A stretch of DNA of 61,523 nucleotides from an uncultured Methylococcaceae bacterium (GTDB taxonomy: Bacteria > Pseudomonadota > Gammaproteobacteria > Methylococcales > Methylococcaceae), in NCBI GenBank assembly GCA_903859815.1, contig CAIOOA010000154.1, positions 1 through 61,523 of the forward strand, read 5' to 3'. The translations under genes were made by a program, and so were the position numbers. The notes under the pieces were generated by a model. The model was given only the letters and a program-made list of their open reading frames with translations. It was not told the DNA's origin and did no database searches. Shown one piece after another: positions 1-61,523 of this stretch (position 1 is its first letter; the number at the start of each line of letters is the position of its first letter).

Positions 1-189
1 AAGATGGTCAGGCGACACTCGCAATTGGGATCGGCCAGAAACTGTCTCCCTCAATCCGGACAAATCCGACCATCAGAAAAAGCAGGAATCGACACAAAAT
101 CAAAACTGAAAATGCGACATCTTACTTGACAACGACCGCTACTAAAAGCTAAAGACCGGCTAGACAACCCGTATGAAATTTTTCAAGCC

Positions 190-1446
190 TTGGTCAGGGT
201 CTGGTTGGTGCGAGAAATCGGCAAAATGGAGAAGCAGAAACTCCATCCGATCCCAAGCGAGCAAGAACTGTGGGCCGCTTGCCGGTTACTGGCGGTGTAT
301 TTGCAAACCATCGGCAAGCGCGAGTTGGACGTGGAAGCCTTGGGCGAGTTGATGCGGCATCTGCCCGCTGTCCAGCACTTGGAAAAGCTGGATTTTGGCG
401 GGCGCTCCTTGCTAAACCGCAATTCCAAGCGAGAGTATCGCTTCTCCCATTACAGCATCCAAGAATTCTTGGTCGTCCATGGCTTGTGCCACGATCAATT
501 GCATCAGGATTTGGCCCTTTGCCCGGAGCAGACACGGGGTGGCAGCATCAAACTGACGATGCAAATGTTGGGGTTTCTGCCTATCCATGAAAGCATAGGT
601 GTTTTACAGAAAAACCAGGCCGATTTGGATTGGCAAGACATTACACTAGCTAAACTATTGGATTGGATCAAGCTAGGTGAACTGAAAGCCGAAACCGTGT
701 GGGGTTTAAAGTTGCGCAGTAAACTGAAGGACGGCGGCTTCGGTCCGGAGATGGTCATTGTGCCGGCTGGCACATTCTGGATGGGTTCCAAGAAAGGCGA
801 AAAAAATGCGAGGGAAGACGAGTTTCCGTGCCATCAGGTGACTATGGCTCATCCTTTCGCCATAGGCCGTTTTCCGGTTACATTTGAGGAATATGACCGG
901 TATTGTAATGCTACCGGCAAGAATAAGCCAAATGATCAGGGCTGGGGACGGGGAACGCGGCCCGTGATTGATGTCTCATGGTATGATGCGCGCACCTATT
1001 GCACATGGTTATCCGAACAAACTGGCCAGCCCTACCGCTTGCCTACTGAGGTCGAATGGGAATATGCAGCTCGGGCCGGGACGGACACGGCCTATTGGTG
1101 GGGCGATGACATTGGTGTCAACCGGGCCAATTGTGATGGTTCAGGTAGCCCATGGTCTGGCAAACAAACCTCCCCGGTGGGTTCGTTTCCACCTAATTCT
1201 TTCGGACTGTATGACACTGCGGGCAATGTCTCGGAATGGGTGCGGGACAATTGGCATGAAAATTATCCGAGGATACCCGAGTTCGAAAGGGCTTTGCAAA
1301 GTAGCTATTCAGATAATAAGGTTGTACGAGGCGGTTCTTGGTACGATCGGACTGATGATGTTCGTTGTGCGATTCGCGACAGGGACCACCCCGGCATTCG
1401 GAACGACCTTAAAGGATTTCGGTTGGTGTTAGGTTCTCCCTGGTGA
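190..1446 (+). CDS. 5'-truncated NACHT-type protein with C-terminal formylglycine-generating-enzyme (SUMF1) domain
   Basis: The C-terminal ~230 residues are an FGE-sulfatase/SUMF1 domain: it opens at about residue 187 with MVIVPAGTFWMGS, continues through RLPTEVEWEYAARAG and GLYDTAGNVSEWV, and ends in VVRGGSWYD and GFRLV. Such domains adopt a C-type-lectin-like fold; most bacterial copies outside true sulfatase activators have no proven enzymatic role. The first ~150 residues contain YRFSHYSIQEFLVV, typical of the region after the NTPase core in NACHT/STAND proteins. The nucleotide-binding part is not in frame. The reading frame is open only from 130 (stop at 127-129), and no Walker motif is visible in bases 1-190. 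The listed TTG at 190 is therefore nominal. The gene is probably the 3' part of a larger STAND-ATPase/SUMF1 gene cut by a frameshift or deletion, but the window edge prevents proof. The stop at 1444-1446 is clear. Confidence 0.75.
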   Translation: MVRVWLVREIGKMEKQKLHPIPSEQELWAACRLLAVYLQTIGKRELDVEALGELMRHLPAVQHLEKLDFGGRSLLNRNSKREYRFSHYSIQEFLVVHGLCHDQLHQDLALCPEQTRGGSIKLTMQMLGFLPIHESIGVLQKNQADLDWQDITLAKLLDWIKLGELKAETVWGLKLRSKLKDGGFGPEMVIVPAGTFWMGSKKGEKNAREDEFPCHQVTMAHPFAIGRFPVTFEEYDRYCNATGKNKPNDQGWGRGTRPVIDVSWYDARTYCTWLSEQTGQPYRLPTEVEWEYAARAGTDTAYWWGDDIGVNRANCDGSGSPWSGKQTSPVGSFPPNSFGLYDTAGNVSEWVRDNWHENYPRIPEFERALQSSYSDNKVVRGGSWYDRTDDVRCAIRDRDHPGIRNDLKGFRLVLGSPW

Positions 1447-1606
1447 ATTCTGTCTTCTGATTTCTGCTTTTGCTCTTCATATACCGCGTAGCGGTCGATT
1501 TTTTCTCTCTGGTTCCCAAGCTCTTTGCTTGGTAACCCATTATTTGAAGCTCCGCTTCAATTCAGCGGAAGCCGAGCTTCAAGGATAGCGTTACCAAGCT
1601 GGATCT

Positions 1607-1811
1607 CTCATCGTTATACACAAGTGGTCGAAGCCCGTCATTCCGGCATGGACTGCCGGAATCCAGTCACAGGGAAGTGAATCTGCGGGTTGGTGTGTAC
1701 CTTGAATCAAACACTTACATAACGACCAGTTACCGTCCATGGCACTGGATTCCTGCATCCCTGCTGGAATGACGGCACTACGGCTTGGCGAGACTTGTGT
1801 AAAACGACGAG
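1607..1811. repeat. MITE-like dispersed element, copy 1 (about 205 bp)
   Basis: The element ends are imperfect inverted repeats: CTCATCGTTATACACAAG at 1607-1624 and the complement of CTCGTCGTTTTACACAAG at 1794-1811. Inside each end lies a palindromic block, CCCGTCATTCCGGCA... on the left and ...CTGGATTCC...GGAATGACGGC on the right. The sequence agctgga flanks both sides (1597-1603 and 1812-1818) and may be a target duplication, although 3 bases separate it from the left end. It carries no open frame and is the main content of the 1447-1867 gap. The rest of that gap is a lesser repeat (GGTTCCCAAGCT type). Related copies lie at 32961-33100, 36131-36174, 56303-56511, 56734-56804 and 60273-60478. 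Confidence 0.8.
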
Positions 1812-1867
1812 AGCTGGAGCTTGGTAACGAGCTAAATCTTGGACTCCCGCAGAGGAATCATCCAAAA

Positions 1868-2776
1868 TCAAGCATCCTTCCCTTTTTTCAAAGCTTCCAC
1901 CTCTTCTAGCGATAATTGGGTAAATGCCGCAACTTGTATAGGAGCAAAGCCCGCCGCTAGAAGCTCGGAGGCAATGGCTAGGGCTTTGGCATAAGCGCCT
2001 TTTTCCATGCCTTGCGCCATTCCTTTTTCAATGCCCTTCTCAATGCCCCTCTCAATGCCCCTCTCAATGCCCCTCTCAATGCCCTTCTCGATTCCTTTCT
2101 GAATGCCTCTTTTTTCGCCAATTCGATAAGAAGGAAGCTTTTCTAAATCTATTACAGTCAACATTTCAAATTCCTCCGCTATGTTCAGGTTCAAATCACG
2201 ATTAGTTGACAGAATTTCCAACATTTTGACATATTCACGCAAGCGTGGCGGAGCTTCGTGCAAGCGTTCCGTTAGCCGGGTGAGTATCTCATGGATAACT
2301 GTCCGTGGTGGGCGATCATTAAAATCGCATAATACCGCCATCACCCATGCATCTGGGGAATCTTGCTTCAACAAGTCTTGGCAATCGACTTGATGCATGT
2401 CAATCAAGCTATAGCGATAAGGCATTTGCTCCAAATCAAGACCGCTCGACATGCGCAAGGATTCTTTACCGATATACACCAAATATTGTTTGATTGGCGG
2501 CAACCCCGGATGCGCCAATAATATGTCTGCCAGATAGCGCAACATCCGTTTAGGCATTGTCGGATCGTTATCGTTCTGTATTTCGATGTGCAACAGAAAA
2601 ACCTGATTGTCCACGCCTGTGACACGGGCAACCAAGTCGGCACGACGATCTTCAATGCGGTGATGCTCGGTTTCCAGTATCTCCACTTCTGTGACAGATA
2701 GATGAAACAAATAGGTCGCAAAGTCCCGCACCATTCGCTGAAATATTTCCTTTGAGATGATGTCTTTATCGCCCAT
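1868..2776 (-). CDS. Rpn family recombination-promoting nuclease / YhgA-like PD-(D/E)XK protein
   Basis: A 302-residue protein with the Rpn/YhgA-like (formerly 'putative transposase') architecture. The N-terminal half has the nuclease-fold signature: RRADLVARV followed by VFLLHIEIQ, giving the D ... E-x-Q pattern of PD-(D/E)XK enzymes at about residues 48-70, then RMLRYLADIL. Rpn proteins are RecA-independent, DNA-cleaving recombination factors in E. coli; this copy has not been tested. The C-terminal part carries a run of GIEKGIERG repeats (about residues 225-250) encoded by a 12-bp tandem array, then a short helical tail (ALAIASELLAAGF) common in this family. Start is the ATG at 2776. It stands alone between repeat-rich spacers, as these mobile-associated genes often do. 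Confidence 0.85.
   Translation of the reverse strand: MGDKDIISKEIFQRMVRDFATYLFHLSVTEVEILETEHHRIEDRRADLVARVTGVDNQVFLLHIEIQNDNDPTMPKRMLRYLADILLAHPGLPPIKQYLVYIGKESLRMSSGLDLEQMPYRYSLIDMHQVDCQDLLKQDSPDAWVMAVLCDFNDRPPRTVIHEILTRLTERLHEAPPRLREYVKMLEILSTNRDLNLNIAEEFEMLTVIDLEKLPSYRIGEKRGIQKGIEKGIERGIERGIERGIEKGIEKGMAQGMEKGAYAKALAIASELLAAGFAPIQVAAFTQLSLEEVEALKKGKDA
2027..2100. repeat. 12-bp tandem repeat inside the Rpn-like gene
   Basis: About six near-perfect copies of a 12-bp unit (plus strand CTCAATGCCCCT, with CTT variants), each encoding G-I-E-(K/R) in the minus-strand gene. The repeat keeps the frame, so loss or gain of units would alter linker length without breaking the protein. Confidence 0.85.
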
Positions 2777-2834
2777 GTTGTAAAATACTCTTCATTCTCT
2801 GGTTCCCAAGCTGGAGTTTGGTAAAGAGCACTGA

Positions 2835-2908
2835 TTGGAGTGCAAGGCTTGCCTTGCTGATTATTACAAGAAGCTGCGACACTCCGCAAGGCAAGCCTTG
2901 CACTCCAA
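2835..2908. repeat. Perfect 23-bp inverted repeat (hairpin)
   Basis: Arms at 2835-2857 and 2886-2908 are exact reverse complements (core GTGCAAGGCTTGCCTTGC), separated by 28 bases. It lies between the start of the Rpn-like gene and the end of the lipoprotein gene. It resembles a small mobile palindromic repeat more than a terminator, because no T-tract follows on either strand. Confidence 0.75.
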
Positions 2909-2957
2909 CCAATCTTATTGGCATTGACACAGAGCGTGGGAACGAAAAAACCCCTCC

Positions 2958-3623
2958 TCACTGAGACTTTATAACCAACTCCTGCATCATCGAACTGCCT
3001 AAATAAATACCCTGCGCATCGAAGAATAGCGTCAGGGTTTTTTGGGCGCTTTTGTGGAGATAGTCGTCATAATTCGGGCTGAAATATTGCCAAGCTTCCT
3101 TGGAATCATCGGGTATCTTGCTTAATGGAAAAGTGGCACCGCTCTGTTGCATGGCTAAAGCCGCTAGGGTAATGGTCGTGGGCAGCAAGGCTTTGCTGGT
3201 TGGCGTACCCAATAGCTGTTCGGCTTCTTGTTTTGTCGATTTACCCTTGACTAATTTGAAGCGTTCAGCCTCATCAACCCATTTTTGCGTTGGTTCGGAG
3301 GAATCATAAAATGAATAGGCATTTAAAACGCCCTTATTGAATTCGCAAGCCAGAAACTTCGCTTCAACGGGCGGTCCTTTGCTTTCATCACGGTCATAAT
3401 AAAAATAAACCTCTGCATCAAAGGAATCGACCACCCGTTTGTTAATTTCATCGGGATTGCCAAAGCGTTTGATGATTTCATCCCTAGGGGTGAAACCTAA
3501 GCGTTCACTCGACAAGGGGGCTAATGGATTGGGCCGGTCATAAAATATCTCTTTTAACGCGGTGCAGGACGATAATGACAAGCCGATGATCGAAAATAAT
3601 AAAGCCGTCGATAATTGTTGCAT
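2958..3623 (-). CDS. Hypothetical lipoprotein with two BamE/SmpA-like halves
   Basis: A 221-residue predicted lipoprotein. The N-terminus (MQQLSTALLFSIIGLSLSSC) is a signal peptide ending in lipobox L-S-S-C, with C20 as the lipidated residue. Two segments, around residues 43-60 (GFTPRDEIIKRFGNPDEI) and 121-140 (LVKGKSTKQEAEQLLGTP), follow the SmpA/OmlA/BamE pattern in which a short helix precedes a conserved G-x-P turn. Function is not known. The assignment to a BamE-like fold is by motif only. The gene is read in the same direction as the DUF2330/RnfD-like pair upstream (73-bp gap) and may be co-transcribed with it. Confidence 0.75.
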   Translation of the reverse strand: MQQLSTALLFSIIGLSLSSCTALKEIFYDRPNPLAPLSSERLGFTPRDEIIKRFGNPDEINKRVVDSFDAEVYFYYDRDESKGPPVEAKFLACEFNKGVLNAYSFYDSSEPTQKWVDEAERFKLVKGKSTKQEAEQLLGTPTSKALLPTTITLAALAMQQSGATFPLSKIPDDSKEAWQYFSPNYDDYLHKSAQKTLTLFFDAQGIYLGSSMMQELVIKSQ

Positions 3624-3695
3624 AGTGTAATCCGGTGGAGGTTTTATCCCTTAAGACCTACTCGGTTTTGAAAACCGGGTCGGACATATTCAAAT

Positions 3696-5069
3696 TCATT
3701 CCCAAACATTTTCCCACCATTTCCCGCTTTTAGGATTTGGAGTTTTTTCGGGTTCAATTTTCATCTTGGAACGGATTTCATTGACATCCCAACCCGTTAG
3801 GTTAGCCAAAGTAGTCGCTTCTTTTTCTTGCCGCTCACGCACTTGTTTCCGGTAGGTTTCCATGGCTGGGCAAGAATCACTGCCTTTATAAGCATGTCTC
3901 AACACATAACGGCCTTGAAAATTGGTACGGTCTGCGGTTTCTTGGAACATTAAATCTTCAGGGAAATGATCCAGATTGTAGCGGACATGCAAACGAGTCA
4001 CGAAAACCTCGGAAGCACCCGGCATGGGCGGTCTTGGCTGGCGCATTACAGGCGGTGAAGGGATATTGGTTTGATCCCCAACCCAAAACACACCGAGTTT
4101 CTTTAATTCTTCCTGTGTCAATGGGTCCGCCGCACAAGGGTCGCACCAATTCATGTCCCAAGCATATTCCATGAACACCGCATTACCGTTTTCACGCTTC
4201 ACTTGCTCGGTGAACATCGCTTGATAGAAACTGGGGAATTCATCTTTCACAAATATGGGTATATCCATGCCTTCGGGTAGTTTTACCGTGCGGTAATTGG
4301 TGGTTTCCACCCGCCCTTTTTTCGTCAACGTGAAAATGAATAACTCCTGATCGCCATTCGCGTTTAAAGTGCCTAAGCGAATCGGCAACATGAATTTTGG
4401 GGATTCAAAAGCGACTTGCAGGGGTCGCAGATATTTAAACCCTAGCTTGGATTGTTCTTCCAAATTGACTTTTGCCACAAAAAAACGCATTTGTTGTTTG
4501 ATGTAACTACCCAATACTTCCTTAGCGCCATTGGGCAATTTATAGCCATTTTCCTTTAACCAAACGGTGAGTCCATCACTTTCTTTGGCAGACAGTATCA
4601 GAATATCATATTCGCCTACCGTATATTCAGCCTCGATTTTAACCCCCAACTGATTGGCTCTTTGCTTAATGGCATCGCTCTTTCTCACCATGGGTGCAGG
4701 CATTGCCATTTCATACATGACAGGCGGCGAGCAGGGATTAGGGTCGAAATACTCTACTAATCGAGGGGAGGTATAAGCATCCAAATGGTCGACTATCGCC
4801 GATTCTCCTATATGTATCTGTCCCTTTTCCAAAAACGTAGGCACGGGAATTACGATGGCAAATTCTTTAGGGTCGCCCTTGAAATCATTCGCCATGGTTA
4901 ATACAGTCCGGTCACCGTCTCGGACCAACACGACTTTGGAGGCTTGGTTGAAAATATTGGTATCGGCTTTGGCGACATAGAAGCCGCAAAAGGCCAATAC
5001 TGATTTAATTGGGATGAGTCCATAAAGGACAATGATGGCGATTGCTAGAATTAGAGTTCGTTTTATCAT
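3696..5069 (-). CDS. DUF2330 domain-containing exported protein
   Basis: A 457-residue protein with a signal peptide (hydrophobic residues ~5-26, cleavage probably after VLA) directly followed by FCGFYVAKAD. That start, with VVLVRDGDRTVLTMANDF and FAIVIPVPTFL, is typical of the DUF2330 family, whose biochemical role is unknown. The C-terminal half includes two cysteines in WCDPCAADPL and a proline-rich linker. It follows the RnfD-like membrane gene with only 5 bp between them, so the two are probably one transcript; the pairing suggests a membrane/periplasm partnership. No good Shine-Dalgarno sequence precedes the ATG, which fits coupled translation from the gene upstream. Confidence 0.85.
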   Translation of the reverse strand: MIKRTLILAIAIIVLYGLIPIKSVLAFCGFYVAKADTNIFNQASKVVLVRDGDRTVLTMANDFKGDPKEFAIVIPVPTFLEKGQIHIGESAIVDHLDAYTSPRLVEYFDPNPCSPPVMYEMAMPAPMVRKSDAIKQRANQLGVKIEAEYTVGEYDILILSAKESDGLTVWLKENGYKLPNGAKEVLGSYIKQQMRFFVAKVNLEEQSKLGFKYLRPLQVAFESPKFMLPIRLGTLNANGDQELFIFTLTKKGRVETTNYRTVKLPEGMDIPIFVKDEFPSFYQAMFTEQVKRENGNAVFMEYAWDMNWCDPCAADPLTQEELKKLGVFWVGDQTNIPSPPVMRQPRPPMPGASEVFVTRLHVRYNLDHFPEDLMFQETADRTNFQGRYVLRHAYKGSDSCPAMETYRKQVRERQEKEATTLANLTGWDVNEIRSKMKIEPEKTPNPKSGKWWENVWE

Positions 5070-5074
5070 GGGGA

Positions 5075-5941
5075 TTAATATTTAGAATGAATGGGTATTC
5101 CCAACAGTGGTTTATTTTGCGGGTTCTGGCTACGTCCTGTCCAGTCGAAGCGAGGCCCAACCCAAAAATAGTCGAAAACTGGCACGAAAATCGAACCCAT
5201 CAACAAGGAATAGATCAAGGCATTCGGATTGTAGAACTTGAAACGCAGAACATAGGCGAGACAGGCAACCAGTAGGGCAAATACAATGCGTCCAAGACGA
5301 GAGTTGGGGGTCGTTTTCGGGTCGGAAATCATAAAAAAAGTGAAGATGAGCAATGCGCCATTGCCAAGTTGGTGGATGGGTATCGTCAAAGGGTCACCTA
5401 GCCAAATAGCACGGGCGAAAAAAAGCCCCGGATAGGCCAACAAAAACGCCAGCGTGACATCGCTGCGTTCTGCCCGTTGTACGACCATTAGACCACAGCA
5501 GATGACAAACCCCGCAATCAACAAACCCGAACCCCATTGACCGGGGGACACCCACGCTTGGCCCGTCAGCAGCACGGTGATGCCTATGCCAAAATTGGTA
5601 GGATTGAAAATATGCTTGCCATTAAAGCGCAGGAAAAATTTACTGCCTATGGTCAGGCCGCTCGCCAATAAGACCAAGCTCAGTGAATGGGTTCGTAATA
5701 GCAAGCACAAAGACAAGCCTGAAATCAAAGCACTCTTCAACTCATAGGAAGCAAACCCAACGAACCGGGAGCAAGCCACTTGAAACATGAGAACCGAAGC
5801 AAGAGTGGCCGCTGCTTGCCAGCCAGACAGTTCGAAGTGCAAGCCAAGCAAGCCATACCCTAGCAAACAGCCAAGTACCCCGATTTGATACCAACGCGGA
5901 TCTATCGAATTTGTTCCGTTAGGGTTCAGCAGATTCGTCAC
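5075..5941 (-). CDS. RnfD/NqrB-like integral membrane protein
   Basis: A 288-residue polytopic membrane protein (about eight to ten hydrophobic segments) with RnfD/NqrB-family character: LRFNGKHIFNPTNFGIG in the middle, FFMISDPKTTP, and a C-terminal NPNALIYSLLMGSIFVPVFD. RnfD carries covalent FMN on a threonine of an S-G-A-T motif; no such motif is visible here and the protein is shorter than RnfD. It is therefore likely a stand-alone relative rather than a subunit of an Rnf complex, and no other rnf gene is nearby. The start is taken as the GTG at 5941 because CAGGA lies 8 bases upstream. The coding region overlaps the preceding gene by 23 bases, indicating translational coupling. Confidence 0.75.
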   Translation of the reverse strand: MTNLLNPNGTNSIDPRWYQIGVLGCLLGYGLLGLHFELSGWQAAATLASVLMFQVACSRFVGFASYELKSALISGLSLCLLLRTHSLSLVLLASGLTIGSKFFLRFNGKHIFNPTNFGIGITVLLTGQAWVSPGQWGSGLLIAGFVICCGLMVVQRAERSDVTLAFLLAYPGLFFARAIWLGDPLTIPIHQLGNGALLIFTFFMISDPKTTPNSRLGRIVFALLVACLAYVLRFKFYNPNALIYSLLMGSIFVPVFDYFWVGPRFDWTGRSQNPQNKPLLGIPIHSKY

Positions 5942-6317
5942 CGTTCGAATCCTGCTCTGAAGGGGTGTCTTTAGCCCGCCTTGCTTCGGGCACTTTCAAC
6001 AACACCTGTGAGAGACTGTTGCGGTGTTTTCGGCTCAAAGCACGTTGCAGCGTGGCGCGGTGTTCGGTTTCAATCCGACGACTTTTATTCAAGGCGCGTT
6101 CGATGACTTTGCGATGCTCTTTGGCCGCTCGAAGTTGCGTATTCAAAGCATTGTCGAATAAAGCCCGTTGCGCGGCTTCGCTGGCAATCTGAGTGTCCAT
6201 GGCTTGCTCAAGGACCGCACGATGCCCCTCTTCGGCATTATGGTGCAGCATCGCCGAAAGTTGGTTTTGAGCTTCGATTAGTTGGCTTTCCTCTTTTCTA
6301 GCGGGAGGTTTTACCAT
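5919..6317 (-). CDS. Hypothetical helical protein with internal repeats
   Basis: A 132-residue, charged, entirely helical-looking protein. It contains about five copies of a 17-18 residue motif (EGHRAVLEQAMDTQ, EAAQRALFDNALNTQ, KEHRKVIERALNKS, TEHRATLQRALSRK), suggesting a coiled coil or helical solenoid. I do not recognise the family. The frame is open from a TTG at 6338, but the ATG at 6317 is preferred because a strong AGGAG sits 8 bases upstream. No signal peptide or membrane segment is present, so it is probably cytoplasmic. It heads the operon that continues into the RnfD-like and DUF2330 genes, with overlapping ends. Confidence 0.7.
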   Translation of the reverse strand: MVKPPARKEESQLIEAQNQLSAMLHHNAEEGHRAVLEQAMDTQIASEAAQRALFDNALNTQLRAAKEHRKVIERALNKSRRIETEHRATLQRALSRKHRNSLSQVLLKVPEARRAKDTPSEQDSNGDESAEP

Positions 6318-6427
6318 GATAGTTACTCCTGATAGCAATTTATTCTTGACTGATTATACTCATCTATTGGATGGAATCGGAGATATTACCTTACCGTCAC
6401 CGAATTCACCCCTCGGCTTCAATCGAG

Positions 6428-7930
6428 TCAATCAGTGATACAGACATCACCACCCATATTATTCCTCCACGCTTGGCTTTCCTTCTCAAACAAGCGGTTG
6501 GATTCCTGCGGACCCCAAGTGCCAGCCGGATAAGTGGGTATGAAATCCCGCTCCACGGCCCAAACTTTGAGAATTGGATCGACGATGCGCCAAGCCCAAT
6601 TGACCTCGTCTGATCGCAGGAATTGGGAATGGTCGCCCTCGATGACATCCAACAACAGAGCCTCGTAGGCATCTAGGTGATAACCTTCGGTGGCATCACA
6701 AGTACTGGCATCCAAGATGGTTTTGCGGGTACGCATGCCAATGCCGGGCTCTCGAACTTGCAATTCGGCGCGGATGAATTGTTCGGGCTGTATGCCAAGT
6801 AAAAGCCAGTTAGGGGCAATTTCTTGTATTTGGGTTTCCCGGAACAACTGCTGCGGTGGATGCCTGAAACGTATGCTAATCATAGAATGGCTTTCTGCCA
6901 TGCGCTTGCCGGTGCGCAGATAAAACGGCACGTTTCGCCAACGCCAATTATCGATATAAAGTTTGACCGCCGCATAGGTTTCCGTCGTGCTTGTTTCGGG
7001 AATGCCTTTTTCTTCCAAATAACCGGGGACATTTTTATCGCCCAACCGTCCGCGACCGTACTGGGCGCGGTAAGCATGAGCATGGACGGCATTCTTGGGT
7101 ATGGGGCGAATGGATTTAAGTACCTTGACTTTTTCGTCACGAATGGACTCCGCATCCAGATTGGGCGGCGGTTCCATCGCAACTAAGGTCAGCAGTTGCA
7201 ACAAATGGCTCTGAATCATGTCGCGCAAGGCTCCGGCACTGTCATAGAATTCTGCCCTATCTTCAATCCCTGCCACCTCGCCGTGGGTAATCTGCACATG
7301 GTCTATGTAATTCCGGTTCCACAAAGGCTCCAGCAACAAATTGGCAAAGCGGAATACAAAGACATTTTGCACAGTTTCCTTGCCTAAGTAATGGTCGATG
7401 CGGTACAACTGGTTTTCTGAAAAATCCAAGCGCAGACTATGATCCAAGCTGTTGGCATCTTCCAAGTCATAGCCAAAAGGTTTCTCGATCACCAGCCTAC
7501 GCCAACCGGCCTCTTCCTTGTTGAGTCCGTTGAGGGCCAGACGATGGGCCACCATTTTATATTCGGCAGGTGGCAAAGAAAGATAAAATACGTAGTTGGT
7601 GGGAAACGCCGGTGTTTTTTCAAGATAGTCCTTGAGTAAGCCAAAAGTCTCCTCTTTTCCAATATCCCCAAGGAAATAAAACACTTTGCTCAAAAAACGC
7701 GCTAGACAATCGGCATCCAGACCGTCAACAATGCGTTCTTCAAGCCAGCGGGTTACCTCGGCACGCCAAGTTTCGTCATTCCATGGCCTGCGCCCCACAC
7801 AGACAATGGCTACACTTTCAGGTAGCCTATTCTCAGCTTCAAGATGGTAAAGTGATGGCAACAACTTGGTGCGGGAAAGATGCCCGGTCGAGCCGAATAT
7901 GGTGAATACGCAAGGATCTAAGACTAACAT
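6428..7930 (-). CDS. zwf: Glucose-6-phosphate 1-dehydrogenase
   Basis: A full-length (500 residues) G6PD. It oxidises glucose-6-phosphate to 6-phosphogluconolactone with reduction of NADP+ (or NAD+), the first step of the oxidative pentose phosphate and Entner-Doudoroff routes. The N-terminal nucleotide site reads FGSTGHLSRTKLLPSLY (usual form GASGDL..RKL.PALY). The substrate-binding/catalytic signature RIDHYLGKE with its conserved Lys and His is intact near residue 178. VIEKPFG and LRTGKRM are also typical. The ATG at 7930 has an AAAGGAAAG ribosome site upstream. The usual partners pgl, edd and gnd are not next to it. The gene diverges from the DUF4202 gene with ~100 bp between. Confidence 0.97.
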   Translation of the reverse strand: MLVLDPCVFTIFGSTGHLSRTKLLPSLYHLEAENRLPESVAIVCVGRRPWNDETWRAEVTRWLEERIVDGLDADCLARFLSKVFYFLGDIGKEETFGLLKDYLEKTPAFPTNYVFYLSLPPAEYKMVAHRLALNGLNKEEAGWRRLVIEKPFGYDLEDANSLDHSLRLDFSENQLYRIDHYLGKETVQNVFVFRFANLLLEPLWNRNYIDHVQITHGEVAGIEDRAEFYDSAGALRDMIQSHLLQLLTLVAMEPPPNLDAESIRDEKVKVLKSIRPIPKNAVHAHAYRAQYGRGRLGDKNVPGYLEEKGIPETSTTETYAAVKLYIDNWRWRNVPFYLRTGKRMAESHSMISIRFRHPPQQLFRETQIQEIAPNWLLLGIQPEQFIRAELQVREPGIGMRTRKTILDASTCDATEGYHLDAYEALLLDVIEGDHSQFLRSDEVNWAWRIVDPILKVWAVERDFIPTYPAGTWGPQESNRLFEKESQAWRNNMGGDVCITD

Positions 7931-8029
7931 GAAGGGCTTTCCTTTAAGAGTATGACTATAGACAATATAAACCTATCTGCTTGCCTGACCAAGTATGCAT
8001 GAACTCGCTAATGCCTAAGTGTATGACCT

Positions 8030-8632
8030 ATGAGCAAAGATAAACTGAAACTCGCCATTGAGGCAATCGATCAAGCCAATCGGGAAGACCCCAATATTGA
8101 GTGTTGGGAAGGCAAGAATTGCCCCAAAGAGCTACTCTATTCGCAACGAATGACCCAATGGCTGCTAAAATTGGACCCATCCCCTTCCGAAGCTAGGCAA
8201 ATTGCTGTTCGCGCCCAGCATATACGCCGTTGGCAAGTGCCTAGGGAAAGTTTCCCAGCGGGTCGCGAAGCCTACTTGCGTTGGCGGACCTCCCTGTATC
8301 GTTTCCATGCGGAGCAAGTCGAACAGATTTTGCTTGAAGCAGGTTTCGACGAAGAGACCATTGCTTCGGTCAAAAAGATGGTCGGTAAGCAGGGGATTAA
8401 ACGCGACCCTGATGTGCAGTTATTGGAAGATGTGGCGTGTTTGGTGTTTCTTGAATACTATTTCCCTAATTTTGCCAAACAATACGATGAGACCAAAATA
8501 ATGGATATCGTCCGCAAGACGTGGAAGAAAATGTCAGATAGTGGGCATCAAGCAGCACTCAGCATCCCATTCCCACAAGAGCTGGCCGAATTAATAGCCA
8601 AAGCCTTAGCCCCAACCGAGGAACATCCATAA
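8030..8632 (+). CDS. DUF4202 domain-containing protein
   Basis: A 200-residue soluble protein of the DUF4202 family. Characteristic stretches are IEAIDQANREDPN near the start, YSQRMTQWLLKLDP, RAQHIRRWQVPRESFP and FLEYYFPNFAKQYDE. Some relatives are mislabelled glutamyl-tRNA synthetase in databases, but no synthetase motif is present here. The conserved His/Asp/Glu pattern (RAQHIRRW, EDVACLVFLE) suggests an HD-like helical metal site; that is inference. The stop codon overlaps the next start by one base (TAATG at 8630-8634), so the P-type ATPase is probably translationally coupled to it. Confidence 0.85.
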   Translation: MSKDKLKLAIEAIDQANREDPNIECWEGKNCPKELLYSQRMTQWLLKLDPSPSEARQIAVRAQHIRRWQVPRESFPAGREAYLRWRTSLYRFHAEQVEQILLEAGFDEETIASVKKMVGKQGIKRDPDVQLLEDVACLVFLEYYFPNFAKQYDETKIMDIVRKTWKKMSDSGHQAALSIPFPQELAELIAKALAPTEEHP

Positions 8633-11600
8633 TGGAACGGCAAGATCAAGCCAATGACAAATTATCCCAACAAAATTGGCATAGTTTAACCACTGAATCG
8701 GCATTAGCCATTTTGGAAGGAAGCCAGGAAAATGGCCTAGCCACTGCCGAGGCATCCCGTAGGTTGGTAGGTTACGGACGAAATTTGCTGCCTCAAGCCA
8801 AACCGCCAAACCCTTGGCTACGCTTTATCCGGCAATTCAATAATGTGTTGATCTATGTTTTGCTGGCAGCTTCGGTGGGCGCAATGCTTACCGGTGACTG
8901 GGTGGATGCTTCCGTCATTTTCGGTGTCATCTTAATCAACGCACTGATCGGCTTCATTCAAGAAGGCAAGGCGGAAAATGCCTTAAGTGCAATCCGCAAC
9001 ATGCTTTCCCTCTCCGCGACAGTCGTGCGGGATGGCACTAAAGCGCCCATTGCTGCCGAGGAACTCGTACCCGGCGATATTGTTTTTCTGCAATCAGGGG
9101 ACAAAGTACCGGCTGACCTTCGACTGTTGGATGTCAAAAACTTGCGCATTGACGAATCCGCTTTGACGGGTGAGTCTGAGGCAGTGGACAAGTCGGTAGA
9201 CCCTGTTGCCGAGGAATCCGGGCCGGGAGACCGCTTATGCATGGCTTTCTCGGGTACTCTGGTGGTTTACGGTCAAGCCGAAGGGATCGTCACGACGACG
9301 GGGCAACAGACCGAACTGGGGGAAATCAGTGCTTTGTTGAATCGGGTCGATGCCTTGGACACCCCCTTGCAACGGCAATTGGCCCAGTTCGGTAATTGGC
9401 TGACCCTGGCCATTTTACTGCTGGCGGGGGCAAGCTTTGGCTTTGGAGTGTATGTTCGTGGGTACGCCCTATCTGAAATGTTCATGGCCATGGTCAGCAT
9501 CGCCGTGGCCGCCATTCCTGAAGGCTTGCCCGCGATAGTCACCATCACGCTGGCGGTGGGTGTCCAACGTATGGCAAAACGCAAGGCCATCGTGAAAAAT
9601 TTACCGGCGGTGGAAACTTTAGGATCAGTGTCGGTCATTTGTTCCGACAAGACCGGCACCCTCACCCGCAACGAAATGGCCGTCCAGTCGGTGGCTATCA
9701 TGGGCAGGGAATTTTCCGTAGAAAGTATGGGTAATGCAAACGCCGGGGGTATCCACATAGACGGAAAGCCGACCGATTGTGCTGAACAGCCGATATTGCT
9801 GGAATTGGCCCTCGCTTGCGTATTGTGCAACGATGCCGAATTGACCCAGGAAAACGGGGAGGTAATTTTGCATGGCGATCCCACAGAAACTGCCTTGCTG
9901 GCCTTGGGGAACAAAGCAGGCTTGGACATTGCCATGGTACGCAACGGCTTCCCCCGCAAGGATGCCATCCCCTTTGAATCAGAGCACCGTTTCATGGCGA
10001 CTCTGAATCAAGGGCCAAAGGGACACCAGTTGATTTATCTCAAAGGAGCGCCGGAAGCCGTGCGGGACCTGTGCTTGCGGCAACGGGAAGCAGGCGGCGA
10101 CACCGAATTGGAGATTGATTATTGGCATGACAAAGTCACGGCGATGGCGGAGCAGGGCCAACGAGTGCTGGCTTTGGCGGTCAAATCCGCTCCATCAGGA
10201 ACCGATAGCTTGGATTTTTCCTCCCTAGGCAAAGATTTTGTGCTGCTTGGATTGTGCGGCCTGATCGACCCACCCCGTGAAGAGGCGATGCGGGCCGTTG
10301 CCGAATGCCACCATGCCGGCATACGGGTCAAAATGATTACCGGCGATCACGGCGTGACGGCTAATGCCATTGCCGAACAACTGGATATAGGCGCTGGCAA
10401 ATCACCAATGCTAGGCTCCGAAATCGAAAAACTCTCTGACCGCGCCTTGGCCGGGGCGGTGCGGCAAACCGATGTGTTCGCCCGTTCCAGTCCTGAGCAT
10501 AAGCTACGATTGGTTGAAGCTTTGCAATCCAAAGGTGGGATTGTCGCCATGACCGGAGACGGCGTGAATGATGCACCCGCGCTCAGGCGCGCCGATGTGG
10601 GCGTGGCGATGGGTTTAAAAGGCACCGAAGCGGCAAAAGAAGCGGCGGTGATGGTATTGGCTGATGATAATTTCGCCACCATCGTCCACGCTGTCGAAGA
10701 AGGGCGCATCATACACGACAACCTGAAAAAGGCCATCATGTACATTTTGCCGACCAGCTTCGGACAGGCGGGTGCGATCATGGTGGGCATTTTACTTGAC
10801 CTGACTTTGCCAATTACGCCATTGCAAATATTGTGGGTCAACATGGTCACTGCGATCACCCTATCTTTGTCGCTGTCTTTCGAACCGGCCGAAGACAATG
10901 TGATGAAACGCCCGCCCCGCGACCCGCAAGAGGCATTGTTGAGTGGGTATTTCATTTGGCGCATTTTCTTCGTTTCCTTGTTGCTGGTGGGTGGTTTGTT
11001 GGGCTTGTTTTTGTATGAACAGTCATTAGGCGCGATTGAAACCTTGGCACGGACGGCAGCGGTCAATGCTCTAGTCTTTGGTGAAATCATCTACTTGTTC
11101 AACTGTCGGTTCATTCACGCATCCTCACTTACAGTGCGTAGTGTCATTGGAAACCGGGCTGTGTGGGTAGCCATTGGCATACTTTTGGTGCTGCAAATGG
11201 CATTCACCTATGCCCCACCGATGCAGGCAATGTTTGACACTACTTCCATCCCCCTTGAATCCTGGAAACGGATTCTTGCTTTTAGCTTGTTTTTGTTTTT
11301 GGTGGTTGAGTTGGAAAAAGGCGTGGTTCGGGTAGTCCTGGCCCGGCGAAAACAATTACTGGCCAAACCTCAACTTGAAACCGCCAAGAAGGTGCCGAAA
11401 AAGGCCAAGTCTTCGTTGACCGGGTATGCTTGGCTGTCCATTGCCGCCGCCATCGTCACCATTGGGTTGAAAACTTGGGCTTGGTGGTTGACGGGTTCGG
11501 TCGGTTTGCTGTCTGATGCCATGGAATCAGTGGTCAACTTGGTGGCTGCAATCATGGCGTTGGCAATGTTAAGCTTGGCCGCCCAACCCCCTGACGATCA

Positions 11601-12357
11601 GCATCATTACGGTCATGGCAAGGCAGAGTATTTTTCCAGCGGACTGGAAGGTGCTTTGATTCTGGTGGCTGCGATAGGCATAGGCATGGCGGCTTTTGAC
11701 CGCTTGATGCATCCCCAACCTTTACAGTCTTTGGGTTTTGGCTTGGCGGTATCGACCATTGCCGCTCTGGTCAATTTGGCTGTGTCCATGGTGCTGCTCA
11801 AGGCAAGTCGAAGGCATAACTCCATCACCTTGGAAGCGGATGCCAAGCATTTAATGACCGACGTATGGACTTCCGGGGGTGTTCTGTTAGCCTTGTGCGC
11901 AGTTTCGCTGACTGGTTGGCAACAACTTGATCCGATTATTGGTTTTGGCGTAGCCATCAATATTATCTGGTCAGGGTTTACACTCATGCGCCGTTCCACC
12001 GCCGGCTTGTTGGACAGTACCTTGCCGGAAGATGAAAATGCCCTAATTGACGATCTTCTTGACGGTTATCGTCGGGACGGCTTGGAGTTTCACGACTTGC
12101 GCACCCGTCAAGCCGGTGCCGACCGATTCATGACCGTACATGTATTAGTTCCGGGCGATATGAGCGTTAAAGCCGGTCATGATCTATTGGATCGTATCGA
12201 AAATGACATACGGCAAGCCATTGGTGAAATTACGGTAGTCACCCATCTTGAACCATTGGATGACCCGGCTTCTTTCAGCCATGGGGAAAATGGAAGCGAA
12301 CCGTATCCGGGTAGGGAAAGTTTGATGCCTTCACAAACCTTAAGGAAAAATCGATAG
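8632..12357 (+). CDS. P-type cation ATPase fused to a CDF cation efflux domain
   Basis: One uninterrupted 1241-residue frame. Residues 1 to ~910 form a complete P2-type (Ca2+/PacL-like or Na+/K+-like) ATPase: actuator TGES at 179-182, PEGLP in the ion-binding M4 helix at 296-300, phosphorylation site D339-KTGT, hinge TGDGVND at 641-647, and a C-terminal six-helix region. Residues ~930-1220 form a complete cation diffusion facilitator: SDAMES with D962 in TM2, HYGHGKAEYFS after TM2, the TM5 pair H1073/D1077 (AKHLMTD), and a C-terminal cytoplasmic alpha/beta domain. A primary ATP-driven pump is thus joined to a secondary proton-coupled transporter. The ion is not identifiable by eye; the CDF part suggests a divalent transition metal (Zn, Fe, Mn). 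Translation is coupled to the DUF4202 gene by the TAATG overlap. Confidence 0.93.
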   Translation: MERQDQANDKLSQQNWHSLTTESALAILEGSQENGLATAEASRRLVGYGRNLLPQAKPPNPWLRFIRQFNNVLIYVLLAASVGAMLTGDWVDASVIFGVILINALIGFIQEGKAENALSAIRNMLSLSATVVRDGTKAPIAAEELVPGDIVFLQSGDKVPADLRLLDVKNLRIDESALTGESEAVDKSVDPVAEESGPGDRLCMAFSGTLVVYGQAEGIVTTTGQQTELGEISALLNRVDALDTPLQRQLAQFGNWLTLAILLLAGASFGFGVYVRGYALSEMFMAMVSIAVAAIPEGLPAIVTITLAVGVQRMAKRKAIVKNLPAVETLGSVSVICSDKTGTLTRNEMAVQSVAIMGREFSVESMGNANAGGIHIDGKPTDCAEQPILLELALACVLCNDAELTQENGEVILHGDPTETALLALGNKAGLDIAMVRNGFPRKDAIPFESEHRFMATLNQGPKGHQLIYLKGAPEAVRDLCLRQREAGGDTELEIDYWHDKVTAMAEQGQRVLALAVKSAPSGTDSLDFSSLGKDFVLLGLCGLIDPPREEAMRAVAECHHAGIRVKMITGDHGVTANAIAEQLDIGAGKSPMLGSEIEKLSDRALAGAVRQTDVFARSSPEHKLRLVEALQSKGGIVAMTGDGVNDAPALRRADVGVAMGLKGTEAAKEAAVMVLADDNFATIVHAVEEGRIIHDNLKKAIMYILPTSFGQAGAIMVGILLDLTLPITPLQILWVNMVTAITLSLSLSFEPAEDNVMKRPPRDPQEALLSGYFIWRIFFVSLLLVGGLLGLFLYEQSLGAIETLARTAAVNALVFGEIIYLFNCRFIHASSLTVRSVIGNRAVWVAIGILLVLQMAFTYAPPMQAMFDTTSIPLESWKRILAFSLFLFLVVELEKGVVRVVLARRKQLLAKPQLETAKKVPKKAKSSLTGYAWLSIAAAIVTIGLKTWAWWLTGSVGLLSDAMESVVNLVAAIMALAMLSLAAQPPDDQHHYGHGKAEYFSSGLEGALILVAAIGIGMAAFDRLMHPQPLQSLGFGLAVSTIAALVNLAVSMVLLKASRRHNSITLEADAKHLMTDVWTSGGVLLALCAVSLTGWQQLDPIIGFGVAINIIWSGFTLMRRSTAGLLDSTLPEDENALIDDLLDGYRRDGLEFHDLRTRQAGADRFMTVHVLVPGDMSVKAGHDLLDRIENDIRQAIGEITVVTHLEPLDDPASFSHGENGSEPYPGRESLMPSQTLRKNR

Positions 12358-12380
12358 TGTCGGCATGATTGCATTAAATT

Positions 12381-12397
12381 TTTGTTATCATAACAAA
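12381..12397. promoter_or_regulatory. Candidate operator: perfect 8-bp inverted repeat upstream of the glutathione peroxidase gene
   Basis: TTTGTTAT-C-ATAACAAA, two exact 8-base arms around one base, sits 43 bases before the ATG of the peroxidase gene in an A+T-rich spacer. Size, symmetry and place fit a dimeric repressor site (MarR/OhrR or similar), but no regulator gene is adjacent and the identity of the binder is not shown. Confidence 0.4.
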
Positions 12398-12440
12398 TTA
12401 AATTTTAAATTTGTCCAAGAAACAATGAGATGCCGCCAAC

Positions 12441-12989
12441 ATGAAAATCCTATTATCGCTCTTATGTGCTTTTTTCCTTAGTGTAAGCACAGTCCAAGCC
12501 GAAACCTGCCCGGATTTATTGAACTTCACAGCACAAACCTTGCGCGGCAAGGAAACCGTGGATTTTTGCAAAGCCTATCAAGGCAAAGTGCTGTTGGTGG
12601 TCAATACGGCCAGCCAATGCGGTTTTACACCACAGTTTAAGGGCTTGGAAGCCCTATATCAGAAATACAAAGACCGCAACTTCGTCATTTTAGGGTTCCC
12701 TTCCAACGATTTTCATCAAGAATTCAGCGATGCGAAAAAAACGGCTGAAGTCTGCTATCAAAACTTTGGCGTGACATTTCCAATGTTCAAAACCAGTCCG
12801 GTGACCGGGGACAAGGCCAATGGGTTTTTCGCCAAACTCGCCAAACAATCGGGTGTCGCACCCGCATGGAATTTCCATAAATATTTGATTGATTCCAAAG
12901 GGCAAGTCGTCAAAAACTTCCCTTCTGCCGTCCCGCCGGGGGATTCAAGCCTAATCCAGACAATCGAAGAATTGACGAAAATCCAATAA
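12441..12989 (+). CDS. Glutathione peroxidase-family thiol peroxidase, exported
   Basis: A 182-residue GPx-fold protein with a Sec signal peptide (MKILLSLLCAFFLSVSTVQA, cleavage after residue 20), so it acts in the periplasm and reduces hydroperoxides there. The active site is NTASQCGFTPQ with a cysteine (C60), not selenocysteine. The later motif reads GFPSNDFHQEF where many family members have NQFG, so the usual tetrad glutamine is replaced by aspartate, as in a subset of bacterial homologues. WNFHKYLID supplies the conserved Trp/Asn. Periplasmic location makes glutathione an unlikely donor; a thioredoxin-fold donor is more plausible (inference). A palindromic site precedes it and murI follows 4 bp downstream. 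Confidence 0.92.
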   Translation: MKILLSLLCAFFLSVSTVQAETCPDLLNFTAQTLRGKETVDFCKAYQGKVLLVVNTASQCGFTPQFKGLEALYQKYKDRNFVILGFPSNDFHQEFSDAKKTAEVCYQNFGVTFPMFKTSPVTGDKANGFFAKLAKQSGVAPAWNFHKYLIDSKGQVVKNFPSAVPPGDSSLIQTIEELTKIQ

Positions 12990-12993
12990 CGCC

Positions 12994-13791
12994 ATGAAAA
13001 GCGCTCTCCCCATAGGCATTTTTGATTCCGGTGTGGGCGGATTGTCGGTGTTACGCGATATACGCAAAGAATTATGGAATGAGGATTTGCTTTATGTGGC
13101 GGATTCCAATCATGCGCCTTATGGCGACAAAGAAGCCGAGTATATAGAAACCCGTTCCATTGCCATTTCTCAATTCTTAGTCGACCAACCCGTCAAAGCC
13201 ATTGTCGTTGCCTGCAATACTGCGACCAGCGCCGCTGTCGCCCAATTGCGCGCTAAATTCAAAGTGCCTATAGTCGCCATGGAACCGGCGGTGAAACCTG
13301 CCGTCGAAACCACTCAATCAGGCGTTGTTGGGGTATTGGCCACTCGCAGGACAGCTTCCAGCGATAATTTCCTAAACTTACTCGCACGGTTTAGTTCCAA
13401 TGCCAACATCATGGTTCAAGCTTGCCCCGGTTTGGTCGAACAAGTGGAAGCCGGTGATTTGCATGGCGACAAAACCCGGTCATTATTGGAAACCTTTGTT
13501 TTCCCTTTGTTGGAAAAAGGTGCGGACACCCTAGTATTAGGCTGCACCCATTACCCTTTCCTTGCCCCTTTGATTCGTTCCATGGCTGGTGTTGAGGTCA
13601 ACATCATCGATCCCGGCGAAGCGATAGCCCGAGAGCTTCGCCGTCGCTTGGCATCCATCGGCCAGTTGTCACGGCATGAGCATAGGGGTAGCGAACAGTT
13701 CTGGACCAGCGGCTCGCCCGATATTGCCAAGGAATTGATTTCGCAATTGTGGGAAACGGATGTAGAAGTAAAGCGGTTGCCGGAAGTATAA
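12994..13791 (+). CDS. murI: Glutamate racemase
   Basis: A 265-residue enzyme making D-glutamate for peptidoglycan. Both catalytic cysteines are present in their family motifs: C74 in VVACNTAT and C184 in VLGCTHYP. The N-terminal IGIFDSGVGGLSVL and YGDK motifs are also intact. It begins 4 bp after the peroxidase stop and is probably co-transcribed with it. There is no UDP-MurNAc-Ala-binding N-terminal extension of the E. coli kind. Confidence 0.96.
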   Translation: MKSALPIGIFDSGVGGLSVLRDIRKELWNEDLLYVADSNHAPYGDKEAEYIETRSIAISQFLVDQPVKAIVVACNTATSAAVAQLRAKFKVPIVAMEPAVKPAVETTQSGVVGVLATRRTASSDNFLNLLARFSSNANIMVQACPGLVEQVEAGDLHGDKTRSLLETFVFPLLEKGADTLVLGCTHYPFLAPLIRSMAGVEVNIIDPGEAIARELRRRLASIGQLSRHEHRGSEQFWTSGSPDIAKELISQLWETDVEVKRLPEV

Positions 13792-13911
13792 GCATCAAAA
13801 TTCGGATATTTGAGCTAAGCTGAGAAGCGCTATTGGCACTTGCGCAATATCCATTATCCTAAATCCAACAATTAGGTTTTTACTTAGGAACTGCCTAGAC
13901 CATTTTTCCGG

Positions 13912-14690
13912 TCGGTTCCAAGCCCGGGTAGGAGCCCAGTTGGAACCGGTCAATGTGGCAGTCCCACAGCGACTCTCAGACGGTCGTGGTCTGCTACTGC
14001 TCCGAATTCCTCTCCCGCTCGTGGAGCAAGTCGCTGATCCCCGTCAGCAGGTCTTTCGCCTTCAAGGACGGGTGTGATGTTAAGCCGATATTGCTTGCCG
14101 CGCATGGTGGTGCTTTTCGGCAAAGCCCTTCAGCACACAGCGGACGGGTGTGATGGACTGTAGTCAGCCTTTGGGGAACACTGAAGAACGAACGGAGACC
14201 ACGAGTGCTACACCTCTAGTGAGGAGGCTAAGGTTGTTGACATCACCGAGTAGATCGAGATTTTCTATAATCGGTAGCATATGACTGGAATTGCCCTCGT
14301 TGTCCACCAACACCTCCGTGTCCAACACCAGCAGCGATCCGGCAACCAGATAAGTGTGGAGGGGTGTGCGAGGGCCGACCCGGATTCCACTGGTTGTAAC
14401 CTACCTCGCACACTCCGCCTCCCTTACTAAAGCTTGACCGTGGTATCAATGTCCAGAATTCACAGTGGTTTCAGCAACGGCTGGACGTTCAGATCAAAAT
14501 GATCGGCAATGCCAGCATCATCATCGAACTTGGCGAGATCCCGGCGCAAGGCATATTCGCTGAACACCTTCGACATGCCCAGCAGCCAAGGTTGACCCCG
14601 ATGCCGCGATCAACGAAGCTTGCGCATAGTGGCCTGTTGCCCGGAGGATCGACAGAAGCCAATCGCCCCGAGCAGATCAGGCTTTAATAC
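13912..14690 (-). pseudogene. Decayed IS transposase (IS1380/IS4-like DDE), many frameshifts
   Basis: Reading the minus strand across frames recovers transposase pieces. KVFSEYALRRDLAKFDDDAG comes from about 14575-14510, then a stop, then ILDIDTTVKL (first DDE-type Asp motif) from about 14455, GYNQWNPGRPSH from about 14395, and SLLVLDTEVLVDNEGNSSH in another frame from about 14335. These match the usual order of an IS1380/IS4-type DDE transposase. No single frame is open for long, so the gene is dead. An inverted repeat CGGTTCCAA / TTGGAACCG at 13913-13921 and 13940-13948 may mark the 3' end of the old element. This explains the gene-free stretch 13792-14696; nothing else was seen in it. Confidence 0.7.
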
Positions 14691-14696
14691 GGTTCG

Positions 14697-17600
14697 TTAA
14701 GGCTGGCACCAGAGCGCACGGGTGTCCTGAATGTGCCAAGCCTGATAACTGGCGTTGGCTGGCACGGGGGAGGAGACAGTGATTGCCATTTTTTTCCCGA
14801 TTGTAGCCGTTAACCCTTTACCGGCAACAACTGAATTGATTCTAACCCCTTCCCAAAACTCGTTGATGCCAGTGCTGTTTTTGTTGATCATCCAGTGTTG
14901 GGAGAGATTGCCGTTAGACTGAGCCGTAATGACGGGACTCCCATCGTTTAACCCGCCATCTGCTATGTCGAGCAGATAGTTATTGCTCACCGATTGCAAC
15001 CGATAATGACCGTCCAGTGGCACGTATAAATTCCACGTTTGGGAATTATTATTATAGTTCGGAACATCTGTCCAAACACTGGTGGCATCGGATGCTAGGC
15101 CCATGAATGTATTAGCGGTTGTAAAGTAGCTTTGGATTCGCACGGCGGTTGTATCGCACTCCGTGATACCCGCCGATCTCGTGGGGCCATTTTCACCGGA
15201 CGAGGCGACAATTTTCCAGTCTTGCGTTATATCTCCGTTGACTTGGGTATCGACCAGTACGGCACTACCGTCGGCACCGTTTCCGCTAGCAATGTCCAGC
15301 GCAAGCTGATTGTTCTGCGAAACTAGTTTCACATAACCGCTATCCGTCGGAATGGCCATCCAAACTTGAGAGTCAGTATTGGTGATATCCCAAGTTTGCA
15401 CCTGGGAACCAGGGTTTTGACCAAGACCCGCGTCAAGAGCCATGTTAGAAAATACAGACTTGAATTGAAATGCACCATTGGGCAAGGGGATGCTTTCCCA
15501 GATTTGGCGACCCAAATTACTTTCTTGGTTGATTTGTATTCGCGCCCCCGCTACACGACTAGCGCCTGCGACTTCTAGAACCTTGTTACCTACCCGGGAA
15601 ACAAGCTTCACATAATTATGCTGCTCCCGTGGCGTAGGTAACAACCCGTAAACAAGAAGCTTGTTGGAAAAGGTCGCCACGTAGACTTTGCCGTTCGCAA
15701 TCGTCGGTGGGGTGAATTTGGCAAATGCCATCGAGTCGTCAACATTTTCCATCCTGCTAGTCCACAGAACAGGCTTGGAAACATCGCTGGCATCATAAGC
15801 AAGTAGGATACCCTGCTTAGATGCCGAAACGGCATTTCCGAGTTGAGATCCTAAGGCCCAGACGATTCCCGTTCCAGATTGCGCCCCATTCGAACTGAGG
15901 CTCAGGATTCCACCGGGATGCTGGTTGATGTAAAATCTGCCTCGTTTGGCATTCTGGGTGTCGAAGGTCTGCCCATTAAAATCGTAAGATCTTAAATAAT
16001 CACTTTCCCCCCAGTGGTAGATAGTCAACGGACCACCGGCCGATGACCTATCCCAAATCACCGGACCACCCATTATGTGGTTCCAGCCCGCTGCGTTCGC
16101 TGGAACTGACCGGAATGATTGAATTAAATGTGGATTACCTGCTTGAAGCTTACCCATATTATTGGGGTCGATGACATACATGATGCCCTCCTTGCCGCCC
16201 CCTATTATGTAATTAGACCTTGGCAGGATGGCTGGCCCTGAACCTCCGAGATCCGTGTCCCATTTGTCGAGGAACATCCAGTTTTCCGGTGTAAACCAGT
16301 CTACGAGTGCTAAGCCATTGGAAGGGTCAAGACGCAGAACGGCCTCTGAAAAGTTATTAAGGCCATCGTACCCGTCTGAGGTGGCACCGATAGGATTGCC
16401 ATTTCCAGTGAAGGTAATCACATTTCCATCGTTAGTGACGGCAGGCGCTCGCCCAGATGCCCATAGCCCCCCCCCACCATTAGGGGTGGTTGTAGTCGCA
16501 AACGCTGCATTTTGCCGAAGAGACGAAGCATCGTAAGACATAACCCATCCATGGGTAATTGCACGGTTACCTAACTTGTCCGCCAATCCCCAACTGATAA
16601 TCACTTGACCATTTACCAGTGCAAGTCCCGGTCGCTGAGTGTTTACCTCAGGATTGAATACGACACCCTTATAGGTGGCCGATATGACGACCGGATTGAC
16701 TTTATCTATTCCCGTAGAAAGGTCAAGCGCATGAAGTCGCTGTATATAACTAGTCTTATTCAGTGACTTTTCGACAGTTCTGACCACTACATACATGGTC
16801 TGCGATACCGCATCAATGACTGGGGTGCTTTGTATCCCCAACAACCCACGATCCCCTTGTCCGCCTTTGGGCACAGGGGTGATTATGACCCCTTGAACTG
16901 GCGAAGTTTTAAAGTCACGGACCCACAGGGTTTGATTCGAATCGGCATCGAATGCATAGGCTATGTCATTCTGTGTTGCCACATACAAAACGTTCCGAAT
17001 CCCCATCGGAGTATTCACATTCGGGACATAAAGTGGCTGCGCATAGATGTCGCCATCGACATCATAGCTGTAGAGAAGACCAAATGTATTAACATTGACA
17101 TTACTTGTGTTCAGTGTTTTTTCTAGGGAGTTTGCCCCGGTACGATACCAATCGTTGCGGCTCTCAAGCACTTTGGGCAAACTCTTGCCATAAACTTCCA
17201 TCTCATGAATCCCATAGGCATAAATGGAGCTTCGGCTGATTCCGTACATGCGCACATAACGTCCCGTACCCTGTAAACCAGTCAGGTCTTCTATGCCTCC
17301 CATGCTATTCGAATTGGAATAGATGTCCGTCCAAGTTGATGCATCCGGGGAAACTTGAATCTTGTATGCGCTGGCATAAGTGCCATAGTTGGCGTAATCA
17401 CCACGCCACCGTATCTTGACACGGTTAATTGAGTAACTCGCGCCTAAGTCAACATATATCCACTGAGGGTCTGAGAATGGACTGACCCAGTAGGTGTTGG
17501 CCATGCCGTCAAAAGCCGATTTTGGCGAAAATGAACTGGAAAATGTACTAGAGGCTACCGCTGGTTTGTTCAGTGCGAGGTTGCTAGACGAAATATCGGC

Positions 17601-18392
17601 TAAAAATGCCAAAGAAAAGGTTTGCTTGGCAATGCTGCCGCTATTGCTATCGGCAGAAATCGTAACAGTGTAGTTTGCCGGAGCATTCGGAGCAACTCCG
17701 CTGATTAGTCCGGATGTGGGATCGATTTTCAAGCCAGGGGGCAAGCCAGTTGCGCTATAAATAATCAAACCGCCCAATGAATTGCTAGCATTAATCTGTA
17801 ATGTATACAAAGCGCCCATAATACCATTCTGCGGCCCCGGATTTTGCAAAGAAATTAAACCTCCGCTAGGGAGTGCATTGCCGTATACCTCCATCTCCCA
17901 AAGCGAGTAGGCGTATATGGAGCTCCGGCTTATCCCATATAATCGCACATAGCGCGCGTTGCCCTTCAAGCCGCTTAGGCTTTCAGTTCCACCTACCCCC
18001 GCTGTTGTAGAATAGATATCCGTCCATGTAGACGCATCGAAGGAAACTTGAATCTTGTAAGCCGTGGCGTAGGTCCGCCACTTCAGATTGACCTGAGTGA
18101 TAGAGTAATAATTGCCCAAATCGACATAGACCCACTGTGGGTCTGAGAAGGCACTGGCCCAGTATGTCTTGGCATTGCCGTCAAAAATCGTTTGCGGCGA
18201 GAATGAACTGGAAAATGAACTGGAGGACACCGCCGGTTTGTTCAATGCAAGGTTGGCTGCAGCAGATGCATCGGTCATTTTTCCCAAGAGTAGAAGCAAA
18301 ACTGACAGCAACGTAACGAACGCTAACATTGGACTGCCCAATCGGTCAAGTTTAGACAGGATGGGATTTGATGCTTCTAAATTACTTTTCAT
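14697..18392 (-). CDS. Large secreted protein: two discoidin (F5/8C) domains, He-PIG Ig domain, PQQ-like propeller, ricin-type lectin domains
   Basis: A 1231-residue exported protein. Order: signal peptide/TM to residue ~45 (ends ASAAA); discoidin domain 1 ~46-172 (NLALNKPAVSSSSF, YWASAFSDPQWVYVDLG); putative-Ig (He_PIG) ~178-265 (GLPPGLKIDPTSGLISG); discoidin domain 2 ~270-405; a PQQ-quinoprotein-like beta-propeller ~410-920 (DGDIYAQPLYVPNV, NVLYVATQNDIAYAFDAD, WASGRAPAVTNDGNVITFTGNG); and two beta-trefoil ricin-like lectin repeats ~925-1225. The mix points to carbohydrate or surface binding outside the cell. Whether the propeller binds a cofactor is unknown. The two discoidin domains are close duplicates, probably from recent internal duplication. 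No genes of a dedicated secretion system are next to it. Confidence 0.9.
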   Translation of the reverse strand: MKSNLEASNPILSKLDRLGSPMLAFVTLLSVLLLLLGKMTDASAAANLALNKPAVSSSSFSSSFSPQTIFDGNAKTYWASAFSDPQWVYVDLGNYYSITQVNLKWRTYATAYKIQVSFDASTWTDIYSTTAGVGGTESLSGLKGNARYVRLYGISRSSIYAYSLWEMEVYGNALPSGGLISLQNPGPQNGIMGALYTLQINASNSLGGLIIYSATGLPPGLKIDPTSGLISGVAPNAPANYTVTISADSNSGSIAKQTFSLAFLADISSSNLALNKPAVASSTFSSSFSPKSAFDGMANTYWVSPFSDPQWIYVDLGASYSINRVKIRWRGDYANYGTYASAYKIQVSPDASTWTDIYSNSNSMGGIEDLTGLQGTGRYVRMYGISRSSIYAYGIHEMEVYGKSLPKVLESRNDWYRTGANSLEKTLNTSNVNVNTFGLLYSYDVDGDIYAQPLYVPNVNTPMGIRNVLYVATQNDIAYAFDADSNQTLWVRDFKTSPVQGVIITPVPKGGQGDRGLLGIQSTPVIDAVSQTMYVVVRTVEKSLNKTSYIQRLHALDLSTGIDKVNPVVISATYKGVVFNPEVNTQRPGLALVNGQVIISWGLADKLGNRAITHGWVMSYDASSLRQNAAFATTTTPNGGGGLWASGRAPAVTNDGNVITFTGNGNPIGATSDGYDGLNNFSEAVLRLDPSNGLALVDWFTPENWMFLDKWDTDLGGSGPAILPRSNYIIGGGKEGIMYVIDPNNMGKLQAGNPHLIQSFRSVPANAAGWNHIMGGPVIWDRSSAGGPLTIYHWGESDYLRSYDFNGQTFDTQNAKRGRFYINQHPGGILSLSSNGAQSGTGIVWALGSQLGNAVSASKQGILLAYDASDVSKPVLWTSRMENVDDSMAFAKFTPPTIANGKVYVATFSNKLLVYGLLPTPREQHNYVKLVSRVGNKVLEVAGASRVAGARIQINQESNLGRQIWESIPLPNGAFQFKSVFSNMALDAGLGQNPGSQVQTWDITNTDSQVWMAIPTDSGYVKLVSQNNQLALDIASGNGADGSAVLVDTQVNGDITQDWKIVASSGENGPTRSAGITECDTTAVRIQSYFTTANTFMGLASDATSVWTDVPNYNNNSQTWNLYVPLDGHYRLQSVSNNYLLDIADGGLNDGSPVITAQSNGNLSQHWMINKNSTGINEFWEGVRINSVVAGKGLTATIGKKMAITVSSPVPANASYQAWHIQDTRALWCQP

Positions 18393-18680
18393 ACAATACC
18401 TAAGAAAATTTCATAACAGTCTATACAGAAGGCGAACTGAGTCATTGGGACGATGCAAACCGTTAACAATAACTGCATTTTAATTTAACATATAAGATAC
18501 GATGGATTCAAGACTGTGAACCATTTCCAATGGTAAACCCAGTGAGTCGCTTGACTTCGTAATTAATTCAAAGAAAAAAACATGCTTGACTGAATGTCAT
18601 GACTCGGAGCATCAAAGCTAGCTTTGACAGTCCGAAGGAAAGCCAACCTCTTAATTTCTTAGCATCCAACTATAGCCTCA

Positions 18681-19778
18681 ATGACCGAATTTCTCCGCCA
18701 ACCCTCTCATTACTATAACGATCCATTATCTCGTGTTTGGACCAACTGCGCCGAAGCCGTCGGATTTCGCATCGTGCGGACACCCGACGCCTACGCCTCA
18801 ACCGATGGCAAAGGCAATCTGTTAATCGCAATTGATGAGATGTTTGACCCCGATGATTCCTTGGCGCAAATGATTTTTCATGAGCTATGCCATGCCTTAG
18901 TCGAGGGCGATGACGGGGAGAAAAAAGAGGATTGGGGGATAGGTTATGCAATAGGCAGTAATCCTTGGCGCGAACATGCAGCCTTAAGGTTACAGGCGTA
19001 TTTGGCAGGGCAGTTTGGATTGCGGGATTTCTTCGCCCCCACCACGGATTTCAGAGTCAGTTTTTGGAATTCCCTGCCGGTCGATCCTTTCCATGCATCG
19101 CCTGAGCTTGGCGGACGGCGTGAGCGCAGTTGCGTGGCGGCGCGTCTGGCGGCTTGGCGGGCTTCGTTGCCGCGTTGGACAGAGCCGCTGAAACAGGCAT
19201 TGGCTGCGAGTGCGGCAATCGCAGCAGCAACGCCACGCATGATCCCATCCGAAGCCTTTTCAACTAACCCGCAAGAAAAGGTCGGGCTTTCGCTTTGGTC
19301 AACGGTACGAGAAATACCCACCGCCCATCCTTCCGGCCACTCGCCGGTGGCGGAACATTTTTCCCATTTCAAGTGTGCCGATTGTGCTTGGGGGTTTGTC
19401 GAACGGCACAAATTTCGTTGCCGCCATGCCCCTAGTGTCCGTCTGTTGGATGACTCTCCAGCCTGTTGGCGTTATGAGCCAGCCCTAGAACTTGACTGCC
19501 AAACCTGCGGGGCTTGTTGCCGTGAGGCTTATCATGCGGTGGAAATCTCCCGTCGTGAACCCGTCAATAAGTTGTACCCGGAATTGGTCGTAATTCAAGA
19601 GCCTAGGCGCAAATTGCTGCGTAAGGGCAATCGTTGCGCCGCTTTGTCCGGGGGCGAAAAACCAACCGAGTCGTTTGCCTGTGACATTTATGATGCCCGT
19701 CCACGCACCTGCCGCGAGTTTACCCTTGGCAGCGCAAACTGCTTGGATGCACGTCGAAGAGTGGGATTGTCTTTATGA
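18681..19778 (+). CDS. HExxH metalloprotease-like domain fused to YkgJ-type cysteine cluster
   Basis: A 365-residue soluble protein in two parts. The N-terminal ~110 residues contain H67-E-L-C-H71 in MIFHELCHALVEG, an HExxH zinc site, with E98/H99 in NPWREHAALRLQ as possible third ligand, so a small zincin-like domain is likely. The C-terminal part has the YkgJ/UPF0153 pattern CQTCGACC, then NRCAAL, FACDIYDARPRTCREF and NCLDARR, a cluster of conserved cysteines expected to bind Zn or an Fe-S cluster. A linker adds CADCAWGF and CRHAPS. YkgJ proteins have no established function. The intergenic region before it (18393-18680) holds only A+T-rich sequence and a short imperfect hairpin near 18607. 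It converges with the transpeptidase gene downstream. Confidence 0.75.
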   Translation: MTEFLRQPSHYYNDPLSRVWTNCAEAVGFRIVRTPDAYASTDGKGNLLIAIDEMFDPDDSLAQMIFHELCHALVEGDDGEKKEDWGIGYAIGSNPWREHAALRLQAYLAGQFGLRDFFAPTTDFRVSFWNSLPVDPFHASPELGGRRERSCVAARLAAWRASLPRWTEPLKQALAASAAIAAATPRMIPSEAFSTNPQEKVGLSLWSTVREIPTAHPSGHSPVAEHFSHFKCADCAWGFVERHKFRCRHAPSVRLLDDSPACWRYEPALELDCQTCGACCREAYHAVEISRREPVNKLYPELVVIQEPRRKLLRKGNRCAALSGGEKPTESFACDIYDARPRTCREFTLGSANCLDARRRVGLSL

Positions 19779-19828
19779 TGAAACAGGCCGATTCGGTTGT
19801 AAAACCGAGCCGGCCTTTGGATTGAATC

Positions 19829-20647
19829 TTACTGCGGGGAAGCTTGTGTGTCTGTCGTATTTTTTGACATACTGACGGGAGGGGACAGCACTTGAATTTC
19901 GTTGGCTATTTGGTCGTACAATTCACCGGCCCAAGGGGGCAAATATTCGGCATCCGTGTCTAGTGGCAAAACCCGTGGATCGCGTGGGGCAATCACCACT
20001 TTGATGTTTTCTATGCCCACCTGTGCGGCAAGTACGAACAATTCTTCAATTGCCTCGTCGCCCATTGCCAAACAGCCTATTGACTTGGCCCTGCCGTGAA
20101 TGAAAATATCCCCGCCCGGATCGAATCGCCCTTCATCCCTGGCATGGTAAAGGTCGAACTCGTTGGGATAATTGATTTTCATCGACAGGTGAAAATTGCT
20201 ATTGGGGTTCAGGGTGACGATCCGGTAAACACCTTCCGGGACTTGCCGGTCACCTTGGCGCAATTTCGGGCCGGAAATGCCGCTGGCAGCTTGGATGGGA
20301 TAATCCCGGATAAATTGAAAGTCGCCATCACCCTTTGCCCAAAGCTCCATCTTCTTTTCTTCTTTTAATGCGATAAAAATCACTTCGTTAGGAGGGTAGG
20401 GAACATTGGCCTTTTTAAAATGAGGCTTTAATTTCTTGACTGAATACGCGCCGTAATCATTCAGAACATCTTCGACGGTCCAGCGTCCGGGAAGCTTGGT
20501 CATCGGCATGTATTTCAGATTGTCGCGATTTCGGGATTTTTTGGCTATTGGCGGTTTGACAGGATTATCCTGCACGTTGTTTCCCCCGCAGGAGGCCAAG
20601 ACAACGGCCAATGCCGCCGTCAACAATTTTTTTGTGAACGTTTTCAT
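19829..20647 (-). CDS. L,D-transpeptidase (YafK-like) lipoprotein
   Basis: A 272-residue predicted lipoprotein: signal peptide MKTFTKKLLTAALAVVLASC with lipobox L-A-S-C (C20). The YkuD catalytic region is present: FIHGRAKSIGCLAMGDEAIEEL contains the conserved His and the S-x-G-C nucleophile cysteine. The subgroup resembles YafK/DpaA-type enzymes, which cut or form L,D links between peptidoglycan and other partners; which activity applies is not visible. A low-complexity tail rich in S/T follows the domain. A second L,D-transpeptidase lies 0.4 kb away, read in the opposite direction. Confidence 0.88.
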   Translation of the reverse strand: MKTFTKKLLTAALAVVLASCGGNNVQDNPVKPPIAKKSRNRDNLKYMPMTKLPGRWTVEDVLNDYGAYSVKKLKPHFKKANVPYPPNEVIFIALKEEKKMELWAKGDGDFQFIRDYPIQAASGISGPKLRQGDRQVPEGVYRIVTLNPNSNFHLSMKINYPNEFDLYHARDEGRFDPGGDIFIHGRAKSIGCLAMGDEAIEELFVLAAQVGIENIKVVIAPRDPRVLPLDTDAEYLPPWAGELYDQIANEIQVLSPPVSMSKNTTDTQASPQ

Positions 20648-20694
20648 AATGGTGTGTCGAACTACTTATTCACGGATGAAGCTTCGAACGATGG

Positions 20695-20853
20695 TTACAT
20701 ATCCCCAAGATCGGAACCTTCGCAGCCTATCCCCCGGCCTAGACTGTCATAATGTTGGCAATCTTGCAAGCGTTTTTCCTGCGAGTGATTATACGCGAAC
20801 CAAGCGACAAATGCCGCAAAAGACAGCCAGCCAATCAGCTTTAGGTGATTCAT
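20695..20853 (-). CDS. Small single-pass membrane protein, 52 aa
   Basis: Starts MNHLKLIGWLSFAAFVAWFA (one membrane segment) followed by a short polar tail with two cysteines (CQHYDSLGRGIGCEGS). A longer frame exists to 20922, but the ATG at 20853 is chosen because a near-perfect AGGAGG ribosome site lies 10 bases upstream. Family not recognised. It lies just upstream of the YafK-like lipoprotein gene and on the same strand, 47 bp away, so may be its partner. Confidence 0.6.
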   Translation of the reverse strand: MNHLKLIGWLSFAAFVAWFAYNHSQEKRLQDCQHYDSLGRGIGCEGSDLGDM

Positions 20854-21077
20854 GATGGGTTTTCCTCCTGAGGATTTGAAATCAAAGTTTTTAACCGTTG
20901 GAATACTGTAGTAAAATAGCATAATGTGCGCCTTGCCATTAGACTGGTCTGTGGGGAAGCGTTCCCCCTTTCCTCAAGCAGGGTCGCCAAGGATGGTTTA
21001 AAGTGGCTTTACCAACCCGGCAAATTTAAAACTTATGCCGGAAATTTTTTACCCCAGTTGTGGGCGTGAGGTGAAAT

Positions 21078-22634
21078 TTGAAGACGAATGCATATCAATT
21101 GGGTGCGGTTAAGCCGCTCTACCGCTGGATTTTATTGGGGGTTGCGGCTATCGCCATAGGTCTGCCGCTGAATGATTATGTGCATAGGCAAATATTGCCT
21201 TTCGGCATAGACATGCCATCCTTGGACGGTAAGGAGATGGTCGATCCTCGAACACCGCTAGAGGTCAAGGCGACTGGCTTCAATGCCAAATTATCCAAGG
21301 TTGAATTGCAGGACGAATCAGGCAAGGTGCTGGCCGAAGCCACCGATCAGAACAGTGTGACCCTCACATCGCCTTTGGCTTTTGGCACTCGACATAAACT
21401 CACAGCGACTGTGGTGCGGCCTTGGTTTGGTCAAAGCGAGTCCCGTGAAATTGCGTTCACCACGGTGACAGTGCCCAAGTTGGAAGGTTCGAGCCTACGC
21501 ATGCTCTCGCCCGACTCGACCGTGACCTTAAACTTCGACCAACCCGTCGGTGACATTCAAGCCAAAAGCGACTTGCATATCAAAGCCGATAAGGATGCGA
21601 ATGGCAAGGCCATCAAACTCACTGCCAGCGACTATGCCCAAGATCACACATACCCTGTGCAGGTCGAATGGCAAACCTCCACCGGCGTGCCACTGCCGCC
21701 ATTCCAATTGGATGTAACCACTGCCCCGCCCCTCAACTTGGAAACTAATGTCAAGGGCCAAAGCAACTTAGGCTTGGCACTTCCGGTGATTGTGAATTTC
21801 AGCGAACCCCTCGCCGAAGGCACAAATGTCAGCCAAAATATCAAACTCAAGACGGATGCTGGCAAGGAGATCACTGGTAAATGGGAACGGCAAGGCAAGA
21901 AAGGGTTTAGGTTTACCCCACAACCCGGCTGGCCGGCTTCAAACACCATCGAAGTTAGCGTCAATCAACAAAACCTCAGAAGTGCCAGAGGCGGCACTTT
22001 GGAGAACCCAATTGCTGATCGATTCACCACAGGCACTGACCGGAAGATATTTGTCTACTTGGACAGGCAGCGCGTGGAAGCCGTGGAAAATGGCGAGGTG
22101 GTTCGTGCCTTTAGAGTTAGCACAGGCAAGCCCAAGACACCGACCGTGACTGGCAATTTTTATATTTATGACCGTTACCGGCATAAAACCATGCGTAGCG
22201 ATCCGGGTGTGCATCCGGGGCAACGTGGTTACTATCAAGTGGATGATGTGCCTTATACACAGTTCTTCCATAAGGATTACGCCTTCCACGGTGCGTTTTG
22301 GCACAATGGATTCGGTCATACGGCCAGCCACGGCTGCGTGAATATGGCAACCAAAGACAAGAATCGTCGCTGGCCGAACTCGCCTGAGGATGCCGGTTGG
22401 TTGTTCAAATGGGCATCGCTAGGTGTGCCTGTCACGGTGTATGGCAAGTCCCCCTCATTCCCGAAAGTTGAGGCTGGTAATGGCACAACTGATGAAGGCG
22501 AAAAGAAAGCATCGGATAGTTCGCAAAACGGTAATAACCAAACTTCGGTCAACAAGGAAGAAACCAACGCTCGGCTGGACCCAGCGCTGCAAAAGACATC
22601 GGCCATTGCCCCCCCAAATCGTCCAGTTCAATGA
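21078..22634 (+). CDS. L,D-transpeptidase with membrane anchor and Ig-like domains
   Basis: A 518-residue protein: N-terminal membrane anchor (WILLGVAAIAIGLPL at ~18-32), two to three bacterial Ig-like beta domains (~45-320; motifs STVTLNFDQPV and LPVIVNFSEPL), then a YkuD catalytic domain ~330-465. The catalytic signature is complete: HGAFWHNGFG ... SHGCVNM, with the His and the nucleophile Cys. The architecture resembles actinobacterial LdtMt2-type enzymes more than enterobacterial ones. It should form 3-3 peptidoglycan cross-links or anchor proteins at the periplasmic face. A Q/S/N-rich tail of ~50 residues follows. Start is a TTG at 21078 with GAGG about 7 bases upstream; no in-frame ATG is suitable. 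Confidence 0.88.
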   Translation: MKTNAYQLGAVKPLYRWILLGVAAIAIGLPLNDYVHRQILPFGIDMPSLDGKEMVDPRTPLEVKATGFNAKLSKVELQDESGKVLAEATDQNSVTLTSPLAFGTRHKLTATVVRPWFGQSESREIAFTTVTVPKLEGSSLRMLSPDSTVTLNFDQPVGDIQAKSDLHIKADKDANGKAIKLTASDYAQDHTYPVQVEWQTSTGVPLPPFQLDVTTAPPLNLETNVKGQSNLGLALPVIVNFSEPLAEGTNVSQNIKLKTDAGKEITGKWERQGKKGFRFTPQPGWPASNTIEVSVNQQNLRSARGGTLENPIADRFTTGTDRKIFVYLDRQRVEAVENGEVVRAFRVSTGKPKTPTVTGNFYIYDRYRHKTMRSDPGVHPGQRGYYQVDDVPYTQFFHKDYAFHGAFWHNGFGHTASHGCVNMATKDKNRRWPNSPEDAGWLFKWASLGVPVTVYGKSPSFPKVEAGNGTTDEGEKKASDSSQNGNNQTSVNKEETNARLDPALQKTSAIAPPNRPVQ

Positions 22635-22700
22635 TCGTTGGAACGATTGGTTAATGACTGAGTATTATCTGAGTATTGATAAAGTCACGCCGGAATAAAG

Positions 22701-23120
22701 ATGACCATCCATGTTTTATTAACCGGCGTCCTTCACAAAGACGCTGTATCCCGCACCAGTCAGAACGGCAATCCTTATGCCACTTGCACGGTTCGGGTCG
22801 AACAAGAAGGGCAAACCATTTGGGTCAATGTCATTTGCTTTGATGAAGCCGGGCATAATGAACTGATGCGCTTACAGGCTGGCGATGCTTTAAGTTTGCA
22901 GGGCAAAGCCACGCCCAAGGTATACATGAAGGATGATGAGGCCCGCCCCAGCCTGCAAGTGACCGCCACTAGCGTATTACCCTTGAAACCAAAATCTTCG
23001 CCCAAGCAATCCTACACAAAGCCCGCCCCTAGGCAATACTCAAAATCGCAGGGGACAGATGCCAAGGGTGTCGAGGAAAACCTAGCATCAGAAGGGTTTG
23101 ACGATCCTCTTCCTTTTTAA
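22701..23120 (+). CDS. Single-stranded DNA-binding protein (SSB-like)
   Basis: A 139-residue protein with an N-terminal OB fold (HVLLTGVLHKDAVSRTS, ATCTVRV, WVNVICFDEAG, LQVTATSVLPL) and a flexible basic linker. It ends in FDDPLPF, matching the acidic-hydrophobic C-terminal tip of SSB that recruits partner proteins (canonical DDDIPF). It is shorter and more divergent than the main chromosomal SSB, so it could be a paralogue for recombination or a mobile-element type. It follows the transpeptidase gene with a 66-bp gap on the same strand. Confidence 0.85.
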   Translation: MTIHVLLTGVLHKDAVSRTSQNGNPYATCTVRVEQEGQTIWVNVICFDEAGHNELMRLQAGDALSLQGKATPKVYMKDDEARPSLQVTATSVLPLKPKSSPKQSYTKPAPRQYSKSQGTDAKGVEENLASEGFDDPLPF

Positions 23121-23204
23121 AATAAAGGGAATCTCTTCCAACCTGACTTGTAAAGCTCGAACGTGGGATAATGCTGTTTTCCCAAACTAGACTGCATAGC
23201 AAGA

Positions 23205-24872
23205 ATGGCTCAATACATCTACACCATGAACCGGGTGGGCAAGGTTGTCCCACCCAAGCGCGAAATTCTTCGCGATATCTCCCTTTCTTTCTTCCCCGGC
23301 GCGAAAATTGGCGTGTTGGGGCTTAATGGCTCTGGCAAATCCACGCTGCTACGCATCATGGCCGGGGTGGACAAGGAATTTAACGGCGAGGCTCGCGCCC
23401 AATCCGACATCAATATCGGCTTCCTGTCCCAGGAGCCGCAATTGGACCCCAACAAGACCGTCCGTGAAAACGTTGAAGACGCTCTCTCGCACATCAAGGA
23501 CGCACTGGCCCGACTCGATCAGGTCTATGCCGCCTATGCCGAACCCGATGCCGATTTCGATGCCTTGGCAGCCGAACAGGCCAAGCTAGAATCCATCCTT
23601 CAAGCCAGTGATGGACATAACTTGGAGCGCACCTTGGAAATCGCTGCCGATGCCTTGCGTCTGCCGGACTGGGATGCGGATGTGACCAAGCTCTCCGGGG
23701 GCGAACGCCGCCGCGTCGCCTTGTGTCGTTTGCTGCTGTCCAGCCCGGACATGCTATTGTTGGACGAACCGACCAACCATTTGGATGCCGAATCGGTGGC
23801 ATGGCTGGAGCATTTCCTCCACGATTTCCCCGGAACCGTGATTGCCGTCACCCATGATCGCTACTTCCTCGACAACGTGGCGGGTTGGATTCTGGAACTC
23901 GACCGTGGCTACGGCATTCCATGGGAAGGCAATTATTCGTCTTGGCTGGAACAAAAGGAAAACCGCCTGGAGATTGAAGAAAAGCAGGAAAGCGCACGGA
24001 TGAAGGCCATGAAAGCCGAATTGGAATGGGTGCGATCCAACCCGAAAGGCCGACACGCCAAATCCAAGGCGCGTTTGGCCCGCTTCGATGAATTGTCTTC
24101 GCAAGAAAACCAAAAGCGTAACGAAACCAAGGAAATCTACATCCCCCCCGGCCCGCGCTTGGGCAATGTGGTCGTGGAAGCGGACGGCATTCGCAAAGGC
24201 TTTGGCGACAGGTTGTTGATCGACGACTTGAGCTTCAAACTGCCGCCGGGCGGCATCGTCGGCATCATCGGCCCGAATGGCGCGGGTAAGACGACCCTGT
24301 TCCGCATGATGGCGGGGGTTGAAAAGCCCGATGCCGGCACGATACGCATGGGCGAGACCGTGCAAATTTCCCATGTCGATCAGAGCCGCGACAGCTTGGA
24401 CGACAGCAAAACCGTGTGGGAGGAAATCTCTGATGGACTCGATCTCATCACGGTTGGCACTTACACGACCCCATCACGCGCCTATTGCGGACGCTTCAAC
24501 TTCAAAGGCCAAGACCAGCAAAAGCGCATTGGCGACCTGTCCGGCGGTGAACGCAACCGCGTCCATCTTGCCAAACTGTTGAAGAGCGGCGGCAACGTCT
24601 TGCTGCTGGACGAACCGACCAACGATCTCGACGTGGAAACCCTACGCGCCTTGGAAGAAGCCTTGCTAGACTTCCCCGGTTGCGCCGTGGTCATCTCGCA
24701 TGACCGTTGGTTCCTAGACCGCATTGCCACCCACATGCTGGCTTTTGAGGGCGATAGTAAAGTGGTTTGGTTTGAAGGCAACTATGCCGATTACGAAGCC
24801 GACCGCCACCGTCGCCTAGGCACGGATGCGGACCAGCCGCATAGGCTTAAGTATAAGAAGTTACAAGGTTAA
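23205..24872 (+). CDS. ettA: Energy-dependent translational throttle protein EttA (ABC-F)
   Basis: A 555-residue soluble ABC-F ATPase with two nucleotide domains and no membrane region. Walker A motifs are GLNGSGKST and [12 protein letters not shown] signatures [13 protein letters not shown] and [13 protein letters not shown]; Walker [12 protein letters not shown] and [11 protein letters not shown]. The inter-domain linker region ([22 protein letters not shown]) is the EttA type. EttA binds the ribosomal E site and gates the first elongation step according to ATP/ADP level. Start ATG at 23205. A terminator follows the stop at once. Confidence 0.96.
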
Positions 24873-24878
24873 ATCGAC

Positions 24879-24906
24879 AGGGCGGCTTTTTAGTCCGCCC
24901 TTTCTC
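24879..24906 (+). terminator. Rho-independent terminator after ettA
   Basis: AGGGCGG at 24879-24885 pairs with CCGCCCT at 24895-24901 around a 9-base loop and is followed by TTCTCTT. It starts 6 bases after the ettA stop and separates ettA from the accessory island that begins at 24932. Confidence 0.8.
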
Positions 24907-24931
24907 TTACATGCCCCAGTGAGAAAAACTC

Positions 24932-26041
24932 ATGTCCGAACAACCTGAAGCGCTTGATCTTCCCGTAACACAGCTTGATTTCGATGCTCGCAACCCACGT
25001 TTCATGGATACGTTTGGTAATACAGCACAGCCTGATACCCATGCCATCGAACGTATGCTGGATGAGGAGAATATACATGAGCTAGTGGGTTCGATTGGTC
25101 AACGAGGATATTTTCCTGGCGAACCTTTACTAGTGACACCTAACCCTAAAAGCTCAGGACGGTATATCGTAGTAGAGGGAAATCGTAGGTTAGCGGCCTT
25201 GCGTTTACTTAATGGATTGATAGAAAAGGATAATTTATCCGCATCCTTAATCCGAGTTATCGAACAAGCAGAAATACGTCCAAGTTATGTTTCATGTTTA
25301 TCATTTCCAAAACGCAATGCCATCCTTCGTTATCTTGGATTCCGCCATATATCTGGACCGCGTCGATGGGAACCATTATCAAAAGCCCGTTATCTATCGG
25401 AATTAATTTCCACATTTTATCAAAATTTAAAACTTGAAGAACAACTCCGTGTAGTAGCAAAAGATATAGGAAGCCGTAAAGATTATGCAGCACAATTATT
25501 GACAGCGCTTAAGCTCTATGATTTATCAAAAAATAGAAACTATTTTGGCTTGCAACGTTTATCAGAACATGATATTAGTTTTTCTTTAATTACCACAGCT
25601 TTATCATATAGGGATATTATTGATTTTCTTGGTTTAGAAAGTAGGGAAGACTGTATTGCGCAGAATCTCAGAGAGGACAATTTAAAAGAATTATTTGCTT
25701 GGATGTTTGCTCAAGATCAGCAAGGTGAAACTATTTTAGGCGAATCACGCAACTTGAGACTACTTGCTGCAGTAGTTTCTTCAGATATTGCCTTAGCTGA
25801 ATTGCGTAAGACAGGAGATCTTGATCGAGCCTATGTTTTTACTAGCGGTCCTGCCGAAGCTTTAACGCAATTATTGGATAATGCAGCTACACAATTAACA
25901 GAAAGCAGCGAAATGGTAATTGGTGATGTCACACCAGATGACTCACACTTAGCTCAAATTGATCGAATCCTAAAAATTGCAGATAACCTTCAATTACTCA
26001 TACAACGAGGTATACAGCAACGGAAACGGAGGGAGTTTTAG
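24932..26041 (+). CDS. ParB/Srx-fold domain protein of an accessory (restriction-like) island
   Basis: A 369-residue protein. The N-terminal ~95 residues have the ParB/sulfiredoxin fold: DLPVTQLDFDARNPRF, ELVGSIGQRGYFPGEPLLV and the signature YIVVEGNRRLAALRLL (the GxRRxxA motif at about residues 84-91). The rest is helical with KARYLSELISTFYQNL and a possible helix-turn-helix at KDIGSRKDYAAQLL. ParB-fold domains here need not partition DNA; many bind CTP/ATP or act in defence loci. No ParA gene is near. The stop is 4 bases before the next gene's ATG, so the two form an operon. Both genes are richer in A+T (TTA, AAT codons) than the flanking ettA, suggesting horizontal acquisition. Confidence 0.8.
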   Translation: MSEQPEALDLPVTQLDFDARNPRFMDTFGNTAQPDTHAIERMLDEENIHELVGSIGQRGYFPGEPLLVTPNPKSSGRYIVVEGNRRLAALRLLNGLIEKDNLSASLIRVIEQAEIRPSYVSCLSFPKRNAILRYLGFRHISGPRRWEPLSKARYLSELISTFYQNLKLEEQLRVVAKDIGSRKDYAAQLLTALKLYDLSKNRNYFGLQRLSEHDISFSLITTALSYRDIIDFLGLESREDCIAQNLREDNLKELFAWMFAQDQQGETILGESRNLRLLAAVVSSDIALAELRKTGDLDRAYVFTSGPAEALTQLLDNAATQLTESSEMVIGDVTPDDSHLAQIDRILKIADNLQLLIQRGIQQRKRREF

Positions 26042-26045
26042 GCCC

Positions 26046-27011
26046 ATGACTGAAATTTTGCGTGGTCTAGACATTAAGCCTAGATATTCTTATCCATTTT
26101 TATGGGCAGACTATGTAGAATTGCTAACTCTCTGTGGAGAGTCAAGCTATTTTAGTCGAAGCAATTTGGAAGAGTTACAGCAGGAAGGCGGTGAATTACA
26201 AATTGATGATGAAGATGGAGCCAATTTATCTTCGGCTATGCAGGACGATATCATTGCTAATCAATGGGATGAAATTAAAGTTAAGTTATTACAACGTCAG
26301 TCTACAGTAACGGCATGGCCTTTTCAATTCAAGGGTAACAGTTTACAAAGTGCTTTCGATATCCACAATTCTGCACATCGTCTTTACATGGTATTGCTAC
26401 TTGCTTCTTCATTAAGGCTTTGCCCAAAATCTAGGGTTAACGAAGTTTCAGCAGCTTTGGAAGAAGTGGCTTATCTGTTATTCAAATATATGCTACCCAA
26501 AGGTTGGAGTGTAAAGCCTTTTGGCGCGCATCAAAAAATTGCAGAGGGGTATACGGGGCCTTTACGTAGTAAACTTGAAAAATTGGCTGTAGATATTCAT
26601 GGCACTCTGATGAAACAGGTAGACGATTATGATTCCCGTGATACTGGTGATGGAGGAATCGACGTAGTAGCTTGGGATAGCTTTGGCGATGACCGAGGTA
26701 ATATCCCGGTTATCTTCGCCCAATGTGGATGCTCGCCGAGAGATTGGGAAAACAAACAACTATCGGTTACACCAGCCGCCATAGAATCCCATATTGCAAC
26801 CCAACATCCTGGCGCTGCCTATTACATCACACCTCATGACCTTTCCGCCTCGAATCAAAAATGGGAAAGAGCATCACATATAGCAAAGGTGGTTGTTTTG
26901 GATAGGCATAGGTTGATGCACCTAGCTGAGCGCCACTCAGTGTTGCCAAATCTTCCAACTTGGAAATTTGTTGATGAGGCGATAAACCTTGGCTATCAGC
27001 TTTCTAGTTAA
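26046..27011 (+). CDS. PD-(D/E)XK-like nuclease candidate linked to ParB-like gene
   Basis: A 321-residue protein. The likely nuclease core is near residue 200: G201-D-G-G-I-D206-VVAW, a ~20-residue spacer with PVIFAQCGCS (Q226), and K237 after DWEN. This D ... Q-x ... K order matches the variant PD-(D/E)XK site (GDGGIDVVAW ... QC) that I recognise from restriction-type proteins beside cytosine methyltransferase genes. The N-terminal half is helical and unassigned. The start is the ATG at 26046, not the upstream one at 25977, because it follows the ParB-like stop by 4 bases. It is read towards the methyltransferase remnant at 27228-27536. Catalytic activity is inferred only from the motif. 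Confidence 0.65.
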   Translation: MTEILRGLDIKPRYSYPFLWADYVELLTLCGESSYFSRSNLEELQQEGGELQIDDEDGANLSSAMQDDIIANQWDEIKVKLLQRQSTVTAWPFQFKGNSLQSAFDIHNSAHRLYMVLLLASSLRLCPKSRVNEVSAALEEVAYLLFKYMLPKGWSVKPFGAHQKIAEGYTGPLRSKLEKLAVDIHGTLMKQVDDYDSRDTGDGGIDVVAWDSFGDDRGNIPVIFAQCGCSPRDWENKQLSVTPAAIESHIATQHPGAAYYITPHDLSASNQKWERASHIAKVVVLDRHRLMHLAERHSVLPNLPTWKFVDEAINLGYQLSS

Positions 27012-27227
27012 CAGTCCCTACTTTTTGAAGCCTCGAACAACTGGTTACGTTCATAGTTCGACATGCTCAATACGAATGCTACCCCCTGATTAGCTAAACA
27101 TCGTTTGCACTGAGATAATTAAGCCACGCTTCGCACGGCATGGCGTTGCCAAGAAACAGCTATTAATGGCGTTGTTTGATGGCCTTAAGTCAACTTGCAA
27201 ATCATTGTTCTAATTACCATAAAATAG

Positions 27228-27536
27228 CTATTTATTAATCCGCGTCAAGGCTCTGGCAAACTCCAAATAAAGCGTGTTGATTTTTCTATCAGCTTTGCGA
27301 ACCCCACCTTGACTAAAGCCTTGGCATGGGTAGCAACCCACCAACAACTCGGTGCTAGGAAAAGCATCAATCGCTGCAATATTTCCCAAGCGATAATCAG
27401 TCTCTGCGTGATTGGTAAGATACACATCGCGGGCATAGGGCAGAATGTCACTGGCCATCAGCACATCGAAACCGGCATTGATAATGCCCGCATCAGAGCC
27501 GCCGCAGCCAGAAAAAAGTGAAACAGCAGTGGGCAT
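27228..27536 (-). pseudogene. 5' fragment of a cytosine-5 DNA methyltransferase (Dcm family)
   Basis: 102 residues, clearly the N-terminal third of a C5-methyltransferase: motif I SLFSGCGGSDAG (residues 6-17, the SAM site), the motif II region DILPYARDVYL, and motif IV LLVGCYPCQGFSQGG with catalytic C71. The frame ends abruptly (LTRINK then TAG) where intact relatives continue with the ENV motif. The following ~215 bases on the minus strand hold no methylase motifs VI-X, so the target-recognition domain is deleted, not merely frameshifted. It converges on the nuclease-like gene. The stretch 27012-27227 contains no gene I can identify. Confidence 0.85.
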
Positions 27537-27775
27537 AGTCAGTCATTGAGTAGTTTGTGTCGATTATTCGCCAAATTTATGGTTTGGCTCGACTCTTGGC
27601 TGAACACAACAAACACCTTGCAAAAAAAATTTTATTTAGTGAATTTCTTTTCCCTTCCTTAACAATATGGAATTTGGTGTTGATAATGGCCCAAACAAAC
27701 CATTTCCACTTCTCATAATCTGGGTATTTTGCTAAAATCAGCGAAAATGCTTGGTGATATAGGAGCAGAAACCTC

Positions 27776-28298
27776 TTGAAACCCAATAACGCACTCACTT
27801 ATGTCCGGCAATTATGTTGCCTTGGTTTGGGAAAGGAGGCCGTCATCCCAGAATTATTGCGCTCGGTAAAGGCGGTGATACCTTCAGACAGCAATGTATT
27901 CATAGGATTGGATGAAAACCAATTCCCGGCTTATGCCATTCCCGAATATTTTGTACCCGAAGCCTTGGAAGTTTATACGACAGAAACCGAGAGGTTGCAC
28001 AGCCCGGAACTGATGCTCAGGATATTCAACTGGTTTGATCGGTGTCACCATCGAACATCAAGAACCTATGGCGCTTTTTGTCATGCGGCAACTCAAAGAC
28101 TTTCCACTCTCCGCAACCCAAAGGGACGTGAGCCTAATGCTCGCCCAAAAGCATAGCCACACTGGCATTTCCGAGCGTTTGCATATCAAGCTGACCACCG
28201 TAAAAGACCATGTCAGGAAAATTTACGATAAACTAAATATCCATACCCGCGAAGAACTCATAGCAAGCTTAGGATTGGAGCGTCACAGCTTGCTTTGA
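27776..28298 (+). pseudogene. LuxR-type transcriptional regulator, frameshifted
   Basis: Two overlapping frames make one LuxR regulator. 27776-28156 (frame 2) gives the N-terminal sensor-like part (MKPNNALTYVRQLCCLGLGK ... EVYTTETERLHSPELMLRIF). From about 28025 the similarity moves to frame 3: GVTIEHQEPMALFVMRQL, then the DNA-binding domain (LSATQRDVSLMLAQ, HIKLTTVKDHVRKIYDKL, TREELIAS) ending at 28298. The +1 shift between 28020 and 28040 breaks the protein unless it is a sequencing error or a programmed event; no slippery heptamer is obvious. Ligand and targets are not evident. Confidence 0.75.
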
Positions 28299-28304
28299 CG
28301 CTCC
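28277..28304 (+). terminator. Hairpin overlapping the end of the LuxR frame
   Basis: GGAGCGTCA (28277-28285) pairs with TGACGCTCC (28296-28304) over a 10-base loop, covering the stop codon. There is no clear T-tract, so termination is uncertain. Similar GAGCATCAAAGC... half-palindromes occur near 18607 and 30567, so it may be one member of a short repeat family. Confidence 0.4.
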
Positions 28305-28368
28305 CTTCATACTAAAAAATAAGCGACTTCCACATTCGTGTGAAAACTAGTGAATATTCACCATAAAC

Positions 28369-28388
28369 CGCCCTCCCTAGGGAGGGCG
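28369..28388. repeat. Perfect 20-bp GC-rich palindrome
   Basis: CGCCCTCCCTAGGGAGGGCG, exact self-complement without a loop base, in the 28299-28543 spacer. It could act as a bidirectional terminator or a palindromic repeat. No other signal was recognised in this spacer. Confidence 0.55.
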
Positions 28389-28543
28389 AAAATCCAAAGA
28401 AATTCCCTCATAATATACGCCAAAGAGAAAGCTTAAAGATTTCTCTTGATAGACAGGCCAACAGCCTGAGCATCGCAGGAAACAGCCCTTACGCCATGGG
28501 ACTCAAGTTTCTGCTTCATTTAACTGACTGGGGAGTTACAACA

Positions 28544-29659
28544 ATGACCAAGCATTTTTTCCATACAATATTAATAGGGGCCTGTCTTGCGATTTTCGCT
28601 GTACAGCCTTCAATAGCCGATCCCAAACCGGAACGTGCCTTGGGTGATTCTAAAGTGATCGCCAGCGTCCCAGCACCCGGTTTTCCCGAAGGCATTGCAG
28701 TCAGTAAGGGGCTGATGTACACCTCGGGACCGGCGGCTTTTGTGCCAAACACGGGCGCACCGAAAATTTTTGCTTTCGATTTGAAGTCGGGGCAGTTGGT
28801 TAAGACTATTACCGTATTAAACCAAGCCCCGCCCTTTCAGACGCTTTCCTGCTTGGTTGTCGACAAGGACGATAATTTATATGTCGTTGGCTTGAACAAC
28901 ATCATCAAAATCAATCAAAAAACGGGCAGTCAGAGCGTTTATGCCGCACCGTTTTACCCGTCCTTCAACTCGGCCTATAATGATCCTAACAACCCACGCC
29001 CCCCTTATTTGCTGAACGATTTAGCATTTGACGAGGAAGGAAACCTATATATCACCGATTCCTTCCAAGCCACCATTTGGCGGGTTCCTCCCGGCGGTGG
29101 CGCACCCGAAGTCTGGTTCCAAGACGCTAGGCTGGACGGCATTTACGGTGTGAACGGTGTCCGCGTCAATCCAAAGAACAAAAGGCTTTATGTTTCGGTT
29201 ACTTGGGACGGTTTGAACAATGGCTATATCTATAGCCTGCCAATCCATGAAGATGGCATCAAGCCCACTGCATTTGATTTGAGATTGGAGCATACCTATC
29301 AGACTTCACCCTCGGGACTATTTGGCATACAAGGGCCGGATGGCATTGCTTTTGGCAAATCCGGCAAGCTCTACGTCGCCTTGGCCGGTTCCAGCCAGAT
29401 TTCTGTACTGAAACAGAATGCACAAGGGCTGTATGACGTAGAAGTAGTGAATTATGCCGGCCCTGCCGCTCAGCCGGGTGATTTATATAATCCCTTACCG
29501 TGGGCCAACCCTGCCAACATCGCGTTCAATGACAAAGCCGGTACGTTGTTGGTCACCAACCACGCCAGTTTGGTCAATCCCACCGATCCCGCTTTGTTCA
29601 AAGTATTCGATGTGTATGTGAATGACAAGGCGGGGAAGTTGTTTAATGGGGATGATTAG
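28544..29659 (+). CDS. Exported NHL/SMP-30-like beta-propeller protein
   Basis: A 371-residue protein with a signal peptide (MTKHFFHTILIGACLAIFAV ... cleavage after SIA) and a propeller with repeated blades: GFPEGIAVSKGLMYTSG, CLVVDKDDNLYVVGLN, DLAFDEEGNLYITDSF, NGVRVNPKNKRLYVSV, GPDGIAFGKSGKLYVALAG. This fits the SMP-30/gluconolactonase/strictosidine-synthase-like superfamily. No metal ligand set could be assigned, so the enzymatic role is open. The frame is open from 28496, but the ATG at 28544 is chosen because GGGAG lies 8 bases upstream and the signal peptide begins there. It stands alone, with no operon partner. Confidence 0.8.
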   Translation: MTKHFFHTILIGACLAIFAVQPSIADPKPERALGDSKVIASVPAPGFPEGIAVSKGLMYTSGPAAFVPNTGAPKIFAFDLKSGQLVKTITVLNQAPPFQTLSCLVVDKDDNLYVVGLNNIIKINQKTGSQSVYAAPFYPSFNSAYNDPNNPRPPYLLNDLAFDEEGNLYITDSFQATIWRVPPGGGAPEVWFQDARLDGIYGVNGVRVNPKNKRLYVSVTWDGLNNGYIYSLPIHEDGIKPTAFDLRLEHTYQTSPSGLFGIQGPDGIAFGKSGKLYVALAGSSQISVLKQNAQGLYDVEVVNYAGPAAQPGDLYNPLPWANPANIAFNDKAGTLLVTNHASLVNPTDPALFKVFDVYVNDKAGKLFNGDD

Positions 29660-29825
29660 GCCGTGTCTTGGGTCAAATAGGCTGAAATAACGCCTTGCCC
29701 TAAAGGGGGAAGCTTGGGAGGGGGTGATTAAAAAGACGGGATGCCACTTTTTAACTCGCCCCTTCCCTAATCCTCACCGCCATTAAGTTAAGCATTTTGA
29801 ACATGTGAATAGGATTGAATCTATC

Positions 29826-30518
29826 TCACGCCCTCGCACACGCCCAAACATCAATCCGCTTCACGCCTGATTTTCGCAAGACTTTCGCCAATTCATTGAC
29901 CGTTGCGCCAGTGGTGACTACATCATCCAATATTGCCACATGTTGATAAGTAATGGGCTTGACGATGGCGAAGGCTTTTCTCATATTGCGCCTACGCTGC
30001 AAGGCGTTCAGTTCCGTCTGGGCTTGGGTGGCATGGGTGCGGATGCAATGCTGATAATCCAAGGGTAAATCCAATCGTTTGGAGAGGATGCGAGCAATTT
30101 CCAACGCTTGATTATAACCGCGTTCACGGTAGCGTTTAGGATGCAGCGGCACGGGAATGATGATGTCAGGTTTTTCTTCGAGCTTGATTAGCTTGTCGGC
30201 GAGCATATCGCCCAACAATCTTGCACAGGGGTAACGGGCATGGAATTTGAGTGCATGGATCAAATGTCGAACTGGCTCTTCAAACCTGAAAATTGCAATG
30301 CTACGGTCGAAGGTCGGCGGGTGTTTCAGGCAATTGCCACAGGGCGTTTCTGTTTCAATTTGAAGCGGCAGGCCGCATTGTGGGCAGGCAATCAAATTGT
30401 AGGGCAAGGATTGTGCGCAAGCCAAACAAAGGTCACGCCCCTTGTCGCCAGCATCGCCACATAGAATACAGGTAGGCGGAAACAGCCAATCCTGTATAAT
30501 GCTTGTCCAGTTGTTCAT
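29826..30518 (-). CDS. comF: ComF family protein (phosphoribosyltransferase fold)
   Basis: A 230-residue ComF: N-terminal zinc-ribbon cysteines CILCGDAG, CLAC, CPQCGLPL and CGNCLKH, then a type I PRTase domain with the PRPP loop ILDDVVTTGATVNEL near the C-terminus and IIPVPLHPKRYRERGYNQA. ComF is needed for DNA uptake in transformable bacteria, linked to single-strand DNA import; in other hosts it is of unknown use. Start is taken at the ATG 30518 (MNNWTSIIQDWLFPPTC), matching the family; the frame extends to 30575. It is divergent from bioB with ~200 bp between, the frequent gammaproteobacterial neighbourhood. The type IV pilus genes at 44-48 kb would be its functional partners. Confidence 0.92.
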   Translation of the reverse strand: MNNWTSIIQDWLFPPTCILCGDAGDKGRDLCLACAQSLPYNLIACPQCGLPLQIETETPCGNCLKHPPTFDRSIAIFRFEEPVRHLIHALKFHARYPCARLLGDMLADKLIKLEEKPDIIIPVPLHPKRYRERGYNQALEIARILSKRLDLPLDYQHCIRTHATQAQTELNALQRRRNMRKAFAIVKPITYQHVAILDDVVTTGATVNELAKVLRKSGVKRIDVWACARA

Positions 30519-30714
30519 AATATGAGTGTTTTGAAGTTGACAAGCGCTTGGCGGTGCTAATGGTTGGAGCATCAAAGCTTGCTTTGATTTTCAGTTTTTA
30601 AGTCAAATCAAGCTACTTTCACTCCGTTATGTCAAGCGATGAGTCAGAGTCTCATGCAGTTTTCATTTCGTATCAATCCGGTTACGCCAAAATTTTACTG
30701 AAGAAATAAAACCT

Positions 30715-31731
30715 ATGTTAACAGAATCAAGCCCCAGCGTGGGCGGAAAGAATTATTGCATCGATGGAATTCGCCATGATTGGCAACTGGCGGAGGTGCG
30801 GGCACTTTTTAATCTGCCGTTCAACGATTTGCTCTACCAAGCCCAAACCGTTCACCGAGAACATTTCGACCCTAACGAAGTGCAGATCAGCAGTTTGTTG
30901 AGCATCAAAACCGGGGCGTGTTCTGAGGATTGCGCTTACTGCCCACAAAGCGCCCATTATCAAACTGGCTTGGGTCGGGAGGATTTAATCCCGGTGAATG
31001 AAGTGCTGAAAGCAGCAAGACAAGCCCAAGACCAAGGCGCTTCGCGTTTTTGCATGGGTGCAGCATGGCGTAGCCCGACGGATCAAGATGTCGAGAGGGT
31101 GGTCACGATGATTGAAGGGGTTCGTTCCCTAGGGATGGAAACCTGCGTGACTTTGGGAATGTTGACTGACCAGCAGACTCATCGCTTAAAACAAGCGGGC
31201 TTGGATTATTACAACCATAACCTAGACACCTCTGAAGAGTTTTATTCGGAAATCATCACCACTCGAACCTATCAAGACAGGCTGGACACCTTGCGTAGGG
31301 TTCGCGAGGCGGGGATAAATGTCTGTTGTGGTGGCATCATCGGCATGGGCGAGAGCGACGCTGACCGTGCCAATTTATTGATAGAACTCGCCAACTTACC
31401 CCAACACCCGGAAAGTGTGCCGATCAATCTGTTAGTTCGGGTGGAAGGCACACCCTTGGCCGATGCCAGTTTGCTTGATCCGTTGACGTTTGTCCGCACC
31501 ATCGCAGTGGCTCGTATTTTGATGCCAAAATCCAGAGTCCGCCTGTCTGCCGGTCGCAATGAAATGAGCGACGAATTGCAAGCCTTGTGTTTCTTGGCAG
31601 GGGCCAATTCGATTTTCTACGGCATTAAACTGCTGACGACTGACAACCCCTTGGCCGATAGCGACCGCCAGCTTTTTCAACGCTTGGGTTTGCGCATGGG
31701 CGGGGCATCTGAGGACCATCATCACGCATGA
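30715..31731 (+). CDS. bioB: Biotin synthase
   Basis: A 338-residue radical-SAM enzyme that inserts sulphur into dethiobiotin. The [4Fe-4S] motif C69-SED-C73-AY-C76 is intact, and the downstream YYNHNLDTS and [10 protein letters not shown] motifs carry [2Fe-2S]/substrate residues. The ATG at 30715 follows GAAGAAAT. No BirA-type operator could be recognised in the 30519-30714 spacer. bioF starts within the stop region (ATGA overlap at 31728-31731), so the two are coupled. Confidence 0.97.
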
Positions 31732-32885
31732 TCCTGGATAATTTAAAAAGCCTGTTGGATGGCTTTAAAGCTCAAGGGCTTTATCGTCGTCGTTTGGTTG
31801 TGGAAAAAACCTCTGGTATGGCGGCTTTTTCAGATGGTCGTCCCGTGGTGAATTTCTGCTCCAACGATTACTTGGGGTTGTCAGCCCACCCTAAAGTGGT
31901 GCAAGCCTTTTTGCATGGTGCGGAAATTTACGGCGTAGGCAGCGGGGCCTCTCATTTAGTCACGGGTCATAGTCCCGCCCATCATGCTTTGGAAGAGGAG
32001 TTGGCCGAATTCTGCGGTCGCCAACGGGCCTTATTGTTTTCCACCGGTTACATGGCGAATCTTGGCGTGATCGCGTCGTTTTTAGGGCGTGGAGATTGGG
32101 TGTTGGCGGATCGATTAAACCATGCATCCTTGGTGGATGGGGTTTTGTTGTCCAATGCCCAAATGAAGCGTTATCACCATGCCGATGTGGCGGAACTTAA
32201 GACATTATTGAACCGCTGCCCTCCGAAAGGAAAAATGATTATCACCGACGGGGTGTTTAGCATGGATGGCGACTTGGCCCCGTTACCGGAGTTGGTCAAG
32301 CTCGCGGAGAAAGCCAAGGCATGGCTCATGGTGGACGATGCCCATGGGTTTGGGGTAGTGGGTGCTACCGGGCGCGGTGTCGTGGAACATTTTGGCTTGG
32401 GAGTTGCTCAGGTTCCTCTGCTGGTGGGAACCTTGGGCAAGGCGTTTGGCACGTTTGGCGCATTTGTCGCAGGGGATTACGATGTGATTGAATACCTGAT
32501 TCATCGCTGCCGACCCTATATTTACACGACAGCCTTACCACCCGCGATTGCCGAAGCGACCCGTGCCAGCTTGCGCTTGGTGATAGAGGAAACCTGGCGG
32601 CGGGATAAACTGCGTACCCTGATTGAACGATTCCGTTCCGGTGCGACGCAGCTTGGGCTAAAGTTGCTGCCTTCAACCACGCCGATTCAACCCATTATGA
32701 TTGGCGATAATTATAGGGTGACACAAGCCAGCCAACGACTGCAAGAGTTAGGTTTTTTAGTCGCCGCCATTCGTCCGCCAACCGTGCCGGAAGGGACCGC
32801 CCGTTTGCGGGTAACGCTTTCCGCCATTCATGAAGAACAGGATGTGGATCGGTTGTTGGAGGGGTTGGGGAGTTTGGATTTATAG
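31728..32885 (+). CDS. bioF: 8-amino-7-oxononanoate synthase
   Basis: A 385-residue PLP enzyme of the alpha-oxoamine synthase family; it condenses pimeloyl-ACP with alanine. Motifs: [38 protein letters not shown] (PLP-pyridine Asp), and the Schiff-base lysine K238 in [13 protein letters not shown]. It overlaps bioB by 4 bases. The usual next gene, bioH, is not adjacent but lies 3.5 kb downstream, behind an accessory insertion. Confidence 0.97.
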
Positions 32886-32960
32886 CGGTTTCATGGAAAA
32901 GTAAGATAATTATGGATTCCGAATATCCAGTTTTCCTCGGAATACAAAAAGTATGGAGAA

Positions 32961-33100
32961 GCCCGTCATTTCGGCATGGATGCCGAAATCCAGCGTCCAT
33001 GGAAGGCAATCTAAGGAGTAGGGTTGAACTTCAATCAAGCTTGCTGAAACTTCAAGTTACCATCCTTGGCCTGGATTTCGGCATCCATGCCGAAATGACG
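32961..33100. repeat. Dispersed palindromic element, internal part (about 140 bp)
   Basis: Left block GCCCGTCATTTCGGCATGGA... and right block ending ...CATGCCGAAATGACG are the same subterminal palindromes as in the MITE-like copies at 1607 and 56303, with a ~70-bp variable middle. Outer terminal repeats could not be recognised. It fills much of the bioF-33176 spacer, the left junction of the accessory insertion in the biotin cluster. Confidence 0.75.
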
Positions 33101-33175
33101 TGTTTCCAGCTTTTGTTTCTAACGACGATAGCTGGCGCTTGAGAATCAGTCCAAATTATATTATTAGGAGGAACT

Positions 33176-33688
33176 ATGAAAAAAGTAATATGCCTTATCT
33201 TAAGCTTAGTCGTTTGTAGTAGTGTGTTTGCTTCTGATATAGACATGATTACGCAGAATGTTAAGTCAGTTTGTGAATCACCCTCACAAGCCGGAAAATA
33301 TTGGAATGTCACCACGACAGGTAAAGCTGATGCTAAGGGTAGTATTCGCTTGGCAAGTATTGGGGTGAATGGCGAGGCCACTTTTACCAAAGGCGAGTGG
33401 GAAGGTGTGCAGCAAGTTTTAAAAACACAGCAAAGTGCGGATAATGCCAATTATCGGGATTGTGCCGTTAAGCTCACGCCTTTATTTTTAGAGAAATTTG
33501 CAGCGCCTACGTCTCCGGCTAAAGCGACTGAAACAAAACACGCTAAGCCTAAGCAGCGATCCGCCCGAAACAAAACTGCCGCAAGCAAATCTTCCTCTGC
33601 AAAGGCCAATGCAGTACACCAAGAAACCCATGGCGATAAAAGCCCCGCAATTAATTCCAATGGCGATGTGAACCTCGAGATTAAATAA
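33176..33688 (+). CDS. Exported protein ending in an SPxI...GDV motif
   Basis: A 170-residue protein: signal peptide (MKKVICLILSLVVCSSVFAS), a small folded region with cysteines at ~35 and ~98 that could form a disulfide (SVCESPSQAGKYWN ... YRDCAVKLTPLFLEKF), then a low-complexity K/A/S/T linker. The last 18 residues, GDKSPAINSNGDVNLEIK, match the mature N-terminus of the next protein (GNQSPTIKAGGNVAINYG). AGGAGG precedes the ATG at 33176. The next gene starts 2 bases after the stop, so they are a transcriptional pair. Family not recognised. Confidence 0.7.
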   Translation: MKKVICLILSLVVCSSVFASDIDMITQNVKSVCESPSQAGKYWNVTTTGKADAKGSIRLASIGVNGEATFTKGEWEGVQQVLKTQQSADNANYRDCAVKLTPLFLEKFAAPTSPAKATETKHAKPKQRSARNKTAASKSSSAKANAVHQETHGDKSPAINSNGDVNLEIK

Positions 33689-33690
33689 GC

Positions 33691-35043
33691 ATGATGAACA
33701 GCAATAAAACCATAAGTTGTATCGTCTTGTGCTTATTGCCTATGGCTTATGTCAATGCCGACAGTCAAAAGACCACTGGCAATCAATCTCCTACGATTAA
33801 GGCAGGAGGAAATGTCGCTATTAATTACGGCATTTCTAAGGAAGAAGTCGATAAAATCGTCGCGGTTTATGCCAAGCAGCACGAACTCGACACCGAGCAG
33901 ATTAAAGCCTTGACGAAAGCCATCACCGATTTAAGCCAAGGCAAAGGCGTTTCAGGGACAGCCTCACAGATTAAAGAGGCCATTGATGCGTTAAAACAAG
34001 GGCAAGTTACGCAAGCCAAAGCCTTGTTTATCCAAGAAACACAACGAGTGGAACTGGCGGCAAAACAAGGCGCGGAAGCCTACCGCAACCTCGGCGCATT
34101 GGCCTATCTGGACAATACCCAAGAAGCCTTGCAAGCCTATCGCCGGGCCACGCAACTAGACCCCGGCAATGCCGAAGGCTGGAATCAGTTAGGGGGGTTA
34201 TTACTCCGTGTCGGCGAGCTTGATGCAGCCGTTGCCGCGTTCAACACCGTATTGGCCTTGGGCGAACGGCACAGCGACAAAGAAGCAATTGCCGCCGCTT
34301 ATAATAATTTAGGGATTGTCTATCAAACGCGCGGCGAACTGGACCAAGCCATCGAGTTTCATCAAAAAGCCTTGAAGCTGAATGAAGCTTTAGGCAGTAA
34401 GGAAGGCATGGCGACCACTTACTGCAATTTAGGGATAGTCTATCGCATACGCGGCGACTTAGACCGAGCCATCGAATTTCAGCAACAAGCCTTGAAGCTG
34501 AATGAAGCATTAGGCAGCAAAAACGGCATTGCGCATCAATACGGCAATTTAGGGACTGTCTATGAAACGCGCGGCGACTTGGGATTAGCCATCGAGTATT
34601 ATCAAAAAGCCTTGAAGCTGGATGAAGCCTTAGGCCGCAAAGAAGGCATGGCTGCTGCTTACGGCAGTTTAGGGAATGTCTATCGCATACGCGGCGACTC
34701 GGGACTAGCCATTGAGTTTTATCAAAAAGCCTTGAAGTTGAATGAAGCCTTAGGCCGCAAGGAAGGCATAGCGCAAGTTTACGGCAATTTAGGGATTGTT
34801 TATAAAACGCAAGGCGACCTAGACAAAGCCATTGAGTTTTATCAAAAAGCCTTGAAGCTAGAAGAAGACTTGGGCAGCAAGGAAGGCATTGCGGCGGATT
34901 ACGCCAATTTAGGGAAAGTCTATCAGCTAAAAGGCAATAATACCGAGGCAAAACGCTATTATCAAATGAGCATCAATTTGTTTAAACAAATCGGCAGCCC
35001 GACCGAAAAAAAGGTGCAAGCTTGGTTAGATGCTTTGCAATAG
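33691..35043 (+). CDS. Exported TPR-repeat protein
   Basis: A 450-residue periplasmic or secreted protein: signal peptide (MMNSNKTISCIVLCLLPMAYVNA), the short motif GNQSPTIKAGGNVAINYG, a helical linker (EEVDKIVAVYAKQHELDTEQ), two degenerate TPRs ~125-190, then about six 40-residue TPRs of kinesin-light-chain/TPR_12 type. Each has a core like YGNLGIVY..RGDLD.AIEFYQKALKLNEALG followed by (G/S)(R/S)KEGIA. The repeats are nearly identical at DNA level (120-bp unit). TPR scaffolds bind peptides or partner proteins; the obvious candidate partner is the gene just upstream. It is part of the insertion that splits the biotin cluster. Confidence 0.85.
   Translation: MMNSNKTISCIVLCLLPMAYVNADSQKTTGNQSPTIKAGGNVAINYGISKEEVDKIVAVYAKQHELDTEQIKALTKAITDLSQGKGVSGTASQIKEAIDALKQGQVTQAKALFIQETQRVELAAKQGAEAYRNLGALAYLDNTQEALQAYRRATQLDPGNAEGWNQLGGLLLRVGELDAAVAAFNTVLALGERHSDKEAIAAAYNNLGIVYQTRGELDQAIEFHQKALKLNEALGSKEGMATTYCNLGIVYRIRGDLDRAIEFQQQALKLNEALGSKNGIAHQYGNLGTVYETRGDLGLAIEYYQKALKLDEALGRKEGMAAAYGSLGNVYRIRGDSGLAIEFYQKALKLNEALGRKEGIAQVYGNLGIVYKTQGDLDKAIEFYQKALKLEEDLGSKEGIAADYANLGKVYQLKGNNTEAKRYYQMSINLFKQIGSPTEKKVQAWLDALQ
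34270..34960. repeat. 120-bp tandem repeat within the TPR gene
   Basis: Five to six copies of a 120-bp unit, each encoding one 40-residue TPR; each begins near TTTAGGGA(T/A)(T/A)GTCTATC and contains GCCTTGAAGCTGAATGAAGC. The copies differ at few positions, so recent expansion by unequal recombination is likely and copy number may vary between strains. Confidence 0.8.
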
Positions 35044-35182
35044 CATTATTGCAGTCAGTATCCCGTCGAAATGGGAAAAGCGCGGTAGTGTGCGGTTTGT
35101 TTCCCACCAAACCGACCGATACTTCTTCAGATGCTGTAATTTATCGCGTTGTATTATCAATATCAGCCAAATTTTTATTCTT

Positions 35183-35295
35183 TTACGTTGCGTCGTTGCG
35201 TGATACCTTCTTTTGGGGCTCCCGGAATGCGGCATGGTTGTTCCTCTAGGCGAAGCTTTTCTTTCCTCACGCAACGGCACAACGACGCAACGTTA
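35183..35295. repeat. MITE-like element, ACGTTGCGTCGTTGCG family, copy 1
   Basis: About 113 bp with inverted ends: TTACGTTGCGTCGTTGCG on the left and GCAACGACGCAACGTTAA-like sequence on the right (35263-35295). A second copy is at 56545-56670. It is the main content of the gap 35044-35389; no gene was seen there. Confidence 0.7.
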
Positions 35296-35389
35296 AGAGC
35301 AGAGTGTTTTCTTGTTCTAATGTTTTTATTGCTGACTGGAATCTAGCGGTCATTGGTAAAAAGCCGTTTCCGAATAAAAGCCTAGACCA

Positions 35390-35620
35390 ATGAGAATTAT
35401 AGATATAAACCCACAACCCAATTGGATACTATCCATCGTTGCCGATGATGGTCGGAAAGGTAAATTTGATGTGAATCCTTATTTGCAATTTGAAGCCTTT
35501 GAAGAACTTCGGGACATCAAAGAATTTATGAAAGTGGTCAATGGCGGTTATTTTGTCGAATGGGATTGTGGTGCGGATTTGTCAGCGGACACTATAGAAG
35601 CTAATTTGGAAGTGGCGTAA
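35390..35620 (+). CDS. DUF2442 domain-containing protein
   Basis: A 76-residue protein of the DUF2442 family: ILSIVADDGRKGKFDVNPYL, FEELRDIKEFMKVVNGGYFVEWDCGADLSADTI. Such proteins are frequently paired with a DUF4160 gene as a possible toxin-antitoxin-like unit; no DUF4160 partner is found here, so this copy is solitary. The ATG at 35390 follows an A+T-rich leader. Confidence 0.85.
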   Translation: MRIIDINPQPNWILSIVADDGRKGKFDVNPYLQFEAFEELRDIKEFMKVVNGGYFVEWDCGADLSADTIEANLEVA

Positions 35621-35709
35621 GACATAATAAATAAAAGCAGATATTAAGGCATGTCCAGCTTGCTGTTAGTCACATTGCCGCCTTTTGTGGGGAGAGAATC
35701 AAGGATACA

Positions 35710-35991
35710 TCAGGCAGCGACATCGGGGTTTATTTTCTTGCCGTCGCGGGCGTTGGCGAAGGCTATTTCGGTGATTGTCACCAACCGTTCCGGCGTGTAG
35801 GTCACACCTTCCCCTCGGTCAATCTGGTCGTCACCGACTTGCACGGCAGCGCGGAGAGTGGCTAACTTCTCGTCCGCTTCCCGCATACGGCGGATGGCAT
35901 CGCAGACCACTTCGGTCGCATTGTTATAAGACCCTGTGCTGACCTTGCTTTGTAGGTACTGCTCCATTTTTTGGGATAGATTGATATGCAT
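35710..35991 (-). CDS. ParD-like ribbon-helix-helix antitoxin, orphan
   Basis: A 93-residue protein with an N-terminal ribbon-helix-helix (MHINLSQKMEQYLQSKVSTG, YNNATEVVCDAIRRMREAD), the ParD pattern. The frame extends to 36003, but the ATG at 35991 is preferred (GAGG 8 bases upstream, and family length). ParD normally precedes a parE toxin overlapping its end; downstream (below 35710) there is no such gene, only 90 bp before the DUF2442 stop. It is therefore an orphan, perhaps a remnant after toxin loss. The C-terminal extension (AFANARDGKKINPDVAA) is longer than usual. Confidence 0.8.
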   Translation of the reverse strand: MHINLSQKMEQYLQSKVSTGSYNNATEVVCDAIRRMREADEKLATLRAAVQVGDDQIDRGEGVTYTPERLVTITEIAFANARDGKKINPDVAA

Positions 35992-36073
35992 GGCTAACCT
36001 CACACTATAGACATAGGAACTGATCTATAACATATAGGCAAAGGGATGTTGTGACAAGGATTTTATTAGCCAA

Positions 36074-36174
36074 GTAGGCCGGAATAAGCCCGTTTACGGG
36101 CGTTTCAGGCATTTTCCCAGCCCAAAGATTGCCATCCTTGGACGCTGGATTTCGGCATCCCTGCCGAAATGACG
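36074..36174. repeat. REP-like sequence joined to half of a dispersed palindromic element
   Basis: GTAGGCCGGAATAAGCCCGT at 36074 begins with the GTAG head typical of REP sequences and forms a hairpin with its CCCGTTTACGGG core. It is followed at 36131-36174 by the right half-palindrome (GCTGGATTTCGGCATCCCTG...AAATGACG) of the MITE-like family. The rest of the 36004-36370 spacer is A+T-rich and carries a 13-bp direct repeat (TGAAAACTCTGGT) at 36334 and 36347, just before bioH. Confidence 0.65.
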
Positions 36175-36370
36175 AGATTGAGTGTTTTTTGTATAGCTCA
36201 CTATACCCAAGTTGCTGTTTTATTTACAGAGTTTTCATCTTACTAAATGAAATAATAAAGGATACTATACTAACCCAATGAGTAATCGAAAAACCTTGAA
36301 ATTCTACAAATCAAAATACCGAATATTAGATGCTGAAAACTCTGGTTGAAAACTCTGGTAATAGCACAAT

Positions 36371-37174
36371 ATGACTAGAAAACAAGGAATAATCCATTCC
36401 GAATCCTTCGGCTCTGGCCCTGATGTGGTCTTGGTCCACGGTTGGGGTATGCACTCGGGGGTATGGCGCGGTTTTGCCCAAAAACTTGCCCATGAATTCC
36501 GCGTTACCTTGATTGATCTGCCGGGTCATGGTCGTAGCGGGATGATTGATGACTATGACTTGAACGGGGTAGGGCTGGCATTAATGGAACAAGCACCCGC
36601 CAAAGCGCATTGGTTGGGTTGGTCTTTGGGTTCCATGTGTGCCTTATCTCTGGCGAGTCGTTTCTCCGAACGAATGGCAAGCCTGACGATGATGGCGGGT
36701 AATGCCCGGTTTGCCCAAGGCGATGATTGGCCTTGCGCGATGGATTTGCAACTTATGTCACGCTTCGCCAATGATTTGATTACCGATTACCACAAGACCC
36801 TGATGCAATTCATAGGCTTGCAAACTTGGGGCTTGGATCATGCCCGCGAAGTGTTAAGAGATTTGAAAGCGCATGTCGCCGAATGCGACGAACCGGAAGA
36901 AGCTGCTCTAAGGGCCGGTTTGGATATATTACGGACTGAGGATTTGCGCAGTTTGCTGCCGAACTTGCCGGTTTCCTTGCTACTGCTGTTGGGCAGCAAG
37001 GATCGTTTGGCTCCTCCCGCATCCGGACTAGCCATGCAAGCGCTATCGGGCAGGGCGGAGTTGCACGTCTTGGAGGGAGCCGCTCATACGCCATTCCTGT
37101 CCCATGGCAGTGAATGTGTCGAGCTACTCACCGATTTTTGGCAACGCAATAATGGCGGTTCTAATAATGGATAA
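36371..37174 (+). CDS. bioH: Pimeloyl-[acyl-carrier protein] methyl ester esterase
   Basis: A 267-residue alpha/beta hydrolase that removes the methyl group from pimeloyl-ACP methyl ester, ending BioC-initiated chain extension. Triad: S85 in LGWSLGSM, Asp in LLLLGSKDRLAPP, His in LEGAAHTPFLSH. The oxyanion-hole motif VHGWGMHSGVW is of the BioH type. It overlaps the start of bioC. bioH-bioC-bioD form one block. Confidence 0.95.
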   Translation: MTRKQGIIHSESFGSGPDVVLVHGWGMHSGVWRGFAQKLAHEFRVTLIDLPGHGRSGMIDDYDLNGVGLALMEQAPAKAHWLGWSLGSMCALSLASRFSERMASLTMMAGNARFAQGDDWPCAMDLQLMSRFANDLITDYHKTLMQFIGLQTWGLDHAREVLRDLKAHVAECDEPEEAALRAGLDILRTEDLRSLLPNLPVSLLLLLGSKDRLAPPASGLAMQALSGRAELHVLEGAAHTPFLSHGSECVELLTDFWQRNNGGSNNG

Positions 37175-38054
37175 TCACGCCGTGCTGGCTGAGTCCTGCA
37201 ACGCAAATTTTGACCTGACTAGCTCGTCCGGTTCGCGCCATGATGTGGATGGCTGGGCAATCCCAGACAAAACTTGGGTTGGTAAATCGTTCAGTCGCTC
37301 AGCCTCGGACTATGATAGTGTTGCCAGTTTGCAGCGGCACGTTGGCGAGGGCTTGTTGAAGTGCTTGCCGGGAGATGGGTTTGCGCCGCGAACCATATTG
37401 GATCTCGGTGCCGGCACGGGGTATTGCACCGCTCAACTCGCCCAGCGTTTCCCTGATTCCAGTTTGATTGCATTGGACATCGCCATGGGTATGTTAAAGG
37501 CTTTAGGCCAGCGGCATGATTTTCATAAACAGCCTCAGCGTGTCTGTGCTGACATTGAACGCTTGCCCTTGAAAGCGAATACTGTGGATTTGGTTTTTTC
37601 CAATTTGGCTTTGCAATGGTGTCCTAATTTGTCAGCCGTATTAGCGGAGTTCAAGCGGGTGTTGCGTCCGGGCGGTTTGATACTGTTCAGCACTTTTGGT
37701 GAAGCCACCTTATCTGAGTTGCGAAATGCTTGGGCAAAGGCTGATGACCGGCACACCCATGTCAACGCTTTCGTTTCCACGGTCATGCTGGAATCGGCTT
37801 TGCATAAAGCCAATTTTTCGGATATTTCCGTGCAAAACGAGCAGATTGTTTACCATTACGCCAGTGTTGATGCCATTTTACGCGAGTTGAAGCTGTTGGG
37901 GGCGCACAATGTCACGATGAACCGTCCACGCCAATTGACCGGCAAGGGGACGTTTCGCAAGATGCTGGAAGCTTATTCCGCATCAATGCAGCCGGGGCAA
38001 GTCCAAGCCAGTTTTGAAATCATCTTTGCCATGGCTTATCAAGCCCCTGTCTAA
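37167..38054 (+). CDS. bioC: Malonyl-[acyl-carrier protein] O-methyltransferase
   Basis: A SAM-dependent methyltransferase that blocks the malonyl carboxyl group to start pimelate synthesis. Key motifs: KTWVGKSFSRSASDYDSVA at the N-terminal part (BioC family), SAM motif I ILDLGAGTGYCTAQLA, LIALDIAMGML, and VFSNLALQWC with FKRVLRPGGLILFSTFGE. The frame is open from 37104; in-frame ATGs at 37152 and 37167 overlap the end of bioH. The start at 37167 (295 residues) keeps a short overlap with the bioH stop and is chosen with low confidence. bioD follows after 20 bp. Confidence 0.93.
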   Translation: MDNHAVLAESCNANFDLTSSSGSRHDVDGWAIPDKTWVGKSFSRSASDYDSVASLQRHVGEGLLKCLPGDGFAPRTILDLGAGTGYCTAQLAQRFPDSSLIALDIAMGMLKALGQRHDFHKQPQRVCADIERLPLKANTVDLVFSNLALQWCPNLSAVLAEFKRVLRPGGLILFSTFGEATLSELRNAWAKADDRHTHVNAFVSTVMLESALHKANFSDISVQNEQIVYHYASVDAILRELKLLGAHNVTMNRPRQLTGKGTFRKMLEAYSASMQPGQVQASFEIIFAMAYQAPV

Positions 38055-38074
38055 ACCTAAGAGAAACATTGATT

Positions 38075-38773
38075 ATGGCTGGATTTTTCATCACAGGCAC
38101 GGATACCGGGATTGGCAAGACATGGGTGACTTTGGCTTTGATGAGGTTCTTGCAAGCAAAAGGCTTGTCTGTCATCGGCATGAAGCCAGTGGCTTCTGGA
38201 TGTTTTCGTGATAATGGCGAATTATGCAATGAAGATGCCATGTTGCTGATGAAAAATGCTTCACTATCGGTCGATTATGAGAAACTGAATATTTACGCAT
38301 TTGAGCAACCCGTTTCACCTCACATTGCTGCACTAGCCGACGGAAAAATTGTCAATATCCCGACAATTGTTGAAAAATGTCGGCTTTTGGAGGGTTTGGC
38401 CGATTGTGTTTTGGTCGAAGGCGTTGGCGGTTGGGAGGTTCCCCTAAACGCCAAGGAAAGGGTTTCCCACCTCGCTTGCGCTTTGAAATTACCCGTCATT
38501 ATGGTGGTCGGCATGCGGCTAGGATGCTTGAATCATGCCTTCTTGACCCATGATGCGATGATTCGGTCAGGTGTTTCGTGCCATGGATGGATTGCCAATG
38601 GTATAGATCCAGATTTCCTCTGCCTTGAGGAGAACCTACAAACTTTGAAGTCTGGTCTATCATTTCCTTGCCTAGGTGTCATTCCGCATTGCACCAATTT
38701 GGACGGATTGGGAGCCGTCAACAGGGATGAAAAGGATTTTTTTCAGGGTATTTCACTAAGAAATCTTGCTTAG
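38075..38773 (+). CDS. bioD: Dethiobiotin synthetase
   Basis: A 232-residue ATP-dependent carboxylase that closes the ureido ring of dethiobiotin. The P-loop is FFITGTDTGIGKTW near the N-terminus; MKPVASGC and VLVEGVGGWEVPL are the family's other conserved motifs. Start ATG at 38075; the TTG at 38069 is not needed. It is the last gene of the downstream biotin block. Confidence 0.95.
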   Translation: MAGFFITGTDTGIGKTWVTLALMRFLQAKGLSVIGMKPVASGCFRDNGELCNEDAMLLMKNASLSVDYEKLNIYAFEQPVSPHIAALADGKIVNIPTIVEKCRLLEGLADCVLVEGVGGWEVPLNAKERVSHLACALKLPVIMVVGMRLGCLNHAFLTHDAMIRSGVSCHGWIANGIDPDFLCLEENLQTLKSGLSFPCLGVIPHCTNLDGLGAVNRDEKDFFQGISLRNLA

Positions 38774-38940
38774 ATTGCCCGTATAAGTTAAATTTCCTCA
38801 TCCCAATAAGGTTCAGATCATTTGCAGCGGAAATGCAACTAGCTTCCTAGAGCATTCCGGCGGTGAATTTTGCGCCTAAGTTTAAGTGGCTTGTGCTGAA
38901 AAGAGGGTGTTGTGGCATCTTTAAGATGGGGGGTAACATC

Positions 38941-39414
38941 ATGGTTGAGTCTGAGCATGATGCAGAAACAGGCGAAAATACCATCGTATTGAGGCCCAAC
39001 GGCTCGCTGAGCCGAAAGCAAGCATGGGCATTGCTGGCATTTTGTGGCTTGCTGATGGGAATGATCGGATTTTTTTCATTTCTGTTAGGGGCTTGGCTGG
39101 TATTGCCATTTTCGGGCCTGGAGTGGTTGCTATTGGCTTATTGCTTGCATTTGAGCCTTAGGCAAAGCCAGTTACGTGAAGTCATCACGATAACTGATGC
39201 GATGGTGCGAATTGAAAAGGGACGCGACCGTCCAGAACAAACTTATAAGTTTCAGCGAGCTTGGGTTATGATCGATTGGATGCAGTCCCCCATTCGTGGA
39301 CGACCTAGCCGATTGGCTCTAAAATTGCATGGAAAAGAAGTAGAAATTGGCCGCTTCCTAGTGGAGTCCGAGCGGCAGGCTTTGGCTAGGGAGCTAAAAG
39401 TCCTATTGCATTGA
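38941..39414 (+). CDS. DUF2244 domain-containing membrane protein
   Basis: A 157-residue protein with two adjacent hydrophobic segments (LLAFCGLLMGMIGFFSFLL and LVLPFSGLEWLLLAYCLHL) and a cytoplasmic C-terminal domain (VRIEKGRDRPEQTYKFQRAW), the DUF2244 pattern. In many proteobacteria this gene stands directly upstream of the coxB operon, as here, so a role in oxidase assembly or regulation is plausible (by association only). The start at 38941 is chosen because a G-rich ribosome site (38928-38933) lies 7 bases upstream; the frame is open from 38863. Confidence 0.82.
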   Translation: MVESEHDAETGENTIVLRPNGSLSRKQAWALLAFCGLLMGMIGFFSFLLGAWLVLPFSGLEWLLLAYCLHLSLRQSQLREVITITDAMVRIEKGRDRPEQTYKFQRAWVMIDWMQSPIRGRPSRLALKLHGKEVEIGRFLVESERQALARELKVLLH

Positions 39415-39466
39415 GGACCATTGGATAATTAAAAGATTTTTTTAAAGTACTTGAAGAGAGGGCTCC

Positions 39467-40624
39467 GTGAAGAAAACATTACAACTGCTGACCAGTTTAT
39501 GGTCGGTGATTTGGGGGGTGGCCTATGCCGAAACAGGTAGCGGCACGGGCGTGGGTTGGGGTGCGCTGAACTTACCGGCAGGTGCCACTCCACTCAGCCA
39601 TGATATTCATGATTTACACATGACAATCCTATGGATCTGCGTTGCCATCGGTGTCATAGTTTATGGCATCCTGGTTTATTCTTTGATTCATCACAGAAAA
39701 TCCAAGGGTGTGGAACCTGCCAAGTTCCATGAAAACACTAAATTGGAAATTCTTTGGACCATCATCCCGTTTTTGATTTTGATCGCAATGGCTATTCCCG
39801 CCACCAAGGTCATGATTAAAGTGTATGACACCGACAAATCCGATATGACCATTAAGGTCACGGGTTATCAATGGAAGTGGCGATATGAGTACCTGACAGA
39901 TGGTTTAGGCAAAGGCATTGATTTTTTCAGTTCGCTGGATGCCAAGAGCAACGAGGCTCGCCAACTCGGTTCCAAAATCGACCCGACTACCGTTGAGCAT
40001 TATTTGCTGAACGTGGACAATCCCTTAGTCATCCCGGCTAACAAGAAAATTCGCATCTTGCTGACAGCAGCCGATGTGTTGCATGCTTGGTGGGTGCCAG
40101 AATTCGGCTGGAAGAAAGATGCCATCCCTGGCTTCGTTACTGACGGTTGGATCAAGGTCGAGACCCCTGGCATTTATCGCGGTCAATGTGCCGAATTGTG
40201 CGGACGGGATCACGGATTCATGCCGATTGTTGTAGTGGTGAAGCCGGAGGCTGAATACAAGCAATGGGTGGCTGAGCAATTGAGCAAGAAGGAAGCGAAT
40301 AAAGTGGATTTGAGCAAGACCTTGACATTGGATGAGTTGAACGCCAAAGGCAAAGAAGTCTATGCAGCCAACTGCGCGGCTTGCCACATGCCTGAAGGTG
40401 AAGGCATGGCAGGGACGTTCCCAGCGATCAAGGGTAGCAAAGTGGCTTTAGGACCCATCGCTGACCATGTCAAACTGGTGTTGCACGGCAAAGCGGCCAT
40501 GCCAGCATTCAAAGACCAATTGAATGATTTGGAAACCGCCGCCGTGGTGACTTACCAACGAAACGGATTCGGCAACAACAAGGGCAATTCGGTTCAACCC
40601 GCCGACATCCAAGCGTACAAATAA
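39467..40624 (+). CDS. coxB: Cytochrome c oxidase subunit II with fused cytochrome c domain (caa3 type)
   Basis: A 385-residue exported membrane protein. Signal peptide, two transmembrane helices, then a periplasmic cupredoxin-fold domain with the CuA site CAELCGRDHGFM. The C-terminal ~90 residues form a class I cytochrome c: C303-AA-C306-H307 and distal Met in AAMPAFKDQLND. This makes it a caa3-type subunit II, taking electrons from a soluble cytochrome c. Start GTG at 39467 with GAGAGGG upstream. First gene of the oxidase operon. Confidence 0.96.
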   Translation: MKKTLQLLTSLWSVIWGVAYAETGSGTGVGWGALNLPAGATPLSHDIHDLHMTILWICVAIGVIVYGILVYSLIHHRKSKGVEPAKFHENTKLEILWTIIPFLILIAMAIPATKVMIKVYDTDKSDMTIKVTGYQWKWRYEYLTDGLGKGIDFFSSLDAKSNEARQLGSKIDPTTVEHYLLNVDNPLVIPANKKIRILLTAADVLHAWWVPEFGWKKDAIPGFVTDGWIKVETPGIYRGQCAELCGRDHGFMPIVVVVKPEAEYKQWVAEQLSKKEANKVDLSKTLTLDELNAKGKEVYAANCAACHMPEGEGMAGTFPAIKGSKVALGPIADHVKLVLHGKAAMPAFKDQLNDLETAAVVTYQRNGFGNNKGNSVQPADIQAYK

Positions 40625-40650
40625 TCTTCGAGCATTTGAGGTAAATGACA

Positions 40651-42264
40651 ATGTCAGTAGCAACTCATGACGATGCCCACGCCCATGATCATCACGATCA
40701 TGGCCCCGCCAAGGGGTTTATGCGGTGGGTGACGACTACCAACCATAAAGATATCGGTACGCTTTACCTGATTACCGGTCTTATCATGTTCTTTGTCGGC
40801 GGCGCGATGGCGCTGGTCATCCGTGCAGAACTTTTTGAACCGGGCCTGCAATATGTAGACCCGCATTTCTTTAACCAAATGACCACGCTACATGCGTTGA
40901 TCATGGTATTCGGCGCGGTGATGCCGGCCTTTGCCGGTTTGGCGAACTGGATGATCCCGATGATGATCGGCGCTCCAGACATGGCTCTGCCTCGCATGAA
41001 CAACTGGAGCTTCTGGTTACTCCCGTTCTCCTTTGTGATGCTGGCCAGCACATTGTTCATGGACGGCGGTGCGGCGGCGGCAGGTTGGACGCTTTACCCG
41101 CCATTAGTGTTGCAAACCGGCAATGCGCTGCCATTCACCGTGTTCACGGTGCATTTGCTGGGGATGTCCTCCATCATGGCGGCGATCAACATCATCGTCA
41201 CCGTGTTTAATATGCGCGCTCCCGGCATGACCATGATGAAGCTGCCGCTGTTTGTATGGACATGGGTGATTACGGCATTCTTGCTGATCGCAGTCATGCC
41301 CGTGTTCGCCGGTGCTGTGACTATGCTGTTGACCGATAAGTTTTTCGGCACTAGCTTCTTCAATGCGGCAGGTGGCGGTGACCCGGTGTTGTATCAGCAT
41401 TTGTTCTGGTTCTTTGGTCACCCGGAAGTTTACATCCTGATTCTGCCATCCTTCGGAATCATTTCGTCGATCATCCCGACCTTTTCACGCAAGCCCTTGT
41501 TTGGTTATGCTTCCATGGTGTATGCGACTGGCTTTATCGGTTTCTTAGCCTTCATCGTGTGGGCGCATCATCAATACACCGTAGGTATGCCAATTGCCGG
41601 TGAACTTTATTTCACTTATGCCACGATGCTCATCGCGGTTCCTACCGGTGTGAAAGTGTTCAACTGGCTGGCGACCATGTGGCGGGGGGCGATGACGTTT
41701 GAAACCCCGATGTTGTTCGCGATTGCCTTTGTGGTGTTGTTCACCATGGGTGGCTTCACGGGTTTGATGATGTCCATTTCCCCGGCTGACTTGCAGTACC
41801 ATGATACTTACTTCATCGTCGCCCATTTCCATTATGTGCTGGTGCCGGGTGCGGTGTTTGCATTGTATGCTGCCACCTACTATTGGCTGCCCAAGTGGAC
41901 AGGCCACATGTATGATGAGCGTCTAGGCCAATTGCATTTCTGGCTGACGACGATTTCTGTGAACATCTGTTTCTTCCCACAGCATTTTGTGGGCTTGGCT
42001 GGAATGCCGCGTCGCATCCCCGACTATGCCGTGCAGTTTGCCGAATTCAATGCGATGTCCAGTGTCGGCGCGTTTGTGTTTGGTTTTTCCCAGTTGATTT
42101 TCGCCTATGTGATCTACAAAGCCATCCAAGGTGGCGAAAAGGCAACGAGCGAAGTGTGGGAAGGTGCAGAAGCGCATGGTTTGGAATGGCATTTGTCATC
42201 CCCGCCCCCGTACCATAGCTGGACGGAAGCGCCTCCAAAAGAAATCATTTCAGATTTACACTGA
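40651..42264 (+). CDS. coxA: Cytochrome c oxidase subunit I
   Basis: A 537-residue haem-copper oxidase subunit I, ~12 transmembrane helices. Haem and CuB ligands are in their places: [17 protein letters not shown] (cross-linked His-Tyr), WAHHQYTVG (two CuB His) and [11 protein letters not shown] (haem a3/a His pair). The A-type-1 pattern is suggested by the E-motif segment PEVY. A His-rich N-terminus ([15 protein letters not shown]) is noticeable. The second ATG (40651) is preferred over 40645 because GAGGT at 40638-40642 is then properly spaced. Confidence 0.97.
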
Positions 42265-42322
42265 AATCCTAAGCCAATCCAGTCCTGACAGGTGTTGGGG
42301 CTGGATTGACCGGCAAGGAACA

Positions 42323-42424
42323 ATGGATACGCGAAAAAAGAACATCATACTAGCCGCGATCATAGCCCTAGTCGCTATATCGCTTTACGTTTTCTCGATT
42401 ATGAAAGTGGTACTTTCAAAATAG
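42323..42424 (+). CDS. Small membrane protein, possible cytochrome oxidase small assembly protein, 33 aa
   Basis: MDTRKKNIILAAIIALVAIS... : a positively charged start and one hydrophobic helix, 33 residues, ATG at 42323 with AAGGAA upstream. Tiny single-helix proteins at exactly this place, between coxA and ctaG, are known as cytochrome oxidase small assembly proteins in related bacteria. Identity is by position and form, as there is too little sequence for motif proof. Confidence 0.6.
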   Translation: MDTRKKNIILAAIIALVAISLYVFSIMKVVLSK

Positions 42425-42436
42425 GCAATATTTGTA

Positions 42437-42988
42437 GTGGACAATAAAGAGTTGCAAAAGGCCAATGCCCGGCTGGTTTGGCGAATTGTAGCGATCGCTG
42501 TTTTGATGTTTGGTTTAGGCTTTGCCATTGCCCCCTATTACGATGCAGTTTGTAGCTATTTTGGCATAAGCGGCAGGGTGAATGAGGCGAGTTCGGAGCA
42601 AACCATGCAGGTGGATGCCTCCAGGGAAATCTCTGTTGAATTTGTCTCGGTGGTCAACGGGCAAATGCCATTGAAGTTTCGGGCTGAAACCAGCAAGCTT
42701 AAAGTCAACCCAGGGCAATATTACACGGTCAATTATTTTGCTGAAAACACGTCCGACAAAAAGTTAGTCGGTCGTGCAGTGCCGAGTATATCCCCTGCTT
42801 GGTTGTCTGCTTTTTTGAAGAAGGCAGAATGCTTTTGCTTTTCAGAACAGGAATTCGAGCCACACAAAGAACGCAAAATGCCTGTTCGTTTCGTCATTGA
42901 CCCTGCGGTTCAGGCGGATGCGAAAGAAATGACATTGTCGTACACATTTTTTGACATAACCGAGAAATCACAAACCATTAAGAATTAA
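42437..42988 (+). CDS. ctaG: Cytochrome c oxidase assembly protein CtaG/Cox11
   Basis: A 183-residue protein: one N-terminal helix (IVAIAVLMFGLGFAIAP) then a periplasmic immunoglobulin-like copper domain. The copper motif is ECFCFSEQEF, conserved in Cox11, and APYYDAVCSYFGISGR is the family's N-terminal motif. It delivers copper to the CuB site of subunit I. Start is the GTG at 42437, 12 bases after the small protein. Confidence 0.95.
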   Translation: MDNKELQKANARLVWRIVAIAVLMFGLGFAIAPYYDAVCSYFGISGRVNEASSEQTMQVDASREISVEFVSVVNGQMPLKFRAETSKLKVNPGQYYTVNYFAENTSDKKLVGRAVPSISPAWLSAFLKKAECFCFSEQEFEPHKERKMPVRFVIDPAVQADAKEMTLSYTFFDITEKSQTIKN

Positions 42989-43000
42989 CTGGGGAATCTC

Positions 43001-43885
43001 ATGGCAAGCACTTCCAATGAAGCATATTACATACCGCACAAGGCCAAATGGCCGATTTATGGCTCGATAGGGCTGTTTATCCTGCTGGCGGGTTTTGCAA
43101 ACTTTTTAAATGGGGCCAGTTACGGCTCAACCATGATGATCATCGGCGGATTAATCATGGTGGCGATGCTGTTCGGTTGGTTTGCAACCGTCATCACCGA
43201 AAGTGAAAATGGGATATTCAATGACCAAGTGGACAAGTCGTTCCGTTGGGGCATGGCTTGGTTCATTTTTTCCGAAGTGATGTTCTTCGCCGCGTTTTTT
43301 GGCTCACTTTACTATACGAGAGTATTGTCAGAATCTTGGTTGGCGGGTGACTTAAGCTTTTCGATGGGAGCGACCAAGGAACTTTGGGATGGTTTCACAG
43401 CGGCTTGGCCTAATAATGGCCCAGGACATGTCGGAGGGCTTGAAGACGGTAAGTTTGAACCCATGGGTGCATGGGGCTTACCTGCAATAAACACCTTAAT
43501 CTTGCTGAGTTCTGGTGTGACTGTGACATGGGCGCACTGGGGTTTGAAGGAAAATAATCGGGGACAATTGATCAAAGGGCTTATCGCCACGGTTGCCTTA
43601 GGGTTTTTGTTCGTGGGTCTTCAGGCCACTGAATACCATGAAGCTTACACTGAAATGGGTCTGACGCTAGGCACGGGCATTTATGGCTCGACCTTTTTCA
43701 TGTTGACTGGTTTTCACGGCTTGCACGTGACCATCGGTGCAATTTTCTTGTCTGTGATATTGTACCGCAGCGCCAAAGGCCATTTCTCTGAAAAGCATCA
43801 CTTCGCCTTCGAAGCTGCCTCTTGGTATTGGCATTTTGTGGACGTGGTATGGTTGGGCTTGTTTATTTTTGTGTACTGGCTATGA
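43001..43885 (+). CDS. coxC: Cytochrome c oxidase subunit III
   Basis: A 294-residue membrane protein with seven helices, homologous to CoxC/COX3: FRWGMAWFIFSEVMFFAAFF, LLSSGVTVTWAHWGL, TGFHGLHVTIGAIFL and YWHFVDVVWLGLFIFVYWL with the conserved Trp/His. Start ATG after 12 bp from ctaG. It is the last gene of the operon and is followed by a strong terminator. Confidence 0.96.
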   Translation: MASTSNEAYYIPHKAKWPIYGSIGLFILLAGFANFLNGASYGSTMMIIGGLIMVAMLFGWFATVITESENGIFNDQVDKSFRWGMAWFIFSEVMFFAAFFGSLYYTRVLSESWLAGDLSFSMGATKELWDGFTAAWPNNGPGHVGGLEDGKFEPMGAWGLPAINTLILLSSGVTVTWAHWGLKENNRGQLIKGLIATVALGFLFVGLQATEYHEAYTEMGLTLGTGIYGSTFFMLTGFHGLHVTIGAIFLSVILYRSAKGHFSEKHHFAFEAASWYWHFVDVVWLGLFIFVYWL

Positions 43886-43940
43886 AGCTGCCGGTACTGA
43901 CTATTTGATAGACTTCCCAAGCTCAAACGTGGGAACCCGC

Positions 43941-43968
43941 AAAAAGCGCTGCTTCGGCAGCGCTTTTT
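43941..43968 (+). terminator. Rho-independent terminator of the cox operon
   Basis: AAAAAGCGCTGC (43941-43952), TTCG tetraloop, GCAGCGCTTTTT (43957-43968): a perfect 12-bp stem with its own T-run, 55 bases after the coxC stop. It works on both strands by symmetry. The rest of 43886-44170 is noncoding except the direct repeats below. Confidence 0.92.
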
Positions 43969-44093
43969 GTGTTTTAAGGACAGAAGTAGTGAAATCGTCA
44001 CTTTTTTGTAACTTGTATTGCCAATTAGCCTCGGCTTGGCCTAAAGATGCAGGCATTTGACATGAAGCAGGTGTTAAATCCTCTCGGTTTCAA

Positions 44094-44134
44094 TTAAAAT
44101 CGAGTATGATATTTTAAAATCGAGTATGATATTT
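44094..44134. repeat. Two 21-bp direct repeats upstream of pilB
   Basis: TTAAAATCGAGTATGATATT(T) occurs at 44094-44114 and 44114-44134, head to tail. It lies 37 bases before the pilB start and may be a duplicated promoter or regulator site, but no known consensus matches. Confidence 0.5.
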
Positions 44135-44170
44135 CGATCTTAAAATTAGAGAACTTTCCGGGCAAAACAC

Positions 44171-45889
44171 ATGGCGGTACCAGCGACAAAAATACCCCTG
44201 AGCGGACTAGCCAGAAGTTTAGTTAAAGAAGCTTTACTGACGGAATCAGACGCGCAAGTGCATTATGAGGAATCCCTTAAAAAACGAATGCCAATTGTGC
44301 GCTACTTGGTCGTCAATAAAATTTTAGACAGCTTGACCATAGCCAAGTCAGTTTCCAAAGAGTTTGGCTTGCCTTTGTTTGATCTGAATTCGATAGCCCC
44401 AGGCAGCATGCCGATAAAGCTGGTTAACGAAAAGTTGATCAGGCAACATCACGTTTTGCCTTTGTTAAAGCGTGGCAATCGGTTATTTTTAGCAGTGTCC
44501 GATCCGACCTGCTTTCAAGCGCTGGATGAGATCAAATTTAACACCCGTTTGTCCACTGAAAGTATTGTAGTGGAGGACGACAAGCTCACCCAAGCGATAG
44601 ACAATGCATTGGAGGCAGCCGACACCTCAATGAAGGATCTGATGGATTCGGATCTAGACAATCTGCAAGTCACAGGGGGGGATGAAGACGAGCGCCGTGG
44701 GGAAAATATCGATACCAGTGAAATCGACGATGCCCCAATCGTGCGTTTCGTGAATAAGATTTTGCTTGATGCGATCAAAAAAGGCGCTTCGGATATTCAT
44801 GTCGAACCTTATGAGAAATTTTTCCGCATCCGATTTCGTCAGGACGGGATGCTTCATGAAATTGCCAATCCCCCCGCCAATTTAGCCAACCGACTTTCGG
44901 CTCGAATAAAGGTCATGTCACGGATGGATATAGCCGAACGCCGTATTCCACAGGACGGACGCATTAAAATGGCGATTTCAAAGAATCGCTCGATTGACTT
45001 CCGCGTGAATACCTGTCCGACATTGTATGGCGAGAAGGTGGTGCTGCGTATTCTCGACCCGACCAGCGCCCAAATCGGCATCGAGAAATTAGGCTTTGAG
45101 CCGGAGCAGCAAGAAAACTTTTTAAAAGCCATCAGCAAGCCGTATGGCATGATATTGGTGACTGGCCCAACCGGTAGCGGCAAGACCGTAACCCTGTATA
45201 CCGCCCTCAACATCCTTAACCAACCGGATGTCAATATTTCAACGGCTGAAGATCCGGTGGAAATTACGGTGTCAGGGATCAATCAGGTCAATGTCAACGT
45301 CAAGACTGGATTGACCTTTGCCGAAGCCTTACGAGCATTTTTGCGTCAAGACCCAGACATAATCATGGTGGGTGAGGTGCGTGACCTTGAAACTGCCGAA
45401 ATCGCTGTTAAGGCGGCGCAAACGGGCCATTTGGTTTTATCAACCTTGCATACCAACGATGCCCCGCAAACCCTGAACCGTTTGATGCAAATGGGCATCC
45501 CCGCTTTCAATATTGCTTCCTCAATTTTGCTCATCATGGCTCAGCGCTTGGCTAGGCGTTTGTGCGAGCATTGCAAAAAAGTGGAAAATTTACCGCCTGA
45601 GGTATTATTGGATGCGGGATTTAAAGAGCACGAACTAGGCACTTTCATTGTATATGGCCCGGTTGGTTGTGATAAATGCACTAAAGGCTACAAGGGCCGG
45701 GTCGGGCTTTACCAAGTGATGCCCATTTCTGAGGGTATGAATCGCATTATTTTGGAAGGAGGCAACCAAATTCAAATCGCAGAACAGGCTAAGCGAGAAG
45801 GTATAGCGGATTTGCGGGAATCTGGTTTAAAAAAAGTCAAAGCGGGGATTACCAGTTTGGAAGAAATCGACCGCGTAACTAGGGACTAA
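44171..45889 (+). CDS. pilB: Type IV pilus assembly ATPase PilB
   Basis: A 572-residue hexameric extension ATPase. N-terminal MshEN-type domain (~1-150), then the secretion ATPase core: Walker A GPTGSGKT at 332-339, Asp box region TAEDPVEITV, Walker B IIMVGEVRDLETA, and a Zn-binding CEHC ... CDKC tetracysteine motif near the end. Start ATG at 44171. pilC follows after 19 bp. pilB-pilC-pilD is the standard gammaproteobacterial order. Confidence 0.96.
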   Translation: MAVPATKIPLSGLARSLVKEALLTESDAQVHYEESLKKRMPIVRYLVVNKILDSLTIAKSVSKEFGLPLFDLNSIAPGSMPIKLVNEKLIRQHHVLPLLKRGNRLFLAVSDPTCFQALDEIKFNTRLSTESIVVEDDKLTQAIDNALEAADTSMKDLMDSDLDNLQVTGGDEDERRGENIDTSEIDDAPIVRFVNKILLDAIKKGASDIHVEPYEKFFRIRFRQDGMLHEIANPPANLANRLSARIKVMSRMDIAERRIPQDGRIKMAISKNRSIDFRVNTCPTLYGEKVVLRILDPTSAQIGIEKLGFEPEQQENFLKAISKPYGMILVTGPTGSGKTVTLYTALNILNQPDVNISTAEDPVEITVSGINQVNVNVKTGLTFAEALRAFLRQDPDIIMVGEVRDLETAEIAVKAAQTGHLVLSTLHTNDAPQTLNRLMQMGIPAFNIASSILLIMAQRLARRLCEHCKKVENLPPEVLLDAGFKEHELGTFIVYGPVGCDKCTKGYKGRVGLYQVMPISEGMNRIILEGGNQIQIAEQAKREGIADLRESGLKKVKAGITSLEEIDRVTRD

Positions 45890-45908
45890 TTGAGCGAAGT
45901 ATCAGCAA

Positions 45909-47123
45909 ATGGCAAAGCAACAATTAATCAACTTCAGTTGGGAAGGTATCGACAGATCGGGCTCCCGAATAAAAAATGAAATCACTGCCCGTTCGGAAAC
46001 CTTGGCTAGGGCCGAATTGCGAAGGCAAGGCTTTAAAATAGTCAAAATCAAAAAAAAATCCAAGCCTTTATTTTCTGGGCACAAACAGGCGATCACGACT
46101 AAGGACATTGCCATTTTCAGCCGACAACTTGCCACCATGTTAAGTGCTGGTGTCCCCTTGGTACAAGCTTTTGACATTGTCGGACGTGGACACGACAACC
46201 CTTCTATGCAAGACTTGCTGATGACAATAAAAGGGGATGTCGAAGGGGGTAACACCTTGGCCGACTCGCTGGCTAAACACCCAGACCAATTCGACGAACT
46301 ATTTTGCAACCTCGTCCATTCAGGTGAACAGGCCGGTGTATTAGAAAGTTTGTTGCACAAAATAGCCGAGTACAAGGAAAAAACCGAATCCATCAAGGCG
46401 AAAATCAAAAAGGCACTCACCTATCCTATTGCTGTCATGGTAGTCGCATTCATCGTCACTTGTGTGCTGTTAATCTTTGTTGTCCCGCAATTTGAAGAAT
46501 TATTCCATGGTTTTGGGGCGGAATTGCCGGCATTTACCCAAATCGTCATCAACATGTCTAGATTTATGAAACAGTATTGGTGGATGGTATTGGGCATTAT
46601 CATTATCATTGGTTTTGTATTAGGCAACCTAAAAAGAAAGTCAAAAGCATTCAACCATGCCTTGGACCGGATGGTGTTGGGAATCCCTGTGGTGGGTGTC
46701 ATTATTCGCAAGGCAGCCATAGCCCGCTTTGCCAGGACATTGTCCACTATGTCTTCTGCCGGTGTGCCTTTAGTGGAGGCTTTGCAATCTGTCTCAGGCG
46801 CCACAGGCAATATTGTTTACGGAGATTCAGTGCTGGTCATGCGTGATGAAGTGGCTACAGGTCACCAACTCCAACTGACCATGAGGCAGGCTGGAATATT
46901 TCCGAATATGGTGGTGCAAATGGTCGCCATCGGGGAGGAGTCGGGTTCGCTAGACAGTATGTTGTCGAAAGTCGCAGACTTCTACGAGGAAGAAGTGGAT
47001 AATGCGGTCGATTCGCTGAGCAGTTTGCTGGAACCACTGATCATGTCGATTTTGGGCATCATTGTCGGTGGGTTGATCATCGCTATGTATTTGCCAATAT
47101 TCAAGCTAGGTTCTGTGGTATGA
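45909..47123 (+). CDS. pilC: Type IV pilus inner-membrane platform protein PilC
   Basis: A 404-residue protein with two GspF/PilC domains and three transmembrane helices (~178-200, ~222-240, C-terminal LIMSILGIIVGGLIIAMYLP). Motifs: FSRQLATMLSAGVPLVQAFDI in domain 1 and RFARTLSTMSSAGVPLVEAL in domain 2; IGEESGSLDSMLSKVADFYEEEVD. It couples PilB rotation to pilin extrusion. Confidence 0.95.
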   Translation: MAKQQLINFSWEGIDRSGSRIKNEITARSETLARAELRRQGFKIVKIKKKSKPLFSGHKQAITTKDIAIFSRQLATMLSAGVPLVQAFDIVGRGHDNPSMQDLLMTIKGDVEGGNTLADSLAKHPDQFDELFCNLVHSGEQAGVLESLLHKIAEYKEKTESIKAKIKKALTYPIAVMVVAFIVTCVLLIFVVPQFEELFHGFGAELPAFTQIVINMSRFMKQYWWMVLGIIIIIGFVLGNLKRKSKAFNHALDRMVLGIPVVGVIIRKAAIARFARTLSTMSSAGVPLVEALQSVSGATGNIVYGDSVLVMRDEVATGHQLQLTMRQAGIFPNMVVQMVAIGEESGSLDSMLSKVADFYEEEVDNAVDSLSSLLEPLIMSILGIIVGGLIIAMYLPIFKLGSVV

Positions 47124-47226
47124 AAAATAATTATCAAGCAGAGAGCCGGAATGCTCAATTTTGGTTTATCGATACCTCCAAAACCTTAATTAACTTTTTA
47201 CAATGCTTTAAGGGATAATCCATTAT

Positions 47227-48105
47227 ATGGACACCATGCTGACAGCGTTTCAAAATCCAATTTTTTTTATAACGTTCATCACGCTGATCGGCTTGGTGAT
47301 TGGCAGCTTCCTCAATGTGGTGATTCACCGCCTGCCAATCATGCTGGAAAAATCTTGGAGGCATGATTGTGAAGAGTTTCTCGGTTTGAATCAATCGTCC
47401 ACATCCACTGAACCTAAATTCAATCTAATTTACCCAAACTCACAATGTCCACATTGTCATCACCAGATACGCTTTTATGAGAATATACCCGTCATCAGTT
47501 ACTTGTTGTTGGGCGGAAAATGTTCAAATTGCAAAAGTCCCATTTCCTCACGTTATCCTATTATTGAAATACTGACTGCATTGATCTCAGTTATTGTTGC
47601 TTGGAGGCTGGGGCCGACATGGCAAACGGTGTTTGGGTTGGTCCTAAGCTGGGCACTCATTTGTCTTGCAGTGATTGATATAGACCGACAATTGCTTCCC
47701 GATGTCATCGTATTGCCATTAATTTGGTTAGGTTTGTTGATAAGTTTATTCGACATATTCGCCAACAGCCGTTCCAGCATCATAGGTTCCATAGCCGGAT
47801 ATATGAGTCTTTGGCTGGTCTTTCAGACGTTTAAAATAATCACTGGCAAAGTTGGCATGGGGCATGGCGATTTTAAATTGTTGGCATTGTTCGGGGCTTG
47901 GTTGGGATGGCAACAGTTGCTGTTAATTGTGCTATTGTCTTCACTCGTTGGCACGATAGCCGGGCTATTGATGATTGCGTTACAGAAACAGGATCGTTCC
48001 GTCCCCATTCCATTCGGCCCTTATCTGGGCTTGGCTGGCTGGATCGCGATGCTATGGGGGCAAGAAATCACTTCAAGTTATCTACGTTTTGCAGGCATTC
48101 AATAG
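47227..48105 (+). CDS. pilD: Prepilin peptidase / N-methyltransferase PilD
   Basis: A 292-residue polytopic aspartic peptidase that cleaves and N-methylates type 4 prepilins (and type II secretion pseudopilins). The cytoplasmic zinc site CPHCHHQI ... CSNCKSPIS is present, as are both catalytic aspartates in LAVIDIDRQLLPD and GMGHGDFKLLA. Start ATG at 47227. coaE begins 2 bases after its stop. Confidence 0.95.
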   Translation: MDTMLTAFQNPIFFITFITLIGLVIGSFLNVVIHRLPIMLEKSWRHDCEEFLGLNQSSTSTEPKFNLIYPNSQCPHCHHQIRFYENIPVISYLLLGGKCSNCKSPISSRYPIIEILTALISVIVAWRLGPTWQTVFGLVLSWALICLAVIDIDRQLLPDVIVLPLIWLGLLISLFDIFANSRSSIIGSIAGYMSLWLVFQTFKIITGKVGMGHGDFKLLALFGAWLGWQQLLLIVLLSSLVGTIAGLLMIALQKQDRSVPIPFGPYLGLAGWIAMLWGQEITSSYLRFAGIQ

Positions 48106-48107
48106 TA

Positions 48108-48707
48108 ATGCTAAAAATAGGTTTGACCGGGGGGGTAGGCTGTGGGAAAAGTGCTGTTGCCGAGCTGTTTGCGGAAAAGGGAGTCCCAATATTCGATGCC
48201 GATCTAATCGCCCGTGAATTGATGGAACCGGATGAATCCGGGTTTGTGGCGGTTGTTGCGACTTTCGGGGAGAGTGTTTTGGATAATGGTAGGATAAACC
48301 GAAGCAAACTTCGGGAAAGGGTTTTTGCCCATGCGGAGGATAGAAAGGCGTTGGAAGCGATCATCCATCCCTTGGTCTATCATACCCTAGCCCGGAAGGC
48401 CGCCAATGTCAATGCCCCTTATTGCATCTTTGACATTCCTTTATTGCTGGAAACTGGACGTTTGGATTTTGTCGATAGGATTCTTGTCGTTGATTGTCAC
48501 GTTGAACAGCAATATGAGAGGGTAAAGCGAAGAGACAGCTTGGATGATGAGACCATTGGCCGCATGATTCAAGCCCAAGCCAAACGCGAAGAGCGGCTGG
48601 CATTCGCGCATGATGTCATTGAAAATACGGGGGCCATCGAATCATTACGGGGAAAAGTGGAAAGCCTGCATTCAAGCTATACTCGCTTATCCCAGCAAAC
48701 TCCTTAA
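48108..48707 (+). CDS. coaE: Dephospho-CoA kinase
   Basis: A 199-residue P-loop kinase, last step of coenzyme A synthesis. P-loop GLTGGVGCGKSAVAELF, then FDADLIARELMEP, IFDIPLLLETG and the lid motif KRRDSLDDETIGRMIQAQ. The true start is the ATG at 48108 just after the pilD stop; an in-frame extension reaching 47898 is inside pilD and not credible. Confidence 0.95.
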   Translation: MLKIGLTGGVGCGKSAVAELFAEKGVPIFDADLIARELMEPDESGFVAVVATFGESVLDNGRINRSKLRERVFAHAEDRKALEAIIHPLVYHTLARKAANVNAPYCIFDIPLLLETGRLDFVDRILVVDCHVEQQYERVKRRDSLDDETIGRMIQAQAKREERLAFAHDVIENTGAIESLRGKVESLHSSYTRLSQQTP

Positions 48708-48809
48708 TCTGTTTCCAATGTCGCTATTGACTAATCCTTGGCTTCGGTCAAAATGGTTGTTTAGCCTTAATTTGCCCATCCACCACTTTCATTTCTACCG
48801 GACCCCATC

Positions 48810-49577
48810 TTGAACGAATTGGTTCTATACGAGTTTCCATTAAATGAAAGGATTCGTGTGTTCATGCGCCTCGAACAACTTTTCCAGCAGATTGACCACT
48901 TCATGAAGGGCAGTTCGATATGGGAAAGCCGTGGCGTAATCGCAAGCTTGCTTGATATCATCGCGATATTCAGCCGAAACGATCTAAAATCGGAAATCCT
49001 GAAGGAAGTGGATCGTCACTTGACCCTTCTCAACAAAATGACGAGCAGTGACAATATTGACCATGCCAAATTGCGCACGGTTCTGTCAAATCTTGCAAGC
49101 ATCGGCGAAGAGCTATATTCAAACCCCGGTAAAATTGGCAACTCTTTGATGGAAAACGAGCTGTTCAAGTGCATTTCCCAACGTAGCGCCATTCCTGGCG
49201 GAACCTGTGCGTTTGATCTGCCAGCCTATCATTACTGGTTGCAGATGGATTTGGGTCAACGTCGTCAGGATATGGATGCTTGGACGAAACACTTCGCTGC
49301 GTCACGCTCAGCGATTGATCTGCTACTAAACTTTATCCGGCAAAGTGCAACCCCCACGGAGGAATTGGGTTCGGCTGGGTTCTATCAAAAAACCTTGGAT
49401 CACAGTTTGCCGTTTCAGTTGTTGCGTGTGGGGTTGCCACGTTCGTCACCTTACTATGCGGAAATTAGCGGAGGAAAGCACCGTTTCACCATACGATTTA
49501 TGCAAAGCAATGGTGACGAAAGGCCCACCCAAAGTGTCAGGGATGTGGGCTTTTTGCTGACTTGCTGCTTGCTTTAA
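48810..49577 (+). CDS. zapD: Cell division protein ZapD
   Basis: A 255-residue FtsZ-bundling factor: VLYEFPLNERIRVFMRLEQLFQQ at the N-terminus aligns with the family start, HYWLQMDLGQRRQDMDAW in the middle and YYAEISGGKHRFTIRFM at the end. Start is the TTG at 48810, which gives the family N-terminus; no ATG is closer. The usual neighbour yacG is absent; yqaA follows by 17 bp. Confidence 0.93.
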   Translation: MNELVLYEFPLNERIRVFMRLEQLFQQIDHFMKGSSIWESRGVIASLLDIIAIFSRNDLKSEILKEVDRHLTLLNKMTSSDNIDHAKLRTVLSNLASIGEELYSNPGKIGNSLMENELFKCISQRSAIPGGTCAFDLPAYHYWLQMDLGQRRQDMDAWTKHFAASRSAIDLLLNFIRQSATPTEELGSAGFYQKTLDHSLPFQLLRVGLPRSSPYYAEISGGKHRFTIRFMQSNGDERPTQSVRDVGFLLTCCLL

Positions 49578-49594
49578 AAAATCATACAAGACCG

Positions 49595-50023
49595 ATGCCG
49601 GAATTGACAGCTTTCGGGTTATGGGGCCTTTTCTTAAGCGCGTTCATTTCATCAACGCTGGCCCCCGGCGGTTCGGAAGCCGTTCTGGCTTATCTGGTCA
49701 ATCAAGCGGAAATTCCTGTTGATCTCCTATTGCTAACCGCCACCATTGGCAATACGCTGGGTGCTCTGACAACTTGGCTGTTAGGGCTTTGGGCAGCAAA
49801 ACGCTACCCGTTGGACAATTTAGAAGATGAAAAACGACGTAAGGCAGTGCAGACCGTCCGTCGATATGGCGTACCCATTTTATTATTGTCTTGGCTCCCA
49901 CTGGTAGGTGATGGATTCTGTTTTGCGGCTGGATGGCTTAGAATGTCCTTCGTCGCTTCGCTTGTCGCCATCAGTTTGGGTAAGTTTGGACGGTATGCGG
50001 CGATTGTTTATCTGTTTTCTTAA
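49595..50023 (+). CDS. YqaA family membrane protein (DedA-like)
   Basis: A 142-residue inner-membrane protein with four to five helices: FGLWGLFLSAFISSTLAPGG, SEAVLAYLV, ATIGNTLGALTTWLLGLW and RRYGVPILLLSWLPLVGDGF. These motifs are those of YqaA, a small relative of SNARE-associated/DedA proteins possibly involved in lipid or polar compound transport. Start is the ATG at 49595. Confidence 0.87.
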   Translation: MPELTAFGLWGLFLSAFISSTLAPGGSEAVLAYLVNQAEIPVDLLLLTATIGNTLGALTTWLLGLWAAKRYPLDNLEDEKRRKAVQTVRRYGVPILLLSWLPLVGDGFCFAAGWLRMSFVASLVAISLGKFGRYAAIVYLFS

Positions 50024-50034
50024 AACTTACCGAT

Positions 50035-51408
50035 CTAAAACCGGATTGACACTTGCAAACCAAATAAATCCCAATACTTTGATGTCTGGCTGTTGTCACT
50101 TATACCGAATACTCCTGTAGGAACACCTTGCACCGGGAGCCAAGCCGTGCCATTGATGTAATTGTATTCTGCCCGAATCATCATCATTGGAGTAATATCC
50201 CAGCGCAAACCTACCGTCATAGTCTTCGCATAATGACTATAATCAGGCGAAAGCCCCTTAGATTTTATAGAGGCTTGATATCCGCTTTGATCATGGCTGT
50301 TTGGGTACATGGCATCATATCGAGCCATTAATTCCCATTGTGGGTTAAAACGATAGGCAGCTTGAAAGTAATATTTTTGACCAAAATAATTGAAGTCCGG
50401 GTTTATCGGAAATCCCGGAAGACCCAGATTTTCACCTTTAAAAAAATCAAAATCGTATTCGCTGGTCAAAGTCCATTTATCTGTAGTGTATTGCGCTGAA
50501 AAAATCATTGGGGCAAAAGTCACCAATCCGTTGGGTGAGGGAACGGATTTACTAGCAGTGGCAGTGGTATAAGCCCCTGTCAGGGCAAACCGTAATCTTC
50601 CATTGTATGTTTCATAATTGAATCTTCCGACAAAACTTGGGTTGGATTCCAGTACCCCTGAGTAACCAAATACGGCTTGAAACTGATTGTTTATGCTTTC
50701 GGTGCGAGGATAGCCTCCGAACAGTTCGAGTGTCAGGTTACCCCAAGGCTTGGTGGATTCGCCGTATAATATCAATCCATCGCCTGAAATCGTCAAGTCT
50801 CTTGCACCCTCTAAGTAGATTGATTGTGGCAGCAAGATACTGGGCCTAGTGAATGCAACATCTCGGGTGTCATTATAAAGACCATAAGGTTGGCGGACCC
50901 GTCCTGCTCGGATGCCTACCCGGTAAGCACTGTCAAAATTGAAACTGTAATCCATCAGTCCGAAATCAATCACAGGGCTGCCATTATCCCATCGACCGGC
51001 TCGTCGTGAAAGAACTTGCATGGATAAGCGTAGGTTTGGTGTAGCATACCAAGAACCATTAATGCCCAGTTCTGTAAACTCAAAATTCGGATTGGACTTG
51101 TTATCGGTGAACATGCCATTGCCAGAGCTCAAAAACATGGCTTGAGATACAAATCCATGAATTTGGACGCTATCGAAGAGTTCAAAAGCATTGCAATTAA
51201 AAGGTATTGATAGACTTAGACAGAAAATTAAGACAATTTTACTGGCTAAAACTTGGGAGATGAAATTACAAACATGAACTTTCCGAGCAGGCGGACGATT
51301 CCATTGTTCACAATTGGAAGGATGGTTACGCCTTGATGTCACAGTGGGACTATTCCACAAGGAGAATAGCAACATTGTCATCTTTCTTCTCCTTCGGTAA
51401 ATAGCCAA
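50035..51408 (-). CDS. Outer-membrane beta-barrel porin-like protein, copy A
   Basis: A 457-residue protein: ~50-residue N-terminal extension, hydrophobic signal region KIVLIFCLSLSIPFNCNA, then a mature barrel starting FELFDSVQIHGFVSQAMFLSSG. It has many alternating beta strands (ITPMMMIRAEYNYINGTAW) and a terminal aromatic strand YWDLFGLQVSIRF ending in Phe, the outer-membrane insertion signal. Substrate unknown. The start overlaps the end of the small periplasmic-binding-like gene by 59 bases. The neighbouring copy B pair (51872-53732) is homologous over its whole length. No Pho or transport-ATPase genes are near. Confidence 0.8.
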   Translation of the reverse strand: MAIYRRRRKMTMLLFSLWNSPTVTSRRNHPSNCEQWNRPPARKVHVCNFISQVLASKIVLIFCLSLSIPFNCNAFELFDSVQIHGFVSQAMFLSSGNGMFTDNKSNPNFEFTELGINGSWYATPNLRLSMQVLSRRAGRWDNGSPVIDFGLMDYSFNFDSAYRVGIRAGRVRQPYGLYNDTRDVAFTRPSILLPQSIYLEGARDLTISGDGLILYGESTKPWGNLTLELFGGYPRTESINNQFQAVFGYSGVLESNPSFVGRFNYETYNGRLRFALTGAYTTATASKSVPSPNGLVTFAPMIFSAQYTTDKWTLTSEYDFDFFKGENLGLPGFPINPDFNYFGQKYYFQAAYRFNPQWELMARYDAMYPNSHDQSGYQASIKSKGLSPDYSHYAKTMTVGLRWDITPMMMIRAEYNYINGTAWLPVQGVPTGVFGISDNSQTSKYWDLFGLQVSIRF

Positions 51409-51805
51409 TTGCTCCGGGGGTATTTGCTATCTTATTTTCCATTTCTTGGGTGGAACTTAATATCACGGGGGCCTGCCCAGTTCCTGAGTACACTAATCTA
51501 TCCCATGCATAACGGAGTTGATGTGGAAACAGTTTAAGAATTTGCTTGCAGAAAGTAGAATTTAATGGATTGTCATCGGGCAAAACAAATACCTTAATTG
51601 CCGAACCATCTGACCATGTTGTTAAACGCATGCTAAAAATCGAAGATAACCTAATTCTTGAGATAGGAGTTGTTACTGGGGTGCCGTAATGTACTACGGC
51701 TACAACATTCTCTTCCGCCATCATTGAACCGGAAAACAGCAAAATCAATGACCATAGCGCCATATTCCTGAATCGACAGGTGTAGCAGGAGATTATCTTA
51801 GGCAT
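51350..51805 (-). CDS. Small periplasmic-binding-like protein (PstS-lobe-like), copy A
   Basis: A 151-residue protein with a signal peptide (MALWSLILLFSGSMMA within the N-terminus; cleavage before EENVVAVV) and a single PBP-like lobe: RIRLSSIFSMRLTTWSDGSAIKVFVLPDD, FCKQILKLFPHQLRYAWDRLVYSGTG and ANTPGAIGYLPK. The fold resembles half of the phosphate-binding PstS family, too short to be a whole binding protein. The listed ATG at 51805 has no good ribosome site; an internal ATG at 51763 is possible. It overlaps the porin-like gene downstream. Confidence 0.75.
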   Translation of the reverse strand: MPKIISCYTCRFRNMALWSLILLFSGSMMAEENVVAVVHYGTPVTTPISRIRLSSIFSMRLTTWSDGSAIKVFVLPDDNPLNSTFCKQILKLFPHQLRYAWDRLVYSGTGQAPVILSSTQEMENKIANTPGAIGYLPKEKKDDNVAILLVE

Positions 51806-51871
51806 TGTTCGGTATATTCTAGTAAGTTGATGATTGTGCTTTTGGTAGTAGTTTATATAAAAAAATTATAG

Positions 51872-53275
51872 TTAAAATCTGATAGAAACTTGTAGACCAA
51901 ACATGTCCCAGTATTGCTTTGTTTCACCAGGTATTGGATTTCCTTGTGTAGGCAACCAAGCTGTACCATTAATATAATTATATTCAGCTCTAATCATCAT
52001 CATCGGGGATATATCATAGCGAAGTCCAACAGTCAAAGTCTTCGCAAAATGACTATAAGCGGGTGAAGCAAATTGAAATAAGTTATACGCTTCGAGTGAG
52101 CTTAGATTGGTTGTGTTTTTAATTAATTGATTGATTAGGTATTGGCTTTTGAGTTCTGATTCTTTTCCATTTTGATCATGGCTATTTGTATACATAGCAT
52201 CATAACGAGTCATGAGTTCCCACTTTGGAGCAAATCGATAGGCAACTTGGAAATAATAGCTTTGAGCAAAATTATTGGAATCAGCAAACGGATTAACGAC
52301 CGTATTAAGGCCAGACGTATTTATAAAAAATGGAGAGTATTCACTTGTGAAAGTCCATTTATCGGTATTATATTGAGATGACAAAAGCATTGGGGTGAAA
52401 GTGAGTTTTCCTTTTGTAGGTGTAGGTATTAGTGTACCGGTTGGCCCCACTATTAACGAAGAACTAGATTTGTAATCCATGGGAATATAACCACCTGACA
52501 AAGCGAATCTCAAGCTTGCATCGTATGACTCATAATTTAATCTTCCAGAAAAACCTGGATTAGGCTCTAAATTTCCGGGTAGTGACAAAAATGAAAATTT
52601 GGCATCCAATTCATTGGAACGATTGTAGCCGCCGAACAGTTCCAGGGTCAAATTGCCCCAAGGTTTGAGTAATTCAGCGTAAATAAGTAATCCATCTGCT
52701 GAGATAGTAAAGTCCCTAGTACCTTCAAAGTATACCGATTGCGGTAATAGTATACTGGGTCTTGTGAAAGCGACATCTCGAGTATCGTTATAAAGGCCGT
52801 AAGGAATCCGGATACGACCTGCCCTAAAGCCTATCTTGAAATCATCTTCAAAGAAATGACTATAATCCAGTAAACCAAAATCGACATTGGGTGATCCGTC
52901 GTAGCCGTTACCCGCTCGCCGCGAAATGATTTGCATCGATAAAAGTAAGTTAGGCATTGGTGACCATGACCCATTGATGCCTAATTCAGTAAAATCGAAG
53001 CTTGGATTTGAAATGCTAGGCCCAAACATGTTGTTGCCAGAGGTTAAAAACATCGTTTGAGATGCAAAACCGTGAATTTGGACACTGTCAAAAAGTTCGA
53101 AGCTTAGGCAATTAGTATTTAATGAAAAGCTTAGAAGAAAAATCAAACCCAGTTTACGGGCTATTGTTCGAGGGTTAACAGTGAAGATATGGGCTATTGG
53201 AATCGGTCGAAAAAGCCTATATTTATAATGATGTGGTGGGATTTGTTTGAAAAGCATGGTCAGACTACTCCACAT
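51872..53275 (-). CDS. Outer-membrane beta-barrel porin-like protein, copy B
   Basis: A 467-residue paralogue of copy A. Same N-terminal extension plus signal region, mature start FELFDSVQIHGFASQTMFLTSG, shared blocks FTRPSILLPQSVYFEGTRD, KPWGNLTLELFGGYNRS and MMMIRAEYNYINGTAWLP, and terminal YWDMFGLQVSIRF. It has an extra loop (QYLINQLIKNTTNLSSLEAY) absent from copy A. The gene overlaps the end of its PBP-like partner by 11 bases. Base composition is more A+T-rich than copy A, indicating the duplication is not very recent or one copy has drifted. Confidence 0.8.
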   Translation of the reverse strand: MWSSLTMLFKQIPPHHYKYRLFRPIPIAHIFTVNPRTIARKLGLIFLLSFSLNTNCLSFELFDSVQIHGFASQTMFLTSGNNMFGPSISNPSFDFTELGINGSWSPMPNLLLSMQIISRRAGNGYDGSPNVDFGLLDYSHFFEDDFKIGFRAGRIRIPYGLYNDTRDVAFTRPSILLPQSVYFEGTRDFTISADGLLIYAELLKPWGNLTLELFGGYNRSNELDAKFSFLSLPGNLEPNPGFSGRLNYESYDASLRFALSGGYIPMDYKSSSSLIVGPTGTLIPTPTKGKLTFTPMLLSSQYNTDKWTFTSEYSPFFINTSGLNTVVNPFADSNNFAQSYYFQVAYRFAPKWELMTRYDAMYTNSHDQNGKESELKSQYLINQLIKNTTNLSSLEAYNLFQFASPAYSHFAKTLTVGLRYDISPMMMIRAEYNYINGTAWLPTQGNPIPGETKQYWDMFGLQVSIRF

Positions 53276-53732
53276 TCAATACGGCCAGATTGTCATCTTT
53301 TGTGTCCTTGGGTAGGTAGCCGATTGCACCGGGTGTATTTGCGATGCGAGTCGCCATTTCATCTATTGAATTTAATACGACAGGCGCTTGCCCTGTTCCA
53401 GAATAGACCAGCCTATCCCAGGCGATGCGCAATTGATGTGGAAATAAACGTAGAATTTGTTTGCTGAAAACGGAATGCAATTGATTGTCATCAGGCAACA
53501 CGAAAACCCGGATTGCAGACCCATCCGGCCAAGTGGTCAAGCGCATGCTGAATATTGAAGACAAGGCAATTCTGGAAATAGGAGTGGCAACCGGGGTGCC
53601 TTTCCTAACCACTGCCACAACATCGTCAGCCGATGTAATTGAACTGGAACTGAGCAAAGTCAATGACAAAAGAACAGAAACTATACATCTCCTCGTATCT
53701 TTAGAGAGTTGATTGTTAGTTATCTGTTTCAT
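53265..53732 (-). CDS. Small periplasmic-binding-like protein (PstS-lobe-like), copy B
   Basis: A 155-residue paralogue of the 51350-51805 product: signal peptide with LLSLTLLSSSSITSA, mature DDVVAVVRKGTPVATPIS, then ALSSIFSMRLTTWPDGSAIR, FVLPDDNQLHS, LRLFPHQLRIAWDRL and ANTPGAIGYLPKDTK. It has the same relation to its barrel gene as copy A, forming the first half of a tandemly repeated two-gene unit. Confidence 0.75.
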   Translation of the reverse strand: MKQITNNQLSKDTRRCIVSVLLSLTLLSSSSITSADDVVAVVRKGTPVATPISRIALSSIFSMRLTTWPDGSAIRVFVLPDDNQLHSVFSKQILRLFPHQLRIAWDRLVYSGTGQAPVVLNSIDEMATRIANTPGAIGYLPKDTKDDNLAVLNVE

Positions 53733-53833
53733 TCCGGTAAGTCAATGTTGAATCCATTAATGAGTGAATCTAAGTTTTACACGTTGAAAATAATTTTTTG
53801 TTAGGCTTAAGCTTAACATCTTTTCATAGTCCG

Positions 53834-55738
53834 CTAATGCGTATCGCCCACGGGTGCGGCATAAGCATCAAGCACTAGTGTTCCCACATTGTCACCCGTC
53901 AAAGAGTTAAGAAATTCCACCAGTGCCAGGATTTCAGACTCGCTTAATCCCAAAGGTTTGATGCGCCTGTCAAGATTTTCATTGGCCTCGCCGCCCTGAT
54001 TATAAAATTCCACCACTTCGCGCAACGTGGCTAAAGCGCCATTGTGCATGTAAGGTGCAGTTAAGGCAATATTGCGTAAAGTGGGTGTCTTGTATTTCCA
54101 GCGGTCTTCCGGTTTCTGCGTAATTTCATATAACCCCAAGTCATTCGGTTTGCTTTCGCCCACGGGTTTGATGACCGACTCATCCACATCGAAACTGACA
54201 CCGGGGGCGACTTGCACCCTGCGCTTTTCCGGTTCCTTTTTCATACTTTCCCTATATCCTAAGCCAGTATTATGCAACTGATCGTCCATGAACAAGGCAT
54301 AGTCTTTACCAATGGTATGGCATTGTGAGCAACCCGCCTTGCCGGTGAATAACTCAAAGCCAGCGATAGCCTGTGAGTTCAAAGCCCCGTTTTGCTTGCC
54401 ATAATGCCAGCGGTCAAACGGCGAATTGCCCGAATTTAGGGTTCGTTCGTAGCTGGCGATGGCTAGGCTAATGGTTTCCATTGTGGGTCCTCGCCTGAAT
54501 GCCTTCTCAAACAAACCTTGATAATCCGGCAGGCGCTTGATTTTATCGACCACAAATCCAACTGACGGATTACCCATTTCATTATGGGATAGCAATGGAC
54601 CCCATATTTGGTTTTCAAGGGTGCTTTCCCTGCCATCATGGAAAAGTATTTTCGCATAAGCGACATGATATAGGCTAGGGGAATTGCGCCGTACTGTCCT
54701 CCCTTCCACGCCGATGGCGGTGGCTTGTTCTTGGCTAGTGAACCCCTGTTCGGGGATATGGCACATTGCACACGAAAAGGTATTATTCAAAGACAACCGG
54801 CGGTCAAAGAACAGCTTGCGGCCCAAAGTAATTTTTTCCCGGCTTAACGGATTGTCGGCGGGAACTGGGACTTTGGGCAAGCCGAGTCCGGGGTTTTGGG
54901 CCAATGCCAGTAAATCGGCTGACTGACCTTTGCGTTGGGCCAAGGCGATGGAGTGAGTTTGATATTGGGCAGCAGCATAATTCGATTTGTCATCGCCGGC
55001 GCGGAGTAATTCGGGCTTGGTTGGATGGTTTGTTGGCACTTTTTCGGCTTTTGTGCTTGATTCCTGCACTAATGTTTCGACATCCGCCAGCACCGTGTCG
55101 GGATGTAATACGGAAACCGTATAGATGTTACGAATATGCTGGTTTCGATCCACTAGAAACACCCTCAGCAAATGTGAAAACTTGCCGGTGGGTTTTCCTT
55201 GCTCGTCAAATTCCTTTTCGGCCGTTTGCCCATAGGCTTGCAAAATGGGTTTTATGTTTTCTTCCGAGGATGTGGTCAGGAAACGCCAGTCCAAACCCTT
55301 GTCTTGAAAGCCTTTGCCATAGTGGGCCATGGCTTGTGGGGTGTCATGTTCCGGGTTGAAGCTCAAGGTAATCAAGCGCAATTGGTCAGCCAACTCCGGC
55401 GAAGATTTAAGTTTGGCTTTGATTTTCATCAACACGGAAGTCGCCAACGGGCAACCATTGACATCATCGCAAGTGGCATAGATAAAACTGAGTAGTACCA
55501 GCTTGTCGCCATATAAATCATGCAGCTTTATCGCTTTTCCGTCGGTGTCCAACACTAGCCCATCAGCCGCAAAACCCATGTCAGGGAGTTGATAGCTACC
55601 GGGTTTGGGGGCAGGGTAGGGCAGGGGAGCATAACCGGGTGCCAGGTTAGGCGGTGGTTGATTGGGTAGTGCAGGTTCTGCGCTGGATAGTGAAGAACAG
55701 AAGACAAAAATGAGAAAAAACCAGTTCAAATAGTTCAT
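53834..55738 (-). CDS. SCO1/SenC-like domain fused to di-haem cytochrome c peroxidase (MauG family)
   Basis: A ~634-residue exported protein. Signal peptide (MNYLNWFFLIFVFCSSLSSA), a proline-rich stretch (PNQPPPNLAPGYAPLPYP), then a thioredoxin-fold SCO1/SenC domain ~45-235 with a cysteine pair in ATCDDVNGCPLAT (C-x5-C; canonical SCO is C-x3-C) and a later His (GKFSHLLRVFLVD). The rest is a di-haem cytochrome c peroxidase/MauG-type protein: first haem FSCAMCHIPEQGF near residue ~325, second AGCSQCHTIGKDY near ~472, and LRNIALTAPYMHNGALATL. The frame is open to 55819, but the ATG at 55738 supplies the signal peptide. Fusion implies copper or redox handling with peroxidase or oxidative protein modification. 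No neighbouring substrate gene is evident. Confidence 0.88.
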   Translation of the reverse strand: MNYLNWFFLIFVFCSSLSSAEPALPNQPPPNLAPGYAPLPYPAPKPGSYQLPDMGFAADGLVLDTDGKAIKLHDLYGDKLVLLSFIYATCDDVNGCPLATSVLMKIKAKLKSSPELADQLRLITLSFNPEHDTPQAMAHYGKGFQDKGLDWRFLTTSSEENIKPILQAYGQTAEKEFDEQGKPTGKFSHLLRVFLVDRNQHIRNIYTVSVLHPDTVLADVETLVQESSTKAEKVPTNHPTKPELLRAGDDKSNYAAAQYQTHSIALAQRKGQSADLLALAQNPGLGLPKVPVPADNPLSREKITLGRKLFFDRRLSLNNTFSCAMCHIPEQGFTSQEQATAIGVEGRTVRRNSPSLYHVAYAKILFHDGRESTLENQIWGPLLSHNEMGNPSVGFVVDKIKRLPDYQGLFEKAFRRGPTMETISLAIASYERTLNSGNSPFDRWHYGKQNGALNSQAIAGFELFTGKAGCSQCHTIGKDYALFMDDQLHNTGLGYRESMKKEPEKRRVQVAPGVSFDVDESVIKPVGESKPNDLGLYEITQKPEDRWKYKTPTLRNIALTAPYMHNGALATLREVVEFYNQGGEANENLDRRIKPLGLSESEILALVEFLNSLTGDNVGTLVLDAYAAPVGDTH

Positions 55739-55888
55739 GAAAGTGTCATCAAATGAAAAAACCGCTGAGAAATTAAAATTAATCGTTAGGTAAGCCATGA
55801 AAACCGATTGGATTTCCAAGAAATTTCGATCTTTTTCTGATAAACAAGCAGGATTTTGAAAAAAACTAAATGGTTTTGTTTAAAAACC

Positions 55889-56202
55889 AGCTTGTCTTTG
55901 GAAAAATGAGCTGGTTTTTAGGAAAAGCAAGCTTATATTTTTGAAAAGTAAGCTGGTTTTCAGCAAAAGCAAGCTTGTTTTTGGAAAAAACCAGTTGGTT
56001 TTCAGTAAAAGTAAGCTTATTTTTGGAAAAATCCAGTTGGTTTTCATTAGAAACAAGCTCGTTTTTTTTAAAAACAAGTTGGTTTTCAGTGGAAGCAAGC
56101 TTGTTTTTTTCAAAATCAAGCTGGTTTTTAGGGAAAACAAGCTGGATTTTACACAAAACAAGCTGGTATTGTTAAAAACAAACTCGATTTCAGACAAATC
56201 CT
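55889..56202. repeat. 21-bp minisatellite, about 15 copies
   Basis: Unit starts occur at 55889, 55909, 55930, 55951, 55972, 55993 and then every 21 bases to 56182 (one early step is 20). Consensus is AGCTGGTTTTCAG(N)AAAA-like, alternating in the middle with AGCTTGTTTTTGG-AAAAAA, so a 42-bp dimer is visible. Because 21 is a multiple of three, long open frames appear on both strands (e.g. 55941-56273 plus, 55866-56156 minus), all giving heptad-like peptides (KNQLVFS, KTSLFLL). None is called a gene. Each unit has a T-run and an A-run. It lies between the SCO/peroxidase start and a strong hairpin. Confidence 0.9.
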
Positions 56203-56208
56203 GTTCAT

Positions 56209-56279
56209 TAGACTTTATCGGAAACCTAGCTAGAGGCAGCGCTGCCGCTGCATCAGTGGAAGGTTTCCGATAAAGTCTA
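56209..56279. repeat. Perfect 19-bp inverted repeat with inner palindrome
   Basis: TAGACTTTATCGGAAACCT at 56209-56227 and its exact complement at 56261-56279, with the 12-bp palindrome GGCAGCGCTGCC (56235-56246) between. It could form a cruciform or a branched hairpin; its edge follows the minisatellite by a few bases. Confidence 0.8.
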
Positions 56280-56302
56280 TTATTGATCATTCCCACGGTC
56301 TC

Positions 56303-56511
56303 CGCTTATCGTTATACACAAATGCAGGAAGCCCGTCATTTCGGCAGGGATGCCGAAATCCAGCGTCCATGGAAGGCAAACTTTGGCCTACTACATTGCC
56401 TAAATGAAGCACTTATACAGCTTTCAAGTTACCCTCCATGGCCTGGATACCGACATCCCTGCCGGTATGACGGCACTACGGCTTGCCGGGACTTGTGTAT
56501 AAGGATGAGCG
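56303..56511. repeat. MITE-like dispersed element, copy with TATACACAA ends
   Basis: Ends CGCTTATCGTTATACACAA (56303-56321) and the complement of CGCTCATCCTTATACACAA (56493-56511); inside are the GCCCGTCATTTCGGCAGGGA and ...CCTGCCGGTATGACGGCAC palindromes. It is 209 bp, the same length class and ends as the 1607-1811 copy. No open frame of note. Confidence 0.8.
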
Positions 56512-56544
56512 CCAGAGCGCGGAAGCGATCAAAGGCTTTCGCTC

Positions 56545-56670
56545 TTAACGTTGCGTCGTTGCGCCGTTGCGTGAGGCTTTCTTACTGATTCTCTTGCATT
56601 GCTATTCGTAATGACTGCTCGGCGAAGATGTATTGGTGTCACGCAAAGGCGCAACGACGCAACGTTTAAA
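56545..56670. repeat. MITE-like element, ACGTTGCGTCGTTGCG family, copy 2
   Basis: TTAACGTTGCGTCGTTGCG at the left end and CGCAACGACGCAACGTTTAA at the right end, with ~80 bp of unrelated middle. Same family as 35183-35295. Confidence 0.75.
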
Positions 56671-56733
56671 ACCAATTCTGTGGCGCAATCTTACCGGAAA
56701 ATTGGCCTACATGAATCAAAGCAATTAAATTCG

Positions 56734-56804
56734 CCCATCATTTCTTCTGGGAAGCAGGAATCCAGGCAGGAATGACGGCATGGATGTCATTATGAGAATT
56801 GCTG
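56734..56804. repeat. Partial right end of MITE-like element
   Basis: GGAATCCAGGCAGGAATGAC followed by CATTATGAGAATTGCTG; the last 17 bases match, with one mismatch, the right terminal repeat of the complete copy at 60273-60478. The left end is missing. Confidence 0.6.
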
Positions 56805-56864
56805 CTTTGCAACAGCAGCCTTGGCGTTTATCATGTCAATCATTGCCCATTCCAAGGAACACCC

Positions 56865-58889
56865 GTGAACCGCCGCCCGAGTTTTGCCGATAGAATACGC
56901 CAAATCCGTGCAGATCGCCATTTGGAGGAAGAGGCGAAACTCACCCAACCAACATTAGAAGCGGAAGCCGCCAAAGCCGCCGATTTGGAGCGGCTGGATA
57001 AAATCGTCGATAACTCTTCGGAAAAAAACCGCAACTTCTTTATCGCCTATTTGGGCTTGTTGATTTATGTCCAAGCCATCATCTTCTCGACCTCGGATTT
57101 AAAACTGCTACTGCCCAATCAGGAATTGAAACTGCCGCTGATTGATTTGGGTGTGCCACTGGTCGGGTTTTATTTTACGATTCCGATTTTTATCATCGCC
57201 TTGCATTTCAACTTCCTGCAAAACTTGGAAAGCCATCATTACAAGCTGATGCGCTGGCAACAAGCCCACCCGAACAACATAGTCCCGCGCAGTCGGCTCA
57301 ATCCTTTCCTGTTTGATTTTGCCATTTTGGAAACCAACAGCGGGTTCCGTTCATGGGTTTTGTGGGCGAATAATATTCTGTGCTACAACCTCGCGCCCAT
57401 CACCTTAGCCTTATTATTATTCCGCTATGCCGACCGGCAAGATTTCCCGGTGACGCTCTGGCATTACATGGCTTTTGTGTTTGACAGCTATTTGGTTTGG
57501 CGCTTGCGCAAGGCATTATTGGCAAATGAACAACCGGAGGATGTCATTGGTGTGACGATTGTTGAGGAAAACTTGCCGATAGAAGCACAGACAGATACCA
57601 CTAGCCGGTTTGGATTTATCAGGTTTGTAGGATGGTTGCGGTATTGGATTGTTCGTTTATGGAAAGGGATGCTGAGTTTTATTGTCCATTTCGTGGAATT
57701 TGTCCGAGATTCCTTAGCCTATCGACCGCATGGAATAATCGGGCTTATTGTCTTATTAGAGTTAGTGTTGAGTTTCTTGATTGCCGGGACAGATAACGAC
57801 ACATTTAAACGGCATGTGCTTGTATGGGCTAAATCATGGTCTCGCATGGACTCAAGGCCGGTCGAATGGGTATTGCCGCGTATCAAAATAGAACCAACCG
57901 AAACCGTCTGGCAAGCCGATGAACAAGCTCTGAAAATTGAGGCTGAATTGGCGGGTGAATCCAATTGGGTGAAATATTTTAATGAACAAGGTAAAGGTTT
58001 CCGGCCCGATCCAACCTGTTTACGCTTGGTAGATTTATACAGACAAAAAATGCCACGGGCGCAATTGTCGGGTTTAAGTTTGCAAGGGGCTTATCTTAGT
58101 TTTACGCAGATGCAAGGGGCTGATCTTAAATATTCGGTGATGGAAGGGGCAAATCTTGGTATAGCCAAAATGCAAGGGGCAAATCTTGGTGGTGTGCAAA
58201 TGCAAGGGGCAAATCTTGGTGGTGCGCAAATGCAAGGGGCAAATCTTTTTAGCGCGCAAATGCAAGGGGCTAATATTGGGGCGGAGATGCAAGGGGCTAT
58301 ATTCAGTTATGCGGAAATGCAAGGGGCTGATCTTAGTTCGGCGCAGATGCAAGGGTCTGATCTTAGTTCGGCGCAGATGCAAGGGGCTGATCTTATTAGG
58401 GCGCAGACGCAAGGGGCAATGCTATCATCCACATCCATGCAAGGCGCATTACTTAATACTAAAATGCCGGTGTATGGCAAAAATTCGACAACACTTTTTA
58501 ACAATACTGGCACTGACTGGGGCAAGATTGAAAAACTGGCGGATGCGATACCTTATTTATACAAACGCCAAAAATATTTGGAGCGAATCAAACAAGCCCA
58601 ACAACCCAATGAAATCAACCAAGCACAACAAAAGTTACACTATGAACCAAAAGCCATTGCCAATTCGGCATTGTCAAAGATATGTAATTATAAACAATTG
58701 GTATCGGCTCAAGCATTTCGCAAAAGCTATATCAATATGTATTATGATTTAAAGCAAAACCCCGACTACCCGAATATATTGCTAGACATTGATTATCAAC
58801 TGTGTACCTTGGATGTGTGCAAAGATATTCGCGACGGGATTGAAGGCTTGGATTGCCAGAAAGCTTTACAAAACCCGCCGAAATGGTGA
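56865..58889 (+). CDS. Membrane protein with pentapeptide repeats
   Basis: A 674-residue protein. Helical, charged N-terminus (~1-60, EEEAKLTQPTLEAEAAKAAD), a block of about five transmembrane helices ~65-240 (FFIAYLGLLIYVQAIIF, FYFTIPIFIIALHF, WVLWANNILCYNLAPIT), another helix ~295-310, a soluble region, then ~14 decapeptide/pentapeptide repeats (MQGANLGGAQ, MQGADLSSAQ) ~405-535 encoding a right-handed beta-helix, and a ~125-residue C-terminal domain of unknown type. Pentapeptide proteins may mimic DNA or bind partners; this fusion to a membrane block is of unknown function. Start is the GTG at 56865 with AAGGAA upstream; the frame extends to 56799. Repeat identity at DNA level is high. Confidence 0.8.
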   Translation: MNRRPSFADRIRQIRADRHLEEEAKLTQPTLEAEAAKAADLERLDKIVDNSSEKNRNFFIAYLGLLIYVQAIIFSTSDLKLLLPNQELKLPLIDLGVPLVGFYFTIPIFIIALHFNFLQNLESHHYKLMRWQQAHPNNIVPRSRLNPFLFDFAILETNSGFRSWVLWANNILCYNLAPITLALLLFRYADRQDFPVTLWHYMAFVFDSYLVWRLRKALLANEQPEDVIGVTIVEENLPIEAQTDTTSRFGFIRFVGWLRYWIVRLWKGMLSFIVHFVEFVRDSLAYRPHGIIGLIVLLELVLSFLIAGTDNDTFKRHVLVWAKSWSRMDSRPVEWVLPRIKIEPTETVWQADEQALKIEAELAGESNWVKYFNEQGKGFRPDPTCLRLVDLYRQKMPRAQLSGLSLQGAYLSFTQMQGADLKYSVMEGANLGIAKMQGANLGGVQMQGANLGGAQMQGANLFSAQMQGANIGAEMQGAIFSYAEMQGADLSSAQMQGSDLSSAQMQGADLIRAQTQGAMLSSTSMQGALLNTKMPVYGKNSTTLFNNTGTDWGKIEKLADAIPYLYKRQKYLERIKQAQQPNEINQAQQKLHYEPKAIANSALSKICNYKQLVSAQAFRKSYINMYYDLKQNPDYPNILLDIDYQLCTLDVCKDIRDGIEGLDCQKALQNPPKW

Positions 58890-58904
58890 TATATCCTTAT
58901 TGCT

Positions 58905-58930
58905 GGTTCCCAAACTCCTGTTTGGGAACC
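58905..58930 (+). terminator. Hairpin after the pentapeptide gene
   Basis: GGTTCCCAAAC / GTTTGGGAACC, perfect 11-bp stem with loop TCCT, 15 bases after the stop. It also belongs to the GGTTCCCAAGCT-type repeats seen near 1510 and 2796, so a repeat origin and terminator use are both possible. Confidence 0.5.
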
Positions 58931-58970
58931 TTTGTCACAAGCTGTTGTTTGAATAGGGCTTGGGAAGAAG

Positions 58971-59068
58971 AAGTAGGCCGGAATAAGCCGCGCTAGCGGC
59001 GTTTCCGGCAAACTGGACACGCCAAATGCCGGAAACGGTCGCTGGTGCGACCTTATTCCGGCCTACTT
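58971..59068. repeat. REP pair (BIME-like)
   Basis: AAGTAGGCCGGAATAAG (58971-58987) is inverted as CTTATTCCGGCCTACTT (59052-59068), each followed inward by a GC-rich hairpin (GCCGCGCTAGCGGC). The GTAG head and overall shape match REP sequences handled by TnpA-REP/RAYT proteins; no rayt gene is in the window. A single unit is at 36074. Confidence 0.8.
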
Positions 59069-59335
59069 CTAGGCATTTCCAGCACCATACCCCCAACTCT
59101 CCGCAGACTCCCGAACTTGGTTCTCAATTTCTTCGTCGGAAAGCCGCTCGTTGACAAGCAAGGGATTTGCTCGCAAAGCCGCAATGAGCGCATGAGCCGA
59201 TCCTTTCTGAAGTTGTTCGGACAGTGAAGGTGATAAAAAGGTGACTAATACATTGACCGGCCCGGAAATTTCCACAGCTTCGGAAAAGGCCAGCCCTTTA
59301 TTGGGATCGTATATGGCTTCTAGGGTTTGCAGCAT
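59069..59335 (-). CDS. Small antitoxin-like protein (AF2212/DUF104-like)
   Basis: An 88-residue protein: MLQTLEAIYDPNKGLAFSEAVEISG resembles AF2212-type antitoxin starts (short beta-rich region), then a helical tail with ERLSDEEIENQVRESAESWG. AAGGAAAT precedes the ATG at 59335. No PIN/toxin gene directly follows downstream; the REP pair begins just beyond the stop. Assigned as a solitary antitoxin-like gene with moderate confidence. Confidence 0.55.
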   Translation of the reverse strand: MLQTLEAIYDPNKGLAFSEAVEISGPVNVLVTFLSPSLSEQLQKGSAHALIAALRANPLLVNERLSDEEIENQVRESAESWGYGAGNA

Positions 59336-59401
59336 GGTTTATTTCCTTTGTCAAAAACGTTAATTGTACTGGTTCTGAACTCTAGTTTTGGAATCTATGA
59401 T

Positions 59402-59689
59402 TTACCGCAATTCCTTGCTATGCCAAACGCGGGTAATAATCACATCCTGATTTTTATCGATACGGTAACGAAGTACATAAACGCCATGACCGAATGGTGC
59501 CAATAAGTCACGAAAAGCACGGTCTTGGTGACACAGTATTCCAATCTCTGGAAAAGTTTCTAGGGTAATCGCTGATTGCTTGATAAATGCCAAAGCTTTT
59601 ATGGCGGCATTCGGATTCTTTTCGTGAATAAATCCATATAATCTCTCCAAATCTTTTAACGCCCTTGGCAACCATCTTACCTTGGGCAC
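59402..59689 (-). CDS. RelE/ParE family toxin
   Basis: A 95-residue ParE-type toxin: VRWLPRALKDLERLYGFIHEKNP, AIKALAFIKQSAITLETFPEIG, FRDLLAPFGHGVYVLRYRID and VIITRVWHSKELR. Members inhibit gyrase (ParE) or cleave mRNA (RelE); the type is not resolved. Start is the GTG at 59689, which overlaps the antitoxin end by 13 bases, so the pair is translationally coupled. Confidence 0.88.
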   Translation of the reverse strand: MPKVRWLPRALKDLERLYGFIHEKNPNAAIKALAFIKQSAITLETFPEIGILCHQDRAFRDLLAPFGHGVYVLRYRIDKNQDVIITRVWHSKELR

Positions 59690-59913
59690 GGAAGGTTTTC
59701 TCCCCGTTCAAGTGCCTCTATCCATGCGATGGCATCCTTGTTGGATATTGAAATACCCGTTTGTTCGTATTCCTCCCAACGGGCGGAGTCGCTATCGGCA
59801 AATGCCTTCAATACTTCGGCAATCAGGCGTTCGGTATTTTCATGTCTGCTGGCTGCGATGCTGTTTAATCTTGCAGCGGTTTCGTCATCGACTATGACCG
59901 ATAAAGTCGTCAT
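59677..59913 (-). CDS. Ribbon-helix-helix antitoxin of the ParE-like toxin
   Basis: A 78-residue protein with an RHH N-terminus (MTTLSVIVDDETAARLNSIAA, ENTERLIAEVLKAFADSD) and a C-terminal toxin-binding tail (EEYEQTGISISNKDAIAWIE). AGGAG lies 8 bases upstream of the ATG at 59913. It precedes and overlaps the ParE gene, the standard order for an autoregulated module. Confidence 0.88.
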   Translation of the reverse strand: MTTLSVIVDDETAARLNSIAASRHENTERLIAEVLKAFADSDSARWEEYEQTGISISNKDAIAWIEALERGENLPCPR

Positions 59914-59983
59914 TTCTCATTCTCCTGTTCTGGTTTAATGATTGGATAAGATGCGCAAGAGAGGGTTGGAGAAACACAATAAA

Positions 59984-60272
59984 TCACCACACTGTCGGCT
60001 GAAACCCGGCATCATTGCTGATTTCCAAATGTTCGCCGCTTTGCCCAATCACAATCAATCCCTTGCTGTAGGCATAACGCGCCACATTATCGGGAATCAC
60101 CATCGCCGCAACCACGTCCACGACTCGCGAGTTGGCATGTTTCGGCAATAGCCGTTTGATTTTGGCTAATCGCACCAATTGATTGCCGATGAAACCGACC
60201 AATTCAATGGCTTGTATAGTTTGATTCCAATGTTTTAAGGCTTTCTTATGCCCTGCAATAAGGGCAGGTTGT
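59984..60272 (-). pseudogene. 3' fragment of an unknown gene cut by the MITE at 60273
   Basis: In the minus frame ending at 59984 the last ~90 codons read IAGHKKALKHWNQTIQAIEL, VGFIGNQLVRLAKIKRLLPK, DVVAAMVIPDNVARYAYSKG, LIVIGQSGEHLEI. The first part lies before any Met and is interrupted by a stop inside the MITE. When the MITE and one copy of its 9-bp duplication are removed, the frame continues only a few codons further, CFKGADAQPA, to another stop. The C-terminal pattern resembles DUF3782-like/PD-(D/E)XK proteins (seen in large-genome bacteria), but the family is not certain. Confidence 0.55.
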
Positions 60273-60478
60273 CAGCAATTCTCATTATGAGGCAAGGCAT
60301 TGATGCATAACCCGTCATTCCTGCCGGGAAGCAGGAATCCAGTCACAGGGACGTGAAACTAGGATTTGCCAATCCTGTTTAATCAGGCTCTTATGCACCG
60401 ACAAGTTACCATCCATGGCGCTGGATTCCGGCAGTCCATGCCGGAATGACGGCGTTTTAGCCATAATGAGAATTGCTG
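60273..60478. mobile_element. Complete MITE with 17-bp terminal repeats and 9-bp target duplication
   Basis: Left end CAGCAATTCTCATTATG (60273-60289) is the exact reverse complement of the right end CATAATGAGAATTGCTG (60462-60478). The element is 206 bp with the internal palindromes CCCGTCATTCCTGCC... and ...CATGCCGGAATGACGGC. GCAGGTTGT flanks both sides directly (60264-60272 and 60479-60487), a 9-bp target duplication. No transposase inside. It sits in the former coding frame at 59984-60272. Confidence 0.92.
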
Positions 60479-60639
60479 GCAGGTTGTGCATCTGCCCCTT
60501 TGAAGCATGGTTTATTTTACAATGCTACAGCTTTGATGCACAACGCTTATGCTCCCTACATTGTAAATCTTCTGATAAATCTGGGCTTCGTGCTTGACTA
60601 ATTCATCGGCCATTTTGTCTATGGAGGCAAGCCACTCGC

Positions 60640-61029
60640 TTACCCAAGCAAACTCTGCCCACAGCTTTTGCATTGGTTCACGGGTGGGAATGAAAGGCCA
60701 CTGCCGGTCAGTTCGCCGGTTGGGTTCTGCTTGAGAAAGAACCAGCCCCCACAGCGAGGGCATTTGCTTTGGTTCATCCATCGGTATAGCACATTCCCAA
60801 GAACGAACATCCCAAACGCTGCGAAGGCCGTCAAGTCCATGCTGTAACGGCCCAGCAAAGTGCATATCGGCAGGAATGCAAAAATAAGGGCCAGCAACAG
60901 CCACCGCTTCACGCGAATTTTAAACAAGGCCTGAGCCTTGGGGTCGTTGGGGTCGAAGGGAATGGCTGGAGCCGGGGCGGTTGATTGGGTCGTGAGGAGA
61001 CGGTTGGAGCGTTTTGATTTTTTTGCCAT
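60640..61029 (-). CDS. Hypothetical two-helix membrane protein with zinc ribbon
   Basis: A 129-residue protein: basic N-terminus (MAKKSKRSNRL), two hydrophobic helices (KRWLLLALIFAFLPICTLL, LTAFAAFGMFVLGNVLYRW), then a zinc ribbon CPRCGGWFFL ... CKSCGQS. Family not recognised. The ATG at 61029 is preceded by an A-run rather than a ribosome site. The flanking stretches 60488-60639 and 61030-61266 show no gene. Confidence 0.55.
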   Translation of the reverse strand: MAKKSKRSNRLLTTQSTAPAPAIPFDPNDPKAQALFKIRVKRWLLLALIFAFLPICTLLGRYSMDLTAFAAFGMFVLGNVLYRWMNQSKCPRCGGWFFLKQNPTGELTGSGLSFPPVNQCKSCGQSLLG

Positions 61030-61266
61030 GGTTTTTTTTTAGTTTGTGGGATTTTGAATTACATAGACCAAAAAAAGATGGGGAAAATCCCAAAGTGCCG
61101 TAGGATAGGCAAAGGTCGCCAAGCCGTATCCATCGCGTTGGCAGGTCAGGTTGTGCAATGGGCACCCTAACTTAATGGCAGTGAAGCCGGAGTGAGGGAC
61201 AGATCAAAACAGAAGCTGCTACGATATTAATGATGTCGCGGCGTTTATGTAGGTCTTTTTGCATGA

Positions 61267-61449
61267 TTAAACAAACCAGTTTTCCAAAGATAAATCGGCA
61301 AAATATTGAAAGTCATCGGTGTTGCGTGTGACCAAAATCAGATTATTCGTTTTGGCAATCGCGGCAATTTGTGAGTCTATAAAGGTTCTTTGGGATTTCG
61401 CATGGTTGGCAACCCATTGTAATCTATGCAAACTGCTCGTAGCCGCCAA
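61267..61449 (-). pseudogene. C-terminal fragment of a VapC/PIN-domain toxin
   Basis: The last 60 residues include FIDSQIAAIAKTNNLILVTRNTDDFQYF, the conserved C-terminal half of VapC/PIN toxins (D-x-x-I-A, TRNxxDF). The catalytic N-terminal part with its first Asp is missing: the frame hits a stop just upstream (about 61460). No vapB gene is within the window. Either a relic or the missing part is frameshifted beyond 61450. Confidence 0.7.
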
Positions 61450-61523
61450 GGTCGAGGCTCAGGCGCTGAAACAGGTGTATCCGGTTGAATACCCCATAGC
61501 AACGCCCCAGCAATACCCTGATC

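Follow-up and report, generated by a model that had tools for sequence, protein, structure and literature searches.

A ParB-fold and nuclease gene pair, the probable restriction half of a modular system of restriction-modification type

Genes for a ParB-fold protein and an MspJI-like nuclease travel as a unit, usually beside a modification gene whose chemistry is specific to the lineage, as shown by sequence comparison of 104 distinct loci. One such pair is found in the DNA analysed here, a stretch of 61,523 nucleotides (hereafter the window) from an uncultured Methylococcaceae bacterium (contig CAIOOA010000154.1 of assembly G000). On balance, the pair probably supplies the restriction half to a modular system of restriction-modification type, and would cut unmarked DNA, here probably GGCC, under the control of a nucleoside triphosphate. 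In the window, this putative restriction half has apparently been exchanged beside a fragment of the resident methyltransferase (MTase), to judge from the relatives with which each gene groups.

The locus is laid out in Table 1. The pair is tightly linked, with 4 bp between the ParB stop and the nuclease start, and both genes are A+T-rich (GC 0.395 and 0.421, against 0.479 in the window), as the first-pass annotation had described. Their flanking neighbours are ettA and the methyltransferase fragment. Between positions 24600 and 28500, RNA features gave no match at gathering scores.

Table 1. Features of the ParB-nuclease locus (positions in the window)
Feature	Position	Strand	Remarks
ParB-fold gene, 369 aa	24932-26041	+	ORF and translation
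Nuclease gene, 321 aa	26046-27011	+	ORF and translation
Spacer	27012-27227		Without recognisable MTase remains
C5 methyltransferase fragment, 102 aa, HaeIII-like, N-terminal third	27228-27536	-	Faces the ParB-nuclease pair
Variable cargo segment	24873-27717		From ettA (stop 24872) to the right flank common with same-genus genome G002

The ParB protein consists of an N-terminal ParB/Srx NTPase-like domain followed by helical domains. Its EGNRR motif, at residues 82-86, is invariant in 88 of 88 aligned ParBs, and its AF2 model (pLDDT 94.0) best matches the folds of KorB, ParB, Spo0J and Noc (8qa9, E 6e-7; 7bm8, 6sdk, 7ng0). The earlier assignment to the ParB/Srx fold is upheld by this motif and these nearest folds, and the modelled protein can be placed in the ParB/CTPase fold with predicted nucleotide-binding boxes. 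Boxes I and II align with those of the KorB/ParB/Noc CTP clamps, in a comparison that took in these two boxes; the GERR of the clamps is GNRR in the window protein, which also has a two-residue insertion near box I. The nucleotide specificity of ParB-type proteins cannot be predicted from sequence, according to the available part of PMC12704722, and in the retrieved text of PMC11318856 the sole passage on the ParB N-terminal domain is a primer table. A partition (ParABS) role for the gene was rejected, as no ParA adjoins the pair among the window neighbours, which were checked by eye.

The nuclease carries GDGGID at residues 201-206, followed by Q226, W234 and K237. Its presumed catalytic set is D206, Q226 and K237, the last being a lysine that this family has displaced from QxK to W..K. 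Among 92 aligned nucleases, D202, G204 and D206 are invariant, and Q226 (91/92), W234 (91/92) and K237 (90/92) are nearly so. The nuclease of L073 keeps QCK and does not have K237, and the same is true of L013, which is outside the 92. The AF2 model (pLDDT 94.4) has MspJI (4f0q, E 7e-4) as its best fold and single confident match, with a TM-score of 0.29, and by sequence the likeness to MspJI is weak (E 0.47 and 1.4). The fold match and the conserved D206/Q226/K237 columns bear out the variant PD-(D/E)XK site proposed in the first-pass annotation and place the modelled protein in that superfamily in variant form, with predicted activity. In a scan of the 92 family members no Pfam model covers the nuclease, and the window protein has no match in PADLOC.

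Recurrence of the pair in other genomes had been set beforehand as one point on which the idea of a system could fail, and alignment of the nuclease to PD-(D/E)XK enzymes as another. The likeness to such an enzyme is described above, and the pair does recur: the ParB gene lies directly upstream of the nuclease gene in 99 of 104 distinct loci, window included. All loci were found via the nuclease (120, from which 16 near-copies were dropped). The five scored misses comprise three contig edges (L021, L022 and L113), one locus in which the neighbourhood table has the ParB adjoining the nuclease after all (L045), and one where the nuclease frame is short and a ParB was not detected (L039). Relatives occur in records from Pseudomonadota, Chloroflexi, Bacteroidota and Clostridium. 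Across 1081 non-independent pairs drawn from 47 modules, identities correlate at 0.91 between ParB and nuclease and at 0.61 between MTase and nuclease.

A modification gene is found near the pair in 93 of the 104 loci, counting the window fragment. These genes encode C5 methyltransferases (68, among them the window fragment and L195 with its 223-aa frame), DndC/D/E phosphorothioation proteins (9), PF01555-type enzymes (8) and Dam-like enzymes (8). Likeness to the L060 genes within 4 kb was the criterion for a Dnd gene, and for the other marks the limit was 1.3 kb; DndC is present in eight of the nine Dnd loci and all three genes in four. Identities were checked on representatives, namely DndC, DndD and DndE of L060, DndC of L056, L062 and L066, the PF01555 enzyme of L078, and L073 and L083, where the Dam family fell below the cut-off. 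The PF01555-type enzymes have SPPY, and their working name 'N4' implies no base specificity. Five distinct pairs with room for a modification gene have none in range (L138, L193, L019, L033 and L065); two of these are in the window's genome, and in L033 a C5 gene lies 3.3 kb away. Six further loci lie too close to a contig edge for this scoring. On a quick ParB tree (96 rows, five of which, L195, L079, L016, L067 and L070, form long branches), the four mark kinds need 4 changes, the minimum possible being 3, and with 'none' included they need 9, against a shuffled mean of 29. The kinds of mark are thus tied to clades, and exchange of mark chemistry is rare.

The methyltransferase fragment of the window has a GCGG (residue 10) and a PCQ whose cysteine is C71, matches PF00145 over profile positions 3-100 of 324 only, and ends ahead of the target-recognition region. 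It is, as first described, the N-terminal third of a C5 enzyme with its SAM motif; where relatives have a C5 gene facing the pair, its product is mostly about 307-333 residues long, compared to 102 here. The accompanying claim that it is the pair's amputated partner does not hold. The fragment is 91% identical in DNA to the same-genus module G001:C640 and belongs with the resident module of the genus, while the ParB and nuclease of the window group with another lineage; in the MTase tree the bootstrap had not fully settled. These separate lineages rule out the fragment as the pair's own cut-down methylase. A type II restriction-modification system has a complete cognate methyltransferase adjoining, whereas the window has 102 of about 310 residues, apparently of another lineage. 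A different module lineage occupies the same site in sister genomes. In this genome a ParB-nuclease pair would have come in and taken the place of the resident module's own restriction half; of the resident methylase, just the N-terminal third would have been left after the exchange.

Exchange of this kind is also seen where every gene is complete. Two P2-like phages of E. coli, Wphi and 12474III, show exchange of the putative restriction half, with MTases that are 98% identical, ParBs 32% and nucleases 22%, and their DNA homology resumes at the MTase stop. Matches were found in 11 phage records, 4 of which were inspected in detail. The Wphi-type module is present at 80% cover or more in 103 of 5426 complete E. 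coli genomes; a further 36 genomes fall below 80% cover, and the four of these among the matches listed, one of them inspected in detail, all match the methylase alone.

The closest solved MTase to the module methylase is M.HaeIII (1dct, E 8e-48), and the target-recognition region is strongly conserved across 52 module MTases. The predicted mark of this convergent C5 clade is probably 5mC in GGCC. In 168 kb of the window's genome, GGCC is the most depleted of the 256 tetramers (o/e 0.55). Its o/e values in genomes with a P0002-like nuclease (0.55, 0.60 and 0.76) overlap those in genomes without a match (0.66, 0.69, 0.78 and 0.79).

In the restriction reading favoured here, the ParB-fold protein would act as a DNA-binding subunit under an NTP switch; it would load on DNA and license the nuclease, which would cut DNA without the local mark. 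Points against this reading are the five pairs with no modification gene in range, the incomplete modification gene of the window copy, the clade-bound marks, the overlap in GGCC depletion between the two sets of genomes, the weak link to MspJI, and a weak match of one relative (L014) to a methyl-directed enzyme model. A broader version is possible but rather doubtful: the restriction half may be mark-agnostic, reading the absence of whichever modification its neighbour makes (C5, Dam-like, PF01555-type or phosphorothioation), and may be exchanged while the modification gene stays. The small number of changes on the ParB tree (4 for the four kinds of mark) weakens this version. It is quite improbable that the pair is instead a type IV-like nuclease that cuts foreign-marked DNA beside an incidental modification gene. 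MspJI, its nearest fold, is a modification-dependent enzyme, the L014 nuclease weakly matches the methyl-directed PADLOC model mREase_II (E 0.009), and the five pairs with no modification gene in range would suit such an activity. However, modification genes accompany most loci, their kinds follow the ParB tree, and a 5mC-dependent cutter next to a 5mC writer would attack self. A suicide mechanism, in which the mark or the methylase restrains the pair and a phage that inhibits or removes it causes the infected cell to be killed, with no direct cutting of phage DNA, is unlikely, though less so. PD-lambda-5, nearest by ParB domain among tested systems, is described in the available part of PMC9519451 as a compact prophage version of a system combining restriction-modification and abortive infection, but a conserved nuclease site and neighbouring modification genes suit direct restriction equally well.

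Other alternatives concern the window copy itself. The first-pass annotation had pointed out that the host must survive an active nuclease without the cognate methylase, and this difficulty persists. The rest of the G000 assembly yielded no close homologue of the module methylase: the best other match is 35% over residues 3-197, and in eight loci kept for blastp the near-full-length frames match at 26-31% and the recognition-region PLHP occurs in none. There is accordingly a substantial chance, if short of an even one, that this copy is no more than a relic, dead or silent, of the exchange and methylase loss, which is compatible with the restriction reading of the family. The adjoining luxR-like frame is likewise broken, about 0.56 kb shorter than its G002 counterpart. 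However, neither the ParB nor the nuclease frame is interrupted, and both keep every column that is invariant among the 88 ParBs and the 92 nucleases, even though the closest relatives found share only about 50-58% identity with them. An assembly artefact, with an intact methylase elsewhere or at the locus in part of the population, is very improbable. The contig comes from a 315-contig draft, and the spacer at about 27031-27114 resembles other places in the genome; but a chimeric join there is unlikely because these places are diverged (75-90% over 30-84 bp), and both outer flanks of the cargo segment sit on a single contig in G002.

No description of the ParB-nuclease pair was found in the full-text literature, taken in part and with supplements, subscription journals, REBASE, DefenseFinder and preprints outside its scope. 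Within the libraries and literature examined, this supports the original suggestion of a restriction-like module not yet described. The Wphi-type module is present in E. coli and has relatives in several phyla, yet its nuclease is without a Pfam model. The module offers a testable case of a ParB-fold molecular switch next to a restriction nuclease, and a case in which restriction halves are exchanged while the methylase stays nearly fixed; as a natural experiment, the window shows restriction genes left next to a foreign, broken methylase.

By ParB domain, the closest tested system is PD-lambda-5, a prophage system with broad phage protection according to the available part of Vassallo et al. 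2022 (PMC9519451). The window ParB matches PADLOC PD-Lambda-5_A (best E 5e-22), with residues 8-170 aligned to model positions 5-176 of 466. PD-lambda-5_B is a Dam-like methyltransferase, the kind present in 8 of the 104 loci. The window locus differs in having a nuclease gene and, as its methyltransferase remnant, a fragment of C5 type. Membership was rejected, as the alignment covers no more than roughly the first third of the best A model and no Dam-like B adjoins; B models are absent from the best 25 families for the MTase fragment. In L071 a complete PD-lambda-5 A-B (E 2e-38 and 6e-108) lies directly ahead of a ParB-nuclease pair, as do a partial A match and B in L073. In L219 and L220, B directly follows A, and no family nuclease is flagged among the listed ORFs.

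The view that ParB-fold proteins are not standard parts of restriction systems is contradicted by GmrSD, SspE, DndI, DndB and DpdB, on the accessible text of PMC12373910, PMC11662687 and PMC12839542. Like the proposed module, DndI, SspE and GmrSD couple a ParB-fold NTPase to a nuclease, and in DndI the mark alters NTPase activity and self DNA is spared; these systems have HNH/DUF1524 fused to the ParB domain and DGQQR, and some GmrSD systems have an extra second ParB_n gene (portions of PMC11662687 and PMC12373910). The window has two separate genes, EGNRR and a PD-(D/E)XK nuclease. Membership in this group (DUF262 with DGQ(Q/H)R fused to HNH/DUF1524) was rejected: GmrSD_N gives E 0.015, below cut-off, and EGNRR is found in 88/88. 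The DndI structure 9jfl matches the window ParB model at E 1.4 only.

The GDGG-D and Q of MspJI align with the window nuclease, and its lysine position differs from the W..K of the family (90/92). Pfam scans of the 92 members gave no MspJI recognition domain. The module MTase matches M.HaeIII nearly full-length, target-recognition region included; the restriction partner of M.HaeIII is a single orthodox enzyme not known to have a ParB subunit. Finally, the ParB-like region of the PADLOC candidate PDC-M38A matches residues 45-358 of the window ParB (E 1e-21). This model has 715 positions, and its C-terminal half, a presumptive ATPase, matches many genomes (134 of 200 with some match).

The genes of the window were found at the coordinates claimed in the first-pass annotation, with matching ORFs and translations (see the table). 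The ParB-fold and nuclease genes are indeed tightly linked, with a spacing of 4 bp, and A+T-rich (G+C of 0.395 and 0.421, respectively, compared to 0.479 for the window). The fragment that faces them corresponds to residues 1–102 of a C5 methyltransferase, includes the GCGG motif and C71, and covers positions 3–100 of the 324 in the Pfam profile. The sole Pfam match of the nuclease is a sub-threshold one to Mrr_cat (E 0.014), and PADLOC and NCBIfam searches with it returned nothing up to E 1. PHROGs assigns the ParB-fold protein and the nuclease to phrog_3694 (E 6e-94) and phrog_3984 (E 2e-50), both families of unknown function.

Coordinates of the features discussed in the text
Feature	Sequence	Positions	Strand
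ParB-fold gene (369 aa)	window	24932-26041	+
Nuclease gene (321 aa)	window	26046-27011	+
C5 methyltransferase fragment	window	27228-27536	-
Stretch aligned to G001 methylase	window	27235-27539	
Cargo after ettA	window	24873-27717	
luxR-like gene, frame broken	window	27776-28298	
luxR-like gene, G002 copy	L182	7689-8732	
Partial ettA copy, G001	L139	3903-4010	
Wphi module methylase	L015	2328-3266	
Phosphorothioated-DNA restriction endonuclease gene (NF045808)	L060	3919-4791	
Locus with interrupted nuclease gene, D14A-type viral contig	L122	5953-9089	
PD-lambda-5 A-B pair, complete	L071	903-5430	
PD-lambda-5 A (partial match) and B	L073	216-4379	

The folds proposed for both proteins were supported by structure prediction. 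The AlphaFold model of the nuclease (pLDDT 94.4) is nearest to MspJI (Foldseek E 7e-4, probability 1.0, TM 0.29), in keeping with a PD-(D/E)XK enzyme, and the nuclease profile aligns GDGG-D and Q to MspJI, though only at E 1.4. The variant site holds across 92 aligned nucleases, in which D202, G204 and D206 are invariant, Q226 and W234 occur in 91 each, and K237 in 90. The catalytic lysine looks displaced, since the single row with QCK, L073, lacks K237, as does L013 (outside the alignment), and the lysine of L070 is shifted by one column. The ParB-fold model (pLDDT 94.0) is nearest to KorB, ParB, Spo0J and Noc (E 6e-7 to 3e-5). Boxes I and II align with those of the KorB/ParB/Noc clamps, whereas their GERR is GNRR here, and EGNRR is invariant in all 88 aligned ParB-fold proteins. 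The available text of a survey of the ParB-CTPase fold reports that members bind CTP, ATP or GTP and that a reliable predictive rule is lacking (PMC12704722); the putative ligand of the window protein is therefore written here as NTP.

That the two genes would be paired elsewhere was borne out. Scanning genome and viral sequences with the nuclease alignment yielded 65 and 40 loci, respectively, and own-genome, same-genus, phage, plasmid and sampled-genome matches brought the total to 120, of which 104 are distinct; ParB lies directly upstream of the nuclease in 99 of these 104. A C5 gene is in range in 68 (57 convergent, including the window fragment, 10 co-directional downstream and 1 upstream), DndC/D/E-like genes in 9, a PF01555-type gene in 8 and a Dam-like gene in 8. 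Five loci have no modification gene despite room for one, and 6 further loci lie near contig edges. NCBIfam identifies DndC in L056, L060, L062 and L066, joined by DndD and DndE in L060, while the DndD-like protein of L063 and the Dam-family proteins of L073 and L083 fall below its curated cut-offs; the modification gene of L078 is N6_N4_Mtase by Pfam. In the dnd-linked locus L060, a phosphorothioated-DNA restriction endonuclease gene precedes the pair. The four mark kinds need just 4 changes on the ParB tree (minimum 3; 86 marked rows of 96), or 9 with "none" as a fifth state, compared to a shuffled mean of 29.1. Several modification chemistries are thus in use beside the pair, but exchanges of chemistry are rare.

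Nuclease carriers make up 5 of 398 genomes in a phylum sample, that of the window (G000) included. In each of the other four, ParB precedes the nuclease and a modification gene is close by (PF01555-type, C5 with a 223-aa frame, and Dam-like in two). Protein search matched 11 phage records, and the 4 inspected (Wphi with gp98, gp96 and Mth; a P2 record with the same proteins; 12474III; Pseudomonas phage D14A) all have the gene order of the window, and the methylase opposite the pair is complete in each. A plasmid match carries the pair without a methylase. In a D14A-type viral contig, about 0.9 kb interrupts the nuclease gene, and the methylase frame is complete. Of 5426 E. coli genomes, 103 contain the Wphi-type module at no less than 80% cover; in those listed, the three genes are annotated as ParB N-terminal domain protein, hypothetical protein and DNA cytosine methyltransferase. 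A smaller match occurs in 36 more; in the one inspected, a 93% identical methylase adjoins a divergent pair arranged as in 12474. Among PADLOC models, the Wphi methylase is matched best by DruM, the methylase of Druantia (E 1e-110).

The fragment had been described as the amputated methyltransferase of this very pair, and this reading did not survive. It is 91.5% identical in nucleotides to the methylase of the same-genus genome G001, and in a DNA tree of 55 methylase fragments it clusters with G001 and G003 (100/99); a topology that unites it with its ParB relatives can be rejected (AU p 4e-9). The nearest kin of the window ParB and nuclease are in Comamonadaceae, Lysobacteraceae and viral contigs, with identities to loci L014, L020, L023 and L025 of 54–58% for ParB and 45–51% for the nuclease. 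A nuclease tree built from 33 rows picked from the convergent C5 group places the window with its ParB relatives (100/97); a clade with the same-genus modules can be rejected (AU p 3e-5). These conflicting trees rule out the fragment as the pair's own. Because the methylase DNA groups with same-genus modules and the pair with another lineage, and the site carries modules in G001 and G003, the window is, judged from these trees, a mosaic in which the restriction half of one lineage stands beside the fossil of the resident methylase. Exchange with complete genes is seen between Wphi and 12474III, whose methylases are 98% identical, compared to 32% for ParB and 22% for the nuclease; DNA homology starts again at the methylase stop, and a single 38-bp match is seen to the left of it. 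Over 1081 non-independent pairs from 47 modules, identities correlate at 0.91 between ParB and nuclease and at 0.61 between methylase and nuclease.

The cargo of the window lies directly 3′ of ettA (NF008775). Read partly by eye, the same site is occupied by a ParB-nuclease-methylase module in G003 and in G001 (in two contigs, one of which is cut). The cargo is of other kinds in G002 (DUF2252 and a 1339-aa AAA/NB-ARC-like protein), G005 (a TPR-AAA ATPase plus another ATPase-like gene) and G006 (a similar gene, by eye); the next gene in G004 shows no cargo. Across the genus, this position serves as a hotspot for cargo (window, L182, L184 and L185). On the right flank, a luxR-like gene (by eye) lacks about 0.56 kb of the G002 copy. 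In G001, a partial ettA copy of 108 bp, 80% identical, lies beyond the methylase, as if left by insertion.

HaeIII recognises GGCC. M.HaeIII is the closest solved structure to the module methylase, target-recognition region included; that region is strongly conserved among 52 convergent-clade methylases, and one phage record labels its copy BspRI methylase. In G000 (168 kb; o/e 0.55) and G001 (0.60), no other of the 256 tetramers is as depleted as GGCC, but the same is true of G002 (0.66), in which the nuclease query found no nuclease, and the o/e of GGCC is 0.76 in the carrier G003. This depletion hints that GGCC may be the module target. Should the new pair and the resident methylase share a target, the latter could have shielded the genome at the time of the pair's arrival; its truncation then raises the question of how the host survives. 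A search for a full methylase elsewhere in G000 found no close homologue of the module methylase, and no modification gene was found with the models used within 4 kb of the two other ParB-nuclease pairs of G000. One of these (C294, L138) has a nuclease with canonical QCK, and the other (C185, L193) is flanked by genes encoding formylmethanofuran dehydrogenase subunits B and A.

Comparison of the loci establishes, at the level of sequence, that the pair and its presumed catalytic set are conserved, that modification partners differ, and that the pair has been exchanged. The ParB-fold protein would load NTP-dependently on DNA and would license the nuclease on unmarked DNA. DndI, described in the available text of PMC11662687 as a ParB-fold NTPase whose response to the mark spares self DNA, offers a model for such a switch by analogy. 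ParB in conflict systems is treated in PMC12373910, PMC12839542, PMC5512222 and PMC10853773, whose text on these systems does not describe the ParB-nuclease pair, and full-text literature searches found no description of it. The nearest tested system, within the accessible text of PMC9519451 and PMC12629846, is the prophage defence system PD-lambda-5, although the window ParB-fold protein aligns with no more than the first third of its A model. Directly before the ParB-nuclease pair, a partial PD-lambda-5 A match and B are found in L073. PADLOC shows PD-lambda-5_B to be of the Dam-like kind and, in L071, a complete A-B pair immediately ahead of the ParB-nuclease pair; the two systems are thus kin, able to stand together.
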